Source: Nitrospira sp.
GTDB taxonomy: Bacteria; Nitrospirota; Nitrospiria; Nitrospirales; Nitrospiraceae
Reading direction: 5' to 3'
NCBI GenBank assembly: GCA_035968315.1
Contig: JAVYIN010000005.1
Coordinates: forward strand, 434,001-498,000
Length of the DNA: 64,000 bases
Of this stretch, positions 1 to 64,000 are shown piece after piece. A model generated the notes under the pieces. That model saw only the letters and a list, made by a program, of their open reading frames with translations, did no database searches and was not told the DNA's origin. A program made the translations under genes and the position numbers. How positions within the stretch are numbered: the first letter of the stretch is position 1; every line of letters starts with the position of its first letter.

Positions 1-7
1 ACTCACT

Positions 8-229
8 ATGAATAATCCTATACCAGCATCAACCACAGACTCTGCACACACAACGGATGGCGAGATCATGACGGTGATGGAAGTCGCCCAATTTCTGCGG
101 GTGCCCAAATCGACCGTCTACAAGCTCGCGCGGATCGGCGAATTGCCGGCGTCGAAGATCGGGAAGCATTGGCGCTTCCTGCGGCGCGACATCCATGACT
201 GGATGCATAGCCGGTCCCTGGCGGCCTAG
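8..229 (+). CDS. Small excisionase/MerR-like helix-turn-helix DNA-binding protein
   Basis: This 73-residue protein carries the compact winged HTH of the excisionase/BldC-like family. The core runs from about residue 21 to 66: a TVMEVAQFL helix, then the recognition region VPKSTVYKLARIGELPASKIG, closing with a W-R-F wing and a D-I-x-x-W helix. Such proteins bind DNA and regulate transcription; most are not phage excisionases. The start is uncertain: ATG at 8 lies at the window edge and the frame stays open to the left, while an alternative ATG at 68 would leave just the HTH domain. It lies 130 bp upstream of cheY on the same strand, so it may regulate the chemotaxis operon, but that is inference. 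Confidence 0.75.
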   Translation: MNNPIPASTTDSAHTTDGEIMTVMEVAQFLRVPKSTVYKLARIGELPASKIGKHWRFLRRDIHDWMHSRSLAA

Positions 230-358
230 CGCATTCGCGTTGTCCGGTCACGGCGATAGACAGGCACAAGCGGCGGAGGTGTGCCTCGAACGGGAGCGGT
301 CCCTCGGGGCCGCGGTGTGCGAAACGGAACCTGTATTTGGAAGGAAAGAGGAGGACCC

Positions 359-742
359 ATGCCTGCAGATCCAAACATGAAAATCCTGATTGTCGATGAC
401 ATGGCGACCATGCGGCGAATTGTCAAAAATATCCTGAAGCAATTGGGATTCGGCAATACGGAAGAGGCCGAGAACGGCCAGGAAGGCTTGCAGAAATTGC
501 AGGCCGATTCCTCCTACGGGTTCGTCGTGTCCGACTGGAATATGCCGGTCATGACCGGCATCGACATGCTGCGGGCGATCCGCGCCGACGAAAAACTCAA
601 AGCGATTCCCGTGCTCATGGTGACGGCCGAAGCCCAGCAGGCCAACCTGGTCGAAGCGATTCAGGCGGGGGTGAGCAACTACATCGTGAAGCCGTTTACG
701 GCCGAAACGATGCAGGAAAAGATGGGGAAGATCTTCAAATAG
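359..742 (+). CDS. cheY: Chemotaxis response regulator CheY (first copy)
   Basis: A single receiver domain of 127 residues with all catalytic positions. The acidic pair is D13/D14 in LIVDD, the phospho-acceptor is D59 in VVSDWNMP, the switch Thr is T89 in MVTAE, and the conserved Lys is K111 in IVKPF. CheY-P carries the signal from CheA to the flagellar switch. The start at 359 is chosen over an upstream in-frame ATG at 281 because a strong AAGAGGAGG ribosome-binding site ends just before it and the extra N-terminus looks non-conserved. It is followed 57 bp later by cheZ, whose product dephosphorylates it. The Trp next to D59 and the E-N-G-Q-E helix are typical of flagellar CheY. Confidence 0.95.
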
Positions 743-799
743 CGGTGCCTGATTCGAAGGCGGTGGGGCACACGCGCGACGCGAGAAGGGGAGGATACC

Positions 800-1387
800 G
801 TGCAGAACGGCACCAATAAATTATACGAAGAACTGGGCGAATTGGCCCGCTTTGTGGAATCCGCCATGCGGAAGCTCAGCGAGGTCGGCAGGCCGATCAT
901 GTCCAGCAGCAACGAACTCCCGATGGCCGCCACCCATCTGACCGACCTGAATAAAATGACCGAGGATGGCACGCTGGAAGTGATGCGGCTGACGGAAATG
1001 ATTCAGGACAACCGCAGCCGGGCCGTCAAAGAGCTGGCCGCCATCGTGGAAACGCTGGAAGCCGTCGATTGCTCCAGCCTTGCCCGGCGCGTCAAGAAAA
1101 TCTCGCTCGACTTGGGGCAGGACGACAAGCACCTCACCGAAATCATGACGGCCCTGTCGTTTCAGGATTTGGTGGCCCAGCGGGTCAAAAAACTGGTGAC
1201 GATCATCGACGACGTGCAAGGCAAGTTGATGGAACTCGTCGTGGTGTTTGGAATTCAGCAAAACGCCGGGGATCCGGTTGTGGCGGGGAAGGCCGGCGAG
1301 ATGCTCAAGCAGCTGGAGGAAACGAAAATGACCTCCATGAAGCAGAACGTCGCCGACGATATTCTCGCCCAGTTCGGATTCAAGTAA
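800..1387 (+). CDS. cheZ: CheY-P phosphatase CheZ
   Basis: A 195-residue, almost wholly helical protein that matches CheZ. The phosphatase motif FQDLVAQ supplies D123 and Q127, equivalent to the catalytic Asp and Gln of E. coli CheZ. The last 13 residues (NVADDILAQFGFK) resemble the amphipathic CheY-binding tail of CheZ. It starts at a GTG at 800, preceded by a GAGAAGGGGAGG ribosome-binding site. Its place directly after cheY suggests co-transcription, and its role is to terminate the CheY-P signal at the motor. A second CheZ-like protein with the same D-x-x-x-Q signature is encoded at 3838-4398, so this system has two candidate phosphatases. Confidence 0.92.
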   Translation: MQNGTNKLYEELGELARFVESAMRKLSEVGRPIMSSSNELPMAATHLTDLNKMTEDGTLEVMRLTEMIQDNRSRAVKELAAIVETLEAVDCSSLARRVKKISLDLGQDDKHLTEIMTALSFQDLVAQRVKKLVTIIDDVQGKLMELVVVFGIQQNAGDPVVAGKAGEMLKQLEETKMTSMKQNVADDILAQFGFK

Positions 1388-1411
1388 TCCGGCGTCCCGG
1401 CAGCAGGCGGT

Positions 1412-1648
1412 TCAGACAGGGGAGTCGGGGGGAAGAGAGGGCGGCGCTGAAAGCGGCGCCTGGTTGAGCACTTTCTCCAGCAGCGTGAGAGACTCCTGAA
1501 GAAGGTCGGACGCGCAGGTCAGCGTCTGCTGCAGCTGAGGCAGCGCGGCGTGCCAATTGCCATCGGCCTGCAGCTCCTGAAACCGGCGATGTTGCTCCTC
1601 CAGAATCGCTTGCTTCGCATCGAGAATGAGAATGTCCGACGAATTCAT
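1412..1648 (-). CDS. Small helical protein of unknown function, antisense-oriented inside the che-mot operon
   Basis: A 78-residue ORF on the minus strand between cheZ and motA. The predicted protein is mostly helical and rich in Gln, Leu and Glu (LQELQ-type and LLQESLTLLEKVL stretches) and ends in a Pro/Ser tail. A good ribosome-binding site (GAAGGGAG, 5-6 nt from the ATG) precedes the start, and no better plus-strand gene occupies the interval, which supports it being real. Its size and helical content recall small flagellar chaperone-like proteins, but no motif identifies it. Its opposite orientation inside an otherwise collinear operon is unusual. Confidence 0.55.
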   Translation of the reverse strand: MNSSDILILDAKQAILEEQHRRFQELQADGNWHAALPQLQQTLTCASDLLQESLTLLEKVLNQAPLSAPPSLPPDSPV

Positions 1649-1775
1649 GCGGGCTCCCTTCGTGTTCCTGGACGGTATCAGAGGCGCGAGGGCTCGCGCA
1701 ATAGTTCAAAAGTAGGAGCGGCAGATCCGGTGCCTTCGCGTGCGTAACCCGCAGGGGTAGAAAGACCGACTCGAC

Positions 1776-2546
1776 GTGGATATCGCAACCATCCTCGGCA
1801 TTGTGCTCGCGCTGGGGTCGATCATCGGCGGCCAGGCGCTTGAAGGGGGCCATCTCGGCTCCATCATGCAGCTCACCGCCTTCATTATCGTCATGGGCGG
1901 CACCATCGGCGCCTGCTGCGTGCAAAACCCCTTGTCGGTCGTGATCAAAGCCATCGGATCGCTCGGTCTGGTGATCGGAAATCCGCACAATGACCTCAAA
2001 GGCACGATCAAGCTCATCCTGGATTTGGCGAATGTCTCGAGAAAGCAGGGCCTGCTGGCGCTTGAAGCGAAGCTCAAGGATATCAAGGATCCCTTTTTTA
2101 GAAAGGGGGTCCAGCTGATCGTGGACGGCACCGATCCCAAGGCCGTGCATGAAATCCTCGAAATCGAAATGGAGCACCATGAAGAAGAAGGGATTCTGGC
2201 GGCCAAAGTGTGGGAAGCGGCCGGCGGATATGCTCCGACCGTCGGCATTCTTGGCGCCGTGCTGGGCTTGATTCACGTAATGGAAAACCTCGCCGATCCC
2301 TCGAAGCTCGGCGGCGGCATCGCCGTGGCGTTCGTCGCCACCGTCTACGGCGTCGGCGCGGCCAACCTCTTTTTCTTGCCGTTTGCCAACAAGATCAAAT
2401 TCAAGCTGAAAGAGGAAGCCGGCGCGCGGAACATGATCATCCTCGGCCTGGTGGGCCTGGCCCAGGGCGAAAATCCTCGGCTGCTGCAGGAAAAACTCGA
2501 AAGCTTCCTGCCGCACGGCGAACGGACGAAGGAAGCGAAGAAGTGA
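1776..2546 (+). CDS. motA: Flagellar motor stator protein MotA
   Basis: A 256-residue member of the MotA/TolQ/ExbB family. It has two N-terminal membrane segments (about residues 1-20 and 30-50), a cytoplasmic region with the E-x-x-L-x-I-K rotor-interaction segment, and two further membrane segments (around 155-175 and 185-205). The segment GYAPTVGILGAVLGLIHVMENL is the family signature. It conducts ions with MotB and turns the rotor. Translation starts at GTG 1776, preceded by CAGGGG. motB follows 83 bp later; the gap contains a short degenerate GTTTCACG-type repeat. Confidence 0.95.
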   Translation: MDIATILGIVLALGSIIGGQALEGGHLGSIMQLTAFIIVMGGTIGACCVQNPLSVVIKAIGSLGLVIGNPHNDLKGTIKLILDLANVSRKQGLLALEAKLKDIKDPFFRKGVQLIVDGTDPKAVHEILEIEMEHHEEEGILAAKVWEAAGGYAPTVGILGAVLGLIHVMENLADPSKLGGGIAVAFVATVYGVGAANLFFLPFANKIKFKLKEEAGARNMIILGLVGLAQGENPRLLQEKLESFLPHGERTKEAKK

Positions 2547-2552
2547 ATTGTC

Positions 2553-2615
2553 GTGTGTCGTTCGTGAAGCGTATCTCGCCTCAGAATGCCTGCGTTTCAC
2601 GTTTCGCGGTTCATG
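2553..2615. repeat. Degenerate GTGAA(A/G)C heptamer repeat between motA and motB
   Basis: The motA-motB gap has a left arm with CGTTCGTGAAGCG and a right arm with GCGTTTCACGTTTCGCGG. They are imperfectly complementary and could form a stem within the motA-motB transcript. It is of the same general kind (7-bp degenerate units, paired arms) as the G-rich and TGATGAG elements elsewhere in this window. Confidence 0.5.
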
Positions 2616-2629
2616 TGTAACGGCCAGAC

Positions 2630-3478
2630 ATGGCAAAGAAAAAACACGAAGAACACGAGAATCATGAGCGGTGGCTGGTGTCCTATGCGGACTTCATCAC
2701 CTTGCTGTTTGCCTTCTTCGTCGTCATGTATTCCGTGTCCGCGGTCAACGAGGGAAAGTTTCGCACCGTTAGCGAATCCATCAAGGCGGCCCTGAACCCC
2801 TTTCCCGCTCCGCCGACCTCGATGCAGCCATTTGTCATGGGCGACAATAAGCCCGCTTCTATCAATCCGCCGCTGCTCGACGCCAAAGAGCCGGTCATCC
2901 GGCGGATTCGGGACATTGTCAAAACCATGCTGCAAACGTCGCAGGCCGACCGGGCGCCGATCGTCGAGGAGCGCAACGGCGAATTGGTCCTGACCATTCC
3001 GGATGCCGTCTTGTTCAAGAGCGGAGAAGCCACGCTGCTTCCGGAGGCCCTCCCGTTTCTCCGGGCTCTGGCCGATGTGCTGGTGGAATTGAACAAACAG
3101 GTGCGTGTCGAAGGGCATGCCGACAACGTACCAATCCGTACCGTGCAATTCCCCTCCAATTGGGAGCTGTCCGCGACCAGGGCGGTGATGATCGTGCGGG
3201 TGCTGAGCGAGTTATATGGGGTTCCATCCAATGCCTTGTCGGCGGTCGGCTATGCCGATGCGAGGCCGGTGACCGACAATTTGACCCCCGAGCATCGCGC
3301 CAAGAACCGGCGGGTGGAAATTGCCATTATGAAACAGAAGGATGCGCGAAGACCGTCCGGAGATCCTGCCGGGCCATCCGCGATAGAACCGGCAGAAGAT
3401 CCAGCGGCGGCCGCCGCCACGGCTCCGGAGGTGGCGCCAGGCGCGACGAAAGAAAATAGTGCGGGCACATTCAAGTAA
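2630..3478 (+). CDS. motB: Flagellar motor stator protein MotB
   Basis: A 282-residue stator partner of MotA. A charged N-terminus leads into a single membrane helix with the motif SYADFITLLFAFF, where D21 is the essential ion-binding Asp. An OmpA-like peptidoglycan-binding domain follows (about residues 110-230), shown by VEGHADNVPI and the NRRVEIAI end. The Pro/Ala-rich C-terminal tail (about 240-282) is extra and low in complexity. The start at ATG 2630 encodes the typical M-A-K-K-K-H opening. MotB anchors the MotA/MotB stator to the cell wall. The sequence does not settle whether H+ or Na+ is used. Confidence 0.94.
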   Translation: MAKKKHEEHENHERWLVSYADFITLLFAFFVVMYSVSAVNEGKFRTVSESIKAALNPFPAPPTSMQPFVMGDNKPASINPPLLDAKEPVIRRIRDIVKTMLQTSQADRAPIVEERNGELVLTIPDAVLFKSGEATLLPEALPFLRALADVLVELNKQVRVEGHADNVPIRTVQFPSNWELSATRAVMIVRVLSELYGVPSNALSAVGYADARPVTDNLTPEHRAKNRRVEIAIMKQKDARRPSGDPAGPSAIEPAEDPAAAAATAPEVAPGATKENSAGTFK

Positions 3479-3565
3479 GAACGGGAACTGCCGATAAAGA
3501 ACGTACTCGGTCCAGGCAAAACCCAGCCGGACGGAACCGTGCAACCGGGAGAGAGCGAGGGAATC

Positions 3566-3829
3566 ATGGATGCCAATTCACGACAATATGCGCCGGCCGG
3601 AGACCTTAGCATTTTCGAAGCGGCGGCGTTCAAAGAGTCGCTGATCACCCTGCTGAAGAATGACGGACTGGTCTGCCTGGATCTGAGCCAGGTCAAGCGG
3701 GTCGATACGGCGGCGATCCAGCTCATGTGGGCCGCCAAACAATCGGGCCGGTTGCTGGTGCCCGTCATCCCGGAAAATCTCCAGGCAAAATTGACCCAAC
3801 TGGGGTTCACCGAGCCATTAAGCGAATAG
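3566..3829 (+). CDS. STAS-domain protein of the chemotaxis operon
   Basis: An 87-residue single STAS domain. The strand V-C-L-D-L-S is followed by V-K-R-V-D-T-A-A-I-Q, which aligns with the phosphorylation loop (DSSGLG) of anti-sigma-factor antagonists; here Thr48 replaces the usual Ser after Asp. ATG 3566 is preferred over GTG 3539 because a GAGAGCGAGGGA ribosome-binding site lies immediately upstream. The next gene starts 8 bp after its stop. Stand-alone STAS proteins are common in cheY-cheA operons, where their role is poorly defined; protein docking is more likely than sigma control. Two other STAS proteins are encoded at 42809 and 43215. Confidence 0.85.
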   Translation: MDANSRQYAPAGDLSIFEAAAFKESLITLLKNDGLVCLDLSQVKRVDTAAIQLMWAAKQSGRLLVPVIPENLQAKLTQLGFTEPLSE

Positions 3830-3837
3830 CGGGATTT

Positions 3838-4398
3838 ATGACAGATTCCTCAAAACCCTGGAAAGCCTTTGCAAGTTGCGCGTTGCCGCTCATTCCGGTG
3901 CTCATCCGGCAGATGAACGCCGTGACGGAACAAACCGAGACGGCGGCGCTCAATCTGATGACGAATCTGCAGGCGATCTCGCAGCGGGCCAGCCGACAGG
4001 CGGAAGAAGCGATCCACCTCGGCCAGGCTGACCGGAACCTCGATGCCGCACAGCGGGAGCAGCTGCTGGCCTCGGTGCGGGAGTCGAAACAGCGGGCGAC
4101 CGAACTGTCCAGCGATGTGGGCCGCATCGTGATGGCGCTGCAATTTCAAGACATTACCAGGCAAAAGCTCGAACACGTCGAGCACGCGCTCACGCATTTG
4201 CGCGACCATTTGCAGCATTTGGTCGATGGGAAGCCGGATCAGGATCTGGCGGATAGCCTCTCGCTGCTCAAGGATTTGGAGCACAGCTACACGATGGAAG
4301 CCGAGCGCCGCATTCACGCGGCCGCGCGGGGGGAACAGACACCGCCGGCGCCGGTCGGTCAAGCCGGGGGGCAGGATGAGTCCGTGACGTTATTCTAA
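3838..4398 (+). CDS. CheZ-like chemotaxis phosphatase, second copy
   Basis: A 186-residue helical protein with a CheZ-type catalytic signature: MALQFQDITRQK gives D105 and Q109 in the D-x-x-x-Q arrangement. Upstream helices (about 20-95) are compatible with the CheZ hairpin. It lacks the ADDILAQFGF-type CheY-binding tail of the cheZ product at 800; its C-terminus is instead DESVTLF, almost the same as the EDVTLF end of CheD (41021-41632). ATG 3838 was chosen because the longer frame overlaps the STAS gene. It is followed 38 bp later by the second cheY, its probable substrate. Assignment rests on the catalytic motif and context. Confidence 0.75.
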   Translation: MTDSSKPWKAFASCALPLIPVLIRQMNAVTEQTETAALNLMTNLQAISQRASRQAEEAIHLGQADRNLDAAQREQLLASVRESKQRATELSSDVGRIVMALQFQDITRQKLEHVEHALTHLRDHLQHLVDGKPDQDLADSLSLLKDLEHSYTMEAERRIHAAARGEQTPPAPVGQAGGQDESVTLF

Positions 4399-4436
4399 CG
4401 GGGCAATGGATTTATTACTAAAGCGGGGAGTTGGAC

Positions 4437-4808
4437 ATGGCCAAGACAGCGTTGATCGTCGATGATTCACCTACCATGCGGCAGATGGTCGCCTTTACCC
4501 TCACTAATGCCGGCTTCAAGGTCATCGAAGCCGAACACGGAATCGATGCCGTGAATAAAGTCGCCGGGGGGGCCAAAATGGATTTGGTCGTCACGGATCT
4601 GAACATGCCGGAGATGGACGGCATCACGCTCATCAAGGAATTGCGAAAAATAGCGACCTTCAAGTTCACGCCTATTCTGATGCTGACCACGGAGTCGGCT
4701 GAGGATAAAAAGAAAGCCGGCAAAGAAGCCGGCGCCACGGGGTGGATCGTGAAGCCGTTCAACCCAGAGCTGATGCTGAAAATCATTGCGAAGGTGATGC
4801 CGGCATAA
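4437..4808 (+). CDS. cheY: Chemotaxis response regulator CheY (second copy)
   Basis: A 123-residue receiver domain. LIVDDSPTMRQ supplies the acidic pair D9/D10, VVTDLNMPEMDG contains phospho-acceptor D54, MLTTES provides the switch Thr and IVKPF the conserved Lys. The MRQMV and TLTNAGF segments are typical of the CheY encoded beside cheA. ATG 4437 has a GGGGAG ribosome-binding site; TTG 4431 is a less likely alternative. The gap before cheA (4809-4905) contains a degenerate G-rich heptamer repeat. It is distinct from the CheY at 359, so one of the two may act as a phosphate sink or a dedicated partner of one phosphatase. Confidence 0.94.
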   Translation: MAKTALIVDDSPTMRQMVAFTLTNAGFKVIEAEHGIDAVNKVAGGAKMDLVVTDLNMPEMDGITLIKELRKIATFKFTPILMLTTESAEDKKKAGKEAGATGWIVKPFNPELMLKIIAKVMPA

Positions 4809-4875
4809 CGGGCACGGGGACAGCGGCACGAGGCGAGAGGCGCCCCTGACAGACCTCAAGCCCCGGGCCTCATAC
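4808..4875. repeat. G-rich heptamer repeat between cheY and cheA
   Basis: A left arm of GGGCACGGGGAC / GGCACGAGGCGAGAGG units is followed by a C-rich right arm (CCCCGGGCCTCATACCGCTCGCC). It is a diverged member of the intergenic element family described at 10604-10700. Confidence 0.55.
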
Positions 4876-4905
4876 CGCTCGCCAGACGAGGATACCGAGG
4901 ATATT

Positions 4906-7107
4906 ATGAGCAACGATTTCGCACAATTCCAAGACGCATTTTTCGAGGAAGCCGCGGAACATCTGGCCATTGTCGAGGAGGGCCTGCTGGCGCTCGAACA
5001 GCACCCCGAGGACCTCGATCTGCTGGCCAAGATCTTCCGCTCGGCCCATTCCATCAAGGGCACAGCCGGGATGTTCGGGTTCAACGCGGTGGCCCAATTC
5101 ACGCACAAGATGGAGACCCTGCTGGATCTGCTGCGCAATGGCCAGAAAGTGGTGACCCCGCAGATTGCCGACCTGCTCTTGAAATCCACCGATTGTCTGA
5201 AGACCCTCATCGAGGCGGCCAAGAGCAATGAGCCGGTCGATAATGAAGTAGTGCAGCGGCTCACCGGCGAACTGGCGGCGGCCAGTGAGTCGGGCGGCCA
5301 GGCGGCGCCTCAGGCCGGAGTGGCTGCGAAGGCGGCGTCCGCGCCGGCTGCCAATCAAGGCCACACCTATATCATCAGTTGGACTCCGCCGGCTTGGCTC
5401 TTCCAGCGGGGTCTTGACCCCTTGCAAATTTTCAAGGAATTGGGCGCCCTGGGCACCTTGTCCGAGGTCACCGTCGATACAACCAAGCTGCCGGAATTGG
5501 CCGCCATGGATCCGGAGACCTGCTATCTGGCCTGGACGATGAAGCTGAATACCGTCAAAGACCGGAAAGTGGTGGAAGGGGTGTTTGAATTTGTTCGTGA
5601 AGACAGCATTCTCAAAATTGAAGAAGGGCACGAGGCGCGAGAGGAAAACCGGCTTCAACCCGCCAGCCCATCGCCTCTGGCCTCGAACCCCTTGCCCATT
5701 GCCTCTGGCCTCGCGCCTGCTGAAGGCGAAGAGCCCAAGCCTTTGGGCGAACTGCTGGTCGAAAGCGGCGCCGTCTCGCGGGAGACGCTGGATAAGGCCT
5801 TGTCGCAGCAGAAGCGCGTCGGCGAAATTCTCGTCGAGCAGCAGGCCGTCACGCCGCAGCAGGTCGAGCAGGCGTTGCTGAAGCAGCGGCAGCAAGAATC
5901 CGCCGCCCACGCCAAGAAGACCGATACGGCCTCCATCCGGGTGGATACCGCCAAGATCGACAAGCTCATCAACCTCGTCGGCGAACTGGTCATCACTCAG
6001 TCGATGCTGAGCGACCTGGGCGCCCGGTTCGAGATGCGCCAGATGCCGATCCTCTTGGAGCGCATGGCGCAGCTGGAACGCAACACGCGCGAAATCCAGG
6101 AACGCGTCATGGGCATCCGCATGCTGCCGATCGGCACCGCCTTCAGCCGCTTCCCGCGGCTGGTCCGCGACCTGTCGGCCAAAGCGGGCAAGAAGATTCA
6201 GCTGGTCCTGTCGGGCGAAGAAACCGAACTGGACAAGACCGTCATCGAATCCATCGGCGATCCCCTGACGCACCTGGTGCGCAATTCCGCCGATCACGGC
6301 CTGGAGCCGCCGGAGGAACGCCTCGATAATAACAAACCCGAGCTGGGCACTATCCGGCTCAACGCCTTCCATGAAGGCGGCAGCATCTGCATCACCGTCG
6401 AAGACGACGGCCGCGGTTTGAACCGCGACAAGATTCTCGCCAAGGGCATCAAGCAGGGCTTGATCACCGAAAACGACAAACTGTCCGACGATCAGATCTG
6501 GGCGCTCATTTTCAAGCCCGGGTTCTCGACAGCGGAAAAAGTGACCGACGTGTCCGGCCGCGGCGTGGGCATGGACGTCGTCAAGCGGAATATCGAAGCC
6601 CTGGGCGGCACCGTCAGCATCAAGACGGCGCTGGGCAAAGGCACCACCTTTACCCTCAAGCTGCCGCTGACCCTGGCCATCATCGACGGCATGACCGTCC
6701 GGGTCGGCCAAGAAACCTACATCGTGCCGCTGCTCTCTATCCTGGAATCCATCCAGCCCAAGCCTGAGGTCATCAAGACCGTGGTGGGCAAAGGCGAGCT
6801 CATCAACGTGCGGGGCACCTACCTGCCGATGATGCGCATGTACGAGGTCTTCTCGTTGCAGCCGGAATACACCGATCCCACCAAGGCGATTCTCCTGATT
6901 CTGGAAACGGAAGGGGAACGGGTCGCGGTCATGGTGGACGAGATTCTCGGCCAGCAGCAGGTGGTCATCAAGAGCATGGAGCAGAATTTCCGCAAAGTCG
7001 AAGGCGTGGCCGGCGCCACGATCCTCGGCGACGGCACCGTGGGCTTCATTCTGGATGTCCGGGGCCTCTTGGAAATGGCCCGTCGAGGGACTCCGGTGGC
7101 GGCCTAG
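4906..7107 (+). CDS. cheA: Chemotaxis histidine kinase CheA
   Basis: A 733-residue kinase. The N-terminal HPt domain has phospho-accepting H48 in RSAHSIKGTAGMFGF. A P2-like regulator-docking domain spans about residues 150-235. After a low-complexity linker (about 240-275) comes a short region with two E-I-L-V-E / L-L-V-E-S-G repeats, then the P3 dimerisation helices (from about 345). The ATPase domain shows HLVRNSADHGLEPPE (N box, around 455), DDGRGLN (G1) and SGRGVGMDVV (G2). A CheW-like P5 domain ends the protein. All kinase motifs are intact. The linker is encoded by a copy of the intergenic heptamer repeat (5626-5720). ATG 4906 follows CGAGGATATT. Confidence 0.96.
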   Translation: MSNDFAQFQDAFFEEAAEHLAIVEEGLLALEQHPEDLDLLAKIFRSAHSIKGTAGMFGFNAVAQFTHKMETLLDLLRNGQKVVTPQIADLLLKSTDCLKTLIEAAKSNEPVDNEVVQRLTGELAAASESGGQAAPQAGVAAKAASAPAANQGHTYIISWTPPAWLFQRGLDPLQIFKELGALGTLSEVTVDTTKLPELAAMDPETCYLAWTMKLNTVKDRKVVEGVFEFVREDSILKIEEGHEAREENRLQPASPSPLASNPLPIASGLAPAEGEEPKPLGELLVESGAVSRETLDKALSQQKRVGEILVEQQAVTPQQVEQALLKQRQQESAAHAKKTDTASIRVDTAKIDKLINLVGELVITQSMLSDLGARFEMRQMPILLERMAQLERNTREIQERVMGIRMLPIGTAFSRFPRLVRDLSAKAGKKIQLVLSGEETELDKTVIESIGDPLTHLVRNSADHGLEPPEERLDNNKPELGTIRLNAFHEGGSICITVEDDGRGLNRDKILAKGIKQGLITENDKLSDDQIWALIFKPGFSTAEKVTDVSGRGVGMDVVKRNIEALGGTVSIKTALGKGTTFTLKLPLTLAIIDGMTVRVGQETYIVPLLSILESIQPKPEVIKTVVGKGELINVRGTYLPMMRMYEVFSLQPEYTDPTKAILLILETEGERVAVMVDEILGQQQVVIKSMEQNFRKVEGVAGATILGDGTVGFILDVRGLLEMARRGTPVAA
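5626..5720. repeat. Heptamer repeat element embedded in-frame in the cheA linker
   Basis: The DNA reads GGGCACGAGGCGCGAGAGG, a spacer, then repeated GCCTCTGGCCTCG / CCCCTTGCCC units, which is the left-arm/right-arm layout of the intergenic elements. It encodes the Ala/Pro/Ser linker between the P2-like region and P3, without interrupting the frame. Confidence 0.75.
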
Positions 7108-7239
7108 ACGGTTTTTCAGGATCCCCCTCCCGCATCCGCACAGTAGCACGACATCTCTGCCGCTATCCGGCTGTGGCGCCGCCACGGCCGGACGGCGGCG
7201 CTCCTATTCAAGAAACACCCGCATATATTTTACTAACGC

Positions 7240-7267
7240 TAAAGAATCGCCATTGGGATGCCGATAG
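7240..7267 (+). promoter_or_regulatory. Candidate sigma-28 (FliA) promoter of cheW1-mcp1
   Basis: TAAAGAAT, a 12-bp spacer, then GCCGATAG, against the consensus TAAAGTTT-N11-GCCGATAA. It lies about 85 bp upstream of the cheW start at 7351. The spacer is 1 bp longer than in the enteric consensus, as in four other sites of this window. A CCCTAG motif follows the -10 element. Confidence 0.75.
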
Positions 7268-7350
7268 GCTCCCTAGTGGATGAGAGACAGATGTCGAGCC
7301 GCTATGGCTGTAGGGCGGTTGTGACCCATCACTTCATGAAGGAGGATCCC

Positions 7351-7863
7351 ATGGCGGCAGCGGTAGAGACGATCACGAAAGACAGCAGCCAGCAAACTGG
7401 GCTGACCACCGACGACAGCCAGTTTCTGACGTTCAGCCTGGGGGAGGAGCTGTATGGAGTGGACATTCTCCGGGTGCAGGAAATCAAGGGCTACACGGCC
7501 GTCACGAAGATTCCCAACACGCCGCCGCACATCAAGGGCGTGCTGAATCTCAGAGGGACGATTGTGCCGATCGTCGAACTGCGGACCAAGTTCGGCCTGC
7601 CGACCATCGATTATACGATGTTCACGGTGATCGTCGTGGTGGTCGTGCAAGACAAAGTCATGGGGCTGGTCGTGGATGCTGTGTCCGACGTGTTGAACAT
7701 CGATAAGAAAGATATTCAAGCGGCGCCGGAGTTCGGGGCCAAGGTGAATGTGACCTTCCTCAACGGCATCGGGAAGTCCGGCGACAAGCTGATCTCACTG
7801 TTGGATATCGACCGCTTGCTCATCGATCAGGAGATCAAAGAGGCCCTGGCCACCGCGGCTTAA
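7351..7863 (+). CDS. cheW: Chemotaxis coupling protein CheW, copy 1
   Basis: A 170-residue CheW: a short variable N-terminus of about 20 residues, then the full SH3-like double barrel. It has the QFLTFSLGEELYGVDILRV opening, I-K-G-V-L-N-L-R-G-T-I-V-P in the middle and the L-L-D-I-D-R-L-L end. CheW bridges receptors and CheA. ATG 7351 follows an exact AAGGAGG ribosome-binding site; the ATCACTTCATGAAGGAGG leader is shared with cheW4. mcp1 follows 51 bp later, so the two are probably co-transcribed. It is closely similar to the three other CheW copies at 12530, 15791 and 24975. Confidence 0.95.
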   Translation: MAAAVETITKDSSQQTGLTTDDSQFLTFSLGEELYGVDILRVQEIKGYTAVTKIPNTPPHIKGVLNLRGTIVPIVELRTKFGLPTIDYTMFTVIVVVVVQDKVMGLVVDAVSDVLNIDKKDIQAAPEFGAKVNVTFLNGIGKSGDKLISLLDIDRLLIDQEIKEALATAA

Positions 7864-7914
7864 GGACACGGGGCGTGAGGGCCAATCGGATATCAGTAAA
7901 AAAAGGAGACTGCC

Positions 7915-10602
7915 ATGTTGACCTGGTTTGGCAATAGACAAACGGCGACGAAGTTGATCCTGGGCTATGCCCTGATGGGGCTCATCATGTGCGCCCTGGG
8001 CGCGGCTGTGGCGCAGGGATTGATGGATGTGCGGGAAAAGTTGCGCATCGTCTATGAAGATTACACCGTGGCCGCCACGGATCTGGCCAAAGTGTCGGTC
8101 AATTTGATGCGGTACCGGAACCGGGTGGCCTTGCTGCTTTCGACCGCGGATCCGGCGGCTGCGGAGAAGACGCGCGCGGAGCTGCCTCCGATCAAGGAAG
8201 CCATGCTCAAATCGCTGGGCGATTACGCGGCCACCGTGCTGCGCGTATCCAAATCCGGGCGGGACGAAGCCAAGGATCTCAAGACATTACGGGAGAAGTT
8301 AGACAGTTATCTCGAATCGGCTAGTGAGGTGTTGGTCATGGACGCACAGGCGCGGCAGGCCAAGACACCGGCCGAAGCCGCCCAGTTGACCGAGAAGGCG
8401 AAAGTCTTCAACACGCAGCAGGTCTTGCTCAAGCTGATGGCGACCAATGCGGCGCTGGATGAGTTGCTGAAGACGGTGCAAGACGTGGCGAAGGACATGA
8501 ACGACGACGGACGGGCGGCGGCGGCCAATGCCCTCGTGACGCTGGCGGCCGGCACGGCGCTGGCGATCGCGGTGGGGATGCTGCTGGGCTGGCTGATCGC
8601 GCGGTTCCTATCCCGGAATCTGACCGACGTGCTGACGGCGGCGCAGGCGTTGGGGGATGGGAATCTTGCGGCGCGGTCAAGCGTGGCCACGACCGACGAA
8701 GTGGGCGCGCTGGCGACAGCCTTCAACGACATGGGTACGTCGTTGGAACAGGCGAGCGCCAAGCAACAGGAGATGATGCAGCAGGCGCAAGTGGCGGCGG
8801 CGGAGATCAAGGGTGTGACCAACGCCATCGGCAAGGCGCAGGCCGTCATCGAGTTCAACCTGGATGGGACGGTGATCACGGCGAACGACAACTTCCTGAA
8901 TTGCCTGGGTTATACGCTGCCGGAGATCCAGGGGCATCATCATCGCCTGTTCTGCGATCCGGCCTATACGGCCAGCGGGAACTATCAAGCCTTCTGGCAG
9001 AAACTGAACCGGGGCGAGTTCGATGCGGGGGTCTATCGCCGAATCGGCAAGGGCGGCAAGGAGATCTGGATTCAGGCCTCCTACAACCCGATCCTCGATG
9101 TGAACGGCAAGCCCTACAAGGTCATGAAGTTCGCGACCGACATCACCGCGCAGAAGAACCAGGCGGCGGAGGCTGAGGGCAAGATCAGCGCCATCGGCAA
9201 GGCCCAGGCCGCCATCGAGTTCAAGCTGGATGGCACGGTGATGACGGCGAACGACAATTTCCTGAACTGCCTGGGCTATACGCTGCCGGAGATCCAGGGG
9301 CAGCATCATCGGATGTTCTGTGATCCGGCCTATACGAGCACCGGCGAGTACGCGGCCTTCTGGCAGAAGCTGAACCGGGGCGAGTTCGATGCGGGCGTGT
9401 ACCGCCGGATCGGCAAAGGGGGCAAGGAAATTTGGATTCAAGCCTCCTACAACCCGATCGTGGACGCCAATGGCAAGGTCTACAAGGTCGTGAAGTTTGC
9501 GACGGATATCACGCCGCAGAAGAAGGCGCAGGCCGAAATGGAGCAACTGGTGGCTGAAGCGCAGGGCGTGCTGGGGCGGCTGGCCAGCAACGATCTGACC
9601 GAGCAGATGCGCGGCCAATATCAAGGTGAGCTGGCCAAGATCAAGGACAGCATCAATGCCGTGGTCCACAACCTGACCCAGACCATGACGACCGTGCGTG
9701 AGGCGGTGGAAGCCGTCACGGCGGGGTCGGAGCAGATCAGCAAGGGGAGTGAAGACCTCTCGCAGCGGACGAGCGAACAGGCCAGTTCGCTGGAAGAGAC
9801 CAGCGCGTCCATGGAAGAAATGACGAGCACGGTCAAACAAAACGCGGACAACGCGAAGCAGGCCAATCAACTGGCGAGCGCGGCGCGCGACACCGCCGAC
9901 AAGGGCGGGGCGGTGACCACGAAAGCCATTGAGGCCATGGGGGCGATTAATCAGAGCAGCAAGAAGATCGCCGACATCATCACGGTCATCGACGAGATCG
10001 CCTTCCAGACTAACTTGCTGGCCCTGAATGCCGCCGTGGAAGCGGCGCGGGCGGGAGAACATGGCCGCGGGTTTGCCGTGGTGGCGGCGGAAGTGCGCAA
10101 CCTGGCGCAGCGGTCGGCGACGGCGGCGAAGGAGATCAAGGGGCTCATCAACGAGTCGATCCAGCGGGTGAATGACGGGAGCGAACTGGTGGATCAGTCC
10201 GGCAAGACGCTGGAAGAGATCGTGAGCTCGGTGAAACGGGTGAGCGACATCATCGCGGAGATCACGGCGGCCTCGCAGGAGCAGGCCAGCGGGATCGACC
10301 AGGTGAACAAGGCGATCATGCAGATGGACGAAGCGACGCAGCAGAACGCGGCCTTGGTGGAAGAAACGACGAGCGCCAGCCAGTCCATGAAGGCGCAGGC
10401 TCAGGAGCTGATGCGCCAGGTGGAGGCGTTTAAGGTGAATATGAGTGGGCCAGGGGCCAGAGGCGAAGGGCACGGGGCACGGGTGAAGGCAGCGGCCAAG
10501 CCCGTGGCTCAGAAGTCGGCTCCTCGGGAGACGCCGAAGCCCGTCGGAGTGGCCTCGGGGAACGGCCATGCGGCCAAGAAGGATGAGTTTGAGGAGTTCT
10601 AA
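7915..10602 (+). CDS. Methyl-accepting chemotaxis protein 1 (4-helix-bundle sensor, HAMP, two PAS)
   Basis: An 895-residue transmembrane receptor. TM1 lies at about 12-35, and a periplasmic helical bundle (40-205) resembles 4HB_MCP sensors. TM2 (about 207-228) ends in [11 protein letters not shown] and leads into HAMP (to 282). Two nearly identical PAS domains start near residues 305 and 427, each with an FCDPAYT and a [12 protein letters not shown] segment. The signalling domain (580-840) has the conserved hairpin [23 protein letters not shown] Gly/Arg/Pro linker encoded by heptamer repeat DNA precedes a KKDEFEEF end; EFEEF fits the aromatic pentapeptide that tethers CheR. ATG 7915 follows AAAAAAAGGAG. 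Ligand unknown. Confidence 0.95.
10447..10490. repeat. Heptamer repeats encoding the MCP1 C-terminal linker
   Basis: GGGCCAGGGGCCAGAGGCGAAGGGCACGGGGCACGGG-type units in-frame, encoding the [12 protein letters not shown] linker between the signalling domain and the EFEEF tail. Corresponding tracts lie at 15175-15246, 19368-19437, 28685-28758 and 31850-31890 in the other receptors. Confidence 0.75.
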
Positions 10603-10603
10603 A

Positions 10604-10700
10604 TAGGCGAGAGGCACGGGGCGAGGGGCGAGAGGTGGAACGAGGAGCGGAGTGCTCTTCTCCTCCCCCTCGCCTCGCGCCTCGTGCCACGCGCCCGTTT
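10604..10700. repeat. Intergenic heptamer hairpin element downstream of mcp1
   Basis: The left arm has GGCGAGAGGCACGGGGCGAGG units, the right arm CCTCGCCTCGCGCCTCGTGCC units, with a short centre. The arms are imperfectly complementary over about 35-40 bp, so the RNA would fold into a long hairpin right after the mcp1 stop. There is no clear T-run, so classical terminator function is uncertain. Confidence 0.75.
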
Positions 10701-10749
10701 GTGAGCATGCCCGTCACCCATCCATGAAATCGCGAAAGGATTACGAACA

Positions 10750-12108
10750 ATGAATATACGCTATCTGCGATTGGCCGGGGTCTGTGCCGTTATGGGATTG
10801 ATCGGGGCCTATCCGGCATGGGCGGAAGCGCCTGCCGCCGCACCGAGCGCGGCGCCGACTGTGCAGGACCGGTTGGCAGTGTTGGAGAAGAAAGTCGAGG
10901 CGGAATCCATCTGGAAAACGCTGGGCTTCAAGGCCTCCGGATTTCTCGATGTGGCCTATACGCACAATTTCAACAACCCCGGCACCAATCTGAACCAGCT
11001 CCGTATTTTCGATACCAATGCGAATGCCTTCATGCCGCACATGCTGCAAGTCATGCTTGAACGGCCCGCCGATGCCAATGGCAGCGGGCTGGAGCGGGCG
11101 GGCTTTCGCGCGCGGCTGAATTTCGGCCCGGATGCGCGCGTGACCCGCGCGAGGACGAATTACCAGCCGGGGACCGCGAGCAATGAGCTGGATTTCCAAG
11201 AACTCTATGCGGAATACATTCTCCCGGTCGGCAACGGCCTCAAGATTCAAGTGGGGAAGATGAACACGCTGATCGGATATGAGGTGATCAATAGCTGGGA
11301 AAATCCCAACTTCTCCCGCACCTTCATGTTCGGCCTGGCCCAGGCCTTCACGACGACCGGCATTCGCGCCACGTATCAATTCAATCCTGTCGTGACGGCG
11401 GTGGTTGGCCTGGTCAACGGCTGGGACAATATCGACGACAACAACAAGGGCAAAACCGTCGAGTGGCTGCTGGCCCTGACGCCGCACGACCGGTTTGGCC
11501 TGAGCTTCTATGGGTCTTACGGCGCGGAACAGTCTAATTGCCAAGGCGGGCTGACGACTGGAGGCGCCAGTGGTTGCATCACCGGCGCAACCGGGAGCGA
11601 TCCTAAAGCCATGCGGTTTGTGTCGGGCTCGATCGTCACGATCAAGGCGACGGCACAGGATACGATCATCCTGGAGCCGTACTATGGCAATGAAGGAAAT
11701 GCCAATCTGGCGAAGACTGGCGGGAAAACGGCGCATTGGAAAGGCCTCGGCGCCTATCTGCTCCACGATTTCGACGAGCGCTGGAGCCTGCGGCTGCGCG
11801 GCGAGATCTTTGAAGATTCGGGCGGAGCCCGCACTTGTACCGGCAGCACCGTTGGTACGAATGGCACCACAAGTAATCCATTTAGCGGCGTGCCGGGCGG
11901 CTGGAATACCTGCGCCAATGCCAGCACTGGCGGCGTTGAGCAGACCTTGTGGGAATATACCTCGACTCTCCAGTACAGGCCGGTCCCGTCGCTCATCACG
12001 CGTCTGGAGTTCCGGTACGATAAGTCCGATAAAAATGTCTTTTTGTATGGCAACCGGCCGGTGAACAATCAGGAAACCCTGTCGTTCCAAGTGATCTATC
12101 TTTTCTGA
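10750..12108 (+). CDS. Outer-membrane porin of the BBP2/OprB-like type
   Basis: A 452-residue protein with a signal peptide (cleavage near A-W-A-E-A, residue 25) and a short helical segment with Val-x-x-R-L-A-V-L-E-K-K. The rest is alternating beta-strand sequence ending in an aromatic residue (V-I-Y-L-F), typical of a Bam-assembled outer-membrane barrel. The L-Y-A-E-Y-I-L-P-V-G...K-I-Q-V-G-K-M and E-N-P-N-F-S-R-T segments resemble beta-barrel porin-2 proteins. A pair of Cys around residues 261-275 may close a loop. It sits alone between two cheW-mcp cassettes and is flanked by repeat elements on both sides. Its substrate cannot be read from the sequence. Confidence 0.85.
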   Translation: MNIRYLRLAGVCAVMGLIGAYPAWAEAPAAAPSAAPTVQDRLAVLEKKVEAESIWKTLGFKASGFLDVAYTHNFNNPGTNLNQLRIFDTNANAFMPHMLQVMLERPADANGSGLERAGFRARLNFGPDARVTRARTNYQPGTASNELDFQELYAEYILPVGNGLKIQVGKMNTLIGYEVINSWENPNFSRTFMFGLAQAFTTTGIRATYQFNPVVTAVVGLVNGWDNIDDNNKGKTVEWLLALTPHDRFGLSFYGSYGAEQSNCQGGLTTGGASGCITGATGSDPKAMRFVSGSIVTIKATAQDTIILEPYYGNEGNANLAKTGGKTAHWKGLGAYLLHDFDERWSLRLRGEIFEDSGGARTCTGSTVGTNGTTSNPFSGVPGGWNTCANASTGGVEQTLWEYTSTLQYRPVPSLITRLEFRYDKSDKNVFLYGNRPVNNQETLSFQVIYLF

Positions 12109-12120
12109 AAGATGATGACA

Positions 12121-12330
12121 GGCGAGAGGCACGGGGTTAGGGGCGAGAGGACGATCTTTCCGACCCCTTGCCCCGTGCCTCTTGCCTATTCTTGACCGTC
12201 CTATCGCCTCGCGCCCCGGACCCCTTGCCCGTCTGTGACTTCCCCTTGCCTCGCGCCCCGAACCTCTCACCTGTTTTTGCCTTCCCCCTCGCCCCTGGCC
12301 CCGTGCCTCGCACCCGTCTGTGACTTCCCC
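12121..12330. repeat. Long C-rich heptamer repeat region downstream of the porin gene
   Basis: One G-rich left arm (GGCGAGAGGCACGGGGTTAG) is followed by an extended right arm in which CCTTGCCTCGCGCCCCG...CCGTCTGTGACTTCC blocks recur about three times, as if only the right arm had been amplified. It occupies most of the first half of the 421-bp gap before cheW2; the second half carries the promoter. Confidence 0.7.
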
Positions 12331-12405
12331 CCGTCCGGTGTACCCCAATATAGGCAAATGACCCTGTTTCTCTGGTGCAAAACGTCATTTGTTCCTATTG
12401 CCCTC

Positions 12406-12432
12406 TAAAGTATCCCAGTAAATTTCCGATAC
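12406..12432 (+). promoter_or_regulatory. Candidate sigma-28 promoter of cheW2-mcp2
   Basis: TAAAGTAT, an 11-bp spacer, then TCCGATAC; the TAAA-N15 spacing is exactly that of the FliA consensus. Two copies of a TCCCTAG motif follow within 35 bp, then the cheW2 ribosome-binding site. Confidence 0.75.
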
Positions 12433-12529
12433 AGTCCCTAGTGTAAGGCAAATGTCCCTAGTTGGTAAGGACAAAGGAAAGCAGTGACGAGTGAATACCC
12501 ATCACTCATCACTTCATGGGGAGGGTGTT

Positions 12530-13039
12530 ATGGCGGCTGTAGCAGTTGAAAGTGTTGCAAAAGAGGGGCATCAGCAAGTGGGGCCCACGACTGATGGGAG
12601 CCAGTTTTTGACGTTCAGCCTGGGTGAGGAGTTGTATGGGGTGGATATTCTTCGAGTGCAGGAAATCAAGGGCTACACAGCCGTCACAAAGATTCCGAAC
12701 ACGCCGCCGCACATCAAGGGGGTTCTCAATCTGAGGGGCACCATCGTCCCGATTGTGGAATTGCGGACCAAGTTCGGCCTGCCGACGATCGAGTACACGA
12801 TGTTCACGGTGATTGTGGTCGTCGTGGTACAGGACAAAGTGATGGGCCTCATCGTCGATGCCGTGTCCGACGTGCTGGACATCGCGAGGAAAGATATTCA
12901 GGCGGCGCCCGAGTTCGGCGCCAAGGTGAACGTGACGTTTTTAAACGGGATCGGCAAGTCCGGCGACAAGCTGGTGGCGCTGCTTGATATCGACCGGCTG
13001 CTCACCGATGCGGATATGCGGGAGGCCGCGGCAGCCTAA
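12530..13039 (+). CDS. cheW: Chemotaxis coupling protein CheW, copy 2
   Basis: A 169-residue CheW that keeps the same SLGEELYGVDILRVQEIKG core as copy 1. Differences are concentrated in the first 25 residues and the last 10 (L-L-T-D-A-D-M-R-E-A-A-A-A). ATG 12530 follows GGGGAGGG; an in-frame GTG at 12491 lies in the repeated ATCACTCATCACTTCATG leader and is unlikely to be the true start. mcp2 begins 83 bp downstream. The pair is most simply read as a bicistronic unit expressed from the sigma-28-like promoter at 12406-12432. Confidence 0.95.
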   Translation: MAAVAVESVAKEGHQQVGPTTDGSQFLTFSLGEELYGVDILRVQEIKGYTAVTKIPNTPPHIKGVLNLRGTIVPIVELRTKFGLPTIEYTMFTVIVVVVVQDKVMGLIVDAVSDVLDIARKDIQAAPEFGAKVNVTFLNGIGKSGDKLVALLDIDRLLTDADMREAAAA

Positions 13040-13122
13040 GTGTCTATCACTACAACAGATTGTGCTGGGAAGCGTCCGCGATTCGGCTCCGTCTCCGGCG
13101 CCAATACTAAGGAGGAGTGATC

Positions 13123-15351
13123 ATGTCGCTGCGAAATTTGTTTGCAAAAGAATCCACGGACAATGACTTGAAGGCGAGAGTCGAAGCGATCGACCGGGTG
13201 CAGGCCGTCATCGAATTCAATCTGAATGGCACGATCATTACGGCCAACGACAACTTCTTGAAAACTCTCGGCTATACGCTTCAGGAAGTGGAGGGGCAGC
13301 ACCATCGGATGTTCTGTGATCCGGCCTATACGAGCACGGGCGAGTACGCGGCCTTTTGGCAGAAGCTGAACCGGGGCGAGTTCGATGCGGGCGTGTACCG
13401 CCGGATCGGCAAGGGGGGCAAAGAGGTCTGGATTCAGGCCTCCTACAATCCGATTCTGGACGCCAACCACAAGCCCTACAAGGTCGTGAAGTTCGCGACC
13501 GACATCACGGCCGACAAGAACCGCAACGCCGAGTTCGAGGGCAAGCTCAACGCCATCAACAAGACGCAGGCGGCGATCGAGTTCAGCCTGGACGGCACGG
13601 TCATCACGGCGAATGACAATTTTCTGAATTGCCTGGGCTACACACTCAATGAAATCCAGGGGCAGCACCATCGGATGTTCTGTGATCCGGCCTATACGAG
13701 CACGGGCGAGTACGCGGCCTTTTGGCAGAAGCTGAACCGGGGCGAGTTCGATGCGGGCGTGTATCGCCGGATCGGCAAGGGGGGCAAAGAGGTCTGGATT
13801 CAGGCCTCCTACAATCCGATCGTGGACGCCAAGGGGAAAGTCTACAAGGTCGTGAAGTTTGCGACCGACATTACGGCCGACAAGAACCGCAACGCCGAGT
13901 TCGAGGGCAAGCTCAACGCCATCAACAAGGCGCAGGCGGCGATCGAGTTCAGCCTGGACGGCACGGTCATCACGGCGAATGACAATTTTCTGAATTGCCT
14001 GGGGTACACACTTAATGAAGTCAAAGGGCAGCACCACCGGATGTTCTGTGATCCGGCCTATACGAGCACGGGCGAGTACGCGGCCTTTTGGCAGAAGCTG
14101 AACCGGGGCGAGTTCGATGCGGGCGTGTACCGCCGGATCGGCAAGGGGGGCAAAGAGATCTGGATTCAGGCCTCCTACAATCCGATCGTGGACGCCAAGG
14201 GGAAAGTCTATAAGGTCGTGAAGTTTGCGACCGACATTACGGCGCAAAAAAAAGCCCAGGCTGAATTGGAAGCCTGCATGGCCGAAGCGCAGCAATCGCT
14301 CGGCGCCTTGGCGCAAGGCGATCTCACGCAGCAAATGAGCGGGACCTATCAGGGCGAACTGGAGCGGATCAAGACCAGTATCAATACGGCGCTCAATAAT
14401 TTGACGCACACGATGATCACCGTGCGTGAGGCGGTGGAAGCCGTGACGGCGGGGTCGGAGCAGATCAGCAAGGGGAGCGAAGACCTCTCGCAGCGGACGA
14501 GCGAACAGGCCAGTTCGCTGGAAGAGACCAGCGCGTCCATGGAAGAGATGACGAGCACCGTGAAGCAGAATGCGGATAACGCGAAGCAGGCCAATCAATT
14601 GGCCATCGCGGCGCGGGACACCGCCGACAAGGGCGGGGCGGTGACCACGAAAGCCATTGAGGCCATGGGGGCGATCAACCAGAGCAGCAAGAAGATCGCC
14701 GACATCATCACGGTCATCGACGAGATCGCCTTCCAGACCAATCTCTTGGCCTTGAATGCCGCGGTCGAAGCGGCGCGGGCCGGGGAGCACGGCCGCGGCT
14801 TTGCCGTGGTGGCGGCGGAAGTGCGCAACCTGGCGCAGCGGTCGGCGACGGCGGCGAAGGAGATCAAGGGGCTCATCAACGAGTCGATCCAGCGGGTGAC
14901 CGACGGGAGCGAGCTGGTGGATCAGTCCGGGAAGACGCTGGAGGAAATCGTGAGCTCGGTGAAACGGGTGACCGACATCATCGCGGAGATCACGGCGGCC
15001 TCGCAGGAGCAGGCGAGCGGGATCGATCAGGTGAACAAGGCGATCATGCAGATGGACGAGACGACGCAGCAGAACGCGGCGCTGGTGGAAGAGACGACGA
15101 GCGCCAGCCAGTCCATGAAGGCGCAGGCCCAGGAGCTGATGCGCCAGGTGGAAGCGTTCAAGGTGAATATGAGTGGGCCAGGGGCCAGAGGCGAGGGGCG
15201 AGGGGTCGGAGGAGGGGCGAGGGGCGAGGGGGCAGGGGCACGGGTGAAGACGGTGGCCAAGAGCCCGGCCGCCCGGCCGGCGCCGAAACCCGCCGGAGTG
15301 GCCTCAGGGAACGGCCATGCAACCAAGAAGGATGAGTTTGAGGAGTTCTAA
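13123..15351 (+). CDS. Soluble methyl-accepting chemotaxis protein 2 with three tandem PAS domains
   Basis: A 742-residue receptor without any membrane segment. A short N-terminus leads directly into three PAS domains starting near residues 24, 146 and 268; each contains [19 protein letters not shown] and a GKE(V/I)WIQASYNP strand. A HAMP-like connector (about 385-430) and the full signalling domain (430-690, with the same hairpin as the other receptors) follow. The protein ends with a Gly/Arg repeat-encoded linker and DEFEEF. ATG 13123 has GGAGGAG 5 nt upstream; GTG 13117 is a weaker alternative. The PAS repeat is also a DNA repeat of 366 bp. Such cytoplasmic PAS receptors usually sense redox state or a bound cofactor. 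Confidence 0.94.
13190..14258 (+). repeat. Three tandem 366-bp PAS-encoding repeats within mcp2
   Basis: The segment encoding [17 protein letters not shown] recurs at about 13318, 13684 and 14050, exactly 366 bp (122 codons) apart, with very few nucleotide differences. This indicates recent tandem duplication or ongoing gene conversion of the PAS module. Confidence 0.85.
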
Positions 15352-15450
15352 ATAGGCGAGAGGCACGGGATGAGGGGCGAGGGGTTGGAAGGGCGGGATT
15401 CCCACTTCTCGCCCCTTGCCTCACGCCCCGAACCCCTCGCCCGTCTGTAT
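15352..15450. repeat. Intergenic heptamer hairpin element downstream of mcp2
   Basis: TAGGCGAGAGGCACGGGATGAGGGGCGAGGGG forms the left arm and CCCCTTGCCTCACGCCCCGAACCCCTCGCCCG the right arm, with a short GGAAGGGCGGGATTCCC-like centre. It begins immediately after the mcp2 stop codon, as at mcp1, mcp4 and mcp5. Confidence 0.75.
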
Positions 15451-15629
15451 TATTTCCCTTAGTAGGCTGCTAATTATTGTAATATCAACCAGATAGGAGA
15501 TTCTGTCTAAGCGCCTTCTTGTCATCCACATCGCGCGAGCCTTCCTGAGCCATCCTTTTCAAGACATGTCCGGCCACGAATTGTGCGGCCGAGGACTGGT
15601 GTCCTCTATTTAAATTTCTATTGGGGGAT

Positions 15630-15657
15630 TCAAGATTCCCCTGCTATTCGCCGATAG
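15630..15657 (+). promoter_or_regulatory. Candidate sigma-28 promoter of cheW3-mcp3
   Basis: TCAAGATT, a 12-bp spacer, then GCCGATAG. The -10 element is strong; the -35 differs from consensus, but the same TCAAGAT with the same spacing is found before the porin at 32271. A TTGTCCCTAG motif follows about 20 bp downstream. Confidence 0.65.
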
Positions 15658-15709
15658 GCACTCCAGTAGAGGGATTTGTCCCTAGCGTGTGAGGACCACG
15701 GGACGTGTG

Positions 15710-15778
15710 ATTAGTGATGAGTGATCAGTGAGGGGGGGCGAATGTACCTTCCCGACGCTCATCACGGATCACTACATG
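15710..15778. repeat. TGATGAG-type heptamer hairpin leading into the cheW3 ribosome-binding site
   Basis: TGATTAGTGATGAGTGATCAGTGAGG forms the left arm and GCTCATCACGGATCACTACATG the right arm. The right arm merges into the GAGGGAGGATG ribosome-binding region of cheW3. CATCACTTCATG remnants of the same type precede cheW1, cheW2 and cheW4. Confidence 0.65.
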
Positions 15779-15790
15779 AGGGAGGATGTT

Positions 15791-16294
15791 ATGGCAGCGG
15801 TAGCAGCCGACACGACGGTAAAAGTGAGCAATCAGCAGAGCGGCCTGACCACTGACGGCAGCCAGTTTTTGACGTTTAGCCTGGGTGAGGAGCTGTACGG
15901 GGTGGATATCCTCCGGGTGCAGGAAATCAAGGGCTATACGGCCGTCACGAAGATTCCGAACACGCCGCCTCATATCAAGGGGGTGCTGAACCTCCGGGGC
16001 ACCATCGTCCCGATCGTGGAATTGCGGACCAAGTTCGGCCTGCCGACGATCGAGTACACCATGTTCACGGTCATCGTCGTGGTCGTGGTGCGAGACAAGG
16101 TGATGGGGCTGATCGTGGATGCCGTGTCCGATGTGCTCGATATCGAGAAGAAAGATATTCAGTCGGCGCCCGAGTTTGGGGCTAAAGCCGATGTGACGTT
16201 CCTGAATGGCATCGGCAAATCCGGCGACAAGCTGATCGCGCTGCTCGACATCGACCGGCTGCTGACCGACGCCGATATGGCGGAGGCTGCGTAA
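15791..16294 (+). CDS. cheW: Chemotaxis coupling protein CheW, copy 3
   Basis: A 167-residue CheW with the same core as the other copies (QFLTFSLGEELYGVDILRV, NLRGTIVPIVELRTKFGLP). It carries small changes: V-V-V-R-D-K-V-M-G-L where the others have V-V-V-Q-D-K, and S-A-P-E-F-G-A-K-A-D-V-T instead of A-A-P-E-F-G-A-K-V-N-V-T. ATG 15791 follows GAGGGAGGATGTT; upstream in-frame starts fall inside a TGATGAG-type repeat. It is followed 95 bp later by the globin-MCP gene at 16390. The variable C-terminus is the shortest of the four. Confidence 0.95.
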   Translation: MAAVAADTTVKVSNQQSGLTTDGSQFLTFSLGEELYGVDILRVQEIKGYTAVTKIPNTPPHIKGVLNLRGTIVPIVELRTKFGLPTIEYTMFTVIVVVVVRDKVMGLIVDAVSDVLDIEKKDIQSAPEFGAKADVTFLNGIGKSGDKLIALLDIDRLLTDADMAEAA

Positions 16295-16389
16295 CCGCGA
16301 GATGCGTGCGGTGTGACGTGTGATAGGTGATGGGTGGTGGGGGCAGGCCGGAGTGGAATGAAACAATCGCAGAGGAGCATGGAGCAGTC

Positions 16390-19300
16390 ATGGGATTGAA
16401 CGTCGAGTTACTGGAGCAGAGTTTCAAGTTGGTCGCCCCCAAAGGGGAGGCGCTGGTCAGCCGGTTCTATGAGCGGCTATTTCAGAAATATCCCTCCGTC
16501 AAGCCTTTGTTCAAAGAGACCTCCTTGCCTGAGCAGAAGAAGAAGCTGCTGGCCTCGCTGGTCTTGGTCATGCAAAATCTCCGGCATCCGGACAAGCTGA
16601 CGAACGCCTTGCAGACGCTGGGCGCCCGCCATGTCGGATATGGCGCGCAGCCGGGGCATTATGACGCGGTGGGAGAGAATCTGCTGGCGGTGCTGGGCGA
16701 ATTCGCCGGCCCGGCTTGGACGCCGCAAGTCAAACAAGCCTGGACCGAAGCCTATGGCGCCATCAAGACCATCATGCTGCAAGGAGCTGCCCGCCAGGCC
16801 GGCTCTGGCCGGTCGCACAATCTGGCAGGACCGTCATCTTCCACACCGCGATATCCATCGGACAAGGGGGCGTCTATGTCGAGCTGGTTTGGCAATCTGA
16901 AAACCGTGACGAAGCTGATGCTGGGGTTTGCACTCACCGGGGTGATCATGGCCGGGGTCGGCGTGATCGCGCTCATGAATATGAACCAGCTCAATCTGGG
17001 CGCCCAGTCGATCTATGAAACGAATCTTCAGCCGATCAAGCTGCTGGCGGAAATGCGCGGGCGCACGCACCAAGTGCGCGCCAACGTGATTCAGCACATC
17101 GCGGCGCCGACCTCAGAGGAAAAGGCGGAGATCGAAGCGACGCTCAAGAAGCTCGAAGGCGAAATCGCCGAGCGCTGGCCGAAGTATGAGCCTTTGATGA
17201 CCTCCTCAGTGGAGCGGGAGGTGTATCCGAAGTACCGGGAGGCCTGGGCCGACTATCTCAAGGCGCGCGATGCGCAGACCTTGCCGCTCAGCCGCGAGGG
17301 GAAGGACAAGCAGGCCTATCAGGTCATGAAGACGGAGGTCGCGCCCAAATACAAGCGGGTCGTGGAGCATTTGAGCACCCTCATCGATGACAATGAGAAA
17401 CAGGCGAAGGAGAACTTTGACGCCGGTCAGCAGGCGTATCAAGGCTCACGGAATCTGCTCATCGGCCTCATCGCCACTGGCATTGTCGTGGGCCTTGTTT
17501 TGGGCTGGTGGATCGCGAGATTTCTGTCCCGGAATCTGGCCGACGTGCTGACGGCGGCGCAGGCCTTGGGGAGCGGGGACCTGGCGGCGCGGTCTTCCGT
17601 CGCGACGACCGACGAAGTGGGGGCGCTGGCGACGGCCTTCAACGACATGGGCACCTCGCTGGAGCAGGCCTCGGCCAAACAGCAGGAAATGATGCAGCAG
17701 GCGCAGGCGCAGGCGGCGGAGATCAAAGGCGTGACCAATGCCATCGGCAAAGCGCAAGCCGTCATCGAGTTCAACCTCGACGGGACGGTGATTACCGCCA
17801 ACGACAACTTCCTCAATTGCCTGGGCTATAGCCTCCAGGAGATCCAGGGGCAGCATCACCGGATGTTCTGTGATCCGGCCTATACGAGCACAGGCGAGTA
17901 CGCCGCCTTCTGGCAGAAGCTGAACCGGGGCGAGTTCGATGCGGGCGTGTATCGCCGGATCGGCAAAGGGGGCAAGGAGATCTGGATTCAGGCCTCCTAC
18001 AATCCCATTATGGATGCGAATGGCAAGCCCTATAAGGTTATGAAGTTTGCGACCGACATCACGGCGGACAAGAATCGCAATGCCGAATTCGAGGGGAAGA
18101 TCAATGCCATTAATAAGGCGCAAGCGGCCATCGAGTTCAAGCTGGACGGCACGGTGATGACGGCGAACGACAACTTCCTGAATTGTCTGGGCTATACACT
18201 GCCGGAGATCCAGGGGCAGCACCACCGGATGTTCTGTGATCCGGCCTATACGAGCACAGGCGAGTACGCCGCCTTCTGGCAGAAGCTGAACCGGGGCGAG
18301 TTCGATGCGGGCGTGTATCGCCGGATCGGCAAGGGGGGCAAGGAAATTTGGATTCAGGCCTCCTACAATCCGATCGTGGATGCCAACGGCAAGGTCTACA
18401 AGGTCGTGAAGTTTGCGACGGATATCACGCCGCAGAAGAAGGCGCAGGCCGAAATGGAGCAATTGGTGGCTGAAGCCCAGGCGGTGTTGGGGCGGCTGGC
18501 CAGCAACGATCTGACGGAGGAGATGAATGGGAAGTACCAGGGGGAATTGGAAAAGGTGAAGAGCAGTATCAACGCCGTGGTCCATAACCTGACCCAGACC
18601 ATCATGACCGTGCGCGAGGCGGTGGAAGCCGTGACGGCGGGGTCGGAGCAGATCAGCAAGGGCAGCGAAGACCTCTCGCAACGGACGAGCGAACAGGCTA
18701 GTTCGCTGGAAGAGACCAGCGCGTCCATGGAAGAAATGACGAGCACGGTCAAACAAAATGCGGATAATGCAAAGCAGGCCAATCAACTGGCAAGTGCCGC
18801 CCGCGACACCGCCGACAAGGGCGGGGCGGTGACCACGAAAGCCATTGAGGCCATGGGGGCGATCAACCAGAGCAGCAAGAAGATCGCCGACATCATCACG
18901 GTGATCGATGAAATTGCCTTCCAGACCAATCTCTTGGCCCTGAATGCCGCGGTGGAAGCGGCGCGGGCGGGGGAACATGGGCGCGGGTTTGCCGTGGTGG
19001 CGGCCGAAGTGCGCAACTTGGCGCAACGGTCGGCGACGGCGGCGAAGGAGATCAAGGGGCTCATCAACGAGTCGATCCAGCGGGTGACCGACGGGAGCGA
19101 GCTGGTGGATCAGTCCGGGAAGACGCTGGACGAGATCGTGAGCTCGGTGAAACGGGTGAGCGACATCATCGCGGAGATCACGGCGGCTTCGCAAGAACAG
19201 GCGAGCGGGATCGACCAGGTGAACAAGGCGATCATGCAGATGGACGAGACCACGCAGCAGAACGCGGCCTTGGTGGAAGAGACGACGAGCGCCAGCCAGT

Positions 19301-19539
19301 CCATGAAGGCGCAGGCCCAGGAGCTGATGCGCCAGGTGGCCGCCTTTAAGGTGAATATGAGTGGGCCAGGGGCCAGAGGCGAGGGGCGAGGGGTCGGAGG
19401 AGGGGCGAGGGGCGAGGGGCCAGGGGCTCGGGTGAAGACGGTGGCCAAGAGCCCGGCCGCCCGGCCGGCGCCGAAACCCGCCGGAGTGGCCTCAGGGAAC
19501 GGCCATGCAACCAAAAAGGATGAGTTTGAGGAGTTCTAG
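16390..19539 (+). CDS. Globin-fused transmembrane chemoreceptor (MCP3)
   Basis: A 1049-residue fusion. Residues 1-135 are a flavohemoglobin-type globin with Tyr27 (B10), Phe41 (CD1), Gln49 (E7) and proximal His81 (F8, in GARHVGYG). A Ser/Pro-rich linker (136-162) runs into Met163, where a complete MCP begins (SSWFGNLKTVTKLMLGFAL, as at the start of MCP1). Then come TM1 (about 172-194), a periplasmic helical region, TM2 (355-375), HAMP, two PAS domains (from about 450 and 573), the signalling domain (about 727-990), a repeat-encoded linker and DEFEEF. Standard MCP topology would put the globin in the cytoplasm. An AAGGGGG sequence precedes the internal ATG at 16876, so a globin-free form could also be made. 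Oxygen or NO is the likely ligand (inference). Confidence 0.93.
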   Translation: MGLNVELLEQSFKLVAPKGEALVSRFYERLFQKYPSVKPLFKETSLPEQKKKLLASLVLVMQNLRHPDKLTNALQTLGARHVGYGAQPGHYDAVGENLLAVLGEFAGPAWTPQVKQAWTEAYGAIKTIMLQGAARQAGSGRSHNLAGPSSSTPRYPSDKGASMSSWFGNLKTVTKLMLGFALTGVIMAGVGVIALMNMNQLNLGAQSIYETNLQPIKLLAEMRGRTHQVRANVIQHIAAPTSEEKAEIEATLKKLEGEIAERWPKYEPLMTSSVEREVYPKYREAWADYLKARDAQTLPLSREGKDKQAYQVMKTEVAPKYKRVVEHLSTLIDDNEKQAKENFDAGQQAYQGSRNLLIGLIATGIVVGLVLGWWIARFLSRNLADVLTAAQALGSGDLAARSSVATTDEVGALATAFNDMGTSLEQASAKQQEMMQQAQAQAAEIKGVTNAIGKAQAVIEFNLDGTVITANDNFLNCLGYSLQEIQGQHHRMFCDPAYTSTGEYAAFWQKLNRGEFDAGVYRRIGKGGKEIWIQASYNPIMDANGKPYKVMKFATDITADKNRNAEFEGKINAINKAQAAIEFKLDGTVMTANDNFLNCLGYTLPEIQGQHHRMFCDPAYTSTGEYAAFWQKLNRGEFDAGVYRRIGKGGKEIWIQASYNPIVDANGKVYKVVKFATDITPQKKAQAEMEQLVAEAQAVLGRLASNDLTEEMNGKYQGELEKVKSSINAVVHNLTQTIMTVREAVEAVTAGSEQISKGSEDLSQRTSEQASSLEETSASMEEMTSTVKQNADNAKQANQLASAARDTADKGGAVTTKAIEAMGAINQSSKKIADIITVIDEIAFQTNLLALNAAVEAARAGEHGRGFAVVAAEVRNLAQRSATAAKEIKGLINESIQRVTDGSELVDQSGKTLDEIVSSVKRVSDIIAEITAASQEQASGIDQVNKAIMQMDETTQQNAALVEETTSASQSMKAQAQELMRQVAAFKVNMSGPGARGEGRGVGGGARGEGPGARVKTVAKSPAARPAPKPAGVASGNGHATKKDEFEEF
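16861..16878 (+). promoter_or_regulatory. Putative internal ribosome-binding site and start codon at the globin-MCP junction (MCP3)
   Basis: GACAAGGGGGCGTCTATG lies in-frame inside the fusion. The AAGGGGG is 5 nt from the ATG at 16876, whose downstream sequence matches the true N-terminus of MCP1. It looks like the retained start of a once separate mcp gene. Confidence 0.55.
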
Positions 19540-19545
19540 AAGAAT

Positions 19546-19675
19546 GTGATGAGTGATCGGTGATGGGTGATGAGTGTCGGAAGGGATTGTGTTCTTCCCT
19601 TCACCGATCATTCATCACCCTTCATCCATCACGTCCCCTGTTCCCCTTCGCCTCGCGCCCCGCACCTGTCTGCAA
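19546..19675. repeat. Composite TGATGAG and C-rich heptamer hairpin downstream of mcp3
   Basis: TGTGATGAGTGATCGGTGATGGGTGATGAGTG pairs with CACCGATCATTCATCACCCTTCATCCATCAC across a GGAAGGGA...TCCCTT centre. A C-rich right arm of the other family (CCCTTCGCCTCGCGCCCCGCACC) follows without its G-rich partner. It fills half of the 295-bp gap; the rest (19676-19834) is AT-richer and carries no promoter I can support. Confidence 0.7.
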
Positions 19676-19834
19676 CCGTCCCACGAGCCCGGCTCTAACC
19701 TGATCGCATCTCTGCGCCCCACATTTATGTGTGGTATTTCTCAATTCCTATTCCTATCCATCAGCATTCGTGGTAGTAAAGAATGGTATTCTGTCGCGCT
19801 GGGGAATATCGATGCGCAGGTGTAGGGATGATCG

Positions 19835-20452
19835 ATGAAACTCTACAAGCCGGATCCCAATCCAGAGGCTGAGGCGAGCAGACGCCGTGATCTCATTGGT
19901 TTCCTCGAGCAACCCTCCTATCGGGACGTGCGCGTGTGTCCGTCGTGCACGGTGCCGTGCCCCTGTTCTCATTCACCGGTCTGTACCTGTGCCTGTGGGC
20001 CTGATTGTATCTCTGCCTCGGTGGAGATGTCCTCAGACGGTATGCGGTATCCCATCGAACCGAAGATTGCCCCGCTCGTCTTCTCGTTCATGTCGCTGCG
20101 AGTCTGTCCGCCCGTCTGGTCCTGTGAGGGCCACATGTCTCCTGATGGGACGTTGCGGCGGCTGCCGCAAGTCTGGTTCTATACTCGTTCGCTGGTGTTT
20201 GCACGGTTGATCGGCGATTTGCTGGCGTACTGGCATTTCAAGAAACAGATTGCGAACCCCTGGCATATCTGTGTGTCCTATTCCGAGAGCGAATCGGACA
20301 CCGGGTTTAGTCTGGAGCCGGATGTGAAGATGATCGATCGTCTCGTGCTCGAATCGTTGCAGCAGGACGTGGCGGTGCTGTCGGCCCTGCTCGTGTCGGA
20401 CGCGCGTGCCTTTGCCCAAGACTATCTTGACCGGTATTCCTCGACGGGATGA
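19835..20452 (+). CDS. Cys-rich protein of unknown function
   Basis: A 205-residue protein I do not recognise. Its main feature is a cluster of eight Cys within 24 residues (C35, C38, C42, C44, C50, C52, C54, C58), beginning C-P-S-C and ending C-G-P-D-C, followed by another C-P-P-V-W-S-C-E-G-H (C91, C97, H100). This is compatible with a metal or Fe-S site. The C-terminal 100 residues are a mixed alpha/beta region without Cys clusters, apart from W-H-I-C-V-S-Y. There is no signal peptide or membrane segment. It stands between two receptor cassettes and upstream of a histidine kinase. ATG 19835 follows TAGGGATG, a weak ribosome-binding site. Confidence 0.65.
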   Translation: MKLYKPDPNPEAEASRRRDLIGFLEQPSYRDVRVCPSCTVPCPCSHSPVCTCACGPDCISASVEMSSDGMRYPIEPKIAPLVFSFMSLRVCPPVWSCEGHMSPDGTLRRLPQVWFYTRSLVFARLIGDLLAYWHFKKQIANPWHICVSYSESESDTGFSLEPDVKMIDRLVLESLQQDVAVLSALLVSDARAFAQDYLDRYSSTG

Positions 20453-20455
20453 ACA

Positions 20456-20600
20456 GCGTGAGTTGTGAAGTGTGACCGGTGCAGGGAAGACCGGCGTCCC
20501 TTCCGGCCCTCATCAGGCTTCGCCCATCACCATTCCCTTCCCCCTCGCCCCTTGCCTCGTGCCAAACTTCTGGCCCATGCCCGATCACTTCCCCATGCGT
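20456..20600. repeat. Mixed heptamer repeat region upstream of the histidine kinase gene
   Basis: GTGAGTTGTGAAGTGTGACCGGTG, then a GGGAAGACCGGCGTCCCTTCC centre, then CATCACCATTCCC and CCCCTCGCCCCTTGCCTCGTGCC. Elements of the TGATGAG and GGCGAGG families are joined. It occupies the first half of the 300-bp gap before 20753. Confidence 0.6.
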
Positions 20601-20651
20601 CAGAGTATTGACGGGCTCGTCTAGGTTCTGTCTCTGAGACCGCCGTTAGAC

Positions 20652-20666
20652 CGGCAAATTTTGCCG
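20652..20666. promoter_or_regulatory. Perfect inverted repeat upstream of the histidine kinase gene
   Basis: CGGCAAA-T-TTTGCCG, 7-bp arms around one base, about 90 bp upstream of the kinase start. It could be an operator for a dimeric regulator. No second copy was seen in the window. Confidence 0.4.
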
Positions 20667-20752
20667 ATGGTGCCTCAAAAGCCACAAAATCCTCTGCTCA
20701 GGCCGCTATTCCCAGACTCTCCCTCGGCAGGCCATTTGCAAGATTGAGGGGC

Positions 20753-23700
20753 ATGGCTAACTTTGCCCTCGGGTCCTTGTGGCAAACTATCAGGAGACCG
20801 GTTCATCAACCTGCCGTGATGGCCTGGCTCTGTCTTGTCGGCGGCATCTTCTCAGCCGACCTGCTGCTGCCCCTCGGCTATGCCGTGCCAATGCTCTATG
20901 TGCTGCCGCTCCTCCTCACCTGGTTCCTGCCCGCGCGTGGGGTCCGTTATTGGGCGGCAGGCGGTCTGATCGGCTTGACGATACTGGGCGTTCTGTGTTC
21001 CTCCGGACCTCTGTTCCCGGCGGTCCTGTTCAACCGGGCAGTGGCGTCGATCCTGCTCTTGAGCATTGCCGCCGGTTTGGAACAGGCTCGGCGGCTCGCA
21101 GCGAAGACCGCGGCGGCGGTGCAGCAGTCGGAGCAGGCCATCGCCCGCATCGCCCGGTTGAAGCACTTGTCGGCCTGGAGCCTGACGCTTTCTGGAGATC
21201 CCAACCATATCTTTGACGAAGCCTCGCGCGTGCTGGGCCAGATGTTCGACGTGCGCATCGTCTGTCTCTCTGAGATCGTGGGAGAGGAGCTGTTGTTCAA
21301 GTCCCTCTATATGAACGGCCAGGTGACGCGGAATGCCGGCCGCTGTCCGCTCGCCATCACCCCCTGCGCAACCGTGAAAACGGCCAAGGATCTGCGCGTG
21401 TTCGACCGGGTCATGGAGCGGTTTCCGGAGGCCGCGTTTCTCCGGGCCCACCAGGCCATGGCCTACTGCGGCGTGCCGTCGCTGGACAGCCGGGGGGAGG
21501 TGGTGGCGGTGACCTGCCTGCTGGACGACAAACCGCGCGACTTCACCGAGGAAGAGCAGGAATTGTTGCGGATCTTTGCCCAGCGGATCGCCACGGAAAT
21601 CGAACGGGCGCGGCAGGCCGCCGCCCAATCGGCGGCGGAGGCCGCGTTGAGGGAATCGGAAGAACGCTGGCAGTACGCTTTCGAGGGCAGCGGCGACGGG
21701 GTGTGGGATTGGAATGCCCAGACCAACCAGGTGTATTTTTCCACACGCTGGAAGACCATGCTTGGGTATGAGCCACACGAGATCGGGGATACCTTTGGCG
21801 AGTGGGATTGCCGTGTTCATCCGGAGGACAAAGCGGCTGCCTACGAGGAGATCCGGAAACATTTCGATGGAGAGCCGGATCTGTATGTGAGCGAACACCG
21901 CCTCTTGTGCAAGGATGGCTCGTATAAATGGATTCTCGCTCGTGGGAAGGTGGTGACTCGGGATGCTCATGGCAAGCCTCTGCGCGTAGTCGGCACCCAT
22001 ACCGATCTGACGGAGCGCAAGCGGGCGGAGGAGCGGCTGCGAGAGTCGGAGGCGTTCTTGGCCTCGGTCTTGGATAATCTGCCGAACATGGTCTTTGTGA
22101 AAGAGGCCGAGGGGCTGCGGTTCGTGCGGTTGAACAAGGCCGGTGAAGCGCTGCTCGGCTATTCGCACGACGAACTGCTGGGCAAGAATGATTATGACTT
22201 TTTCCCGGCCAAGGATGCCGAGACATTTACGGCGGCGGATCGGCGGGTGCTGGCCGGAGGACGCTTGCTGGATATTCCGGAAGAGGGTATCCAGACGAAG
22301 CACAACGGGATACGGTATCTGCACACCAAAAAGATTCCATTAACCGATTCCAACGGCACGCCTCGGTATCTGCTGGGGATCTCGGAAGACATCACTGAGC
22401 GCAAGCAGAGTGAGGAACGGCTGCGGCAATCGGAAGCCTTTATCGCGTCGGTGTTGAATCATTTGCCCAGCGTGGTGTTCGTAAAGGAGGCGCGGGAGCT
22501 GCGGCATGTGCGGTTCAACCGGGCCTGCGAAGAGCTGCTGGGCGTCTCGGCGCAGGACATCCTGGGTAAAAACAATTTCGACCTTTTTCCCAAAGAGCAG
22601 GCCGACCTGTTCACGGCGAAAGACCGCGAGGTGCTGGCGAGCGGCCACCTGGTCGATATTCCCGAAGAGCGGATCGATACGCCCCATGGTGTCCGGTATT
22701 TGCATACAAGAAAAATTCCCATGTTCGGCGCCACTGGCGAGCCGGCCTATCTGGTGGGCATCTCGGAAGACATTACCGAGCGCAAGCGGATGGAACAGGC
22801 CTTGCGGGAATCGCATGCGGAATTGGAACGGCGGGTGTTCGAGCGGACCATGGATCTGGCCGAATCCAACCATGCGCTGCGCGTTGAAATCGACGAGCGC
22901 CAGCGGATGGAGGCGCAATTGCGCGAGAGTGAGGGGCGGCTGAATCAGGCCCAGGCGCTCGCGCATCTCGGCAGTTGGGAGCTGGATGTGGAGGCCGGCC
23001 GGTTGACCTGGTCGGATGAGACCTTCCGTATTTTTGGCATCGAACCGGGCGAAGGCGTAGCGACCTACGAATCCTTCCTGGCCTGCGTGCATCCCGACGA
23101 CCGCGCGGCCGTGGATGCCGCCTATGCGGGTTCGATCCGGGATGGGCTCGATTCGTATGAGATCGAGCATCGCATTGTCGCGCAGGGCACAGGCGACATC
23201 CGTATCGTCCATGAGAAGTGCGTGCATATCCGCAACGCAGCCGGGGCGGTCGTGAGATCGCTCGGTATGGTGCACGACGTGACCGGCCGCAAACAGTTGG
23301 AAGCCATGCGCCAGGCCCACGCCGTCATGGACCGGGTCATGCAAGAACGCGAAGCCCTCATGCGCAATTTGCACGACGGTGTGCTGCAATCGCTGTATGC
23401 CCTCCGGCTGGGCCTGGAACACAGCCGCCGCCTGCTGGCTTCGCAATCCGGCAACGCCCAGAAGAGCCTGGACGTGCAGATCGAAGACCTGGCGCTGATG
23501 ATCGCCGAAGTGCGCCGGTTCATGGGCGGCCAGGATCCGGTATGGGCGCAGGCCGAGACCATCCGCAGCGGTCTCTCGACTCTTATAGACACGTACCGGG
23601 GGGTGTCTTCGGTGGAATGGCTGCTGGAGCTGCCTGAGCGGGACGAGGAGTTGGCGGACTTGCCGCCGGACGAGATCAGGCATCTGCTGTACATCGTGCG

Positions 23701-23968
23701 GGAGGCGATGAGCAATGTCGTCCGCCATGCTTCCGCGACCCGCTGCCGGATCGCGCTGGTTCCCGCCGGCGACCGCTGGCAGATGACGATTGAAGACGAC
23801 GGCTGTGGATTCAACCCGGCCGACTCCAGGAAGCAGGGCCTGGGGATGGGCAATATGGAGGCCCGCGCCAGGCAGATTGGCGCCGCGATAGCCATAACGA
23901 CGGCGCCGGGAACCGGCACACGTATTGTGATCACCCTGATAAGGAGAGCCACGCATGTCTCGATCTGA
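20753..23968 (+). CDS. Membrane-anchored multi-PAS sensor histidine kinase, NarL-type (HisKA_3)
   Basis: A 1071-residue kinase. An N-terminal block of hydrophobic helices (about 20-120) anchors it. A GAF-like domain (126-282), four PAS domains (about 302, 430, 553 and 726 onward) and a coiled coil before the fourth PAS follow. The kinase core is of the HisKA_3 type: H874 in RNLHDGVLQSLYALRLGLE, then a HATPase_c domain with EAMSNVVRHA (N box) and DDGCGFNP (G box). PAS2 and PAS3 resemble each other (NLP...VFVKEA...LRFVRLNKA). The start is uncertain; ATG 20753 has GAGGGG very close by. Its response regulator overlaps the 3' end by 14 bp, so the two form one two-component system. Signal unknown. 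Confidence 0.9.
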   Translation: MANFALGSLWQTIRRPVHQPAVMAWLCLVGGIFSADLLLPLGYAVPMLYVLPLLLTWFLPARGVRYWAAGGLIGLTILGVLCSSGPLFPAVLFNRAVASILLLSIAAGLEQARRLAAKTAAAVQQSEQAIARIARLKHLSAWSLTLSGDPNHIFDEASRVLGQMFDVRIVCLSEIVGEELLFKSLYMNGQVTRNAGRCPLAITPCATVKTAKDLRVFDRVMERFPEAAFLRAHQAMAYCGVPSLDSRGEVVAVTCLLDDKPRDFTEEEQELLRIFAQRIATEIERARQAAAQSAAEAALRESEERWQYAFEGSGDGVWDWNAQTNQVYFSTRWKTMLGYEPHEIGDTFGEWDCRVHPEDKAAAYEEIRKHFDGEPDLYVSEHRLLCKDGSYKWILARGKVVTRDAHGKPLRVVGTHTDLTERKRAEERLRESEAFLASVLDNLPNMVFVKEAEGLRFVRLNKAGEALLGYSHDELLGKNDYDFFPAKDAETFTAADRRVLAGGRLLDIPEEGIQTKHNGIRYLHTKKIPLTDSNGTPRYLLGISEDITERKQSEERLRQSEAFIASVLNHLPSVVFVKEARELRHVRFNRACEELLGVSAQDILGKNNFDLFPKEQADLFTAKDREVLASGHLVDIPEERIDTPHGVRYLHTRKIPMFGATGEPAYLVGISEDITERKRMEQALRESHAELERRVFERTMDLAESNHALRVEIDERQRMEAQLRESEGRLNQAQALAHLGSWELDVEAGRLTWSDETFRIFGIEPGEGVATYESFLACVHPDDRAAVDAAYAGSIRDGLDSYEIEHRIVAQGTGDIRIVHEKCVHIRNAAGAVVRSLGMVHDVTGRKQLEAMRQAHAVMDRVMQEREALMRNLHDGVLQSLYALRLGLEHSRRLLASQSGNAQKSLDVQIEDLALMIAEVRRFMGGQDPVWAQAETIRSGLSTLIDTYRGVSSVEWLLELPERDEELADLPPDEIRHLLYIVREAMSNVVRHASATRCRIALVPAGDRWQMTIEDDGCGFNPADSRKQGLGMGNMEARARQIGAAIAITTAPGTGTRIVITLIRRATHVSI

Positions 23969-24650
23969 AGGCACCCCGATTCGGCTGCTGCTGGTGGACG
24001 ATCATCAACTGCTTCGCCTTGGGTTGCGGACGTTATTCGAGGAGCAGCCCTCGGTTATTTCTGTGGTCGGCGAAGCCGGCACGCTGGCCGAAGGACTCGC
24101 GCTCAGCCAGCAGTTGCAGCCTGATGTTGTCCTGCTCGATCTCCGGCTGCCGGACGGCCATGGAGTCGAAGGGTGCCGCGAGATTCGGGCTGCCTGCCCC
24201 GGCACCCGGGTGCTGTTCCTCACGTCCTACGTGGACGACGAGGCGGTGTTCGCGACCGTCATGGCGGGCGCGCAAGGGTATTTGTTGAAGGAAGTCAGCA
24301 GCGCCACGCTCGTGCAATCCGTCGTGCATGTTGCCGGCGGAGGGTCCTGCCTCGATCCGATGCTGGCGGAGCGGGCGAGGGCGCGCATCAATGCGCTGTC
24401 CAGTCCTGCCGAGGCCCCGCCGGGCCTCTCTCAACAGGAGCAGCGCGTTCTCGCGCTGGTTGCGCAGGGGCTCACGAACAAGGAAATCGCCGTGGCGATG
24501 ACGCTGAGCGATAAGACCGTGCGGAACTATTTAACCAACGTGTTCAGCAAATTGAATGTGTCGCGCCGCTCCGAAGCGGTGGCCTTGTATTTGAGCCGCT
24601 ATACGACTCAGTCCGCCCCCCGTTCCCTGTCCGCCGACCCTCTCCTCTGA
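23955..24650 (+). CDS. NarL/FixJ-family response regulator, partner of the kinase at 20753
   Basis: A 231-residue regulator. The receiver has LLLVDDHQLLRLGL and phospho-acceptor D62 in VLLDLRLPDGHG. The C-terminal LuxR-type HTH (about 150-215) shows LSQQEQRVLALVAQGLTNKEIA and DKTVRNYLTNVFSKL, which should bind DNA upon phosphorylation. ATG 23955 has an AAGGAG ribosome-binding site located inside the kinase gene, so translation is coupled. It closely resembles the regulator at 38634, whose kinase is also a multi-PAS NarL-type enzyme; the two systems are probably paralogous. Target genes are unknown. Confidence 0.93.
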   Translation: MSRSEGTPIRLLLVDDHQLLRLGLRTLFEEQPSVISVVGEAGTLAEGLALSQQLQPDVVLLDLRLPDGHGVEGCREIRAACPGTRVLFLTSYVDDEAVFATVMAGAQGYLLKEVSSATLVQSVVHVAGGGSCLDPMLAERARARINALSSPAEAPPGLSQQEQRVLALVAQGLTNKEIAVAMTLSDKTVRNYLTNVFSKLNVSRRSEAVALYLSRYTTQSAPRSLSADPLL

Positions 24651-24682
24651 GCACGTCCCTAGCGATAGGGACAAAACACGTC

Positions 24683-24711
24683 TTTAGTTTGCCCCGGCCT
24701 CTCACCGATAC
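24683..24711 (+). promoter_or_regulatory. Weak sigma-28-like promoter upstream of cheW4
   Basis: TTTAGTTT, a 13-bp spacer, then ACCGATAC. The -10 element is like the others, but the -35 and spacing fit less well than for the other cassettes. TCCCTAGCGATAGGGA lies just upstream. Confidence 0.4.
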
Positions 24712-24794
24712 AGCCTTCGGCAGGGCATGCTCTTGTGTGGATTCCACGCATGCTGGGCCAAAGACTTCGAGTGTGAAAATGTTTTTGAAAAGGA

Positions 24795-24960
24795 TGAGGG
24801 CAAGGGGCGGCATGAGAAGAGGCTCGAGGCGGAATGCGGAGAGGTGAGAGCAAGGGGCTAGGGAGCGGAAAGGGTGGTATTCCACCTCTTGTCCCTAGCC
24901 TCTAGCCCCGCGCCCGTTTCTGACCTCACCTCGGGCCTTTCCCCATCACCCATCACTTCA
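24795..24960. repeat. Heptamer hairpin element upstream of cheW4
   Basis: GATGAGGGCAAGGGGCGG...GGTGAGAGCAAGGGGCTAGGG forms the G-rich arm, GGTGGTATTCCACC the centre, and CTTGTCCCTAGCCTCTAGCCCCGCGCCCG the C-rich arm. CCCCATCACCCATCACTTCATG then leads into the cheW4 ribosome-binding site. With the weak promoter it accounts for the 324-bp gap. Confidence 0.7.
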
Positions 24961-24974
24961 TGAAGGAGGCCTCC

Positions 24975-25487
24975 ATGGCAGCAGTGTCGGACAGCGTCAG
25001 CAAAGACAGCAATCAGCAGATCGGGCTTACCACCGACGGCAGCCAGTTTCTGACGTTCAGCCTCGGGGAGGAGCTGTATGGGGTGGACATCCTCCGGGTG
25101 CAGGAAATCAAGGGCTATACAGCCGTCACGAAGATTCCCAACACGCCGCCGCACATTAAGGGGGTGCTCAATCTGCGGGGCACCATCGTGCCGATCGTGG
25201 AATTACGGACGAAGTTTGGCCTGCCGACCATCGACTATACGATGTTTACCGTCATCGTGGTGGTGGTGGTGCAGGATAAAGTGATGGGGCTGGTCGTGGA
25301 TGCGGTCTCCGACGTGCTGAACATCGACAGGAAAGATATTCAAGCGGCGCCCGAATTCGGGGCCAAGGTGAATGTCACCTTCCTCAACGGCATCGGCAAG
25401 TCCGGCGACAGGTTGATCTCGCTGCTGGACATCGACCGGCTGCTCATCGAGCAGGAGGTCAAGGACGCGATCGCCGCCGCGGCCTGA
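24975..25487 (+). CDS. cheW: Chemotaxis coupling protein CheW, copy 4
   Basis: A 170-residue CheW, closest to copy 1: both have FGLPTIDYTMF, D-V-L-N-I-D-(K/R)-K-D-I-Q and a C-terminus of the L-L-I-(D/E)-Q-E-(I/V)-K type. ATG 24975 follows CTTCATGAAGGAGGCCTCC, whose first part is identical to the leader of copy 1. The mcp4 gene starts 114 bp downstream; a perfect 11-bp inverted repeat lies in between. The greater likeness to copy 1, despite lying 17 kb away, suggests duplication of a whole cassette or gene conversion. Confidence 0.95.
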   Translation: MAAVSDSVSKDSNQQIGLTTDGSQFLTFSLGEELYGVDILRVQEIKGYTAVTKIPNTPPHIKGVLNLRGTIVPIVELRTKFGLPTIDYTMFTVIVVVVVQDKVMGLVVDAVSDVLNIDRKDIQAAPEFGAKVNVTFLNGIGKSGDRLISLLDIDRLLIEQEVKDAIAAAA

Positions 25488-25500
25488 CAGCCGGGGCAGA

Positions 25501-25523
25501 GGTCCCGCGCCAGGCGCGGGACC
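25501..25523. promoter_or_regulatory. Perfect GC-rich hairpin between cheW4 and globin-mcp4
   Basis: GGTCCCGCGCC-A-GGCGCGGGACC: 11-bp arms that are fully complementary. There is no T-run after it, so it is a poor intrinsic terminator; it may attenuate or stabilise the cheW4 part of a shared transcript. Confidence 0.6.
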
Positions 25524-25601
25524 TGAGTGTGTGTGCCAGGGTCACGGGCCGTGCGCCTATAGGGGGCGCCAGGCGCTGAACCTCTCTCAGGGAGAAATCA
25601 G

Positions 25602-28600
25602 ATGGGATTGAACGTCGAGCTATTGGAGCAGAGTTTCAAGCTGGTGGCGCCGAAGGGCGAAGCGCTGGTGAGCCGGTTCTACGAACGGCTGTTTCAGAAG
25701 TATCCCGCCGTCATCCCCCTCTTCAAGCACACGACGCTGGCGGAACAGAAGAAGAAGCTGCTGGCCTCCCTGGTGCTGGTCGTGCAGAACCTCCGCCGTC
25801 CAGACAAACTGACCGAGGCCTTGCAGACGCTGGGCGCCCGCCATGTGGAGTATGGCGCGCTGCCGGCGCATTACGAGGCGGTCGGAGAGAACTTATTGGC
25901 GGTGCTGGCGGAGTTCGCCGGCCCGGCTTGGACGCCGCCAGTCAAACAGGCCTGGACCGAGGCCTGTGGGGCCATCACCACGATCATGCTGCAAGGGGCG
26001 GCGCGCTACCATGGCGGGCCCAGCCCGTCTTCCACGGCATCACCGGCGCCGGGCACACCGGCATCGGCACCACGACATCCATTGCCATCACCAAAGGGGG
26101 CTTCCATGTTGACCTGGTTTGGAAATCTGAAGACCGCGACGAAACTGATGCTGGGGTTTGCCTTCACCGGGGCCATCATGGCGGGGCTGACCGGCATCTG
26201 CCTCTATAACGCGGCGGCGCTGCGCGATAACACCGAGAACATCCAGAACGTGCAGTTGAAGCCGCTGATGATGATCACCAGAGTGCGTGGGCTGATTCAC
26301 CAGGTGCGGGCGCAGACCATCACGGCCATTTTAACTACGAGCGCCGCCGACCGTGAGGCCGCGCTGGCCAAGGTTGGCGAGCTGGGCGGCCAGATTGCGG
26401 AAACTCGCGACGCCTTTTCCAAGACGATTCGCTCCGAAGAGGTCCGTGCTGCGTACGATCAATTCGTCGCCAAATATGACGACTACCGGACCTACCGTGA
26501 GACGGTGATCTTCAAGGCTTTGCGGGAGGGGCGGCAGGCCGATGCCCTGGCCGCGATGAAGGGCGAGGGAGCCGCGAAGTTCGGCGCATCGATTGAGGCG
26601 ATCAACAACGTGGTCGACACGAAGACGAAGATCGCCCAGCAGAAATACGACGGGGCGGTTCAGACCTTCATGGATACCAAGATGATCATGCTGGGGGCGA
26701 GCGCGGGAGGGATTGCGCTGGGGCTGCTGTTCGGGTGGCTGCTGGCGCGGTTCATCGCGAAGAACTTGGCCGATGTGCTGACGGCGGCGCAGGCCTTGGG
26801 GGGCGGGAACCTGGCGGCGCGGTCTTCGGTGACGACGCGGGATGAAGTGGGCGAACTGGCGGCGGCCTTCAATGACATGGGCACCTCGCTGGAGCAGGCC
26901 TCGGCCAAGCAGCAGGAGATGGTCTCCACACTGAACAATGCGCGGGCCAACCTCCTGATGTGCGACCGGAACCTGGTGATCACCTATGTGAACGAGGGGG
27001 CGCTGACCTCCTTCCGCGAGATCGAAGCGGACCTGCGCAAAGTGCTGCCGGGCTTCGACAGCAGCAAGCTGGTGGGAACCTGCATCGATGGATTCCATAA
27101 AGACGCGGGCCGCATCCGCCGGATCTTGGAGAATCCGAAGAATCTCCCGCACCGGGCCGACATTCAGCTGGGCCCCTTGACCTTGGACCTGATGGTGAAG
27201 GCCATCACCAACGAGAAGGGCGAATATGTGGGCAATTCGCTCGAATGGCTGAACGTGACGCAAACGCGCAAGTTGGAAGTCGAGACCGCGCGGTTGCAGG
27301 CGGGCCTGGATAACGCCGCCGTGAACGTGATGATTTGCGACCGGAACTATCAGGTCGTCTATATGAACAAGGCCTCGCAGGCGACCTTGCGCAAGGCCGA
27401 GCCGATGATTCAGCAGGGGTTGCCGGGCTTCCGGGCCGAGAAGGTGATCGGGAGCTGCATCGATCAATACCATAAGAATCCGGGGGCGATCCGGCAGATT
27501 CTGGACAATCCGAAGAACCTGCCGCATCGGGCGGAGATCAAGGTGGGGCCGTTGACCCTGGATCTGGCGGCGTCGGCGATCGTCAACGCGCAGGGCGAAT
27601 ATCTGGGCAACTCGGTGGAATGGGCGGATGTCACGGCGATCAAGGCGGCTCTGACCGATGTGGACCGGCTGGTGACGGCGGCGGCCGCCGGGCAGTTGTC
27701 GGGCCGGATCGACGCCACGAAGTTTGAAGGGGGCTATCGCGCCCTTTCCGAAGGCATCAACCGGCTCTTGGATGCGGTGGTGGCGCCGTTGCATGAGGCG
27801 CAGAGCGTGCTCAGCGCCTTGGCGGCGAACGATCTGACGCAGTCGATGACCGGGAATTACCAAGGCGAGTTCGAGCAGATGAAGAGCAGCTTGAACAGCG
27901 CTCTCGGGAACTTGACCCAGACGATGACCACCGTGCGCGAGGCGGTGGAAGCCGTGACGGCGGGGTCGGAGCAGATCAGCAAGGGGAGCGAGGACCTCTC
28001 GCAGCGGACAAGCGAACAGGCCAGTTCGCTGGAAGAGACCAGCGCGTCCATGGAAGAGATGACGAGCACGGTCAAACAAAATGCGGACAATGCCAAGCAG
28101 GCCAATCAACTGGCGAGCGCGGCCCGCGAGACCGCCGACAAGGGCGGGGCGGTCACAATCAAGGCTGTCGAGGCCATGGGGGCGATCAACCAGAGCAGCA
28201 AGAAGATCGCCGACATCATCACGGTGATCGATGAAATTGCCTTCCAGACCAACCTCTTGGCCCTGAATGCGGCGGTGGAAGCGGCGCGGGCCGGGGAGCA
28301 TGGAAGAGGGTTCGCCGTGGTGGCGGCCGAGGTCAGAAACCTGGCCCAGCGGTCGGCGACGGCGGCGAAGGAGATCAAGGGGCTCATCAACGAGTCCATC
28401 CAGCGGGTGAATGACGGGAGCGAACTGGTGGACCAGTCCGGCAAGACGCTGGAAGAGATCGTGAGCTCGGTGAAACGGGTGAGCGACATCATTGCGGAGA
28501 TCACGGCGGCCTCGCAGGAGCAGGCCAGCGGGATCGACCAGGTGAACAAGGCCATCATGCAGATGGATGAGACCACGCAGCAGAACGCGGCGCTGGTGGA

Positions 28601-28874
28601 AGAGACGACGAGCGCCAGCCAGTCCATGAAGGCGCAGGCTCAGGAGCTGATGCGCCAGGTGGCCACCTTTAAGGTGAACCTGACTGGGCCAGGGGCCAGA
28701 GGCGAGGGGCGAGGGGTCGGAGGAGGGGCGAGGGGCGAGGGGCCAGGGGCACGGGTGAAGGCCGCGGCCAAGCCTGTGGTTCAGAAGGCGGCTCCGCAGG
28801 ACGCGCCGAAGCCCGCCGGAGTGGCCTCGGGGAACGGCCATGCGGCCAAGAAGGATGAGTTTGAGGAGTTCTAA
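25602..28874 (+). CDS. Globin-fused transmembrane chemoreceptor (MCP4)
   Basis: A 1090-residue fusion. The N-terminal globin (1-135) is close to that of MCP3, with Tyr27, Phe41, Gln49 and His81 conserved. A Ser/Pro/Ala linker ends in PSPKGASM, where Met169 begins an MCP with the same LTWFGN opening as MCP1. TM1 (180-200), a periplasmic four-helix region and TM2 (363-383) precede HAMP. The cytoplasmic part differs from MCP1-3: two PAS-like domains of another type (from about 443 and 565; M-(C)-D-R-N and NLPHRA segments), then a second HAMP-like region and the common signalling domain (780-1035). The end is the repeat-encoded linker and DEFEEF. CCAAAGGGGG precedes the internal ATG at 26106. Confidence 0.93.
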   Translation: MGLNVELLEQSFKLVAPKGEALVSRFYERLFQKYPAVIPLFKHTTLAEQKKKLLASLVLVVQNLRRPDKLTEALQTLGARHVEYGALPAHYEAVGENLLAVLAEFAGPAWTPPVKQAWTEACGAITTIMLQGAARYHGGPSPSSTASPAPGTPASAPRHPLPSPKGASMLTWFGNLKTATKLMLGFAFTGAIMAGLTGICLYNAAALRDNTENIQNVQLKPLMMITRVRGLIHQVRAQTITAILTTSAADREAALAKVGELGGQIAETRDAFSKTIRSEEVRAAYDQFVAKYDDYRTYRETVIFKALREGRQADALAAMKGEGAAKFGASIEAINNVVDTKTKIAQQKYDGAVQTFMDTKMIMLGASAGGIALGLLFGWLLARFIAKNLADVLTAAQALGGGNLAARSSVTTRDEVGELAAAFNDMGTSLEQASAKQQEMVSTLNNARANLLMCDRNLVITYVNEGALTSFREIEADLRKVLPGFDSSKLVGTCIDGFHKDAGRIRRILENPKNLPHRADIQLGPLTLDLMVKAITNEKGEYVGNSLEWLNVTQTRKLEVETARLQAGLDNAAVNVMICDRNYQVVYMNKASQATLRKAEPMIQQGLPGFRAEKVIGSCIDQYHKNPGAIRQILDNPKNLPHRAEIKVGPLTLDLAASAIVNAQGEYLGNSVEWADVTAIKAALTDVDRLVTAAAAGQLSGRIDATKFEGGYRALSEGINRLLDAVVAPLHEAQSVLSALAANDLTQSMTGNYQGEFEQMKSSLNSALGNLTQTMTTVREAVEAVTAGSEQISKGSEDLSQRTSEQASSLEETSASMEEMTSTVKQNADNAKQANQLASAARETADKGGAVTIKAVEAMGAINQSSKKIADIITVIDEIAFQTNLLALNAAVEAARAGEHGRGFAVVAAEVRNLAQRSATAAKEIKGLINESIQRVNDGSELVDQSGKTLEEIVSSVKRVSDIIAEITAASQEQASGIDQVNKAIMQMDETTQQNAALVEETTSASQSMKAQAQELMRQVATFKVNLTGPGARGEGRGVGGGARGEGPGARVKAAAKPVVQKAAPQDAPKPAGVASGNGHAAKKDEFEEF
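26091..26108 (+). promoter_or_regulatory. Putative internal ribosome-binding site and start codon at the globin-MCP junction (MCP4)
   Basis: CCAAAGGGGGCTTCCATG occurs in-frame at the end of the globin linker. The AAAGGGGG is 5 nt from ATG 26106. The same arrangement at the same relative place in MCP3 suggests it predates the duplication and is maintained. Confidence 0.55.
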
Positions 28875-29115
28875 ATAGGCGAGAGCGCGGGGCTAGGGGC
28901 GAGGGGTCGGAAGGGCGGGATTCCCACCTCTCGCCCCTTGCCTCGTGCCCCGAACCCCTCGCCCGTCTGCGATCCCCCCTTGCCTCGTGCCCCGTGCCTC
29001 GTGCCCGTTTCTGACCGGGCCCCGAACCCCTCGCCCGTCTGCGATCCCCCCTCGCCTCGCGCCTATCTCTGACTTCCCCCTTGCCTCTCGCCCCGTGCCC
29101 CGCGCCTATCTGTAG
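28873..29115. repeat. Long heptamer repeat region downstream of mcp4
   Basis: After TAAATAGGCGAGAG, a G-rich arm (GGGGCTAGGGGCGAGGGG) is followed by a GGAAGGGCGGGATTCCC centre. Several repeated C-rich blocks follow (CCTTGCCTCGTGCCCCG...CTCGCCCGTCTGCGATCCCCCC, about 2.5 copies), again an amplified right arm. The rest of the 449-bp gap holds the mcp5 promoter. Confidence 0.75.
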
Positions 29116-29217
29116 ATTGGCATCTAATCCTATTTGTTTTCCCCCAATGGTTATCCACGCTCTCTAGTTCTATCCGTTGGTTGTGTCGCTCATCCGGCAG
29201 AGGCATTCGGCGGTATA

Positions 29218-29244
29218 TAAAGAATTGTAAGTAATAGCCGATAT
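29218..29244 (+). promoter_or_regulatory. Sigma-28 promoter of mcp5
   Basis: TAAAGAAT, an 11-bp spacer, then GCCGATAT: the best match in the window to TAAAGTTT-N11-GCCGATAA, with exact spacing, 80 bp upstream of the mcp5 ATG. Confidence 0.85.
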
Positions 29245-29323
29245 CAGTTCTGTAGAACGGACGACGATGTGGGCAACCTTTGCCGATAAGTGAGAGAGGC
29301 GGCTTCTACCCCGGAGGACTCCC

Positions 29324-32005
29324 ATGAAAGAGCGTTGGAACAATCTCAATCTGACCACCAAGATGCTCATGGTGACCAGCCTTACGATCCTCGCGACGAT
29401 GCTGGGATTGGTTGTTTGGTTGAGCGGCCAAATGCGCGCGGATCTGATCTCGCTGTTGCAGGTCAGAAGCACGGTGATCCAACGCCAGATCGAAGTCACC
29501 CGCGCCTATATCGCCAAACAATATGTCGGCAAGGTCAAGGCTTCCAGCGGCGGCACGATTAAAATCGCGCAGGACCACAGCGCGCCGGATACGATCCCCT
29601 TTCCCGCGACGGCTACCCGCGAAATGGCCGAGGAGCTGTCGAATGAAGGCATCTTCAACGCCCGTGTGATCAGCAGCAAACCCCTCAATCCGATGAATAA
29701 GCCGAATGACGCGTTTGAAGAGGAGGCCATCAAGGCGCTGGCCGGCGGCGAAAAGGAAGTCGTGCGGATCGAGCCGGTCAATGGTGTGATGACCTTTCGG
29801 CGCATGACGCCCGATATTATCCGCAGCGAAGCCTGCGTCAGCTGCCATGTCGGCACCAAGGTCGGTGACATGGTCGGCGCGATTTCCTTGCAGATGCCGA
29901 TGACGAAGGCGCTGGCGCAAGTGGACAGCAACGTCAAGATGCTCTATCTGGCGGCCGGATTCTCCGCCACACTGATGGGATTGGTGATGTTCGTGAGCCT
30001 GCGTTCGCAGGTGATTCAGCCGATCCGGCACCTGCAAACCGTCGTGACTAGTCTGACGCATGGCGATCTGGCCGCCCGCGCGACGATCGAATCGCGGGAT
30101 GAAGTGGGGCGGCTGGCGACCTCGTTCAATGAAATGGGCGATTCGCTGGAGCAGGCCTCGGCCAAGCAGCAGGAGATGGTGCAGCAGGCGCAAGCGGCGG
30201 CGGCGGAGGTCAAGAGCGTGACCAACGCCATTGGCAAGGCGCAAGCCGTCATTGAGTTCAACTTGGATGGCACGGTCATCACGGCGAACGACAACTTCCT
30301 GACGTGTCTCGGCTATCAATTGAACGAGATTCAGGGCCAGCATCACCGGCTGTTCTGCGATCCGGCCTATACGAGCACCGGCGAGTACGCGGCCTTCTGG
30401 CAGAAGCTGAACCGGGGGGAGTTCGATGCGGGCGTCTATCGCCGGATCGGCAAAGGGGGCAAGGAGATTTGGATTCAGGCCTCCTACAACCCGATCCTCG
30501 ACGTGAACGGCAAGCCAAGCAAGGTCATGAAGTTCGCGACCGACATCACGGCCCAAAAGAACCAGGCGGCGGAGGCTGAGGGCAAGATCAGCGCCATCGG
30601 CAAGGCCCAGGCTGCCATTGAGTTCAATCTGGATGGCACGGTGATGACGGCGAACGACAATTTCCTGAACTGCCTGGGCTATACGCTGCCGGAGATCCAG
30701 GGGCAGCATCACCGGATGTTCTGTGATCCGGCCTATACGAGCACCGGCGAGTACGCGGCCTTCTGGCAGAAGCTGAACCGGGGCGAGTTCGATGCGGGCG
30801 TGTATAAGCGGATTGGCAAGGGTGGCAAGGAAATTTGGATTCAGGCCTCCTACAACCCGATCGTGGACGCCAACGGCAAGGTCTACAAGGTGGTGAAGTT
30901 TGCGACGGATATCACGCCGCAGAAGAAGGCGCAGGCCGAAATGGAGCATTTGGTGGCCGAAGCGCAGGGCGTGCTGGGACGGCTGGCCAGCAACGATCTG
31001 ACCGAGGAGATGCGCGGCCAGTATCAAGGCGAGCTGGCCAAGATCAGGGACAGCATCAATGCCGTGGTCCACAACCTGACGCAGACCATGACGACTGTGC
31101 GTGAGGCGGTGGAAGCCGTCACGGCGGGGTCGGAGCAGATCAGTAAGGGGAGCGAAGACCTTTCGCAGCGGACGAGCGAACAGGCCAGCTCGCTGGAAGA
31201 GACCAGCGCGTCCATGGAAGAAATGACGAGCACGGTCAAACAGAACGCGGACAATGCGAAGCAGGCCAATCAGCTCGGCCTGGCGGCGCGGGACGTGGCC
31301 GAGAAGGGCGGGGCGGTCACGAAACGCGCGATCGACGCGATGGGTGAAATCAATCAGAGCAGCAAGAAGATCGCCGACATCATCACGGTGATCGATGAAA
31401 TCGCGTTCCAGACCAACCTCTTGGCCCTGAATGCCGCCGTGGAGGCGGCGCGGGCCGGTGAGCACGGACGAGGCTTTGCCGTAGTGGCGGCTGAGGTCAG
31501 AAACCTGGCGCAGCGGTCCGCGAGCGCGGCGAAGGAGATCAAGGGGCTCATCAATGAGTCCATCCAACGGGTCAATGACGGCAGCGCGCTGGTCAATCAA
31601 TCCGGCCAGACGCTGGAGGAGATCATGGTCTCGGTCAAGCGTGTCACCGACATCATCTCGGAGATCACGGCGGCCTCACAGGAGCAGGCCAGCGGGATCG
31701 ATCAGGTGAACAAGGCGATCATGCAGATGGACGAGACGACGCAGCAGAACGCGGCGTTGGTTGAAGAGACGACCAGCGCCAGCCAGTCCATGAAGGCGCA
31801 GGCTCAGGAGCTGATGCGCCAGGTGGAGGCGTTTAAGGTGACTGTGAATGGGCCAGGGGCGAAAGGCGAGGGGCCAGGGACACGGGTGAAGGCCGTGGCC
31901 AAGCCCGTGGTTCAGAAGGCGGCTCCGCAGGAATCGCCGAAGCCCGCCGGAGTGGCTTCAGGGAACGGCCATGCCGCCAAGAAGGATGAGTTTGAAGAAT
32001 TCTAA
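29324..32005 (+). CDS. Methyl-accepting chemotaxis protein 5 with periplasmic c-type heme domain
   Basis: An 893-residue receptor. TM1 (about 12-33) is followed by a periplasmic domain (34-205) resembling the DUF3365/Tll0287-type sensors, including a CVSCH motif (C171, C174, H175) that should bind heme c covalently. TM2 (206-228), HAMP (to 282), two PAS domains (from about 305 and 427), the signalling domain (about 580-840) and a shortened Gly/Arg linker with DEFEEF follow. The signalling domain differs slightly from the others ([20 protein letters not shown]). Unlike the four other receptors it has no adjacent cheW and carries its own sigma-28 promoter. CGGAGG precedes ATG 29324. A redox or gas signal is likely (inference). 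Confidence 0.94.
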
Positions 32006-32125
32006 ATAGGCTAGAGGCATGGGGCGAGGGGTCGGAAGGGCGGGATTCCCACCTCTCGCCCCGTGCCTCGAGCCCGTTTCTGACCGGGCCCCGAACCTCT
32101 TGCCTGTCTGTGCTCCTCGCCTCTT
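32006..32125. repeat. Heptamer hairpin element downstream of mcp5
   Basis: TAGGCTAGAGGCATGGGGCGAGGGG, then GGAAGGGCGGGATTCCC, then CTCTCGCCCCGTGCCTCGAGCCCG. It is the same layout and position relative to the mcp stop as for mcp1, mcp2 and mcp4. Confidence 0.7.
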
Positions 32126-32149
32126 TTGGGCCTTCCTGCTCCAATTCAA

Positions 32150-32177
32150 TCAAGATCCACGCCTGCCACGCCGATAA
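32150..32177 (+). promoter_or_regulatory. Candidate sigma-28 promoter of the porin operon
   Basis: TCAAGATC, a 12-bp spacer, then a perfect GCCGATAA, about 95 bp upstream of the porin ATG at 32271. Same -35 variant and spacing as for cheW3. Confidence 0.7.
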
Positions 32178-32270
32178 GGATTAGCACGGACAACGCACGG
32201 TTGTTCTCCCGGCGCACTGGGTGCGCCTGTTTTCTGGCAGTGAGGTTCCCTGGAAGGCGGCAGGCTGACG

Positions 32271-33845
32271 ATGATCGACCTTGGGTTGAGGGGATTCCCT
32301 CTCGTGAGACATGTTCTGCCGCATCCCGCGGTGCGGATGACGGCTTGGCTGCTTGGCCTCTTGCTGCTGGGCTTTCTGTTCGCACGGTGGCCGACTTCTG
32401 CCTGGGCAGTTGAAGAGGGGGAGTTGGTCAAGAGCGGCGGCCGATGGCACTATTCGCACGTCGAAGACCCCGGGCTGAAATATCTTCTGCAAAAGGGGAT
32501 CATTTCCCAGGAGGAGTACGACCGGGGTGCCAGAATCATCGAGAGCCGCCAGCATTTGGCCACGCCGACCTCCAGCATTACGACCGGCGACGGTCTCAAT
32601 ATCAAGAGCGGCGACAAGTTTCTGCTCAAGCTGAGAATGCTACTGAGGTTTCGCTACAGCTACCATCAGTACAACCAGGCCTGGCGGACGGTCGGCGATG
32701 GCAATAATATGCCCGATTACACGACGGGGCCATCGCCGATCTCCGCCAAACAGAGCGACTCGTCCGCCAGCACGTTCGGCATTCGCACGCTGCGCCTGCA
32801 ATTCCTCGGCTACGCCTTCGATCCCGATTTGCGCTACAACCTGACGCTGACCGGCGACACCCGCGAGGGCAACTACAACGGTTCAACCGTGGCCGGCACG
32901 GTGCAGGTTTTGGACGCTAATGTGTCGTCCTGGCATCTGCCCTATGCCATTTTGCGGATCGGGCAGCAGAAGGTCTGGTTCAATCGCGAAAGCATTACCT
33001 CGATCGCGACCATTTCGTTCGTCGAACGCAGTCCGATCGCCGATGCCTTTACCGCCAACGGGCTCAATCTGCGCGATCAGGGCATCACGCTCCAAAGCGA
33101 CGAAGCCAAATATCCCGTGAATTACGCGATCGGCGTCTATAACGGCACCGGTATTAATACCGACCGCTTGGCGATGCCGCTCACGTCGTCCGGATCGGGG
33201 GCGCGCGCGAATGCTAACGAGATGATGTATGTGGGGCGCCTGCTATGGAATGTCAGCGGGCGGCCGGGCTACGGAGAAGGCGACATCCTCTACACCCGTG
33301 TGCCGCAGGTCGCGCTTGCAATCGGCTATGCCTATAACCCCGGGCTGAATCTGCAGGCGCCCAATGCCCAAGTGCGGGCCCAGATTCTCGGGAACAACAA
33401 CGGCCGCCTGTTCGGTGTGGGGTATGTGGATCTGGCCACCACGGAAGTCGATGTCGTGGCGAAGTACCGGGGTTGGGGGCTGCAAGCGGAGGGCTATCTT
33501 CGCCGCCAGGACGTGCGTGGCGGGAATGCCGAGCTGGGGATGGCGACGGGTTGGTATGTCATGCTGGGCAAGTTTGTGATTCCGCGCAAGCTGGAAGTGG
33601 CGGTGCGGTACGGGATCATGGATCCCAACACGCACCAGGGGCGGGATCTGCTCAAAGACGCGGGCGTGGCGGTCAACTACAGTTTCGACGGGACCTACAA
33701 TCACCGCCTGGTTGTCGATTACTCCCACATTACGATGGGAACCGGCGGGTATGCCGGCGGGCGCAGTTCGCTGGCCGCTCAGCCAGGATATGGCAAGGAT
33801 CTGATCGAGAATCGTGTGCGGGCCATGTATCAATTTTATTGGTAG
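32271..33845 (+). CDS. Phosphate-type (OprO/OprP-like) outer-membrane porin
   Basis: A 524-residue porin. The long N-terminus holds a hydrophobic signal segment (about 23-42, ending T-S-A-W-A) and a short L-L-Q-K-G-I-I-S-Q-E-E-Y region like the one often preceding OprO/P-family barrels. The remainder alternates polar and hydrophobic residues and ends Y-Q-F-Y-W, with a terminal aromatic. The R-I-G-Q-Q-K-V-W-F-N-R-E segment matches the family's characteristic strand. The true start may be the internal ATG near 32337, which gives a normal-length signal peptide. It precedes a ModA-like gene by 41 bp. The promoter suggests co-regulation with motility. Substrate unknown. Confidence 0.82.
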   Translation: MIDLGLRGFPLVRHVLPHPAVRMTAWLLGLLLLGFLFARWPTSAWAVEEGELVKSGGRWHYSHVEDPGLKYLLQKGIISQEEYDRGARIIESRQHLATPTSSITTGDGLNIKSGDKFLLKLRMLLRFRYSYHQYNQAWRTVGDGNNMPDYTTGPSPISAKQSDSSASTFGIRTLRLQFLGYAFDPDLRYNLTLTGDTREGNYNGSTVAGTVQVLDANVSSWHLPYAILRIGQQKVWFNRESITSIATISFVERSPIADAFTANGLNLRDQGITLQSDEAKYPVNYAIGVYNGTGINTDRLAMPLTSSGSGARANANEMMYVGRLLWNVSGRPGYGEGDILYTRVPQVALAIGYAYNPGLNLQAPNAQVRAQILGNNNGRLFGVGYVDLATTEVDVVAKYRGWGLQAEGYLRRQDVRGGNAELGMATGWYVMLGKFVIPRKLEVAVRYGIMDPNTHQGRDLLKDAGVAVNYSFDGTYNHRLVVDYSHITMGTGGYAGGRSSLAAQPGYGKDLIENRVRAMYQFYW

Positions 33846-33886
33846 CGAATCGCATGGTTGTCGCAGGGGAGAGAGGGAGGCGGCGT

Positions 33887-34690
33887 ATGAAGATCTGGCT
33901 GTACTTGTGTCTCGCCGTGTTGGCGCTGGGCGGCCTGTTACCAGGCGACTGCCGCGCGGCCCGCACGGAAGAATTGACCATTGCCGCGGCGGTCCCGCTT
34001 AAACCCGCGTTGCGTGAGATCTTGCCGCTGTTCGAGCAGCGCTATCCGGAGGTGGAGGTGCGGGTGGTGTACGGATTTTCTCATCAGCTCCGCGAGCAAA
34101 TCGAAGCCGGTGCGCCGGTCGACGTCTTTCTTCCGGCCGTGTTTGACGATGCAGAGCGGCTTCACGCCAAAGGGTTGACGATCAACGGCCGGCCCATGCT
34201 GTATGCGCAAACGTCCCTGGTGCTGGTGACCTCGGCGTCCTCGCACATTGCGGCGGCCTCGTTCCGTAATATGAATGTGGGCACGATCTTTCGTCTGGCT
34301 GTCGCTGATCCCCAAACCACGGCGCTGGGGGATGCGACGCAGGCCCTGCTTTCTACGCTGCGATTGACACGGAGCCATCCCCATATCCGATACTTGTATG
34401 GATTGCCGGATGAAGTGGTGAAGATGGTGAGCGAGGGGGAAGCGGATGCGGGGATTGTCTTTCGTTCGGATGCGACGGGGAATCCCAAGTTGCGGATCAT
34501 GGACCGGGCATCTGCCGACATCGGGCCGCCGGTCCTTTTCGGTGAAGCTATGGTGTGGACCTGCCGGCGGGCATCGGTGATCTGGGCTCAGCGGTTCGCC
34601 GAATTTTTGCAGCAGGAGCCGGTGCAAGATATTTTCTGGAGGCATGGCTATGATCGGGTGTCGTCCGAGTCTTACCAGGCTCGTCCGTAA
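33887..34690 (+). CDS. ModA-like periplasmic substrate-binding protein
   Basis: A 267-residue secreted protein: signal peptide (about 1-24, ending C-R-A-A), then the extracellular binding-protein fold typical of molybdate-type proteins. Visible features are L-T-I-A-A-A-V-P-L-K-P-A-L, A-P-V-D-V-F-L-P-A and E-A-D-A-G-I-V-F-R-S-D-A. ATG 33887 has a GGGAGAGAGGGAGG ribosome-binding site. No ABC permease or ATPase lies nearby, so transport is not evident; it may bind a ligand for sensing or scavenging. The lipoprotein gene that follows overlaps its end by about 40 bp. The ligand cannot be named from the sequence. Confidence 0.8.
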   Translation: MKIWLYLCLAVLALGGLLPGDCRAARTEELTIAAAVPLKPALREILPLFEQRYPEVEVRVVYGFSHQLREQIEAGAPVDVFLPAVFDDAERLHAKGLTINGRPMLYAQTSLVLVTSASSHIAAASFRNMNVGTIFRLAVADPQTTALGDATQALLSTLRLTRSHPHIRYLYGLPDEVVKMVSEGEADAGIVFRSDATGNPKLRIMDRASADIGPPVLFGEAMVWTCRRASVIWAQRFAEFLQQEPVQDIFWRHGYDRVSSESYQARP

Positions 34691-35375
34691 ACTTTTTCCG
34701 CTGGGATTGGCCGTGGCTGTGGTGCTGAGCGCGGGTTGCGTGACGGCGCCGCCGATGCGCGGACAGGTAATTTGGGAGACCGGATCGGATCAGGTGCGTA
34801 TCGATCCTGATCCCGGCAAGGGCCGCTATACGCACCCCGCCCAGGTGACGCCCAACGATATGGCCCGGCTGCTGCGCGGCGTGCGCTCCGGCGAGCATCG
34901 CAATGTGATCCACCAACTCTTCAGCGGCGAGGCGAAGAAGACGCGGACGTTTCGGGATGACGAGATCGCCTTGCTCGCCGGTCCGCTCTCCTCGGCGCTG
35001 GCCAAGGCCGGTCCCGGCGACCGGGTCTATTTTCATTTGAGTGAATCGGCGCTGGAAGGCGGGGAGGTCTCGACGACGGGATGGCTGGCTATTCAGGATT
35101 CGGTGTTGGTCCTTCAGCTCAGCGAAGCCCACGATCTCCATGCGCCGGGGTCCGATATCAGCAAGTACATTCGATCGTTGCCCGATATTCCCGTTCCTCC
35201 GACGCCTTTTGAGGCGACCTTCGAGCCGGAGGAGTTCCTGGCCGGCCAAGCGTCGCTCGGAAGCTGGTTCGCGCCGGATCAATTGGAAGAGCTTCGAATC
35301 TTGTATCGGGAGGCGCTGTCGGCTGTGCCGCCCTACCAGTTATCCGTTCCTCAGGCCATGCCAAAGGGGAAGTGA
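34650..35375 (+). CDS. Lipoprotein of unknown function
   Basis: About 241 residues beginning with a signal sequence and a lipobox L-S-A-G-C near residue 30. The mature part has no known domain but shares a pattern with the lipoprotein at 51799-52737: a D-x-x-R/A-L-L segment, G-E/D-R-V/I-Y/F-F-x-L, a G-W-L-A / G-A-L-F strand and later a hydrophobic L-S / L-T-D-H strand. Both probably belong to one lineage-specific family. ATG 34650 is preferred (GGAGG upstream); ATG 34644 is an alternative. It overlaps the ModA-like gene and ends the porin operon. Confidence 0.72.
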   Translation: MIGCRPSLTRLVRKLFPLGLAVAVVLSAGCVTAPPMRGQVIWETGSDQVRIDPDPGKGRYTHPAQVTPNDMARLLRGVRSGEHRNVIHQLFSGEAKKTRTFRDDEIALLAGPLSSALAKAGPGDRVYFHLSESALEGGEVSTTGWLAIQDSVLVLQLSEAHDLHAPGSDISKYIRSLPDIPVPPTPFEATFEPEEFLAGQASLGSWFAPDQLEELRILYREALSAVPPYQLSVPQAMPKGK

Positions 35376-35680
35376 TGGCCGGTGGAATAGGCTTCCCGCC
35401 GATGTGTCTGGCCTGTTGCCAATCATTCCCATCGACCGCGCGCGTATACTGTTTTCTTTGCCATCCGGCCCTTGACAAATTGGTTGTATTCCGGTAGGTC
35501 ATCTCACAGACTTGTTGATCTCCTCCTCTGTAATTTCAATGACTTGCATGTGGTAAGGACTTCAGCCACCATGCGAACAGAGTTTCCGGCTTGTCTCTCA
35601 GATTCTTTCCTTCCGTTGGGACAGGTTTCTCCGTTATGCCCTAGTGATTTCGGCCTCCACCTGGACTGGTTCTCGCGCCT
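35376..35680 (+). promoter_or_regulatory. 305-bp gap before the second histidine kinase; possible housekeeping promoter
   Basis: No gene or repeat element was recognised. TTGACA at 35472, a 17-bp spacer and TAGGTC at 35495 give a sigma-70-like promoter with a good -35 and poor -10. This stretch lacks the heptamer repeats seen in most other gaps. Confidence 0.35.
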
Positions 35681-38653
35681 ATGAAACAGCTCCCAGCCAC
35701 TCGGCGGTTTGGTCTGTCCCTTGCCATGATTCTTGGCGCGGCGGCGGTCTATGCGCTGGCGTTTGGGCCGATCTATCGGCTCGTCGGCGAGGTCGTGGCC
35801 GCATTCACGGTGATTCCTGTCGCGCTGGCGGGATGGCTCCTGGGCGCGCGCGCCGGCCTGCTGGCGGGAGTGGCGGGCATTTTTCTCAATGTACTCAACT
35901 TCACACTGGTGGGCCAGGTCGGATGGGAGACGGTGCTTAGACGATGGCCGGCCGTTCTGGTCAGTCTGGCCGCCGGTGTCGTGGCGGGCTGGGCGAGCGA
36001 AGGCATGCGGCAAGCCAGCGGGGAATCTCGCGAGGCGCGCTTTGAAAGGGACCGGTTTTTCGATCTCTCCATGGATCTTCTTTGTATCGCCGGGACCGAC
36101 GGCTATTTCAAACGGGTCAATTCGGCCTGGGAACGCACATTGGGATTCAGCCGGGAGGAGTTGTGCGCGAAGCCCTTCATCGAGTTCGTTCATCCTGACG
36201 ACCGGATTCGCACACAAGAGGTCATGAAACAGCTTTCGTGCGGGCAACCGGCCGTCAACTTTGAGAATCGGTATCTGTGCCGGGACGGGTCCTATCGGTG
36301 GCTGACCTGGGCGATTCCGGCTCCGGAGCAGGATCCGCCGGTATTGTATGCCGCCGCGCGCGATATCACCGAACTCAAGCAGAAGGAAGAGGCCTTGCGG
36401 CAGGCGAATGACGAGTTGGGACAGTGCGTGGCTCAGCGGACGCACGAGCTTGTGCTGGCAAACGATTCTCTTCGCATTGCGGACTCCTGGCAGCGCGCGC
36501 TGATCGAGGCGATTCAGGGGATTGTCTGGGAGTGCGACGCACGGACCTGGCGCTTCACGTTTGTCAGCCATCACGCCGAGCCGATGCTGGGTTATCCGGT
36601 CCGGCGCTGGCTCGACGAACCGGATTTCTGGCCACGCCACATCCATCCGGACGATCGAGCCTGGGCGATGGACTATTGCCTCACGTCCTCCCGGACGGAA
36701 CGGAAGTACTCGTTTGAATATCGGATGATCGCCGCCGACGGGCGGACGGTGTGGCTTCAGGATATCGTGACGGTGGAGGCGGATGAGGACGGCCCGCTTC
36801 TCCTGCGGGGCGTCATGGTAGACATCACGCACCGCAAAGAGGCGGAGGAGCGGCTGCGGCAGTCGGAAGCCTTTTTCTCCTCGGTGGTCGACAATCTGCC
36901 GAATATGGTGTTCGTCAAAGATGCGAAGGAATTGCGGTTTGTGCGGCTGAACAAGGCGGGAGAAGCGCTGCTCGGCTATTCCCATCATGAATTGGTGGGG
37001 AGGAACGATCATGATTTTTTTCCGCCGGAAGAAGCCGGCGATTTTACGGCGGCGGACTGGAGGGTCTTGAGTGGCGGGCAGTTGCTGGATATTCCGGAAG
37101 AGCCGATTCAAACGAAGCATCAAGGCGTGCGGTATTTGCACACGAAGAAGATACCCATTTGCGATGCCTCCGGCGAGCCGCAATATCTGCTGGGTATTTC
37201 GGAGGATATCACCGAACGCAAGCAGATGGAGGAGGTGCTCTGCCAGACCACGGCGCAGTTGGCGGCCGTGATTGACTCCTCTCCGCTGGCCATCGTCATG
37301 CTGGACCGGGATCTCCTGGTGCGCCTCTGGAATCAGGCGGCGGAGCGCATTTTTGGCTGGACCGCCGGCGAGGTGCTCGGGCAGCCGCACCCCATCATTC
37401 CCGAGGAGAAGCAGGAGGAACATCGGGCCTTTCTGCAGCAGGCTTTCCAGAACCAGCCGGTGACCAATCGGGAGGTCATCCGCCGAAGAAAGGACGGCAC
37501 GCGCATTCATGTCTCGCTGTCAACCGCCGCCATCCGCGGCGACGGCGGGGTGGTCTGTGGCGTGGTCGGCATTTTGCAAGACATCACGGAGCGAAAGCAG
37601 GCGGAAGAGGCGCTGCGGGCGAGCGAGGAACGGTGCAGTTCCTTGGTCTCGCAGGCGACCGACATCATTTATACTGCGAACATGGAGGGACGGTTTACGT
37701 TTGTGAATGCGGCCGCTTGCTCGATCATGCAGTATGGAGAGCAGGAGCTGCTGGGGCGGCATTATCTGGATCTGGTCCGCCCGGATTACCGGGAGGCGGT
37801 TCAAGCGTTCTATAAACGGCAGGTGGCCGAGCAGATTCCCGCCACCTATTGCGAATTTCCCGCGCGCACCAGGCGGGGCGAGGAAGTCTGGTTGGGCCAG
37901 CATGTGCGTTTGCGTGTGGTCGATGGGCGGATGGAGGGAGTCGAGGTGATCGCGCGCGACATCACCGAACGGAAACGGATGGAGGCGGCGCTGCAGGAGA
38001 GCGAACTGCGCTTGCGCCGTGCCGTCGAGGAGCGGGAGCAGCTGTCCCAGGATCTTCACGACAATATCATTCAAAGCGTGTACGCGATCGGCATGGGGCT
38101 GGAGGAGTGCCGCCATCTCGTGCGGGAAAACCCGGCGGAGGGCGACAAGAAGCTGGATCTGGCCATTGCCGGCCTCAATCGCGTGATTACGGACGTCCGG
38201 AATTACCTGGTGTGGGAGAAGCCTGAAGAGATTACGCCGCGGGAGCTTCCCGCCAAGCTGGCTGAACTAGTGGTGATGATGGAAAGCGTGGAGGGGCTTC
38301 GCTTTTCCCTCGACGTGGATCCTACGGTCGTTCAGCGGATGACCTCCACGGCGGCCTCTCAGTTGCTGCACATCGTCCATGAAGCTATGAGCAACAGTTT
38401 GCGCCATTCCAAGAGCCGCAGCGGCCTCGTGTCGCTGCGGACGGAAGAACGGCGTATTCGCCTTGAAGTCACAGATGACGGGGTCGGGTTCGACCCGGCG
38501 CAGGCCGCCGGCCGCGGACAGGGGCTGGGCAATATGGCGGCCCGGGCGCAAAAACTGGGGGCGCGCTTTCAAGTTGTGTCGATGCCGGGCCAGGGTACGC
38601 AGATTCTCATCGAAATGCCATTGGAGGAGCCTCATGCTGCAAGAAGCCGTTAA
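35681..38653 (+). CDS. Membrane-anchored multi-PAS sensor histidine kinase, NarL-type, second system
   Basis: A 990-residue kinase. Hydrophobic helices fill about residues 10-85. Five PAS domains follow (starting near 122, 267, 393, 520 and 647); the third is very similar to PAS2 of the kinase at 20753 (NLPNMVFVK, RLNKAGEALLGYSH). The HisKA_3 phospho-acceptor is H793 in SQDLHDNIIQSVYAIGMGLEE, and the ATPase domain has EAMSNSLRHS and DDGVGFDPAQ. It lacks the GAF domain of the first kinase. Its regulator starts 20 bp inside its 3' end. The two kinases likely derive from one ancestor and have diverged in sensor number. Confidence 0.9.
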   Translation: MKQLPATRRFGLSLAMILGAAAVYALAFGPIYRLVGEVVAAFTVIPVALAGWLLGARAGLLAGVAGIFLNVLNFTLVGQVGWETVLRRWPAVLVSLAAGVVAGWASEGMRQASGESREARFERDRFFDLSMDLLCIAGTDGYFKRVNSAWERTLGFSREELCAKPFIEFVHPDDRIRTQEVMKQLSCGQPAVNFENRYLCRDGSYRWLTWAIPAPEQDPPVLYAAARDITELKQKEEALRQANDELGQCVAQRTHELVLANDSLRIADSWQRALIEAIQGIVWECDARTWRFTFVSHHAEPMLGYPVRRWLDEPDFWPRHIHPDDRAWAMDYCLTSSRTERKYSFEYRMIAADGRTVWLQDIVTVEADEDGPLLLRGVMVDITHRKEAEERLRQSEAFFSSVVDNLPNMVFVKDAKELRFVRLNKAGEALLGYSHHELVGRNDHDFFPPEEAGDFTAADWRVLSGGQLLDIPEEPIQTKHQGVRYLHTKKIPICDASGEPQYLLGISEDITERKQMEEVLCQTTAQLAAVIDSSPLAIVMLDRDLLVRLWNQAAERIFGWTAGEVLGQPHPIIPEEKQEEHRAFLQQAFQNQPVTNREVIRRRKDGTRIHVSLSTAAIRGDGGVVCGVVGILQDITERKQAEEALRASEERCSSLVSQATDIIYTANMEGRFTFVNAAACSIMQYGEQELLGRHYLDLVRPDYREAVQAFYKRQVAEQIPATYCEFPARTRRGEEVWLGQHVRLRVVDGRMEGVEVIARDITERKRMEAALQESELRLRRAVEEREQLSQDLHDNIIQSVYAIGMGLEECRHLVRENPAEGDKKLDLAIAGLNRVITDVRNYLVWEKPEEITPRELPAKLAELVVMMESVEGLRFSLDVDPTVVQRMTSTAASQLLHIVHEAMSNSLRHSKSRSGLVSLRTEERRIRLEVTDDGVGFDPAQAAGRGQGLGNMAARAQKLGARFQVVSMPGQGTQILIEMPLEEPHAARSR

Positions 38654-39293
38654 GCCGATTCGCCTGTTGTTGGTGGACGATCACGAAGTGGTCCGCATGG
38701 GACTGGGAACCTTGTTTCAGCGAAGCGGCCGCATCGATGTGGTGGGCGAAGCCGGCTCCGCCGCGACTGCCGTGAGTGAAGCGGCCAGGCTCCAGCCCGA
38801 TGTCGTGCTCCTGGACCTCCGACTCCCAGACGGCAGCGGCACGGAAGCCTGCCGGGATATTCTTGCGGCCTGCCCCGATGCGCGGGTAATTTTTCTGACG
38901 TCGTTTGCCGACGAGGCGGCGCTGGTTGCGACCAATTTGGCCGGCGCGAAGGGCTATCTCTTGAAGACGATCGGCGGGCCGGCTCTCGTGCAGGCCATTC
39001 AGTCCGTGGTAGAGGGCCAGTCCGTGTTCGATTCGGCCTTGACCAACTCCGCGCTGACCCGCACTCGCCCGGCTGCGCCGCAAGCTCCCGACGAGCCATG
39101 CTCGGCCCTCTCGCCCCAAGAACGCCGGATTCTGCCCCTGATCGCCGAAGGCAAGACCAACAAGGAGATTGGCGTGATCCTGGGGTTGAGCGATAAGACG
39201 GTCAAAAGCTATCTTTATAATATGTTTCAGAAGTTGCAAGTGACTCGCCGCTCGCAACTGGTCTCTCTCTTCTGCAATCGCCGCCCGGATTAG
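38634..39293 (+). CDS. NarL/FixJ-family response regulator, partner of the kinase at 35681
   Basis: A 219-residue regulator with LLLVDDHEVVRMGL, phospho-acceptor D61 in VLLDLRLPDGSG, the conserved Lys in G-Y-L-L-K-T, and a LuxR-type HTH (about 145-210: LSPQERRILPLIAEGKTNKEIG, DKTVKSYLYNMFQKL). The start ATG 38634 lies within the kinase gene, preceded by TTGGAGGAG. It is a close relative of the regulator at 23955. Since a phospho-His to Asp chain is complete within the operon, this should be a stand-alone two-component system. Confidence 0.93.
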   Translation: MLQEAVKPIRLLLVDDHEVVRMGLGTLFQRSGRIDVVGEAGSAATAVSEAARLQPDVVLLDLRLPDGSGTEACRDILAACPDARVIFLTSFADEAALVATNLAGAKGYLLKTIGGPALVQAIQSVVEGQSVFDSALTNSALTRTRPAAPQAPDEPCSALSPQERRILPLIAEGKTNKEIGVILGLSDKTVKSYLYNMFQKLQVTRRSQLVSLFCNRRPD

Positions 39294-39535
39294 CGAGCGG
39301 GTGAAATCTATCTGGCTGGTCGTTGTTTACTGGCTCATGTATCGATAATTTCACCGTCATCCCTAGCCGGATTAAACTTAAACGCATTATTTCTGTAGTC
39401 GTTATATGTCATTGCAATTATAGAATATATTTATGATTATCAATCGATCGTGGTGTGCTGTGGCCCTCTAGGATGTTCCTGTTGCCGATGAGCCAGATCC
39501 TGTAATAAGTCGCCGTTCTTCTCTCTTACATCCCG
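39294..39535. other. AT-rich gap upstream of the DUF420 gene
   Basis: Markedly more AT-rich than the rest of the window. GGTGAAAT at 39300 is complementary to ATTTCACC about 47 bp on, and another CCCTAG motif follows. No ORF with a convincing ribosome-binding site was seen. The gap ends in the promoter at 39536. Confidence 0.5.
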
Positions 39536-39563
39536 TTAAGATTCTGCCCTCCATAACCGATAG
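39536..39563 (+). promoter_or_regulatory. Candidate sigma-28 promoter of the DUF420 gene
   Basis: TTAAGATT, a 12-bp spacer, then ACCGATAG, about 55 bp upstream of ATG 39617. Nearly the same arrangement recurs before cheR. Confidence 0.7.
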
Positions 39564-39616
39564 AGGATTCGGTGAAGGCATTGTTCCGTATCCACTCCGG
39601 CGAAGAGAGGGCTGTC

Positions 39617-40078
39617 ATGGACCTGAAAACGATTCTGTGGTACGGCGTACTCTCCAGCATTACTCTGGCCTACCTGGTGGCCTTGTCCGGCGTGAAGGCG
39701 GCGCATCAGCACGATGTGACGCATCATTCCCGGCGCATGATCATCGCCTGCACGATCGTCGGGATTTGGCTGATCGCCTATGTCTTGAAACAGCTCATCT
39801 TTGGCCGCGAACGCTTCGGCGGCACCGAGCATCAATATTGGACCTTGTACGCGCCTCTCTTCTCGATCCATATGGCCTTGGCGGTCACCACGATCGGACT
39901 GGGGGCCTATAACCTCTATATGGGGCTCCATCGGTTGCGGTATGGCAGCGTCGGAGCCATGGCGGCCGGTATGACGCGCCATCGCCGCATGGGCAAGGTG
40001 CTGGTGTGGACGTTTTCCGGCACGATGGTGACGGCCTATTTGGTCTACCTCATGCTGTTTCAATGGTTTCCCTCCTAA
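39617..40078 (+). CDS. DUF420-type integral membrane protein
   Basis: A 153-residue protein with four to five membrane helices: about 3-25, 42-60, 73-95 and 125-150. His residues cluster at H-Q-H-D-V-T-H-H near the end of helix 1 and recur as S-I-H-M and R-H-R-R, the pattern of DUF420 proteins, some of which take part in cytochrome oxidase maturation. ATG 39617 (GAAGAGAGG upstream) is preferred to the in-frame ATG at 39572. No oxidase genes are present; it sits between a two-component system and cheR and has a sigma-28-like promoter. Its link to motility is unexplained. Confidence 0.72.
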   Translation: MDLKTILWYGVLSSITLAYLVALSGVKAAHQHDVTHHSRRMIIACTIVGIWLIAYVLKQLIFGRERFGGTEHQYWTLYAPLFSIHMALAVTTIGLGAYNLYMGLHRLRYGSVGAMAAGMTRHRRMGKVLVWTFSGTMVTAYLVYLMLFQWFPS

Positions 40079-40107
40079 GGGCGGTGCTGATTTCGATGCC
40101 GCGCCGG

Positions 40108-40135
40108 TTAAGAATCGTCCAGGCCTGTCCGATAG
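40108..40135 (+). promoter_or_regulatory. Candidate sigma-28 promoter of cheR-cheD
   Basis: TTAAGAAT, a 12-bp spacer, then TCCGATAG, 62 bp upstream of the cheR start. Confidence 0.7.
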
Positions 40136-40196
40136 AGGAATAGCCTTAGGACGGGATCCGGGGCTCAGGACACTATATTTTGGAGAGCAGGCGCCC

Positions 40197-41015
40197 ATGG
40201 AATACGAGATTTCTCCTGATGAATTTCAGCGGTTCCGGACGTTGATCTACGACGAGAGCGGGATTTCGCTGAGCGAGCAGAAGAAGTCGCTCCTGGCCTC
40301 CCGCCTCTCCAAACGCCTGCGTGATCTGGGGCTGGACACGTTTTCGGACTACTATGAAAAGGTGACGCTGGAAACGTCGCGTGAGGAATTCACGCGGATG
40401 CTGGATCTGATTTCCACCAACAAGACCGATTTTTTCCGGGAACCGAAACATTTCGATTTTCTCCGTGACCGGATTCTTCCGGAGTTGACCCAGCTCAAGC
40501 GCGTGCGCATCTGGTCGTCGGCGTCGTCGACCGGCGAAGAGCCGTACACGATCGCCATGACGCTCTACGACGGTGTGCAGAATCCCTCCCAATGGGATTT
40601 TAAAATCCTGGCCTCCGATCTTTCGACTCGCGTGTTGGCCAAGGCGGCATCGGGCACCTATGACGAGGAGCGCGTCCGCGATGTGCCGGAGGAGATCGTC
40701 AAGCGGCATTTTCTCCGCGGCCGCGGCGAGAGCGCCGGCATGCTCAAGGTCAAGCCTCATCTGGCGGACATGATCCGGTTCCGGCGCATCAATCTGATGG
40801 ACGATCAGTTTCCCATCAAGAGCCCGCTGGACCTGATCTTTTGCCGCAATGTCATGATCTATTTCGACCGGCCGACCCAGGAAAAGCTGGTCAATAAGTT
40901 CCATCGGTACTTGAAACCGGGCGGGTATTTGTTCATCGGGCACTCCGAGAGTTTGCAGTGGGTGACCCATCCCTTTAAAACGCTGGCCCCGACGATTTAT
41001 CAGAAGGAGCGGTAA
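40197..41015 (+). CDS. cheR: Chemoreceptor methyltransferase CheR
   Basis: A 272-residue CheR. An N-terminal helical domain (1-75; ESGISLSEQKKSLLASRLSKR) precedes a SAM-dependent methyltransferase domain. Visible motifs are NKTDFFREPKHF, R-I-W-S-S-A-S-S-T-G-E-E-P (SAM-binding loop), D-L-I-F-C-R-N-V-M-I-Y-F and the end G-G-Y-L-F-I-G-H-S-E-S. CheR methylates receptor glutamates using S-adenosylmethionine. The beta-subdomain that binds a receptor C-terminal pentapeptide appears to be present, matching the EFEEF tails of all five receptors here. ATG 40197 follows GGAGAG. cheD follows after 5 bp. Confidence 0.96.
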   Translation: MEYEISPDEFQRFRTLIYDESGISLSEQKKSLLASRLSKRLRDLGLDTFSDYYEKVTLETSREEFTRMLDLISTNKTDFFREPKHFDFLRDRILPELTQLKRVRIWSSASSTGEEPYTIAMTLYDGVQNPSQWDFKILASDLSTRVLAKAASGTYDEERVRDVPEEIVKRHFLRGRGESAGMLKVKPHLADMIRFRRINLMDDQFPIKSPLDLIFCRNVMIYFDRPTQEKLVNKFHRYLKPGGYLFIGHSESLQWVTHPFKTLAPTIYQKER

Positions 41016-41020
41016 GTCCT

Positions 41021-41632
41021 ATGCCACCGACTGATACGGATCAATTTGCCCATATTCGGCGCATGCACGACAATCGGTTTCCGCATGAGATCGCCTCGAT
41101 TCTGCCGGGGGAGTTCTTCGTGAGCCGTGAGCCGATGGTGGTCTACACCGTGCTGGGTTCCTGCATTTCTGCCTGCATTCGCGATCCCATCGTCGGCGTG
41201 GGCGGCATGAATCATTTTATGCTGCCCGAGCCGAAAGAGGGCGGGAACGACTCCTGGGGGGAATCCACGCGCTACGGCTCCTATGCGATGGAATCGCTGA
41301 TCAACGAGATTCTGAAGCGGGGCGGCATCAAGAGCCGCCTTGAAGTCAAATTGTTCGGCGCCGGGAAGATCTATGAGGGCAACATCGATGTCGGCGCCAG
41401 GAATGCCGAGTGGGTGTTGAGTTTTCTCAAGACGGAAGGGCTGAAGCCGGCCAAAACCGACCTTGGGGATGTGTTTCCTCGAAAGGTCTATTACTTCACC
41501 GAGTCGGGCCGCGTGCTGATGAAGAAAATCGAACGGGTGAAGAATAAGACGATCTTCGAGCGCGAGACGGAATACGCGGCGCAGATCAAGCAGATCAAGC
41601 AGCAGCCGGCGGAGGATGTGACGTTGTTCTAG
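41021..41632 (+). CDS. cheD: Chemoreceptor glutamine deamidase CheD
   Basis: A 203-residue CheD. The catalytic Cys is C48 in VLGSCISACIRDP and the His is H65 in GGMNHFMLP, spaced as in other CheD proteins. The N-terminal 30 residues and the C-terminal 40 residues extend beyond the catalytic core. It deamidates receptor glutamines to glutamates. No cheC, the usual CheD partner, is found in the window. The final residues are EDVTLF, matching the ESVTLF end of the CheZ-like protein at 3838. Start ATG 41021 lies 5 bp after cheR, implying translational coupling. Confidence 0.95.
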   Translation: MPPTDTDQFAHIRRMHDNRFPHEIASILPGEFFVSREPMVVYTVLGSCISACIRDPIVGVGGMNHFMLPEPKEGGNDSWGESTRYGSYAMESLINEILKRGGIKSRLEVKLFGAGKIYEGNIDVGARNAEWVLSFLKTEGLKPAKTDLGDVFPRKVYYFTESGRVLMKKIERVKNKTIFERETEYAAQIKQIKQQPAEDVTLF

Positions 41633-41635
41633 GAA

Positions 41636-41727
41636 CAGGCGAGTGGCCAGAGGCGCGTGGCGAGCGGGTGTGAAGCGTTGACTGTTTCGAGCTCTCCCCT
41701 TGCCCCGAGCCCCTCGCTCCGAGCCAA
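41636..41727. repeat. Heptamer hairpin element between cheD and cheB
   Basis: GGCGAGTGGCCAGAGGCGCGTGGCGAGCGGG is the G-rich arm; CTCTCCCCTTGCCCCGAGCCCCTCGCTCCGAGCC is the C-rich arm, ending 13 bp before the cheB start. It fills nearly all of the 107-bp gap inside what would otherwise be one operon. Confidence 0.7.
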
Positions 41728-41739
41728 CTGGAGACTCTT

Positions 41740-42792
41740 ATGGCCAAAATACGCGTACTGACCGTTGACGATTCCGCGCTCATGCGGCAGGTGCTGGCCT
41801 CGCTTCTCGCCAAGGACCGCGAGATCGAGGTGATCGGATCCGCTCCCGATCCCTACATTGCCCGCGAGAAGATCAAAGCGTTGAATCCGGACGTCCTGAC
41901 GCTTGATGTCGAAATGCCCAAAATGGACGGGCTGACCTTTCTTGAAAAGCTGATGCGGGGCCGCCCGATGCCGGTCATCATGGTGAGTTCTCTGACGGAA
42001 GCCGGCTGCGAGACCACCTTGCGGGCCTTGGAACTCGGAGCGGTGGATTTCATCACCAAACCCAAAATCGATCTTCGGGAAGGGATGGAGGAGGTGTCGC
42101 AGGACTTGATCTCCAAGATCAAGGCGGCGGCAAGAGCGACGGTGCGCCCCAGGGAGGCTGCGGCTTCGGGGGAAAAGGCCCCTCCGAAACTTCTCGGGTC
42201 GGCCATGATCAAGACGACCGATACGATCATCGCCATTGGGTCCTCGACCGGCGGCACCGAGGCGGTGAAAAACGTGCTCGAAGTGCTGCCGCCCAATACG
42301 CCGCCCATTGTGATCACCCAGCATATGCCGGAACGGTTTACGAAGACCTGGGCCGATCGCATGAATCAACTGTGCCGGATTTCCGTCAAGGAAGCGGAGG
42401 ATGGCGACAGTGTGCTGCCGGGCCACGCCTTGATCGCGCCGGGCAACTATCACATGACGCTGGTCCGGAGCGGCGCGCGCTATTCGGTCCGCATCAATCA
42501 AAATGAACCGGTCAACCGCCACCGCCCGTCGGTGGACGTCATGTTCGATTCGGTGGCGCAATATGCAGGCGCCAACGCGATCGGGGTGATTCTCACGGGC
42601 ATGGGCGGCGATGGCGCCAAGGGGATGCTGGCGATGAAGCAGGCCGGCGCCTACAACATCGCCCAAGATGAGGCGAGCTGTGTGGTCTTCGGCATGCCGA
42701 AGGAAGCGATCAAAATGGGCGGCGTCGATAAGGTGCTGCCGCTCAACGATATTCCCAGCGCCATTCTGACCGAGGTGTCCCGTCGTTCGTAA
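41740..42792 (+). CDS. cheB: Chemoreceptor methylesterase CheB
   Basis: A 350-residue CheB. The receiver (1-125) has [12 protein letters not shown] and phospho-acceptor D56 in [12 protein letters not shown]. The esterase domain (about 160-350) has the catalytic triad S169 (GSSTGGTEA), H195 (TQHMPERFT) and D291 ([11 protein letters not shown]). It removes methyl groups from receptors after phosphorylation by CheA, and so opposes CheR. ATG 41740 lies close to the repeat element between cheD and cheB. Two small STAS genes follow immediately. Confidence 0.96.
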
Positions 42793-42808
42793 CCAGCAGG
42801 AGCCGCGT

Positions 42809-43147
42809 ATGCAGATCACACACCGCACAGCAGGATCCGCCGACATTCTCGATCTCGACGGCCAATTCAATTTCAGCGCCCGCAACGCCTTTACCACTGC
42901 GCTGGGAACCCTGACGAAACGCGGGGCCACCCACGTGCTGTTCAATTTTCGGCACGTGACTTTTATCGACAGCGCCGCCATCGGCCTCTTGGCGATCGCG
43001 GCACAGCAGTGCAAGCTGGTCAAATGCACGCTCGGCGTGGTTGGCGCGCAGGGAGCCGTCAAGCAAGTCCTGGCCCTGGCCCGTATCGATCAGCTGATTC
43101 CGACGTTTCCCGACGAAGCGGCGGCGCTTGGCGGGAAGGCGGCGTGA
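42809..43147 (+). CDS. STAS-domain anti-sigma-factor antagonist, first of a pair
   Basis: A 112-residue STAS domain with the strand H-V-L-F-N-F-R-H-V and the phosphorylation loop FIDSAAIGLL, where S55 is the expected phospho-acceptor. It starts 16 bp after cheB (CAGGAG ribosome-binding region). In partner-switching systems such proteins bind an anti-sigma kinase when unphosphorylated; candidate partners are the RsbW-like protein at 45187 and the PP2C phosphatase at 43573. Its loop (DSAAIG) differs slightly from the classic DSSGLG of the next gene. Confidence 0.88.
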   Translation: MQITHRTAGSADILDLDGQFNFSARNAFTTALGTLTKRGATHVLFNFRHVTFIDSAAIGLLAIAAQQCKLVKCTLGVVGAQGAVKQVLALARIDQLIPTFPDEAAALGGKAA

Positions 43148-43214
43148 AGTCCGAAGAAAAGGTTGGCGCACAGGAAGATGTGGCTCATCGACAGTGAATA
43201 TAAAAGGAGCGGGT

Positions 43215-43559
43215 ATGCTGATTACAGAACGATCGGTTCCTAACGCTGTGGTGCTCGATCTTAGCGGAGACTTAACCTATGCGCACCGCGAGGCCTTCAA
43301 GGCCACGGTGGAGGCCTTGCGCCAGAAAGGCTGCCGGCACGTCATCCTCAATATGGCGGATGTCCGGTTTGTGGACAGTTCCGGGCTTGGGCTGCTGGCG
43401 CTGGTCTCGCAGAATTTCAAGCTGGCTCAGGGGAAGATCAGCATGCTGCGGCCGCAGAGCTATGTGCGGGAGATCTTGGGGCTGGCGAATATTCCCAAGC
43501 TGATTCCGGTCTTCGATAACGAGCATGAGGCTATCACCGGGCGCGCAGAGGCGGCCTAG
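43215..43559 (+). CDS. STAS-domain anti-sigma-factor antagonist, second of a pair
   Basis: A 114-residue STAS domain with an exact RFVDSSGLGLLAL loop; S55 (after D54) is the expected phosphorylation site. AAAAGGAG precedes ATG 43215; the longer in-frame start at 43128 overlaps the previous gene and is unlikely. The next gene, a receiver-PP2C phosphatase, starts 13 bp downstream, and its product is a natural candidate to dephosphorylate this protein. With the neighbour at 42809 it gives one phosphatase two possible substrates. Confidence 0.9.
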   Translation: MLITERSVPNAVVLDLSGDLTYAHREAFKATVEALRQKGCRHVILNMADVRFVDSSGLGLLALVSQNFKLAQGKISMLRPQSYVREILGLANIPKLIPVFDNEHEAITGRAEAA

Positions 43560-43572
43560 CCCGATCCCTGCC

Positions 43573-44793
43573 ATGCCGCACGATCTCTCCAGCGCCTGGA
43601 CGACTCTTCACGCGGCCTCCCTGTCGCTGGGCCGCATTCCCACCGTATTGATCGTGGACGATGAGCCGGTGACGCGGCTGAGCCTGGCGGCGCGGCTTTC
43701 ACGCATGGGGGTTCGTGTGATCGAAGCCGCCAGCGGCCTGGAGGGGTTGGCGGCGATCCGGCGCGAGCGTCCGGATCTGACGATTATGGATTGGATGATG
43801 CCGGAAATGGACGGGCCGACCGTCTGCGAGGCGGTCCGGAGCGATCCGCATCTCCAGACCTCCCACATCATCCTCATGACGTCGCATGACGAGCCGGATC
43901 AGATTGCCGAAGGGCTGGCGCGCGGGGCCGACGATTTTCTGAGCAAATCGGCGAGCAAACAGGAAATGCTGGCGCGGGTGCAGTCCGGGCTGCGGTCGGC
44001 CGCGCTGGTGCGCAGTATTGAAGACACGCGCGATGCCCTGAAGCACAAGCAGGAGGAGTTGGAAACGGAATTGCGGTCGGCCGCGCTCTACGTGGAGTCG
44101 CTGCTCCCGCAAGCCGGCGAGGTGGCCCCCGGGCTTCAGTTGTCCTGGGTGTACCGCCCCTCTCTCGCGCTTGGCGGGGATCTCTTCAATCTCGCCCGCT
44201 GGGATGAGAACTCGCTGTATTTTTATATCCTGGACGCCTCCGGGCACGGCGTCTCCCCGGCGCTCCGCGCGGCGTCCTTTTCGACGTTTCTTCGCCCGGA
44301 GAATCTCCGTCATTGCATCGAGGCCAATAATCCCTCATGCATGCTGGCCGAAGCCAACCGGCATTACCCGATGACGCCGGAAGGGGAATATTTTACGATT
44401 TGGATGGGGAGCCTTTCACTGCATGACCGCACGCTCCGGTATGCGACCGCCGGGCACGGGGGCGCACTGGTGCAACACCGGGATGGATCGATCGAGTGGC
44501 TGACCGAACCGGGGCTGCCTCTCGGTCTTCTGCCGGATACGTCCTATGTGTTGAAGACGGCTCGTCTCGTTCCGGGTGACCGCGTGCTCTTGATGAGCGA
44601 TGGCCTCTATGAGGCGCCCTCACCGGCGGGCGAGGTGTGGGGATTGCAGCGTCTGGGGCGGATTCTCCGAGACACCGTCTCGCGCCCTCTCGCGGATGTG
44701 CTGCCTCAGCTGCTGGCGGAAGCCGAACGCTGGCACGGGGCCGCGAGCTTTCCCGACGATGCGGCGTTGATGGGGTTGGAATGCCTCGGCTGA
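43573..44793 (+). CDS. Receiver-PP2C serine phosphatase (RsbU/SpoIIE type)
   Basis: A 406-residue protein. The N-terminal receiver (about 20-140) has VLIVDDEPVTRLSL and phospho-acceptor Asp in T-I-M-D-W-M-M-P-E-M-D-G. A coiled coil (150-175) leads into a SpoIIE-type phosphatase with the metal-binding Asp set: A-L-G-G-D-L-F, L-D-A-S-G-H-G, M-S-D-G-L-Y-E and F-P-D-D-A-A-L. Phosphorylation of the receiver should control dephosphorylation of a STAS protein. The source of phosphate may be the HPt protein encoded next (44831) or CheA. The start ATG 43573 has no strong ribosome-binding site and is probably coupled to the STAS gene upstream. Confidence 0.9.
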   Translation: MPHDLSSAWTTLHAASLSLGRIPTVLIVDDEPVTRLSLAARLSRMGVRVIEAASGLEGLAAIRRERPDLTIMDWMMPEMDGPTVCEAVRSDPHLQTSHIILMTSHDEPDQIAEGLARGADDFLSKSASKQEMLARVQSGLRSAALVRSIEDTRDALKHKQEELETELRSAALYVESLLPQAGEVAPGLQLSWVYRPSLALGGDLFNLARWDENSLYFYILDASGHGVSPALRAASFSTFLRPENLRHCIEANNPSCMLAEANRHYPMTPEGEYFTIWMGSLSLHDRTLRYATAGHGGALVQHRDGSIEWLTEPGLPLGLLPDTSYVLKTARLVPGDRVLLMSDGLYEAPSPAGEVWGLQRLGRILRDTVSRPLADVLPQLLAEAERWHGAASFPDDAALMGLECLG

Positions 44794-44830
44794 ACCGGTG
44801 ATGCCGCAGGGAGGAGAGAGGAACGGAGCC

Positions 44831-45190
44831 ATGGATACCACCACGGTCTTCAATCTTGACGAGGCGCTGGCTCGTGTCGATGACGATATGGAGTTCCTGT
44901 GCACGCTGATGGCGATGCTGCTGGAACAGGCGCCGCATGATCTCGCGGCGATCCGGGCGGCCCTTGCGGCCGGCGATCCGGTAGCCGTCGCCCGCACGGC
45001 GCATCATTTGAAGGGGGCGGTATTGCAATTTTCCTCTCCGGCGCTTTACGAGTCGCTCAAAGAGCTGGAGGGACTGGGACGAGCCGGGAGGCTGCCGGAG
45101 GCGGCACCGGTCTACGCCCGTGTGGAAACCGGTCTGCAGCAGTTGCTCGAAGCGCTGCGGGCCATTCTTGCCAAAGGGGAACAGGTATGA
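44831..45190 (+). CDS. Histidine phosphotransfer (HPt) protein
   Basis: A 119-residue helical bundle with the HPt motif R-T-A-H-H-L-K-G-A; H58 is the expected phospho-acceptor, followed by the usual L-K-G. There is no kinase domain, so it passes phosphoryl groups between receivers. GAGAGAGGAACGGAG precedes ATG 44831. Its stop overlaps the start of the next gene (ATGA), which itself begins with a receiver domain, and the preceding gene also has a receiver, so phosphotransfer between the two is likely. Its kinase is not encoded in this module; CheA or one of the two NarL-type kinases could supply it. Confidence 0.88.
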   Translation: MDTTTVFNLDEALARVDDDMEFLCTLMAMLLEQAPHDLAAIRAALAAGDPVAVARTAHHLKGAVLQFSSPALYESLKELEGLGRAGRLPEAAPVYARVETGLQQLLEALRAILAKGEQV

Positions 45191-46086
45191 ATCGGAGTAC
45201 TCCAGACTGCACAGTGCTTGTCGTCGATCCGTGCCAGGACACCCAAGCGCACATTCTCAGCCATATGCAGGAACGGGGATTTTCCGTCATTACCGTTGCC
45301 GATCCTGCCGCGGCGCTGGCGACGATTGACCTGACCACTCCGGACATTGTGCTGACCGATTCCTTTCTTCCGGAAGGGGGCGGGCTTGCTCTGACGAAGA
45401 CGCTTCGAAGCCGGCTGGCGCCCTGCCCGGTGATTGTGATGTCCGAACAGCAATCCGAGCAGGCGGTGATTCATGCGCTCCGGGCCGGAGCAGTCGATTA
45501 TTTGCACAAGCCGATCGGGGTTGAGGAACTGTCCCATGCGCTGCAGCGCGCCCGGCATCAGCGGTCGATCGACATCGAAGGTCTGTCCGGCATTCTCCGG
45601 TCCGATTACAGTCTGGCCATGGAATCGGATCCCGTTCATATTCCCGGTGTCGTCTCCTGGCTGCTGCGCGCCACGGCCACGACGCTGTCCGATACGACCC
45701 GGCTGCATTTGCGGGGGGCCTTGCAGGAATTGCTGCTCAATGCCGTCGAACATGGCACCTTGGACATTTCGTACCATGGCAAGCAGGAGGCCATTGCGCA
45801 GAATCGCTACGGCGAACTGGTGCAGGAACGGCTGCTCCAGTCCCGCCGTACGCCACGCGCCGTGACGATCCACGTTCACTGCGACCGGATCGCTCGTGTG
45901 CTCGAATACACGATCGCCGACGAGGGGCGGGGATTCGATTGGCAGGGTGTGCTGCGCCAGGCCCACATGGCCTGTGATGTGGAAGACACCAGCGGGCGCG
46001 GCATCTTCCTGGCGCGCTCGTTTTTTCCCTCGCTCAGCTATAACGAGCACGGCAATGCCGTCACCTTCTCGGTCCCCCTGGATTAA
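45187..46086 (+). CDS. Receiver-fused anti-sigma-type kinase (RsbW-like HATPase)
   Basis: A 299-residue protein. The receiver (about 8-125) has VLVVDPCQD and a phospho-acceptor Asp in I-V-L-T-D-S-F-L-P; the first acidic pair is altered to D-P. A HATPase_c_2 domain (about 160-299) shows L-Q-E-L-L-L-N-A-V-E-H-G (N box), A-D-E-G-R-G-F-D-W and T-S-G-R-G-I-F-L-A (G boxes), as in RsbW/SpoIIAB serine kinases. It should phosphorylate the STAS proteins and may hold a sigma factor or other target. It overlaps the HPt gene by 4 bp and ends the module. No sigma gene is adjacent. Confidence 0.85.
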   Translation: MNRSTPDCTVLVVDPCQDTQAHILSHMQERGFSVITVADPAAALATIDLTTPDIVLTDSFLPEGGGLALTKTLRSRLAPCPVIVMSEQQSEQAVIHALRAGAVDYLHKPIGVEELSHALQRARHQRSIDIEGLSGILRSDYSLAMESDPVHIPGVVSWLLRATATTLSDTTRLHLRGALQELLLNAVEHGTLDISYHGKQEAIAQNRYGELVQERLLQSRRTPRAVTIHVHCDRIARVLEYTIADEGRGFDWQGVLRQAHMACDVEDTSGRGIFLARSFFPSLSYNEHGNAVTFSVPLD

Positions 46087-46178
46087 CGGCGGTGAACAGG
46101 ATCGTGTGATCGTCTCTCCTCGTCTCTTTCCGCGCGTGCTTCCAACGCGGTCTTCTCCTGTCTCTCAGGCGCTGCCTG

Positions 46179-46207
46179 AATTAACGGAAAATTAACGCTC
46201 CTGTGAC
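46179..46207 (+). promoter_or_regulatory. Candidate Pho box upstream of psiE
   Basis: Three direct repeats at 11-bp period: AATTAAC (46179), AATTAAC (46190), CTGTGAC (46201), each followed by 4 bp. The 7+4 layout is that of PHO boxes, and the TTAAC core matches the boxes upstream of both pstS genes here. Confidence 0.7.
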
Positions 46208-46283
46208 GCCTCTGGAATAGGGGACCGGTAGAGTCCTGTTTAGTACACAGGCCTGGTGACGCTTTCACCGAAGGGAGAGAGGA

Positions 46284-46796
46284 ATGATGAGCGGACGTCC
46301 AGTGGCGATGACCGGAGTCTTTGCCGCAACATGGAACGGGGTGCGGTTTCCCAAGCCCTGGCGCGATGCCAGTCCGTCGGACTTGGCGGCAATTTGGGAG
46401 AAGGGCACCCAGGTGGTCTTGAGCCTGCTGATTATCACCATTCTGGTGGGATTCACCGGCGGCGTGATCAAAACGTTCATCGGTTTGCATCTGGTCTGGA
46501 CTGCCGATGTTGAGATCGGGCTCCGGCATCTCATCGTCAATACGCTGACCCTGTTAGCGGTCGTGGAAGTGCTCAAAACGACTCTGGCCTACTTCTCTGA
46601 AGGGCGAGTGCGTGTCACCTTCATTGTCGATACGGTTCTGGTTGTGATGCTGACAGAAGTGATTTCCCTGTGGTTTACGGGAGGCGAGTGGCAGAAACTG
46701 GCCCTGCTGGCCGGCATTTTGCTTACGCTGGGATCGATCCGTGTCGTGGCGGTGCGTTTTAGTCCCGCACAATCGGCGCACGTGCCGCAGGCATAG
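46284..46796 (+). CDS. psiE: PsiE-family membrane protein
   Basis: A 170-residue protein with four predicted membrane helices (about 45-65, 80-102, 112-130 and 138-156), matching the PsiE (phosphate-starvation-inducible) family in size and layout. The V-E-V-L-K-T segment after the second helix is typical. Function is not established for the family. The start ATG 46284 follows GGGAGAGAGGA; ATG 46287 is also possible. A Pho-box-like repeat lies 77-105 bp upstream, and the pst operon is downstream on the other strand, so phosphate regulation is likely. Confidence 0.85.
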   Translation: MMSGRPVAMTGVFAATWNGVRFPKPWRDASPSDLAAIWEKGTQVVLSLLIITILVGFTGGVIKTFIGLHLVWTADVEIGLRHLIVNTLTLLAVVEVLKTTLAYFSEGRVRVTFIVDTVLVVMLTEVISLWFTGGEWQKLALLAGILLTLGSIRVVAVRFSPAQSAHVPQA

Positions 46797-46838
46797 GGTG
46801 TGGTTTGGGTCGTATTGTGACCGTTTCAGGAGGATATT

Positions 46839-47087
46839 ATGCCGAGTATTGAATTGCTGGATAGGCCGACCATGTGTCAGACGCCGCTTGAGGCCCTTGA
46901 ACAAGGCATTCTCGACCACCTCGAGGAGCAGGCCGTGATCGGATTGGATACGTTGGTTGTTTTGATGTCCGACTATAGTTGGAGTCAAGTCTTTCACGCC
47001 GTCGATCGGCTGGCCCGCAACGGCAAGATCACGCTTCGCCGGTATCGCAGTGACTATACCCTCTTTTCGACCCTCTACGCCGCCTAG
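46839..47087 (+). CDS. Small winged-helix-like protein of unknown function
   Basis: An 82-residue protein preceded by a good CAGGAGG ribosome-binding site. Residues 20-75 look like a compact winged helix: two helices (L-E-A-L-E-Q-G-I-L-D-H-L; S-Q-V-F-H-A-V-D-R-L-A-R) and a short basic hairpin (G-K-I-T-L-R-R-Y-R). It might bind DNA or RNA, but no family can be named. It lies 42 bp after psiE on the same strand, so it may share the psiE promoter and respond to phosphate. Confidence 0.7.
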   Translation: MPSIELLDRPTMCQTPLEALEQGILDHLEEQAVIGLDTLVVLMSDYSWSQVFHAVDRLARNGKITLRRYRSDYTLFSTLYAA

Positions 47088-47183
47088 CCCTCGTCAATAC
47101 CGGCCGCCTTCATGGCAGGAAGGCTTCGCATTGAATCAATCCAGCGGGGAACCCGCCTGCCCTTCACAGACTCTTCGTTCTGG

Positions 47184-47852
47184 TCAGGATGCGCCGGAGG
47201 GGGGCATGTGGCGGATAATCTTGCCTTCCACCATATAGATGACGAGTTCAGAGATATTGGTGGCATGATCGGCAATGCGCTCGATGTATTTGCCGATGAA
47301 CGTCAGGCGGATCGCGCGGGAGATCGTGCCGGGATTTTCGATCATAAAGGAGAGGAGTTCCCGGAACAGCTGGTGGGTCAGATTGTCGACGCCGTCGTCG
47401 TCGGCACAGACTTTTCTGGCCAGCGCCGCGTCCGACCGCACAAACGCATCCAGGCATTCCCGCACCATCCGCATCGCCCAATCGGCCATGCGGGGGATAT
47501 CGATGTAGGGCTTCAGCTGGGGCTCTTCGTTGAGCTCGATGACGCGCTCGCAGATATTTTCGGCCAGGTCGCTCATCCGTTCGAGTTCGGTGGAGATTTT
47601 CATGGCGGTTGTAACAAACCGAAGATCTCCGGCCGCCGGCGCCTGAAGGGCCAGGAGCCGGATGCATCGTTCATCGATGTCCACATCGAAACGATTCACC
47701 AGGGTGTCCCGCTCGATGATGCGTGAGGCCAGATCGATATCACGATCGACCAATGCCTTGATCGAACCCGCAATTTGCTCTTCGACGAGGGCGCCCATCC
47801 GCAATATTTGCGCTCTCAACTCGGCGAGTTCTTGGTCAATGTGTCGGTGCAT
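47184..47852 (-). CDS. phoU: Phosphate-system regulator PhoU
   Basis: A 222-residue protein with two PhoU repeats of three helices each. It shows the pattern H-I-D-Q-E-L-A-E-L-R, D-L-A-S-R-I-I-E-R-D, F-V-T-T-A-M-K-I-S-T-E-L-E-R-M-S-D-L-A-E-N-I in repeat one and F-I-G-K-Y-I-E-R-I-A-D-H-A-T-N-I in repeat two; the E/D-rich (E-x-x-x-D) metal sites are kept. PhoU acts with the Pst transporter and PhoR to signal phosphate sufficiency. ATG 47852 (GGGAG upstream) is preferred to a longer frame that overlaps pstB. It is the last gene of the pst operon; no phoB/phoR is found nearby. Confidence 0.94.
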   Translation of the reverse strand: MHRHIDQELAELRAQILRMGALVEEQIAGSIKALVDRDIDLASRIIERDTLVNRFDVDIDERCIRLLALQAPAAGDLRFVTTAMKISTELERMSDLAENICERVIELNEEPQLKPYIDIPRMADWAMRMVRECLDAFVRSDAALARKVCADDDGVDNLTHQLFRELLSFMIENPGTISRAIRLTFIGKYIERIADHATNISELVIYMVEGKIIRHMPPSGAS

Positions 47853-47875
47853 CGCAGCTCCCGTTTCTGCCGTTG

Positions 47876-48661
47876 TTAGCCGAACCGGCCGGTGACGTAT
47901 TCCTCGGTCAGAGTATTCGAGGGATTGGTAAACATGATGTCCGTGCGGTTCCACTCGACCAGCGTGCCTTCGTACATGAAGGCCGTATAGTCCGAGACCC
48001 GCGCCGCCTGCTGCATGTTATGGGTCACAATGACGATGGTGACTTTCTCCTTGAGCGCCGTGATCAGCTCCTCGATTCGGGCCGTGGCGGTCGGGTCCAG
48101 CGCCGAGGTCGGTTCATCGAAGAGCAGCATTTCAGGATTGGTGGCCAGTGCGCGGGCGATGCAGAGCCGCTGCTGCTGGCCTCCCGAGAGATTGAAGGCG
48201 AGGCTGTGGAGCCGGTCTTTGACTTCCGTCCACAGCGCCGCGTCGCGCAAGGCGCGTTCGACCGTCTCGTCGAGATCCCGGCGTCGTGCGATGCCGCGGA
48301 TACGCTGGCCGTAAGCCACATTCTCATAAATGGAGCTGGGGAATGGGTTGGGTTTTTGAAACACCATGCCGAGGCGCATCCGGATTTCGATCGGATCCAC
48401 GTCCTGGGCAATCAGATTGATCCCGTCCGGATAGAGCCGCACTTCGCCCTCGTACCGGTTGCCGGGATATAAATCGTGCATGCGATTGAGGCACCGCAGG
48501 AAGGTCGTCTTGCCGCATCCGGACGGGCCGATGAGGGCCGTCGCCCGGCGTTCGGGAAGCGCCAGGGAGATCTGCTTGAGAGCCTGGACGCTCCCGTAAT
48601 AGAAGCTCAAGCCTTTTGCTTCAGCTTTCAAGGGCGGGCGGACTTCGGCTGTGATTGTCAT
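47876..48661 (-). CDS. pstB: Phosphate ABC transporter ATP-binding protein PstB
   Basis: A 261-residue ABC ATPase. Walker A is GPSGCGKT (45-52), the signature is [15 protein letters not shown] and Walker B is [13 protein letters not shown]; the switch His follows in V-T-H-N-M-Q-Q-A. The opening [13 protein letters not shown] is typical of PstB. It energises phosphate import through PstA and PstC. It is encoded 4 bp after pstA and 23 bp before phoU. Confidence 0.96.
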
Positions 48662-48665
48662 CGCA

Positions 48666-49610
48666 TCACCAATGGATCCGTTTTCTGAAACGCGCCCGAA
48701 TCACGATCGCAAGCGCATTCATGGCCAGGGTCATCAGGAGCAGCACGATTCCTGCGGCAGCGGCGTTCAGATGGAAGGCTTCCTGTGGACGGGACACCCA
48801 GTTGAACATTTGAATGGGCATGACGGTAAACGGATCGAAGATCCACTCGAACGACACAAAGGGCCTCTCCGGCTGCCAGGGGGGATGCGGAAGAAACGCG
48901 ATGAAGGACAAGGCCCCGACGGTCAACAACGGCGCGGTTTCGCCGACGGCCCGCGACAGGGCGAGGATCAACCCGGTGAGGATTCCGCCCATCGAGTAGG
49001 GCACCACATGATCCTTGACGGTTTGCCATTTCGTGGCGCCCAGCGCGTAGGCCGCTTCCCGAATCTGCGGCGGCACCGCCCGAATCGCTTCACGCGTGGC
49101 GATGATGACCATCGGCAGGATCAGCATAGCCAGGGTCAAGCCGGCCGTCAGGAAGCTCTGCCCCAGATGAAATTCGTACACGAACAGCCCGAGTGCCATC
49201 AGGCCATAGACGATCGATGGCACGCCGGCCAGGTTCGCAATGTTGATCTCGATCAGGTCGGTCATCCAATTCCTGGGCGCGTATTCTTCCAGATAAATAG
49301 CCGCCCCCAGTCCCAACGGAACCGCGGTCAGTGCCGTCAGGAACATGACGAGCAGGGTCCCGATCCAGGCGCTCAGAATGCCGGCCTGCTCTGGAAACCG
49401 CGACGGAAAGGAGGTCAGGAATTGCCAGGACAGGCGGCCGATGCCATCCAAGGCAAGCTGACCGAGGAGGGCCAGTAGGACGGCGAGTGCCACCAGCATG
49501 GCCATCAGTCCCAGAAGCGCAAAGAGCAGATCAGCGCGCTTGTGGCGCGCGATGATCCCTCGCAACGAGGCGGGCTTAATAGACTTGTCGATAGCGTTTT
49601 CTGAGGACAT
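48666..49610 (-). CDS. pstA: Phosphate ABC transporter permease PstA
   Basis: A 314-residue permease with six membrane helices and the PstA signature ([35 protein letters not shown]). ATG 49610 overlaps the 3' end of pstC by 35 bp; TTG 49619 is possible but less likely. It forms the membrane channel with PstC. The E-E-Y-A-P and [12 protein letters not shown] segments are shared with PstC, as expected for the two related subunits. Confidence 0.95.
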
Positions 49611-50520
49611 GGCCGGCAATGTTAAACACCAGTGTCATCAATAAGAGCGTCAGACCTGTCGCAAAAATCGTTTGATAGCCGATGCTGCCGTGCGGCACAT
49701 CGCCGAGGCTGACTTGCACGATATAGGCCGTCATCGTGGCGGCCGGTTCAAGCGGATTCCACGTCAGTGTCGGTTGCATGCCGGCGGCAATCGCCACCAC
49801 CATGGTTTCCCCGATTGCGCGGGAGACGCCCAGCACATAGGCGGCGGCAATCCCCGAGAGCGCCGAGGGAACGACTACCCGCAGCGCGGTCTGCATTTTG
49901 GTGGCGCCCAGGGCATAGGCGCCTTCCCGAAGATAGACCGGCACGGCGCGCATCGCATCCTCACTGACGGAACTGACGTATGGCACGATCATGATGCCGA
50001 TGACCAGTCCGGCGCTGAGCATATTGAAGCCCGGAAGATCCGGCCAGAGCTTTTGAAGGGCGGGAGTCACGAACAATAACGCAAAGTATCCATAGACTAC
50101 AGTGGGGACGGCGCTTAAGAGTTCCAAAGCCGGCTTGACCGCCTCGCGGACCTGGTGCGGCGCGTATTCGCTCAGGTAGATCGCAATCAGGCTGCCGGAC
50201 GGGATTGCGACGAGCAGGGCGACGGTTGTCGTCACCAACGTACCGGACACCAGCGAGAGCATGCCGTAATGCGGCTCGGCAAAGAGGGGCGTCCATTGCC
50301 GGTCGGTCATAAACTCGATGAACGAGACATGCCGAAAGAAGGCGAATGACTCGTAGGCGAGCACTCCGACAATGCCCACGGTGATGGCCACGGACGTTAA
50401 GGCTGCCAGGAATAACAGCAGCTCAATGCCCTTCTCCTTGACGCGGGGGGGCAGGAGTGCGGCCCTCCGAGAGGCGGCGGCCTTTTTGAAGACCTGGGCT
50501 TTCACCACATCAGCATCCAT
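49576..50520 (-). CDS. pstC: Phosphate ABC transporter permease PstC
   Basis: A 314-residue permease with six membrane helices. The periplasmic loop after helix 1 has the F-M-T-D-R-Q-W-T-P-L-F segment of PstC proteins. The cytoplasmic coupling loop is [12 protein letters not shown], and the last loop carries S-R-A-I-G-E-T-M. The N-terminal 30 residues before helix 1 are basic and Ala-rich. Start ATG 50520 lies 12 bp downstream of the pstS stop; its ribosome-binding site is weak, suggesting coupling. Confidence 0.95.
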   Translation of the reverse strand: MDADVVKAQVFKKAAASRRAALLPPRVKEKGIELLLFLAALTSVAITVGIVGVLAYESFAFFRHVSFIEFMTDRQWTPLFAEPHYGMLSLVSGTLVTTTVALLVAIPSGSLIAIYLSEYAPHQVREAVKPALELLSAVPTVVYGYFALLFVTPALQKLWPDLPGFNMLSAGLVIGIMIVPYVSSVSEDAMRAVPVYLREGAYALGATKMQTALRVVVPSALSGIAAAYVLGVSRAIGETMVVAIAAGMQPTLTWNPLEPAATMTAYIVQVSLGDVPHGSIGYQTIFATGLTLLLMTLVFNIAGHVLRKRYRQVY

Positions 50521-50531
50521 CTGAAATACTC

Positions 50532-51548
50532 TTAGAGCGTCGCTTCCCGTTTCAGGAGATCTTCGATGGTCAAGCCAATGGTGGAATGGCCTTGAAAGGC
50601 TGTTCCCAGTTTTCCCTTCTGAAAATGCGAGAGCACGAGGCTATAGGTTTCTTTGGGGAGCGGCACATACTTCACTTGAGGCACCAAGGTCGGAGCCTGG
50701 GCCAGATAAAACTCGACGAAGCGCTTCACCTCCGGCTTGCTGGCCGCTGGTACATTCACATAAATGAACATCGGGCGGGAGAGCGGCTGATACAATCCGT
50801 TTTCGACGGTCTCTCTCGACGGCCGCATCGGTCCATATCCCCCGTCCACCGCGACGGCTTTCAATCGCTTCTTGTTCGGCTCGAAGTAGGCGTAGGGAAT
50901 ATAGCCCAGCGCCTGTTTGTCGTTGGAGATGCCCTGCACCAGCGTGTTGTCATCTTCGCTCGCCGTATAATCGCCGCGGCTCGCTTTGGCTTTGCCGACG
51001 ACGGCTTCGGTGAAATAGTCGAAGGTACCGGAGTCCGAACCGGCGCCGAAGAGTTTCAGCGGCTGATCTGGCCAGGTGGAGCGGATCTGATTCCATTTCA
51101 TCACACGTCCTTGGGCGGCCGGTTCCCAGATCTTTTTCAGCTCCGCGACCGTGATCGAATCAATCCAAGTTGCCTGTTGACTCACCGCGATGGTCAGCGC
51201 GTCGAAGGCGATCGGCAATTCGTAGTATTGAATGCCGCTGGCGCGGCAGGCTTCCATTTCGCTGGCTGAGATAGGGCGGGAGGCATCCTGCACGTCGGTT
51301 TCCCCGCGGCAAAATTTCTTGAATCCCCCGCCGGTTCCTGAGATTCCGACTGTGACCCGGACCGATCCGCGCGTCTCCTTCTGAAACTCTTCGGCCACCG
51401 CTTCGGTGATGGGAAACACCGTGCTCGATCCATCGACCTTGACCAGCGTGGTCGTTTCAGACTGTGTGGGACCTGCGGGCCAAGCCGAGAGCCCCAGCAC
51501 AACCAGGCCTATTACCGCTCTCATTCCATAGGATTGAATGAATTGCAT
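50532..51548 (-). CDS. pstS: Phosphate-binding protein PstS, pst-operon copy
   Basis: A 338-residue binding protein. A signal peptide (about 1-30) is followed by [13 protein letters not shown], the start of the phosphate-binding fold, then [12 protein letters not shown] and D-V-Q-D-A-S-R-P-I. Residues of the phosphate site (S-S-T, the D of [10 protein letters not shown]) are evident. ATG 51548 follows GAGGAGGCG. It delivers phosphate to PstCAB. The promoter region carries three 11-bp-period repeats at 51629-51657, consistent with phosphate control. Confidence 0.95.
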
Positions 51549-51628
51549 GGCGCCTCCTCGACTATCTCTGTTTGTCGATCTGCATGAAGACTATGTGCGC
51601 CAGGATACTCAAGCGGGCTTCCGGTGAG

Positions 51629-51657
51629 GTTACCGTGGTGTTAATTCGGTGTTAACA
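51629..51657 (-). promoter_or_regulatory. Candidate Pho box upstream of pstS
   Basis: On the minus strand: TGTTAAC, AATTAAC and CGGTAAC at exactly 11-bp period, each followed by 4 bp (ACCG, ACCA, CTCA). The layout matches a three-unit PHO box with a TAAC core; about 80-110 bp upstream of the pstS ATG. Confidence 0.75.
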
Positions 51658-51798
51658 TTGTCCGGCCGGCATTCCGTTTTTCTGCTGGTGGATCGGAGGC
51701 TCGGGATCTGAATCAGGTGAATGGGCGGCGAGAATATGGACGGCGGCAGCCGGCTTCCGTCGAGCCTGGCCTGCGAGGGAAGACTGGCGGAGAAAGAA

Positions 51799-52737
51799 TT
51801 ATTGGGCGGGGGATTTTCGTGATGGCTGTTTCTTGGGCTTGGCGGACTCAAGGTCCAGGCGCAGTTGTTCCATCTGGCGGTTCAACTGTTCCATGGCCTT
51901 GGTTTGTTCCTCGAGACGGCGGCGCAGTTCCAGGTTGGAGCTGGTCAGTTCTTGAATTTGGAGTTGCAGATGGTCCGAGGCCGCGCGAGGCTGCTCTGTC
52001 TTCTGAGGAGACGGTGCTTCCAGGGGCGGCGAGTCTGAGGAGCCACGATGTGTTCGGGCCGGCAGAGGCGCGGCCAGTTGCGCCAGAGTGTCTTTTACGT
52101 TCAGGGAGAGGTGCACGGTTTCAAATGGCGCCCATTGCGGCTCGTCGAGATCGGGCACCATCGCGGCTTGAGCGGGGCCTGAGACCCAGAGCTTCATACC
52201 TTTGGTATCGCGAATATCCCGGAGGTCTCCCCCGGCGGTATCGGCCTGCATGAACGCAGAATGGTCTGTGAGGACCACGTGCAGATAGCGTCCTCGCAGA
52301 AACAGGGCGCCGACGGTGCGCTCTTCGCTGTACGAGACATCCGGCTTGGGCAAAGAGAAGAAGATTCGTTCGGCCGGTTTGGCCTCGCGGAAGGCCGAGA
52401 CCAGGACTGTTGAGATGATTGAGAGTTGTCGTGTGGTAAACAGGGGGACGGGCCGTGGTGTGTCAATCAGGCCTGTAAGCGTTCCGCTCCACCCGCTGAC
52501 TTGAATAATCTGGAGCAAGGCGCGGAGATCGGCGTCGGTGAGATGTGCCGGATGATCATTGAGCGCCTGATGGCCTGAGCGGGAGACTGTGGGATCGGCT
52601 TCAAGTCCGATGCGCAGGTCCTGCTGGTCATACAGCACGCGCTCGCTGTTCAGCAGGCCGCACCCTGAAAGATTCTCCAGGCCCACTGCAAGCGCGCCGC
52701 ACAAGAGAATGCGTTGAGCGAGCCTGCCTATTTGCAT
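51799..52737 (-). CDS. Lipoprotein of unknown function with C-terminal coiled coil
   Basis: A 312-residue protein: signal peptide and lipobox N-L-S-G-C near residue 20, then a mature domain that shares its pattern with the lipoprotein at 34650 (L-T-D-A-D-L-R-A-L-L, E-R-I-F-F-S-L, G-A-L-F-L-R-G). It adds a C-terminal coiled coil (about 245-300; E-L-R-R-R-L-E-E-Q-T-K-A-M-E-Q-L-N-R-Q-M) and a Lys-rich end. ATG 52737 overlaps the end of the preceding small lipoprotein gene, so the two are probably translated together. A longer frame to 53028 is judged spurious. Function unknown; placement suggests an envelope role alongside Slp. Confidence 0.72.
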   Translation of the reverse strand: MQIGRLAQRILLCGALAVGLENLSGCGLLNSERVLYDQQDLRIGLEADPTVSRSGHQALNDHPAHLTDADLRALLQIIQVSGWSGTLTGLIDTPRPVPLFTTRQLSIISTVLVSAFREAKPAERIFFSLPKPDVSYSEERTVGALFLRGRYLHVVLTDHSAFMQADTAGGDLRDIRDTKGMKLWVSGPAQAAMVPDLDEPQWAPFETVHLSLNVKDTLAQLAAPLPARTHRGSSDSPPLEAPSPQKTEQPRAASDHLQLQIQELTSSNLELRRRLEEQTKAMEQLNRQMEQLRLDLESAKPKKQPSRKSPAQ

Positions 52738-53021
52738 GTGAATTGAATCCCCCAGATTCGATCGGTGCCGATCTGCGGTCCCCAGGCGCGATCGGCTGCC
52801 CGGCTGACCTTGGGGACGTCGCCCTCTTTGAGGATTTGTATGCCAGACGGACATTTCTCTTGCATGATGCGAAGCGCCTCTCGCCGTCCATCCGAGGAGA
52901 GGACATCGGCTTCCGATTGGACGGAGAAGGTCACCAGCCCTCCAGTTGGCGTCTCGCGTTGGAGCGCGGCCTCGTATCCGCAACCGGCCACACCGATCAG
53001 GCACATGGCGGCGGCAGGCAT
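52728..53021 (-). CDS. Small lipoprotein of unknown function
   Basis: About 97 residues starting M-P-A-A-A-M-C-L-I-G-V-A-G-C; the last C is a lipobox Cys. The mature part (G-Y-E-A-A-L-Q-R-E-T...) has a D-G-R-R-E-A-L-R-I-M-Q-E-K-C-P helix and ends with two Trp (R-A-W-G-P, R-I-W-G-I-Q). It is not recognised. The start is uncertain; GTG 53099 would extend it into the slp gene. Its end overlaps the next lipoprotein gene by 10 bp. Confidence 0.6.
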   Translation of the reverse strand: MPAAAMCLIGVAGCGYEAALQRETPTGGLVTFSVQSEADVLSSDGRREALRIMQEKCPSGIQILKEGDVPKVSRAADRAWGPQIGTDRIWGIQFTCK

Positions 53022-53080
53022 TCGCCATGGGCTGATCGAACGGTGTGGTGCGTTTCGTGATGCGACGATTTCAACACCTG

Positions 53081-53617
53081 CTAGGGGGTGGTGGCGCACA
53101 CCGTTTCTTCTTCCAGCGTTTCATATCCGGCGCCGTACGAGGGAAAATCGGCAATGTCGCGGCCGCCGGTCTTCCAGAAATGCAGACAGGTTGCGGCGAC
53201 CGTGGGAAGGCTCCGTGGGAGGTCGTCAACACTGATGACCATCGGCGCGTGGGTCGTGCCGATGACCATGATGCGATTGCCCGGCTGGAGAAAGGTCGAA
53301 TCGACTTTTCCCTGATAGGTAACCGCAAACTCGCCGCTTCTTTTCCCGGTATCCTTGGGGCCATAGGCGGGATGTTCGACGATGGGCAGTTGCGCAACGA
53401 CGACAGTCACCTTCTCGCCCTTTGTCTCGGCATTCACAATCCGCCCGCCCAGTTGAATCTTTTTCGCTTCGGCTTGGTTCGGCACCATGCGCCACCGGGC
53501 AAAGTCGAAGTTCGGATCCACCCCCTTCACGATGTCAGGGGGAAATATGGCCGTCGGTGCGCAGGCGCTGAGAGTCAAGCCGGCGAGTAGTAGCGTGCTC
53601 AAGGTGACGAATTTCAT
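53081..53617 (-). CDS. Slp-family outer-membrane lipoprotein
   Basis: A 178-residue lipoprotein. The signal peptide ends in the lipobox T-L-S-A-C (Cys19). The mature domain shows the Slp-family pattern: G-G-R-I-V-N-A-E-T-K-G, V-V-V-A-Q-L-P-I, G-E-F-A-V-T-Y, F-L-Q-P-G-N-R-I-M-V-I-G. E. coli Slp is induced by starvation and located in the outer membrane, but its function is unclear. The last 40 residues carry Y-G-A-G-Y-E-T-L and an uncommon pair of Cys. It lies between the pst genes and a phosphate-type porin, so induction under phosphate limitation is plausible but not shown. Confidence 0.82.
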   Translation of the reverse strand: MKFVTLSTLLLAGLTLSACAPTAIFPPDIVKGVDPNFDFARWRMVPNQAEAKKIQLGGRIVNAETKGEKVTVVVAQLPIVEHPAYGPKDTGKRSGEFAVTYQGKVDSTFLQPGNRIMVIGTTHAPMVISVDDLPRSLPTVAATCLHFWKTGGRDIADFPSYGAGYETLEEETVCATTP

Positions 53618-53691
53618 ATCTCCTCCTTACTCCGAGCCATGAGACAATGCAATGCTAAAAATCAGGTGCGCGCGCATTTCCAGTGAGTGCA

Positions 53692-55236
53692 TTACATAAA
53701 GCGAACTTGGAACTGGACAAAGAAGGCATTTTGCGCAAACGGATCAGACTTGGAGTCGTAGGCCGGTGTGTTCGGTCCGGTTCCCAAGCCTGAGTGGTGC
53801 CGGAACTCGTAGTTGAATTGGATCTTGGACTGCACCTTGGGTGGAAAGTTCTCGAAGTAGTAGGTGAGTCCGACGATCGATCGCGTATAGATGTCGTTGG
53901 ACATCCAGGTGTTGGGGTCGAATTGTTCATACATGAAGGTCGGTTCAAAGTTTTCCAGCGGCCCGCTGGTGATGAGATACTTGGTGAGCACATACCAGGT
54001 GCGCCGGTGCATGCCTGGTGCGCCGGACCCGCCGCAAATGCTCTGTGTCAGGCAGGATCCGTTGGCGCCCACACCAACAGTTGTAGCGTTGGCTCCGTCG
54101 TGTCCCTGCCAATATTCTCCCTGCACCACAAACCCCGGGAGTATTTTCGATGTGTAGCGGAAGTCCACACCGTACCGGTCGAAGGCGCCTTTCCCGCGGC
54201 CGTTGATCAGGGTGCCGGCATTGTTGGATTCGCCTTGTATGGTCGTGAAACTCACAAAGGAAACATCGTTGCCGAATAATCGCACCCGGCTGTAAAAGGC
54301 TTTGGGCTGATTGCCGCCGCCGATCCCTGATGTGGTGCTCACAAGGGAATTGGCCTGGAAGTTGTTGTTGTTCATCACGCCGACGACATATTCGAGGCGA
54401 TTGGCGATTTTCCCCCGCACGTCAGCGAAATAGTCGCGTTCTTGCAAGAAGTCGATCGCGCCGCCTGTGCCGTTCTTGTTGTGCTTTTCTTGAGTGGATC
54501 CAAATGCACCACCTCCGACTGATGTGAGGTAGGGGGAGCTGATGATATCCCGCAACCCTCCTGAGGTTTCCGTGAAGATACCGAAGGGCATCCGGAAGAT
54601 GCCGAGCCGGATCATATTGAGGTTGGGCGCCCAGGATTGGACTGGCCGGATGTCCACGTAGGTTTCTCGAAAGAAGGTTGCAGAAGTTGGTGTTCCAGCC
54701 CCGGTTGCGGTATTTGGAGTGTCCTTTGTCAAGTTAATGCTCTGGAACTCCATCAAGATATGCCAGCGTGGAATCGTTTCACTGATTTTGCCCCAAAACA
54801 GCATTTCTGACCGGCGAATCGAGAAACTGTCCTGGCTCTTGCCTTCCGGCACTTTGGCATCGACATGGCCATAGAGGAACTGTAGGGCGTTGAGGCCAAA
54901 ATTGACTTTGTCCCGAAGAAGCGGCAGCAGTTCGGTTTTCGATTTCCATTCTTCCACCGAATCGAGCCGTCTGGTCTGATCGGCCACTTTGTATTCTTGC
55001 TCGGCGCGGATCTGAATCCACTCATCCATCGTGATCGTGCCCTTTTGGAGGAGCAGATCCTCGACCGAGATGCCGCCCGGCGGGAGTTCTCTAGCGGCTG
55101 GAGCCTGTACCGTTACGTCTTGCGCCGGGGACTGAACGGGGCGTGGGTCTTCGGCATAGGCGGCCGACAGTCCTCCCGTGATCAGGGCCAGGGCCGCGAT
55201 CTGGGCGATACCGGCCATTCTACGAAGTCCTCTCAT
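53692..55236 (-). CDS. Phosphate-selective (OprO/OprP-like) porin
   Basis: A 514-residue outer-membrane protein. The signal peptide is about 1-28 (L-S-A-A-Y-A-E). A V-E-D-L-L-L-Q-K-G-T-I-T-M-D-E-W segment and a short coiled region precede the barrel, as in this porin family; it ends V-R-F-M. A strand R-L-G-I-F-R-M-P-F-G-I resembles the OprO/P core. ATG 55236 follows CAGAAGGAG. It sits just downstream of the second pstS, and both lie between a Pho-box-like site and the pst operon, so phosphate uptake across the outer membrane is the likely job. It is related to, but clearly different from, the porin at 32271. Confidence 0.85.
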   Translation of the reverse strand: MRGLRRMAGIAQIAALALITGGLSAAYAEDPRPVQSPAQDVTVQAPAARELPPGGISVEDLLLQKGTITMDEWIQIRAEQEYKVADQTRRLDSVEEWKSKTELLPLLRDKVNFGLNALQFLYGHVDAKVPEGKSQDSFSIRRSEMLFWGKISETIPRWHILMEFQSINLTKDTPNTATGAGTPTSATFFRETYVDIRPVQSWAPNLNMIRLGIFRMPFGIFTETSGGLRDIISSPYLTSVGGGAFGSTQEKHNKNGTGGAIDFLQERDYFADVRGKIANRLEYVVGVMNNNNFQANSLVSTTSGIGGGNQPKAFYSRVRLFGNDVSFVSFTTIQGESNNAGTLINGRGKGAFDRYGVDFRYTSKILPGFVVQGEYWQGHDGANATTVGVGANGSCLTQSICGGSGAPGMHRRTWYVLTKYLITSGPLENFEPTFMYEQFDPNTWMSNDIYTRSIVGLTYYFENFPPKVQSKIQFNYEFRHHSGLGTGPNTPAYDSKSDPFAQNAFFVQFQVRFM

Positions 55237-55301
55237 CTCGATCTCCTTCTGTTGCTGTAAGAACGTCATATGCGGATTCGATGTGGGTCCGTCCCATCGA
55301 C

Positions 55302-56402
55302 CTACTGAACCGCCGATTTTGCTGAAGTGAGCCCTAATGCCACGGCGCTCTTGGCCGCTTGCACGGGAGGCAAGGGGAAGAAGCCGGCTTTCATGACGGC
55401 CTCTTGTCCCTCCTGGCTCATGATGAAGGTCAGGAATTCCTGCGCGGCAGCCGGGAGTGGCGTTTTCGGGTCTTTATCGATGTAGAGGTACAGCACTCGC
55501 CGCAGGGGATAGGTCTGATCCGCCACGGTCGAAGCCGAGGGCGTGACAAACGGCATGCCGGCTGCTTCCGCGAGCGGAACGAGCCGCACGCTGGAGGCTT
55601 GGAGCCCGAGTCCGCTATAGCCAATTCCCAATTGATCGCGGCTCAGGTCCAGAATCACGGACGCCGCGCCCGGATCTTCGTGCAGGCCTGGCATGAATTC
55701 GCCGCCGGCCAGGCAATGTTCCTGGAAGAAGGCTCTGGTCCCAGATTTCCGGTCGCGCCCATAGAGCTGGATCGGCGCCTTCTCCCATCCTTCGGTCAAT
55801 CCGAGCTGTCCCCATTGGGTAAGTGCCGATTTGTAGCCACGATTGCGGGTCGTCGAGAACATGGCATCCACCTGATCGAGCGTGAGACCAGGCAGCGGAT
55901 TGTCCTTGTGCACGTAGAGCGCGACTGCGTCGACCGCAACCGGAACCGCTGTCGGTTCATAGCCATGCTGGGCCACAAACTCTTTGACTTCGGCATCGAA
56001 CAGTTCCCGCGAGGTGGTCATGAGGGTGAAGTATTTGGCCCGTTCTTCCTGCAGCATGACTTTGCCGGTCTTGCTGAGGGGCGGCTGGAGAAAGTCGGCG
56101 ACCGCCTTGGTCGATCCGCCACCTTTCACCTCGATCCCTACCTTTGGCTGCCGCCGCTGAAATTCCAGGCTGAGACGATTCAGCAGGGGATACATGGTTT
56201 CCGATCCTTGCACTTTGAGACTGCCGGAGACTTGCGCGGAAGGATTGTAATGGGACAACGAGGCGTCGGCGCCGACTGCCGACAACGGTCCCGCGATTTC
56301 AGCCCTGGCTTCGGTTGTCCAGCAGGCTAGCGCCAGCACTGCTGACAGGCCCAGCACCATGGCCGATTGTGTCCGCACTGTGTGGTAAGAGTGTGCTCGC
56401 AT
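55302..56402 (-). CDS. PstS-type phosphate-binding protein, second copy
   Basis: A 366-residue secreted protein. A signal peptide (about 1-35, ending E-A-R-A-E) is followed by V-S-G-S-L-K-V-Q-G-S-E-T-M-Y-P-L, the usual start of the phosphate-binding fold, then K-G-G-G-S-T-K-A-V and R-D-R-K-S-G-T-R-A-F-F. These features match SphX/PstS-like proteins rather than the pst-operon PstS. ATG 56402 has GGGAGGAT upstream with 8-nt spacing; ATG 56408 is too close. A four-unit Pho-box-like repeat lies about 65-100 bp upstream. It may feed the same PstCAB transporter with different affinity. Confidence 0.88.
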   Translation of the reverse strand: MRAHSYHTVRTQSAMVLGLSAVLALACWTTEARAEIAGPLSAVGADASLSHYNPSAQVSGSLKVQGSETMYPLLNRLSLEFQRRQPKVGIEVKGGGSTKAVADFLQPPLSKTGKVMLQEERAKYFTLMTTSRELFDAEVKEFVAQHGYEPTAVPVAVDAVALYVHKDNPLPGLTLDQVDAMFSTTRNRGYKSALTQWGQLGLTEGWEKAPIQLYGRDRKSGTRAFFQEHCLAGGEFMPGLHEDPGAASVILDLSRDQLGIGYSGLGLQASSVRLVPLAEAAGMPFVTPSASTVADQTYPLRRVLYLYIDKDPKTPLPAAAQEFLTFIMSQEGQEAVMKAGFFPLPPVQAAKSAVALGLTSAKSAVQ

Positions 56403-56464
56403 CCCCATATCCTCCCTGTGTACATGGTTGACGATTATCACGAGACGGACTCTACCGGCGGCGG

Positions 56465-56504
56465 GTTGCAGGAGCGTAACCTCAATGTTACAGGGATGTT
56501 AAAT
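56465..56504 (-). promoter_or_regulatory. Candidate Pho box upstream of the second pstS
   Basis: On the minus strand: ATTTAAC, CTGTAAC, AGGTTAC and CTGCAAC at 11-bp period (four units), each followed by 4 bp. It is the longest of the three phosphate boxes. The second unit, CTGTAAC, is close to the enteric CTGTCAT. Confidence 0.75.
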
Positions 56505-56552
56505 ATGCGTTTGAAACGAAGTAATCGGGAAGCGTGAAGGTTTTTCAGGTGG

Positions 56553-57530
56553 CTAGAATACTCTTAAATACAACACCGTGCTCTCGCCTCTGCTGGGGTC
56601 GCGATGCAGGACGGCCCAGGCCGTTTTGGTCACGTCGTTGACCGTGACCGAGAGACGGCTGGAGAAGAAGTCGCTCTTCACGTCGTATCCGCTCTGCGAG
56701 GCGCGCAACTTTGCGCCGATTTCCTGAAAGCTGCCGATGCGATCCAGATCTTCCTTCTTCTTATAGGGGCGGCCTTGTACGATTTCTGCCGCTATCGCCT
56801 GGGAGATCGCGGGGTCGAGCGATTGGATCACGATCGGGTCGGCCGTGTTGAGGTTGACCAAGCCGTTGCCCTCCTGAGGGAACACGGTGGCATAGCGCGC
56901 GAGCCGGTCGATCATGTCTTGCGTGAAGCCTTTGACGAGGCGGAGATCATTGAGGCTGGCAAGGGGCGCGTTGGCTGCGCGGTAGGGCGGCCGCTGCGAT
57001 TGATAATACAGGCTTTCCGCTCCGGTCGGTTCGGCATTCTCATCTTGATCGACCCAATCGACCAGGGCATCGACGAGATCCGTATTGAGCTGCATCAGTT
57101 CGAACAGCCGCTTGAATCGCTGGATTTTGGCCTTGCGTTGCAGTTCGTCACCGGCGTTGGCGGCTAAATCGTTGAGGTTGAGCTTGCCCCGTTCGTCCTC
57201 GATTTGGGCGCTCAACAACCCGTCCCCGATGGCGTAATTTGTGATCGGCATGGCCCAGAGGTCGGTGGGCGCATCGTAGGCCTCGCCGGCCATTTTGTCT
57301 TTGAGGAAATCCTGTTGCAAGACGGCGCGGGCCGCTTGCACCGCCGCCCGTGTGAGGGTTCTGGCTTTGAAGGTATCTCGGAATGCCGCGGCATCGCGAT
57401 ATTCCCGGCGGGCTTCCGCGTCGAATTCAAGAATGAGCGCGGTCAGCAGGGTGAGGATCAGGAGGGCTAGCAGGAGGGCGACGCCCCGTTCGTCTTTTGG
57501 CCGCAGCACTGTGTGTGTGGAGCGTTGCAT
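56553..57530 (-). CDS. gspK: Type II secretion minor pseudopilin GspK
   Basis: A 325-residue protein. The N-terminus carries a prepilin-like cleavage site and hydrophobic helix (D-E-R-G-V-A-L-L-L-A-L-L-I-L), then a Q-I-E-D-E-R-G-K-L-N-L-N-D-L region and a long globular domain with repeated N-L-N-T-A-D and L-G-R/K-x-helix segments typical of GspK (a SAM-like fold). GspK caps the pseudopilus tip. It is the last gene of the operon, 25 bp after gspM. The downstream gap (56403-56552) holds the Pho box of the next gene. Confidence 0.92.
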   Translation of the reverse strand: MQRSTHTVLRPKDERGVALLLALLILTLLTALILEFDAEARREYRDAAAFRDTFKARTLTRAAVQAARAVLQQDFLKDKMAGEAYDAPTDLWAMPITNYAIGDGLLSAQIEDERGKLNLNDLAANAGDELQRKAKIQRFKRLFELMQLNTDLVDALVDWVDQDENAEPTGAESLYYQSQRPPYRAANAPLASLNDLRLVKGFTQDMIDRLARYATVFPQEGNGLVNLNTADPIVIQSLDPAISQAIAAEIVQGRPYKKKEDLDRIGSFQEIGAKLRASQSGYDVKSDFFSSRLSVTVNDVTKTAWAVLHRDPSRGESTVLYLRVF

Positions 57531-57555
57531 TGGGAGCCGTCAGACCGGTCGATCG

Positions 57556-58104
57556 TTATCCTTTCACAAAGCTGAGCACGCGAATCGTCGCATCCAGATT
57601 CATGGGGTTGTCAAACTTGGGCCGCACTTGGAAATGCCGCACGTGAAGGTCGTACGGAGCCTGCTCGATCTCCCGGAGCAAGGCCAGCAGCTCTGGCAAT
57701 TGGACCCCTTCGAGGCGCAAGTCCACCGCCGTTTCCTGATAGCCTTGCGGCAGGGTTTGCTGTTGCGGCTGCATGCCGGCAATGCGGTCGCGGATATGCG
57801 CCGTCGTCGCGGCGTCTTCCATGAAGGCCAGGAGGGAAAATCCGCTGTCGGCTGCCGGCATACGGCTTTCAGCTTTAGTGAGACGCGCCTGTTTCGCGGC
57901 GTAATCCTGCGCGAGCAGAGCCAATTCACCGCTCTCTTTGTGTTTTTTCGCGGCTTGCCGGTCCAAACGGTCCAGTGTGGAGAGGAGGGGATCGATGGCC
58001 AGCACGAACAGCAGACTGGCGGCGGTGACGGCGCCCCCGATCATGAGCAGGGTCCGCTCGCGCGTGGCCAGTTGCTTCCAGCGTTCGCGCAATTGCGGCG
58101 TCAT
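57556..58104 (-). CDS. gspM: Type II secretion inner-membrane protein GspM
   Basis: A 182-residue protein. A short cytoplasmic N-terminus (R-E-R-W-K-Q-L-A-T-R-E-R-T) precedes one membrane helix (about 20-40), a periplasmic coiled segment, and a small ferredoxin-like domain (about 100-182; V-D-L-R-L-E-G-V-Q-L-P-E-L-L-A-L-L). This layout matches GspM, the partner of GspL at the inner-membrane platform. Its start overlaps the end of gspL by 4 bp. The order L-M-K is the conserved arrangement for the second part of such operons. Confidence 0.85.
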   Translation of the reverse strand: MTPQLRERWKQLATRERTLLMIGGAVTAASLLFVLAIDPLLSTLDRLDRQAAKKHKESGELALLAQDYAAKQARLTKAESRMPAADSGFSLLAFMEDAATTAHIRDRIAGMQPQQQTLPQGYQETAVDLRLEGVQLPELLALLREIEQAPYDLHVRHFQVRPKFDNPMNLDATIRVLSFVKG

Positions 58105-59684
58105 GGCTGCACCGCCGTGGCTGTCATGCGGAAGACGATCTGGTTCGGCGAGGCTCCGACCCGGGTCTCGCTGACGGCCACCTCTTTGAATTGGCTGCCG
58201 GATGAAAAGGTTTGTTTGATTTTTTCCACGGCTTCAAATGAGGTGGTTTCGCCCTCCAGGAGTACGAGCCCCCCATCGATGGTCAATTCCCGCACTTTGA
58301 CCGCGATGCCGGCCGGCAACTGTTTTATAAATGTGGCCATCGTCGCCAACAGCTGTCCCTGCGAACTATCGATGGCGGAGAGCGACTTTTCAACGGAGGC
58401 AATGCGGAAGCGCGCTTGATCCAATTCTTCGCCGGGCGCCGCGCCTGGCCCAAAGCCCTGTTCGTACTGTTTCTGCAAGGCCTGCTTTAATTGCGCCACG
58501 CGCTGTTCTTTGAGGGTCAGGTGGACGACGCCGTCGGCAAGGGCCAGGGCTCCCAGCAGGACGGCACCCAATATGGCCAGCCGGCGGTCCTGGGCCGACG
58601 TGGCTGTTTGAGGCGCCGCCGCGTCGGATACCGCCTTCAGATCGAGCGCCAGCCCGGCGGGGGTTGGCTTGAAGCGCCAGCGAGGCCGGACGATTTTGGG
58701 GTGAATGGCCAGCCCGAAGGCGATGGAGAACGCGCGTGGGCTGGCGGCGCCAAATCCTTGCCTGGGGCCGACGGGATAGAGCCCCAGATGCTGCGCAAGG
58801 TATCCGCCGATTTCTTTGAGCTTGGCGCCGCCGCCCGATACCCAGCAATGGGACAGCCGTCCGCGTTCGGTGCCTTCATAGGCTTGCAGTGTGACGCGTA
58901 ATTCTTTGAGAAGCGGTTCGAGCCAGGCCTCGACTTGCTGCACCGCCAAGGTGCGCTTGCGCCGCTCGGCGTCGGCAAAGCTGCAGGCATATCGTGCCGC
59001 GAGCGCGTGGGTGAGGTGATTGCCGCCCCAGAGAATGGTCCGCAAGACGACCGGGCGTCCTTCGTGGATCAGGCAGAGGGTGGTCTTGGACGCTCCGACA
59101 TCGATGATAGCCAGATCCTGCGGCACCAAGCCTCCTTGTTGGCGCAGGTATTGTGTGACGGAAAACAGCGCCATGGCATCGACGTTGATGGCGTCCGGCT
59201 CCAGGTCGGCTTCGGCGAGAAAACGCAGATGTTCGGAGATTTTATTCTTTGGCGCCGCCGTCACAAGAACGTCGGATCCTTTTGTCAGACGGAGATCGCC
59301 TGCCGCGTCCATGCCTGGTGGCAAGAGGAGACTTCCGATGGTCAAGTCCTCCAGGGCCATTGGAACAAGATTTTCCACCTCGAAGGGCACGACTTGCGAC
59401 AGTTTATTGGCGTCTTTGAACGGAAACGACAAGGTCCGCACGAACAGATCCTGGCAGGGGATCGCCGTTACCAGCCGATCCGTGGCATAGAGGCCGTTCT
59501 GCCAGAGAAATCCGCGCAGCGACTGCACCCGGCGAGCCGGTTCAAGATCTTCCGGCCTGGCAAACGGCATGGGATGATGGAAATAGTCGATGGTTTCTCG
59601 CCCGCTCAGCCGGCGGCGGAAACGCACCGCCTTCAGGCCGGTTTGGCCGATATCCAATCCCACACATTCCGTCGCAATGCCCAT
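58101..59684 (-). CDS. gspL: Type II secretion protein GspL (PilM/PilN-like)
   Basis: A 527-residue protein. The N-terminal part (about 1-330) is an actin-like PilM/GspL domain with G-L-D-I-G-Q-T-G-L-K-A-V and A-I-I-D-V-G-A-S-K-T-T-L nucleotide-fold motifs and C-W-V-S-G-G-G-A. A membrane helix lies near 365-390, followed by a PilN-like periplasmic part (V-K-V-R-E-L-T-I-D-G-G). GspL links the assembly ATPase GspE to the inner-membrane platform. The more complete actin-like fold makes it resemble a fused PilM-PilN, somewhat unusual for classical GspL. ATG 59684 follows a short gap after gspN. Confidence 0.85.
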   Translation of the reverse strand: MGIATECVGLDIGQTGLKAVRFRRRLSGRETIDYFHHPMPFARPEDLEPARRVQSLRGFLWQNGLYATDRLVTAIPCQDLFVRTLSFPFKDANKLSQVVPFEVENLVPMALEDLTIGSLLLPPGMDAAGDLRLTKGSDVLVTAAPKNKISEHLRFLAEADLEPDAINVDAMALFSVTQYLRQQGGLVPQDLAIIDVGASKTTLCLIHEGRPVVLRTILWGGNHLTHALAARYACSFADAERRKRTLAVQQVEAWLEPLLKELRVTLQAYEGTERGRLSHCWVSGGGAKLKEIGGYLAQHLGLYPVGPRQGFGAASPRAFSIAFGLAIHPKIVRPRWRFKPTPAGLALDLKAVSDAAAPQTATSAQDRRLAILGAVLLGALALADGVVHLTLKEQRVAQLKQALQKQYEQGFGPGAAPGEELDQARFRIASVEKSLSAIDSSQGQLLATMATFIKQLPAGIAVKVRELTIDGGLVLLEGETTSFEAVEKIKQTFSSGSQFKEVAVSETRVGASPNQIVFRMTATAVQP

Positions 59685-59720
59685 TGTCGCTCCGATTCTA
59701 CGTGCGTACCTTTGCCTACT

Positions 59721-60614
59721 CTACAATGCCAGCCTGGCTTGTGCCAATGTTCCCCGCACTTTAAACGTAAACGGCGTTCCCGGGGGAAGGGGTGGAATGC
59801 CGAGAGGGCCTGCCTTGGCTGCAAATCCAGGCCCTGGCACGATGGTCAGCGACAAGGCCAGCTGACTCTGCCGGATCGGCAGCTGGATCGTGATCGTGCC
59901 CTCCCCGGACAAGGATCCATCGAGGCCCTCGCCTTTGAGTTCCGTCACGGTGCAGAGTTGCTCCCGGCAGGCGAGCCCAATCGATACGGCATTGAGGGCC
60001 AGGGAAAAGGTGCGGCCGTATCCCATCGGAATCTGATCGAGCAGGAGGTCGGTGGCCTCTATTTTCCAGGTGCCTTCCCCAAACGAGGATGACGAAGGCG
60101 TCGGCAGGTTCTCCAGCCGATGTTTGAATTCGCCGGAGAGGGTTCCGCGGCTGATATAGGGCTGAGCCAGCTTGGCCAAATCCACCTGCTTCATTTTTCC
60201 GCTCATCTCCAATGGGCCGGTGAAGGCCCAGGAGGATGCGGTGACCGTCGATGTCATGGTCCCTTGCGCGGGCGAGTGCGGTGCGATCTGCGCGGCGAGA
60301 TCAAGCATGAGGCCGCCGGTCAGGGCTTTGAGCACGCTCACTTGCGCGCGCACGGTTCCCATCTGAATGGGCGGCCACTCGGGTTTTGAGACCGTGATCT
60401 GGCGCCACTCCAAGGCCAAGGGAAATCCGATCGACCACTGTGCGGCCTGCACGTCGACACCGGTGGCCCGGCGCAATTCTCCGATGAGCCGGGTTTGCAG
60501 CGCGCTGTAGGGGAAGGTGAGTCCGAGACAGAGCACAAACGTTACCAGCCCTCCGCCGATCCAGAGCAAGGGTTCTTTCCAGGCCGCAAGATTCTTTCCC
60601 GGCCAGACCATCAT
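59721..60614 (-). CDS. gspN: Type II secretion protein GspN
   Basis: A 297-residue protein: one N-terminal membrane helix (about 17-38; L-L-W-I-G-G-G-L-V-T-F-V), then a beta-rich domain with S-G-x-G-x-I and L-x-G-L-M-L-D type repeats of AsmA-like character. Size and position between gspJ and gspL identify it as GspN, an accessory subunit found only in some type II systems. Its start overlaps the gspJ stop (ATGATGA). ATG 60614 and 60611 are both possible; a longer frame to 60635 is not supported. Confidence 0.8.
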   Translation of the reverse strand: MMVWPGKNLAAWKEPLLWIGGGLVTFVLCLGLTFPYSALQTRLIGELRRATGVDVQAAQWSIGFPLALEWRQITVSKPEWPPIQMGTVRAQVSVLKALTGGLMLDLAAQIAPHSPAQGTMTSTVTASSWAFTGPLEMSGKMKQVDLAKLAQPYISRGTLSGEFKHRLENLPTPSSSSFGEGTWKIEATDLLLDQIPMGYGRTFSLALNAVSIGLACREQLCTVTELKGEGLDGSLSGEGTITIQLPIRQSQLALSLTIVPGPGFAAKAGPLGIPPLPPGTPFTFKVRGTLAQARLAL

Positions 60615-61231
60615 GAGACACCCACGGTGATCCATTCACGGATCATGTAGGGTTCGGCTCCTGTTCCTGGTTCCTGGAATGTCACTTCCACGAGGATGGC
60701 CGCCGGCATCGGACCGGCCGCCGGCCATTCATCGGTCCAGGTGCGGCTTTGTCCGCTGTAGTACCGGATGTTGAATCCGGCGACATTGTTGGCCAGGTCC
60801 ACCTGTTCGAGCGATTCCTCGGTCAGGCCATAGAGATTGCGCCGGACAAACCGGATGAGCCGGTCCCCTTCTCTGGTATAGATCACGCGCAGCCGGTCGG
60901 TTTCTTGTCCCGCCTGGATTCCGAGTCCGTCGCTGAGCGTCACGAAGGCCAGGGTATCGGCCGGCTGGCCATTGTGTGTTCCGTTCATACCAGACCAGGG
61001 ATAGGTGGTTTCCTGCACGCCGATCGAGAGTTCTTCCGCCATCAGACGGAGGATTCGCCGGATCGATTGTTCCTTGGTTGCGGCGGCGCGTCCGGCATCG
61101 ACGACTTGTGTCGTGGTGACCAACGATCCAAACACGATCGCCCCGATCGTCGCCAAGAGCGCGACGGCCAGTAGCGCCTCGATCAGCGTGAACCCGGCGT
61201 CATCTTTAAAACGTAAGGCCGGCAAAGACAT
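60611..61231 (-). CDS. gspJ: Type II secretion minor pseudopilin GspJ
   Basis: A 206-residue pseudopilin. The prepilin motif D-D-A-G-F-T-L-I-E-A-L-L-A gives cleavage after Gly13, with the conserved Glu at +5. A large globular domain follows, including a F-V-R-R-N-L-Y-G-L region and a Y-Y-S-G-Q-S-R-T-W-T-D-E-W end typical of GspJ. It joins GspI and GspK at the pseudopilus tip. It overlaps gspI by 26 bp at its start and gspN by about 4 bp at its end. Confidence 0.92.
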   Translation of the reverse strand: MSLPALRFKDDAGFTLIEALLAVALLATIGAIVFGSLVTTTQVVDAGRAAATKEQSIRRILRLMAEELSIGVQETTYPWSGMNGTHNGQPADTLAFVTLSDGLGIQAGQETDRLRVIYTREGDRLIRFVRRNLYGLTEESLEQVDLANNVAGFNIRYYSGQSRTWTDEWPAAGPMPAAILVEVTFQEPGTGAEPYMIREWITVGVS

Positions 61232-61643
61232 AGGTGCTCACTTCAAGGGTTTCTTCATTCTGGCCGCGGGGCCAGGTAATTTGAATGCGCACTTCCCGAA
61301 TCAGTTCCAGGGGCGTTGGCATAATGCTCCGTTTCCATCGATACCCGCTTGCCCGATTCGCCAGTTCAGCGGTTGCGGGCACTCCGGGCGGCGGGGCCTG
61401 AAAATCGCCGGTGGTTTCACCGATGGGGAAGGCGTGGGAGAGTTCCGTTTCCAGCAGCTTTTCCTGGGCCAGGAGGGTGGCCGCCGTGAGTTCCGCCGAA
61501 CGGGCCTGCAAATCGAGATCGAAATTTCTAAGCCCCAGCAAGACCGGCAAGGCAATGGCCAGAATGGCCATGGCCAGCAACACCTCCAGGAGGCTGAACC
61601 CGCGGTCGTCTTTCGGATCTCGTGAGGCCATTTTCAATTCCAT
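61206..61643 (-). CDS. gspI: Type II secretion minor pseudopilin GspI
   Basis: A 145-residue pseudopilin with the prepilin motif D-D-R-G-F-S-L-L-E-V-L-L-A (cleavage after Gly15). The helix ends at A-R-S-A-E-L-T-A-A-T-L-L-A-Q-E-K-L, matching GspI, and the short globular domain has the final V-R-I-Q-I-T-W-P-R-G. The start is either ATG 61643 or the internal ATG at 61631; the latter gives a shorter leader. It nucleates the GspI-J-K tip complex. Confidence 0.92.
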   Translation of the reverse strand: MELKMASRDPKDDRGFSLLEVLLAMAILAIALPVLLGLRNFDLDLQARSAELTAATLLAQEKLLETELSHAFPIGETTGDFQAPPPGVPATAELANRASGYRWKRSIMPTPLELIREVRIQITWPRGQNEETLEVSTYVFAGLTF

Positions 61644-61655
61644 ACCGTCATGGGG

Positions 61656-62348
61656 TCAGGGCCTGGCCGTTCCTAATCGTCCTCCGGCGGCAACCGTGGT
61701 GGCCGGCGTGAGGAGGGCTTTCACCCGATCGGGAATGTTGTGCAGCCGTTGGGGCTCGATCCGTTCGTCGCTGGTGCGGATCGCGCCGGTCGTCGATTCG
61801 ACGGCAATGCCAAGAATGTTATTCCCCGTATCGGTCAGATGGAGAATCGCCGGGTCGATCCGGCCATTCGGATACAGCATGAGATCGATACGCCCGGATT
61901 GGCGCTTGACAGGGCCGGCGGCGATATCGGTAAAACGGACGCTGTCCGGAAGCGAGCGGGGCGCCGCCCAAGAGGCATCCAGCAAGAGCTTTTCCTCTTT
62001 CCCCTCCAGCGTCATGGCCCAATAGGTATTGCGATCGATGTCCATATAGAGCTTCACCGGTTTTTGGGTGCTCATCGCAATCCCCTGGAGCGCACGCAGG
62101 GCTCCGATCAGCTTCCGTCCGGTGGTGGTCAGATTGTCACCCAGATTCACCTGCGGGATGACGATGCCCAGCACGGCCACGAGCAAAAACATGACGAGCA
62201 TTATTTCCAGCAGGGTAAACCCCGCTGTGCTCAAGGCACGGGGCGAGGGGCAAGAGGCGAGGGGTGAAGATGTTGTCCCTCCGACTCTATATAAATGGGC
62301 AAGAACCTTCTGCCCCGTGCCCCGTGCCTCATGCCTCATGCCTAACAT
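61656..62348 (-). CDS. gspH: Type II secretion minor pseudopilin GspH with repeat-derived leader
   Basis: A pseudopilin with prepilin motif S-T-A-G-F-T-L-L-E-I-M-L; the mature part is 187 residues with the usual GspH features (Q-V-N-L-G-D, V-K-L-Y-M-D-I, L-Y-P-N-G-R). If translation starts at ATG 62348, directly after the gspG stop, the leader before the cleavage Gly is 43 residues long, and most of it is encoded by a heptamer repeat element. A TTG at 62234 would give a normal 5-residue leader but has no clear ribosome-binding site. The pseudopilin itself looks intact. Confidence 0.85.
   Translation of the reverse strand: MLGMRHEARGTGQKVLAHLYRVGGTTSSPLASCPSPRALSTAGFTLLEIMLVMFLLVAVLGIVIPQVNLGDNLTTTGRKLIGALRALQGIAMSTQKPVKLYMDIDRNTYWAMTLEGKEEKLLLDASWAAPRSLPDSVRFTDIAAGPVKRQSGRIDLMLYPNGRIDPAILHLTDTGNNILGIAVESTTGAIRTSDERIEPQRLHNIPDRVKALLTPATTVAAGGRLGTARP
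62236..62342. repeat. Heptamer hairpin element inside the gspH leader region
   Basis: On the gene strand: GCATGAGGCACGGGGCACGGGGCAG, then a spacer, then CACCCCTCGCCTCTTGCCCCTCGCCCCGTGCC. It is an ordinary member of the intergenic family, but here it is inside an open frame. Confidence 0.75.
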
Positions 62349-62873
62349 CTAATCCTTATCCAGATTCCAGTTGGTGATGTCGGCATTCACGCCTTCGCCG
62401 CCCACTTCGCCGTCTGTGCCAAGGGAGGTGATTTCATAGTCGCCCTTCGGGCTGGGGCTGACATACTTATAGGAATTTCCCCAGGGATCTTCCGGAAGCT
62501 TCGGCAGATAGCCGCCAACTTTCCATTTCTTGGGGACCACACCGACCGAGGGTTTCTCGATCAACGCCTTGAGCCCTTGTTCGCTGGAGGGATAGATTCC
62601 GTTGTCCAGCTTGTAGAGTTGGAGCGCGCCCTCGATATTTCGGATTTGCACTTTGGCCGCCGTCCGCTTGGCATCATCGGTACGGCCCATGATCCGGGGA
62701 ACGACCAGGGCCGCGAGAATGGCGAGAATGGCCACCACCACCATGATTTCGATAAAGGTGAAGCCGGCAGATCCCCCGCTGGCGCGAGGCAGGAGGCGCG
62801 AGGCAAGGATCTGCCATGGTGTTCTTCCTCTGCGTGTCATTGGTTTGCTTCTCCACTCCTGACGGTCACTCAT
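62349..62873 (-). CDS. gspG: Type II secretion major pseudopilin GspG with extended leader
   Basis: A 174-residue major pseudopilin. The prepilin motif G-S-A-G-F-T-F-I-E-I-M-V-V-V-A-I-L places cleavage after Gly37; the mature protein has the conserved A-L-Q-L-Y-K-L-D-N-G, P-S-S-E-Q-G-L-K-A-L, G-Y-L-P-K-L-P-E-D-P-W-G-N and Y-K-Y-V-S-P features. ATG 62873 has a GGGAGG site with 7-nt spacing, which supports the long (37-residue) leader. Part of this leader is encoded by CCTTGCCTCGCGCCTCCTGCCTCGCGCC, a repeat-family arm. GspG polymerises into the pseudopilus. Confidence 0.93.
   Translation of the reverse strand: MSDRQEWRSKPMTRRGRTPWQILASRLLPRASGGSAGFTFIEIMVVVAILAILAALVVPRIMGRTDDAKRTAAKVQIRNIEGALQLYKLDNGIYPSSEQGLKALIEKPSVGVVPKKWKVGGYLPKLPEDPWGNSYKYVSPSPKGDYEITSLGTDGEVGGEGVNADITNWNLDKD
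62785..62815. repeat. Single heptamer repeat arm in the gspG leader
   Basis: CTTGCCTCGCGCCTCCTGCCTCGCGCC on the gene strand, encoding L-A-S-R-L-L-P-R-A-S of the prepilin leader. No opposite arm is visible nearby. Confidence 0.6.
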
Positions 62874-62926
62874 GCGTAAGCCTCCCTTTCAAACTCATCC
62901 CCCCATCACCGATCACGCGTCACGGT

Positions 62927-64000
62927 TTACCGCACCATCTGGCCCATTTCGAAGATGGGCAACAGAATGGCGACCACGATGAAAAAAACGATCACGCCCA
63001 TGACGAGAATCATGATCGGCTCCAGCAGCGCGGTAAACCGGGTAATGACTCGCTCGACTTCTCCGTCATAGATTTGGCCGATCCGCCGCAGCATTTCTTC
63101 CATTTCGCCGCTGCGCTCGCCGACGGCGATCATGTGTGTGACCAGGGATGGGAATTGGCCGCTGCGCTTCAGCGGGTCGGCGATCGTCTCGCCTTCCCGA
63201 ATGTTCTGCCTGGCTCCTTCGACGGCTTCTTCCAGGATACGGTTGTTCATGACGCGCTTGGATACATCCAGCGCTTCGAGCAGCTGGACTCCGCTCGAGA
63301 GCATTGTCGCCAAGGTTCCCGTGAGCCGTGAAATCGATACCATGCGGGCGACCTCGCCGATCAACGGGATGCGCAAGAGCAGGCGGTCCGCCATGACGTG
63401 TCCCGATTCGGTCTGAATATACCGGCGAATCATCAGCCCGCCGCCAAGTACTGCCAGTACCATGACTGGCCAGTAGGTGGAGCAGAAGTGGCTGATCGAC
63501 ATGAGCACGACAGTCGGGAAGGGGAGCGCCTGCTTCATGCTGGTAAAGACCGCGGTGATTTTCGGCACGACAAAGGTCATGAGGAAAAACAGCACGCCGA
63601 CTCCGACGATCAGCATGAGGGCCGGATAGAGAATGGCGTTGGTCACCTTGTTTCTGAGGGCCTGTTGCTTCTCTAAAAACTCCGCAAGCCGGAAGAGAAT
63701 CTGGTCCAGCGCGCCGCTTGCCTCGCCGGCCCGCACCATGTGCACGTAGATGGGCGAAAAATCCTTCTCGTAGAATCCCAGCGCATGGCTGAGCGCTTTG
63801 CCGCCGCGCACTTGCTCGCGCACATCGGCCAGCAGCGCTTTGGCCTGTTTCTTTTCCATCTGATCGATCAGAACGCCCAATGCATCCACGAGGGGAAGGC
63901 CGGCGACGAGCAGGGTGGCAAACTGCCTGGTCAGCATGGCCAAATCTGTCGCGGAGAGCACGGCGGCATGGCCACGCGGACTCTCGGCTGACACATGATC
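62927..64000 (-). CDS. gspF: Type II secretion inner-membrane platform protein GspF (partial)
   Basis: The C-terminal 357 or so residues of GspF; the frame stays open to the window edge, and the first 50-60 residues of the family are missing. Two homologous domains are present, each with a GspF (T2SSF) pattern: T-R-Q-F-A-T-L-L-V-A-G-L-P-L and G-T-L-A-T-M-L-S-S-G-V-Q-L-L. Each ends in membrane helices; V-R-A-G-E-A-S-G-A-L and V-G-E-R-S-G-E-M-E-E-M are the family's paired G-E motifs. GspF connects GspE to the pseudopilus base. An apparent GTG start at 63994 is not the real start. gspG follows 53 bp downstream. Confidence 0.93.
   Translation of the reverse strand, partial: DHVSAESPRGHAAVLSATDLAMLTRQFATLLVAGLPLVDALGVLIDQMEKKQAKALLADVREQVRGGKALSHALGFYEKDFSPIYVHMVRAGEASGALDQILFRLAEFLEKQQALRNKVTNAILYPALMLIVGVGVLFFLMTFVVPKITAVFTSMKQALPFPTVVLMSISHFCSTYWPVMVLAVLGGGLMIRRYIQTESGHVMADRLLLRIPLIGEVARMVSISRLTGTLATMLSSGVQLLEALDVSKRVMNNRILEEAVEGARQNIREGETIADPLKRSGQFPSLVTHMIAVGERSGEMEEMLRRIGQIYDGEVERVITRFTALLEPIMILVMGVIVFFIVVAILLPIFEMGQMVR

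Follow-up and report, generated by a model that had tools for sequence, protein, structure and literature searches.

The gene that starts at position 16390 of the window (the whole 64,000-nucleotide stretch of Nitrospira sp. DNA that was analysed) probably encodes two chemoreceptors from two in-frame starts, a globin-bearing protein of 1049 amino acids and a globin-free protein of 887 amino acids. The second start would lie at the joint between the globin and the receptor, and its conservation in related fusion genes is the principal evidence for this reading. The relevant features, together with the unfused receptor MCP1 used for comparison, are as follows.

16390..16794, + strand: F-family globin domain, residues 1-135 (Pfam, PDB sequence matches, AlphaFold)
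16795..16875, + strand: 27-residue Ser/Pro/Gly linker, predicted to be unstructured, bearing the putative internal ribosome-binding site
16864..16870, + strand: Shine-Dalgarno-like AAGGGGG, 5 nt ahead of the joint ATG (sequence; anti-SD duplex -10.5 kcal/mol)
16876..16878, + strand: in-frame ATG of the joint, encoding residue 163, the putative second start (unfused receptors have their N-termini at the equivalent position)
16876..19539, + strand: predicted globin-free receptor, 887 aa, TM1-4HB (periplasmic)-TM2-HAMP-PAS-PAS-MCP (Pfam, hydropathy)
16903..16986, + strand: TM1, residues 172-199 (TM-like by hydropathy)
17443..17526, + strand: TM2, residues 352-379 (TM-like by hydropathy)
7915..10602, + strand: MCP1, an unfused receptor that shares this N-terminus; AAGGAG precedes its ATG (Pfam, alignment)

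The ATG at 16390 opens an uninterrupted reading frame of 1049 codons (16390-19539). Pfam and hydropathy gave the domain order globin, linker, TM1, 4HB, TM2, HAMP, PAS, PAS, MCP, with PF00042 at residues 25-127 (60.7 bits), 4HB_MCP_1 at 169-349, HAMP at 374-426, MCPsignal at 799-954 and the two PAS domains between the latter two. All parts of a transmembrane MCP with a 4HB sensor (TM1-4HB-TM2-HAMP-MCPsignal) were thus found, in agreement with the original prediction of a globin, a Ser/Pro linker and a complete transmembrane MCP in a single frame. Because of the positions of the two TM-like segments the globin, N-terminal of TM1, is expected to be cytoplasmic. Structure prediction, which had been proposed as a check, gave a good model of the globin (residues 1-137, pLDDT 93.4), but the model of residues 1-433 was poor overall (pLDDT 62, with low values at residues 137-207), and contact between globin and receptor could not be judged from it. 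Near the C-terminus, window 19357-19425 encodes a Gly/Arg-rich low-complexity stretch (GARGEGRG...) ahead of the DEFEEF end; the stretch occurs again in several MCPs of the window, to which the DEFEEF end is common.

The globin belongs to the F family and lacks a reductase. The four pocket residues named originally are present (TyrB10 Y27, PheCD1 F41, GlnE7 Q49, HisF8 H81), and in an alignment of 16 relatives they were invariant or nearly so. The best solved relatives in a PDB sequence search were HGbRL, Hell's Gate globin I (HGbI), Vitreoscilla haemoglobin (VHb) and flavohaemoglobins, and the AlphaFold model of residues 1-137, with its 3/3 fold, matched HGbI with TM 0.86/0.90 at 1.1 A. The protoglobin family PF11563, to which the globin of HemAT belongs (PMC6194562), scored only 22.9-24.5 bits, below the cut-off of 25, and HemAT was absent among the PDB sequence matches at 1e-5; a HemAT-class globin was therefore rejected. 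No FAD/NAD reductase domain was found in the Pfam scan of the protein, which is thus not a flavohaemoglobin proper. Taken together, the solved relatives, the match to HGbI and the sub-threshold PF11563 score identify an F-family globin without reductase, and the claim that it differs in class from that of HemAT was borne out. The protein has neither the protoglobin class nor the solubility of HemAT and the S-family globin-coupled sensors. Judging from the conserved pocket residues, the domain would bind haem and O2 or NO.

The joint reads AAGGGGG-CGTCT-ATG, with the spacing of 5 nt given in the original prediction, and the product sizes predicted there, 1049 and 887 residues, agree with the reading frame. 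The anti-SD duplex at 16876 compares with -8.3 kcal/mol at the gene's own start, and only 2.6% of the Met codons elsewhere in such genes (n=584) reach -8 kcal/mol. The anti-SD was taken as standard, since a pattern search found no match to the 16S 3' end of this genome. Downstream of the joint ATG, the likeness to the N-terminus of MCP1 that had been noticed originally amounts to 52% identity over 33 residues, and unfused homologues begin at the residue equivalent to the joint ATG; the unfused 4HB homologues from the genus scan, about 30% identical, were used for start positions only. In 60-nt windows of this gene the predicted mRNA structure was -10.6 at the joint versus -9.5 at the globin start, the joint not being unusually unstructured. 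No sigma-70-type site was found that could serve as internal promoter for the short form of the 16390 gene, which is weak evidence.

Two further copies of the fusion, both missed in the original prediction, were found, the second in the window and the third at G000:C5:515374, 17 kb past the window end.

15728..16294, + strand: cheW directly upstream of the 16390 fusion; the reading frame starts with GTG, and an internal ATG may be the true start
25602..28874, + strand: second globin-receptor fusion, 1090 aa; globin 88%, linker 45% and sensor region 35% identical to the 16390 gene
26093..26108, + strand: joint of the second fusion, AAAGGGGG-CTTCC-ATG, with the ATG at 26106 (anti-SD duplex -10.7 kcal/mol)

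Among the three copies the globins are 88-91% identical, the linkers 28-45% and the sensor regions 29-35%. At the joint of the third copy ATC stands in place of ATG, and the next codon is TTG, with an SD of -11.3 kcal/mol. A match to the Aer2 PAS structures 3vol, 4hi4 and 6ceq was found for the PAS domain of the second fusion. The genes lie in a chemotaxis cluster with CheA at 4906, CheR at 40197 and CheB at 41740; the receptors at 7915, 13117, 16390 and 25602 each have a cheW directly upstream, and a fifth receptor is located at 29324. MCP2 (13117-15351) contains three near-identical PAS repeats and probably starts not at the GTG at 13117 but at the ATG at 13123, which is preceded by AAGGAGGAG.

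The joint start was then sought in related fusion genes, counted after removal of three duplicate-contig rows. In 28 of 30 distinct Nitrospirota genes the linker contained an in-frame ATG preceded by a good SD. For the gammaproteobacterial genes a mechanical test gave 33 of 39, or 32 of 39 without L160, whose match looks accidental; the rate at other places in these genes predicts about 12%. The SD at the joints is as strong as that at the genes' own starts (anti-SD duplex). An in-frame start with an SD at proper spacing is thus kept in relatives. In different linkers the SD lies in different reading frames (K-G, Q-G-E, R-S, R-R, E-E), indicating that nucleotides rather than residues are what is kept. 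The start has been lost in L049, L138, L141, L161, L164 and L172, and L167 is borderline, so it is not essential everywhere. L049, whose partner is CheW, retains the SD, with the following ATG out of frame, and gammaproteobacterial pairs of similar sequence are split: L137 and L173 keep the site, L138 and L172 have lost it. No comparable start follows the globin in three globin-CheA fusions, in which other domains flank the globin.

Signs of selection at the nucleotide level were also found. Among 15 distinct orthologues from the QGEKTM clade, with a mean synonymous codon difference of 45%, the best windows of 4-6 codons at the joint ranked 1 or 2 of about 605 in synonymous conservation, and in a second clade (4 genes) the joint windows tied for first. 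Formal p-values overstate the case throughout because the genes are related. The Glu codon at -12, which forms GAGG, is GAG in all 25 of 25 gammaproteobacterial genes, against a background GAG share of 44-47%; where a G follows the Glu codon at other places, the share is 44%. In both phyla the minimum of predicted mRNA structure, taken over 60-nt windows, fell precisely on the joint ATG (-6.6 and -6.8 kcal/mol, compared with about -13 to -14.6 kcal/mol at other Met codons), although purine-rich linkers alone lower mRNA structure and are therefore a partial confounder of this minimum. This comparative evidence argues strongly that the internal start has been maintained across relatives.

It was important to consider whether the site might be kept, or merely left over, for other reasons. 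The SD and ATG could have been inherited from an unfused receptor gene and now be unused, only the long receptor being made. Unfused receptors do have the same start and SD, and the site is gone from several lineages; yet it persists in two phyla, between globins down to 55% identical and despite the extent of synonymous change, and neither the invariant GAG nor the structure minimum at the ATG is what a disused site would lead one to expect, which makes this explanation unlikely. Many recent independent fusions could mimic such persistence, but the fused Nitrospirota globins, with the gammaproteobacterial L047 inside, form one group in the globin tree, apart from the single-domain globins, with modest support (89/90). 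It is still less probable that the SD-like stretch slows ribosomes at the domain boundary, helping the globin to fold before the receptor, and initiates nothing. The stretch does lie just past the globin domain in soluble and transmembrane forms alike, but slowing needs neither an ATG at 5-8 nt nor low mRNA structure, both of which are kept, and the globin-CheA fusions share the globin boundary yet lack the site. Slightly less credible again is the explanation that the linker residues (E-E-x-x-M, Q-G-E-K-T-M) are kept for the sake of the protein and the SD is a by-product: residues are alike within clades, whereas between clades they differ, the nucleotides being preserved in other frames, and synonymous codons at the site are constrained. 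An assembly or frame artefact, globin and receptor being two genes, was rejected as scarcely credible in view of the three fused copies here and of the many independent assemblies, single-contig genomes among them, in which the fused frame is open.

Globin fusions of this kind are widespread. Among the Nitrospirota they were found not only in this genus but also in a sister genus (13 of 29 genomes) and in genera that belong to other families of the class. The majority are soluble proteins of the globin-PAS-MCP type (e.g. L038, L033 and L037), and the transmembrane form, found in this genome and one other MAG (L039, L043), is a minority variant. In one gammaproteobacterial order F-globin relatives, mostly fused to PAS-MCP, were present in 13 of 13 genomes, and in the class as a whole relatives at 1e-33 were detected in 64 of 369 genomes, many with long frames. 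The fusion, being common to several Nitrospirota genera and many Gammaproteobacteria, is therefore old. The origin proposed in the original prediction, in which a globin gene upstream of a receptor gene lost its stop, is unproven; no upstream globin gene merely missing its stop was seen. No unfused orthologue without globin was found in 12 sister genomes, where the sensor part downstream of the joint is also missing. In one MAG the same globin precedes three partners, a 4HB receptor, a Tll0287 receptor and CheW. Several other arrangements were observed: the same globin in frame with CheW in a protein of 330 aa (L049:6001-6990, a Nitrospirota MAG); CheA-like kinases of Gammaproteobacteria in which an F-type globin precedes the kinase core (L129, L144 and L145, globin match at 1501); two tandem globins before one PAS-MCP receptor (L047:5350-6210, a gammaproteobacterial MAG); and an MCP tail that directly follows the first ~40 residues of the globin, apparently what a deletion has left of a fusion (L057:5878-6432).

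According to the two-start reading, initiation at 16390 would yield a receptor whose F-family haem globin lies in the cytoplasm before TM1, attached through a flexible linker, and initiation at 16876, directed by its own Shine-Dalgarno sequence in the linker, the same receptor minus the globin. From the sequence features described above we infer that the second start is used. Both forms would enter the same chemoreceptor arrays through their shared HAMP and MCP parts, possibly also as mixed dimers, and the ratio of the two starts would therefore set the share of receptors under globin control. The globin might sense O2, sense NO or scavenge gas near the receptor. In the second fusion, where a PAS domain resembles the haem-PAS of Aer2, the short form would look like an Aer2-type oxygen receptor, the globin being an added layer. 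On balance we favour a broader reading, in which the F-globin receptors of Nitrospirota and Gammaproteobacteria constitute a conserved two-isoform system with a selected internal start, a set ratio of globin-bearing to globin-free receptors and adjustable haem control of the chemoreceptor array.

The combination of globin, PAS and MCP domains is already known and is not unique to the 16390 gene. In HemAT-type receptors, too, a haem globin at the N-terminus is linked to an MCP signalling domain, and HemAT has no TM segments. Unlike HemAT, the 16390 gene combines a PF00042 F-family globin with a transmembrane receptor and a putative internal start. PAS+globin+MCP proteins were listed in 2018 for Corallococcus, Nitrospira defluvii and others (N. 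defluvii and six others) and treated as cytoplasmic (PMC6194562). They share the domain combination and probably include soluble relatives of the 16390 gene but, in the part of that account drawn on here, are described without a TM form or a second start. Aer2 receptors have a PAS domain like that of the second fusion but no globin. HGbRL of Methylacidiphilum (3wfw), the closest solved sequence, is an F-type globin fused to a signalling-type domain, although its partner is Roadblock/LC7 and its fold is site-swapped. The device proposed here, an internal in-frame start through which a signalling protein is made in a long and a short form, is known from CheA-L/CheA-S of E. coli (PMC11005335) and AerR of Rhodobacter (PMC6199135). 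CheA-S and short AerR drop a phospho-transfer part or a short N-terminal part, whereas here a whole haem-type domain would go. The literature searched, whose coverage was incomplete, contained no description of an internal start in globin receptors of this type.

If the two-start reading is correct, a class of probable oxygen receptors is annotated as one protein although each gene makes two, and translation could set the sensory make-up of the array. The joint would then offer a clean case, open to testing, of an internal start that has long been conserved where two domains are fused, and a transmembrane, F-globin branch would be added to a field defined by the soluble HemAT.
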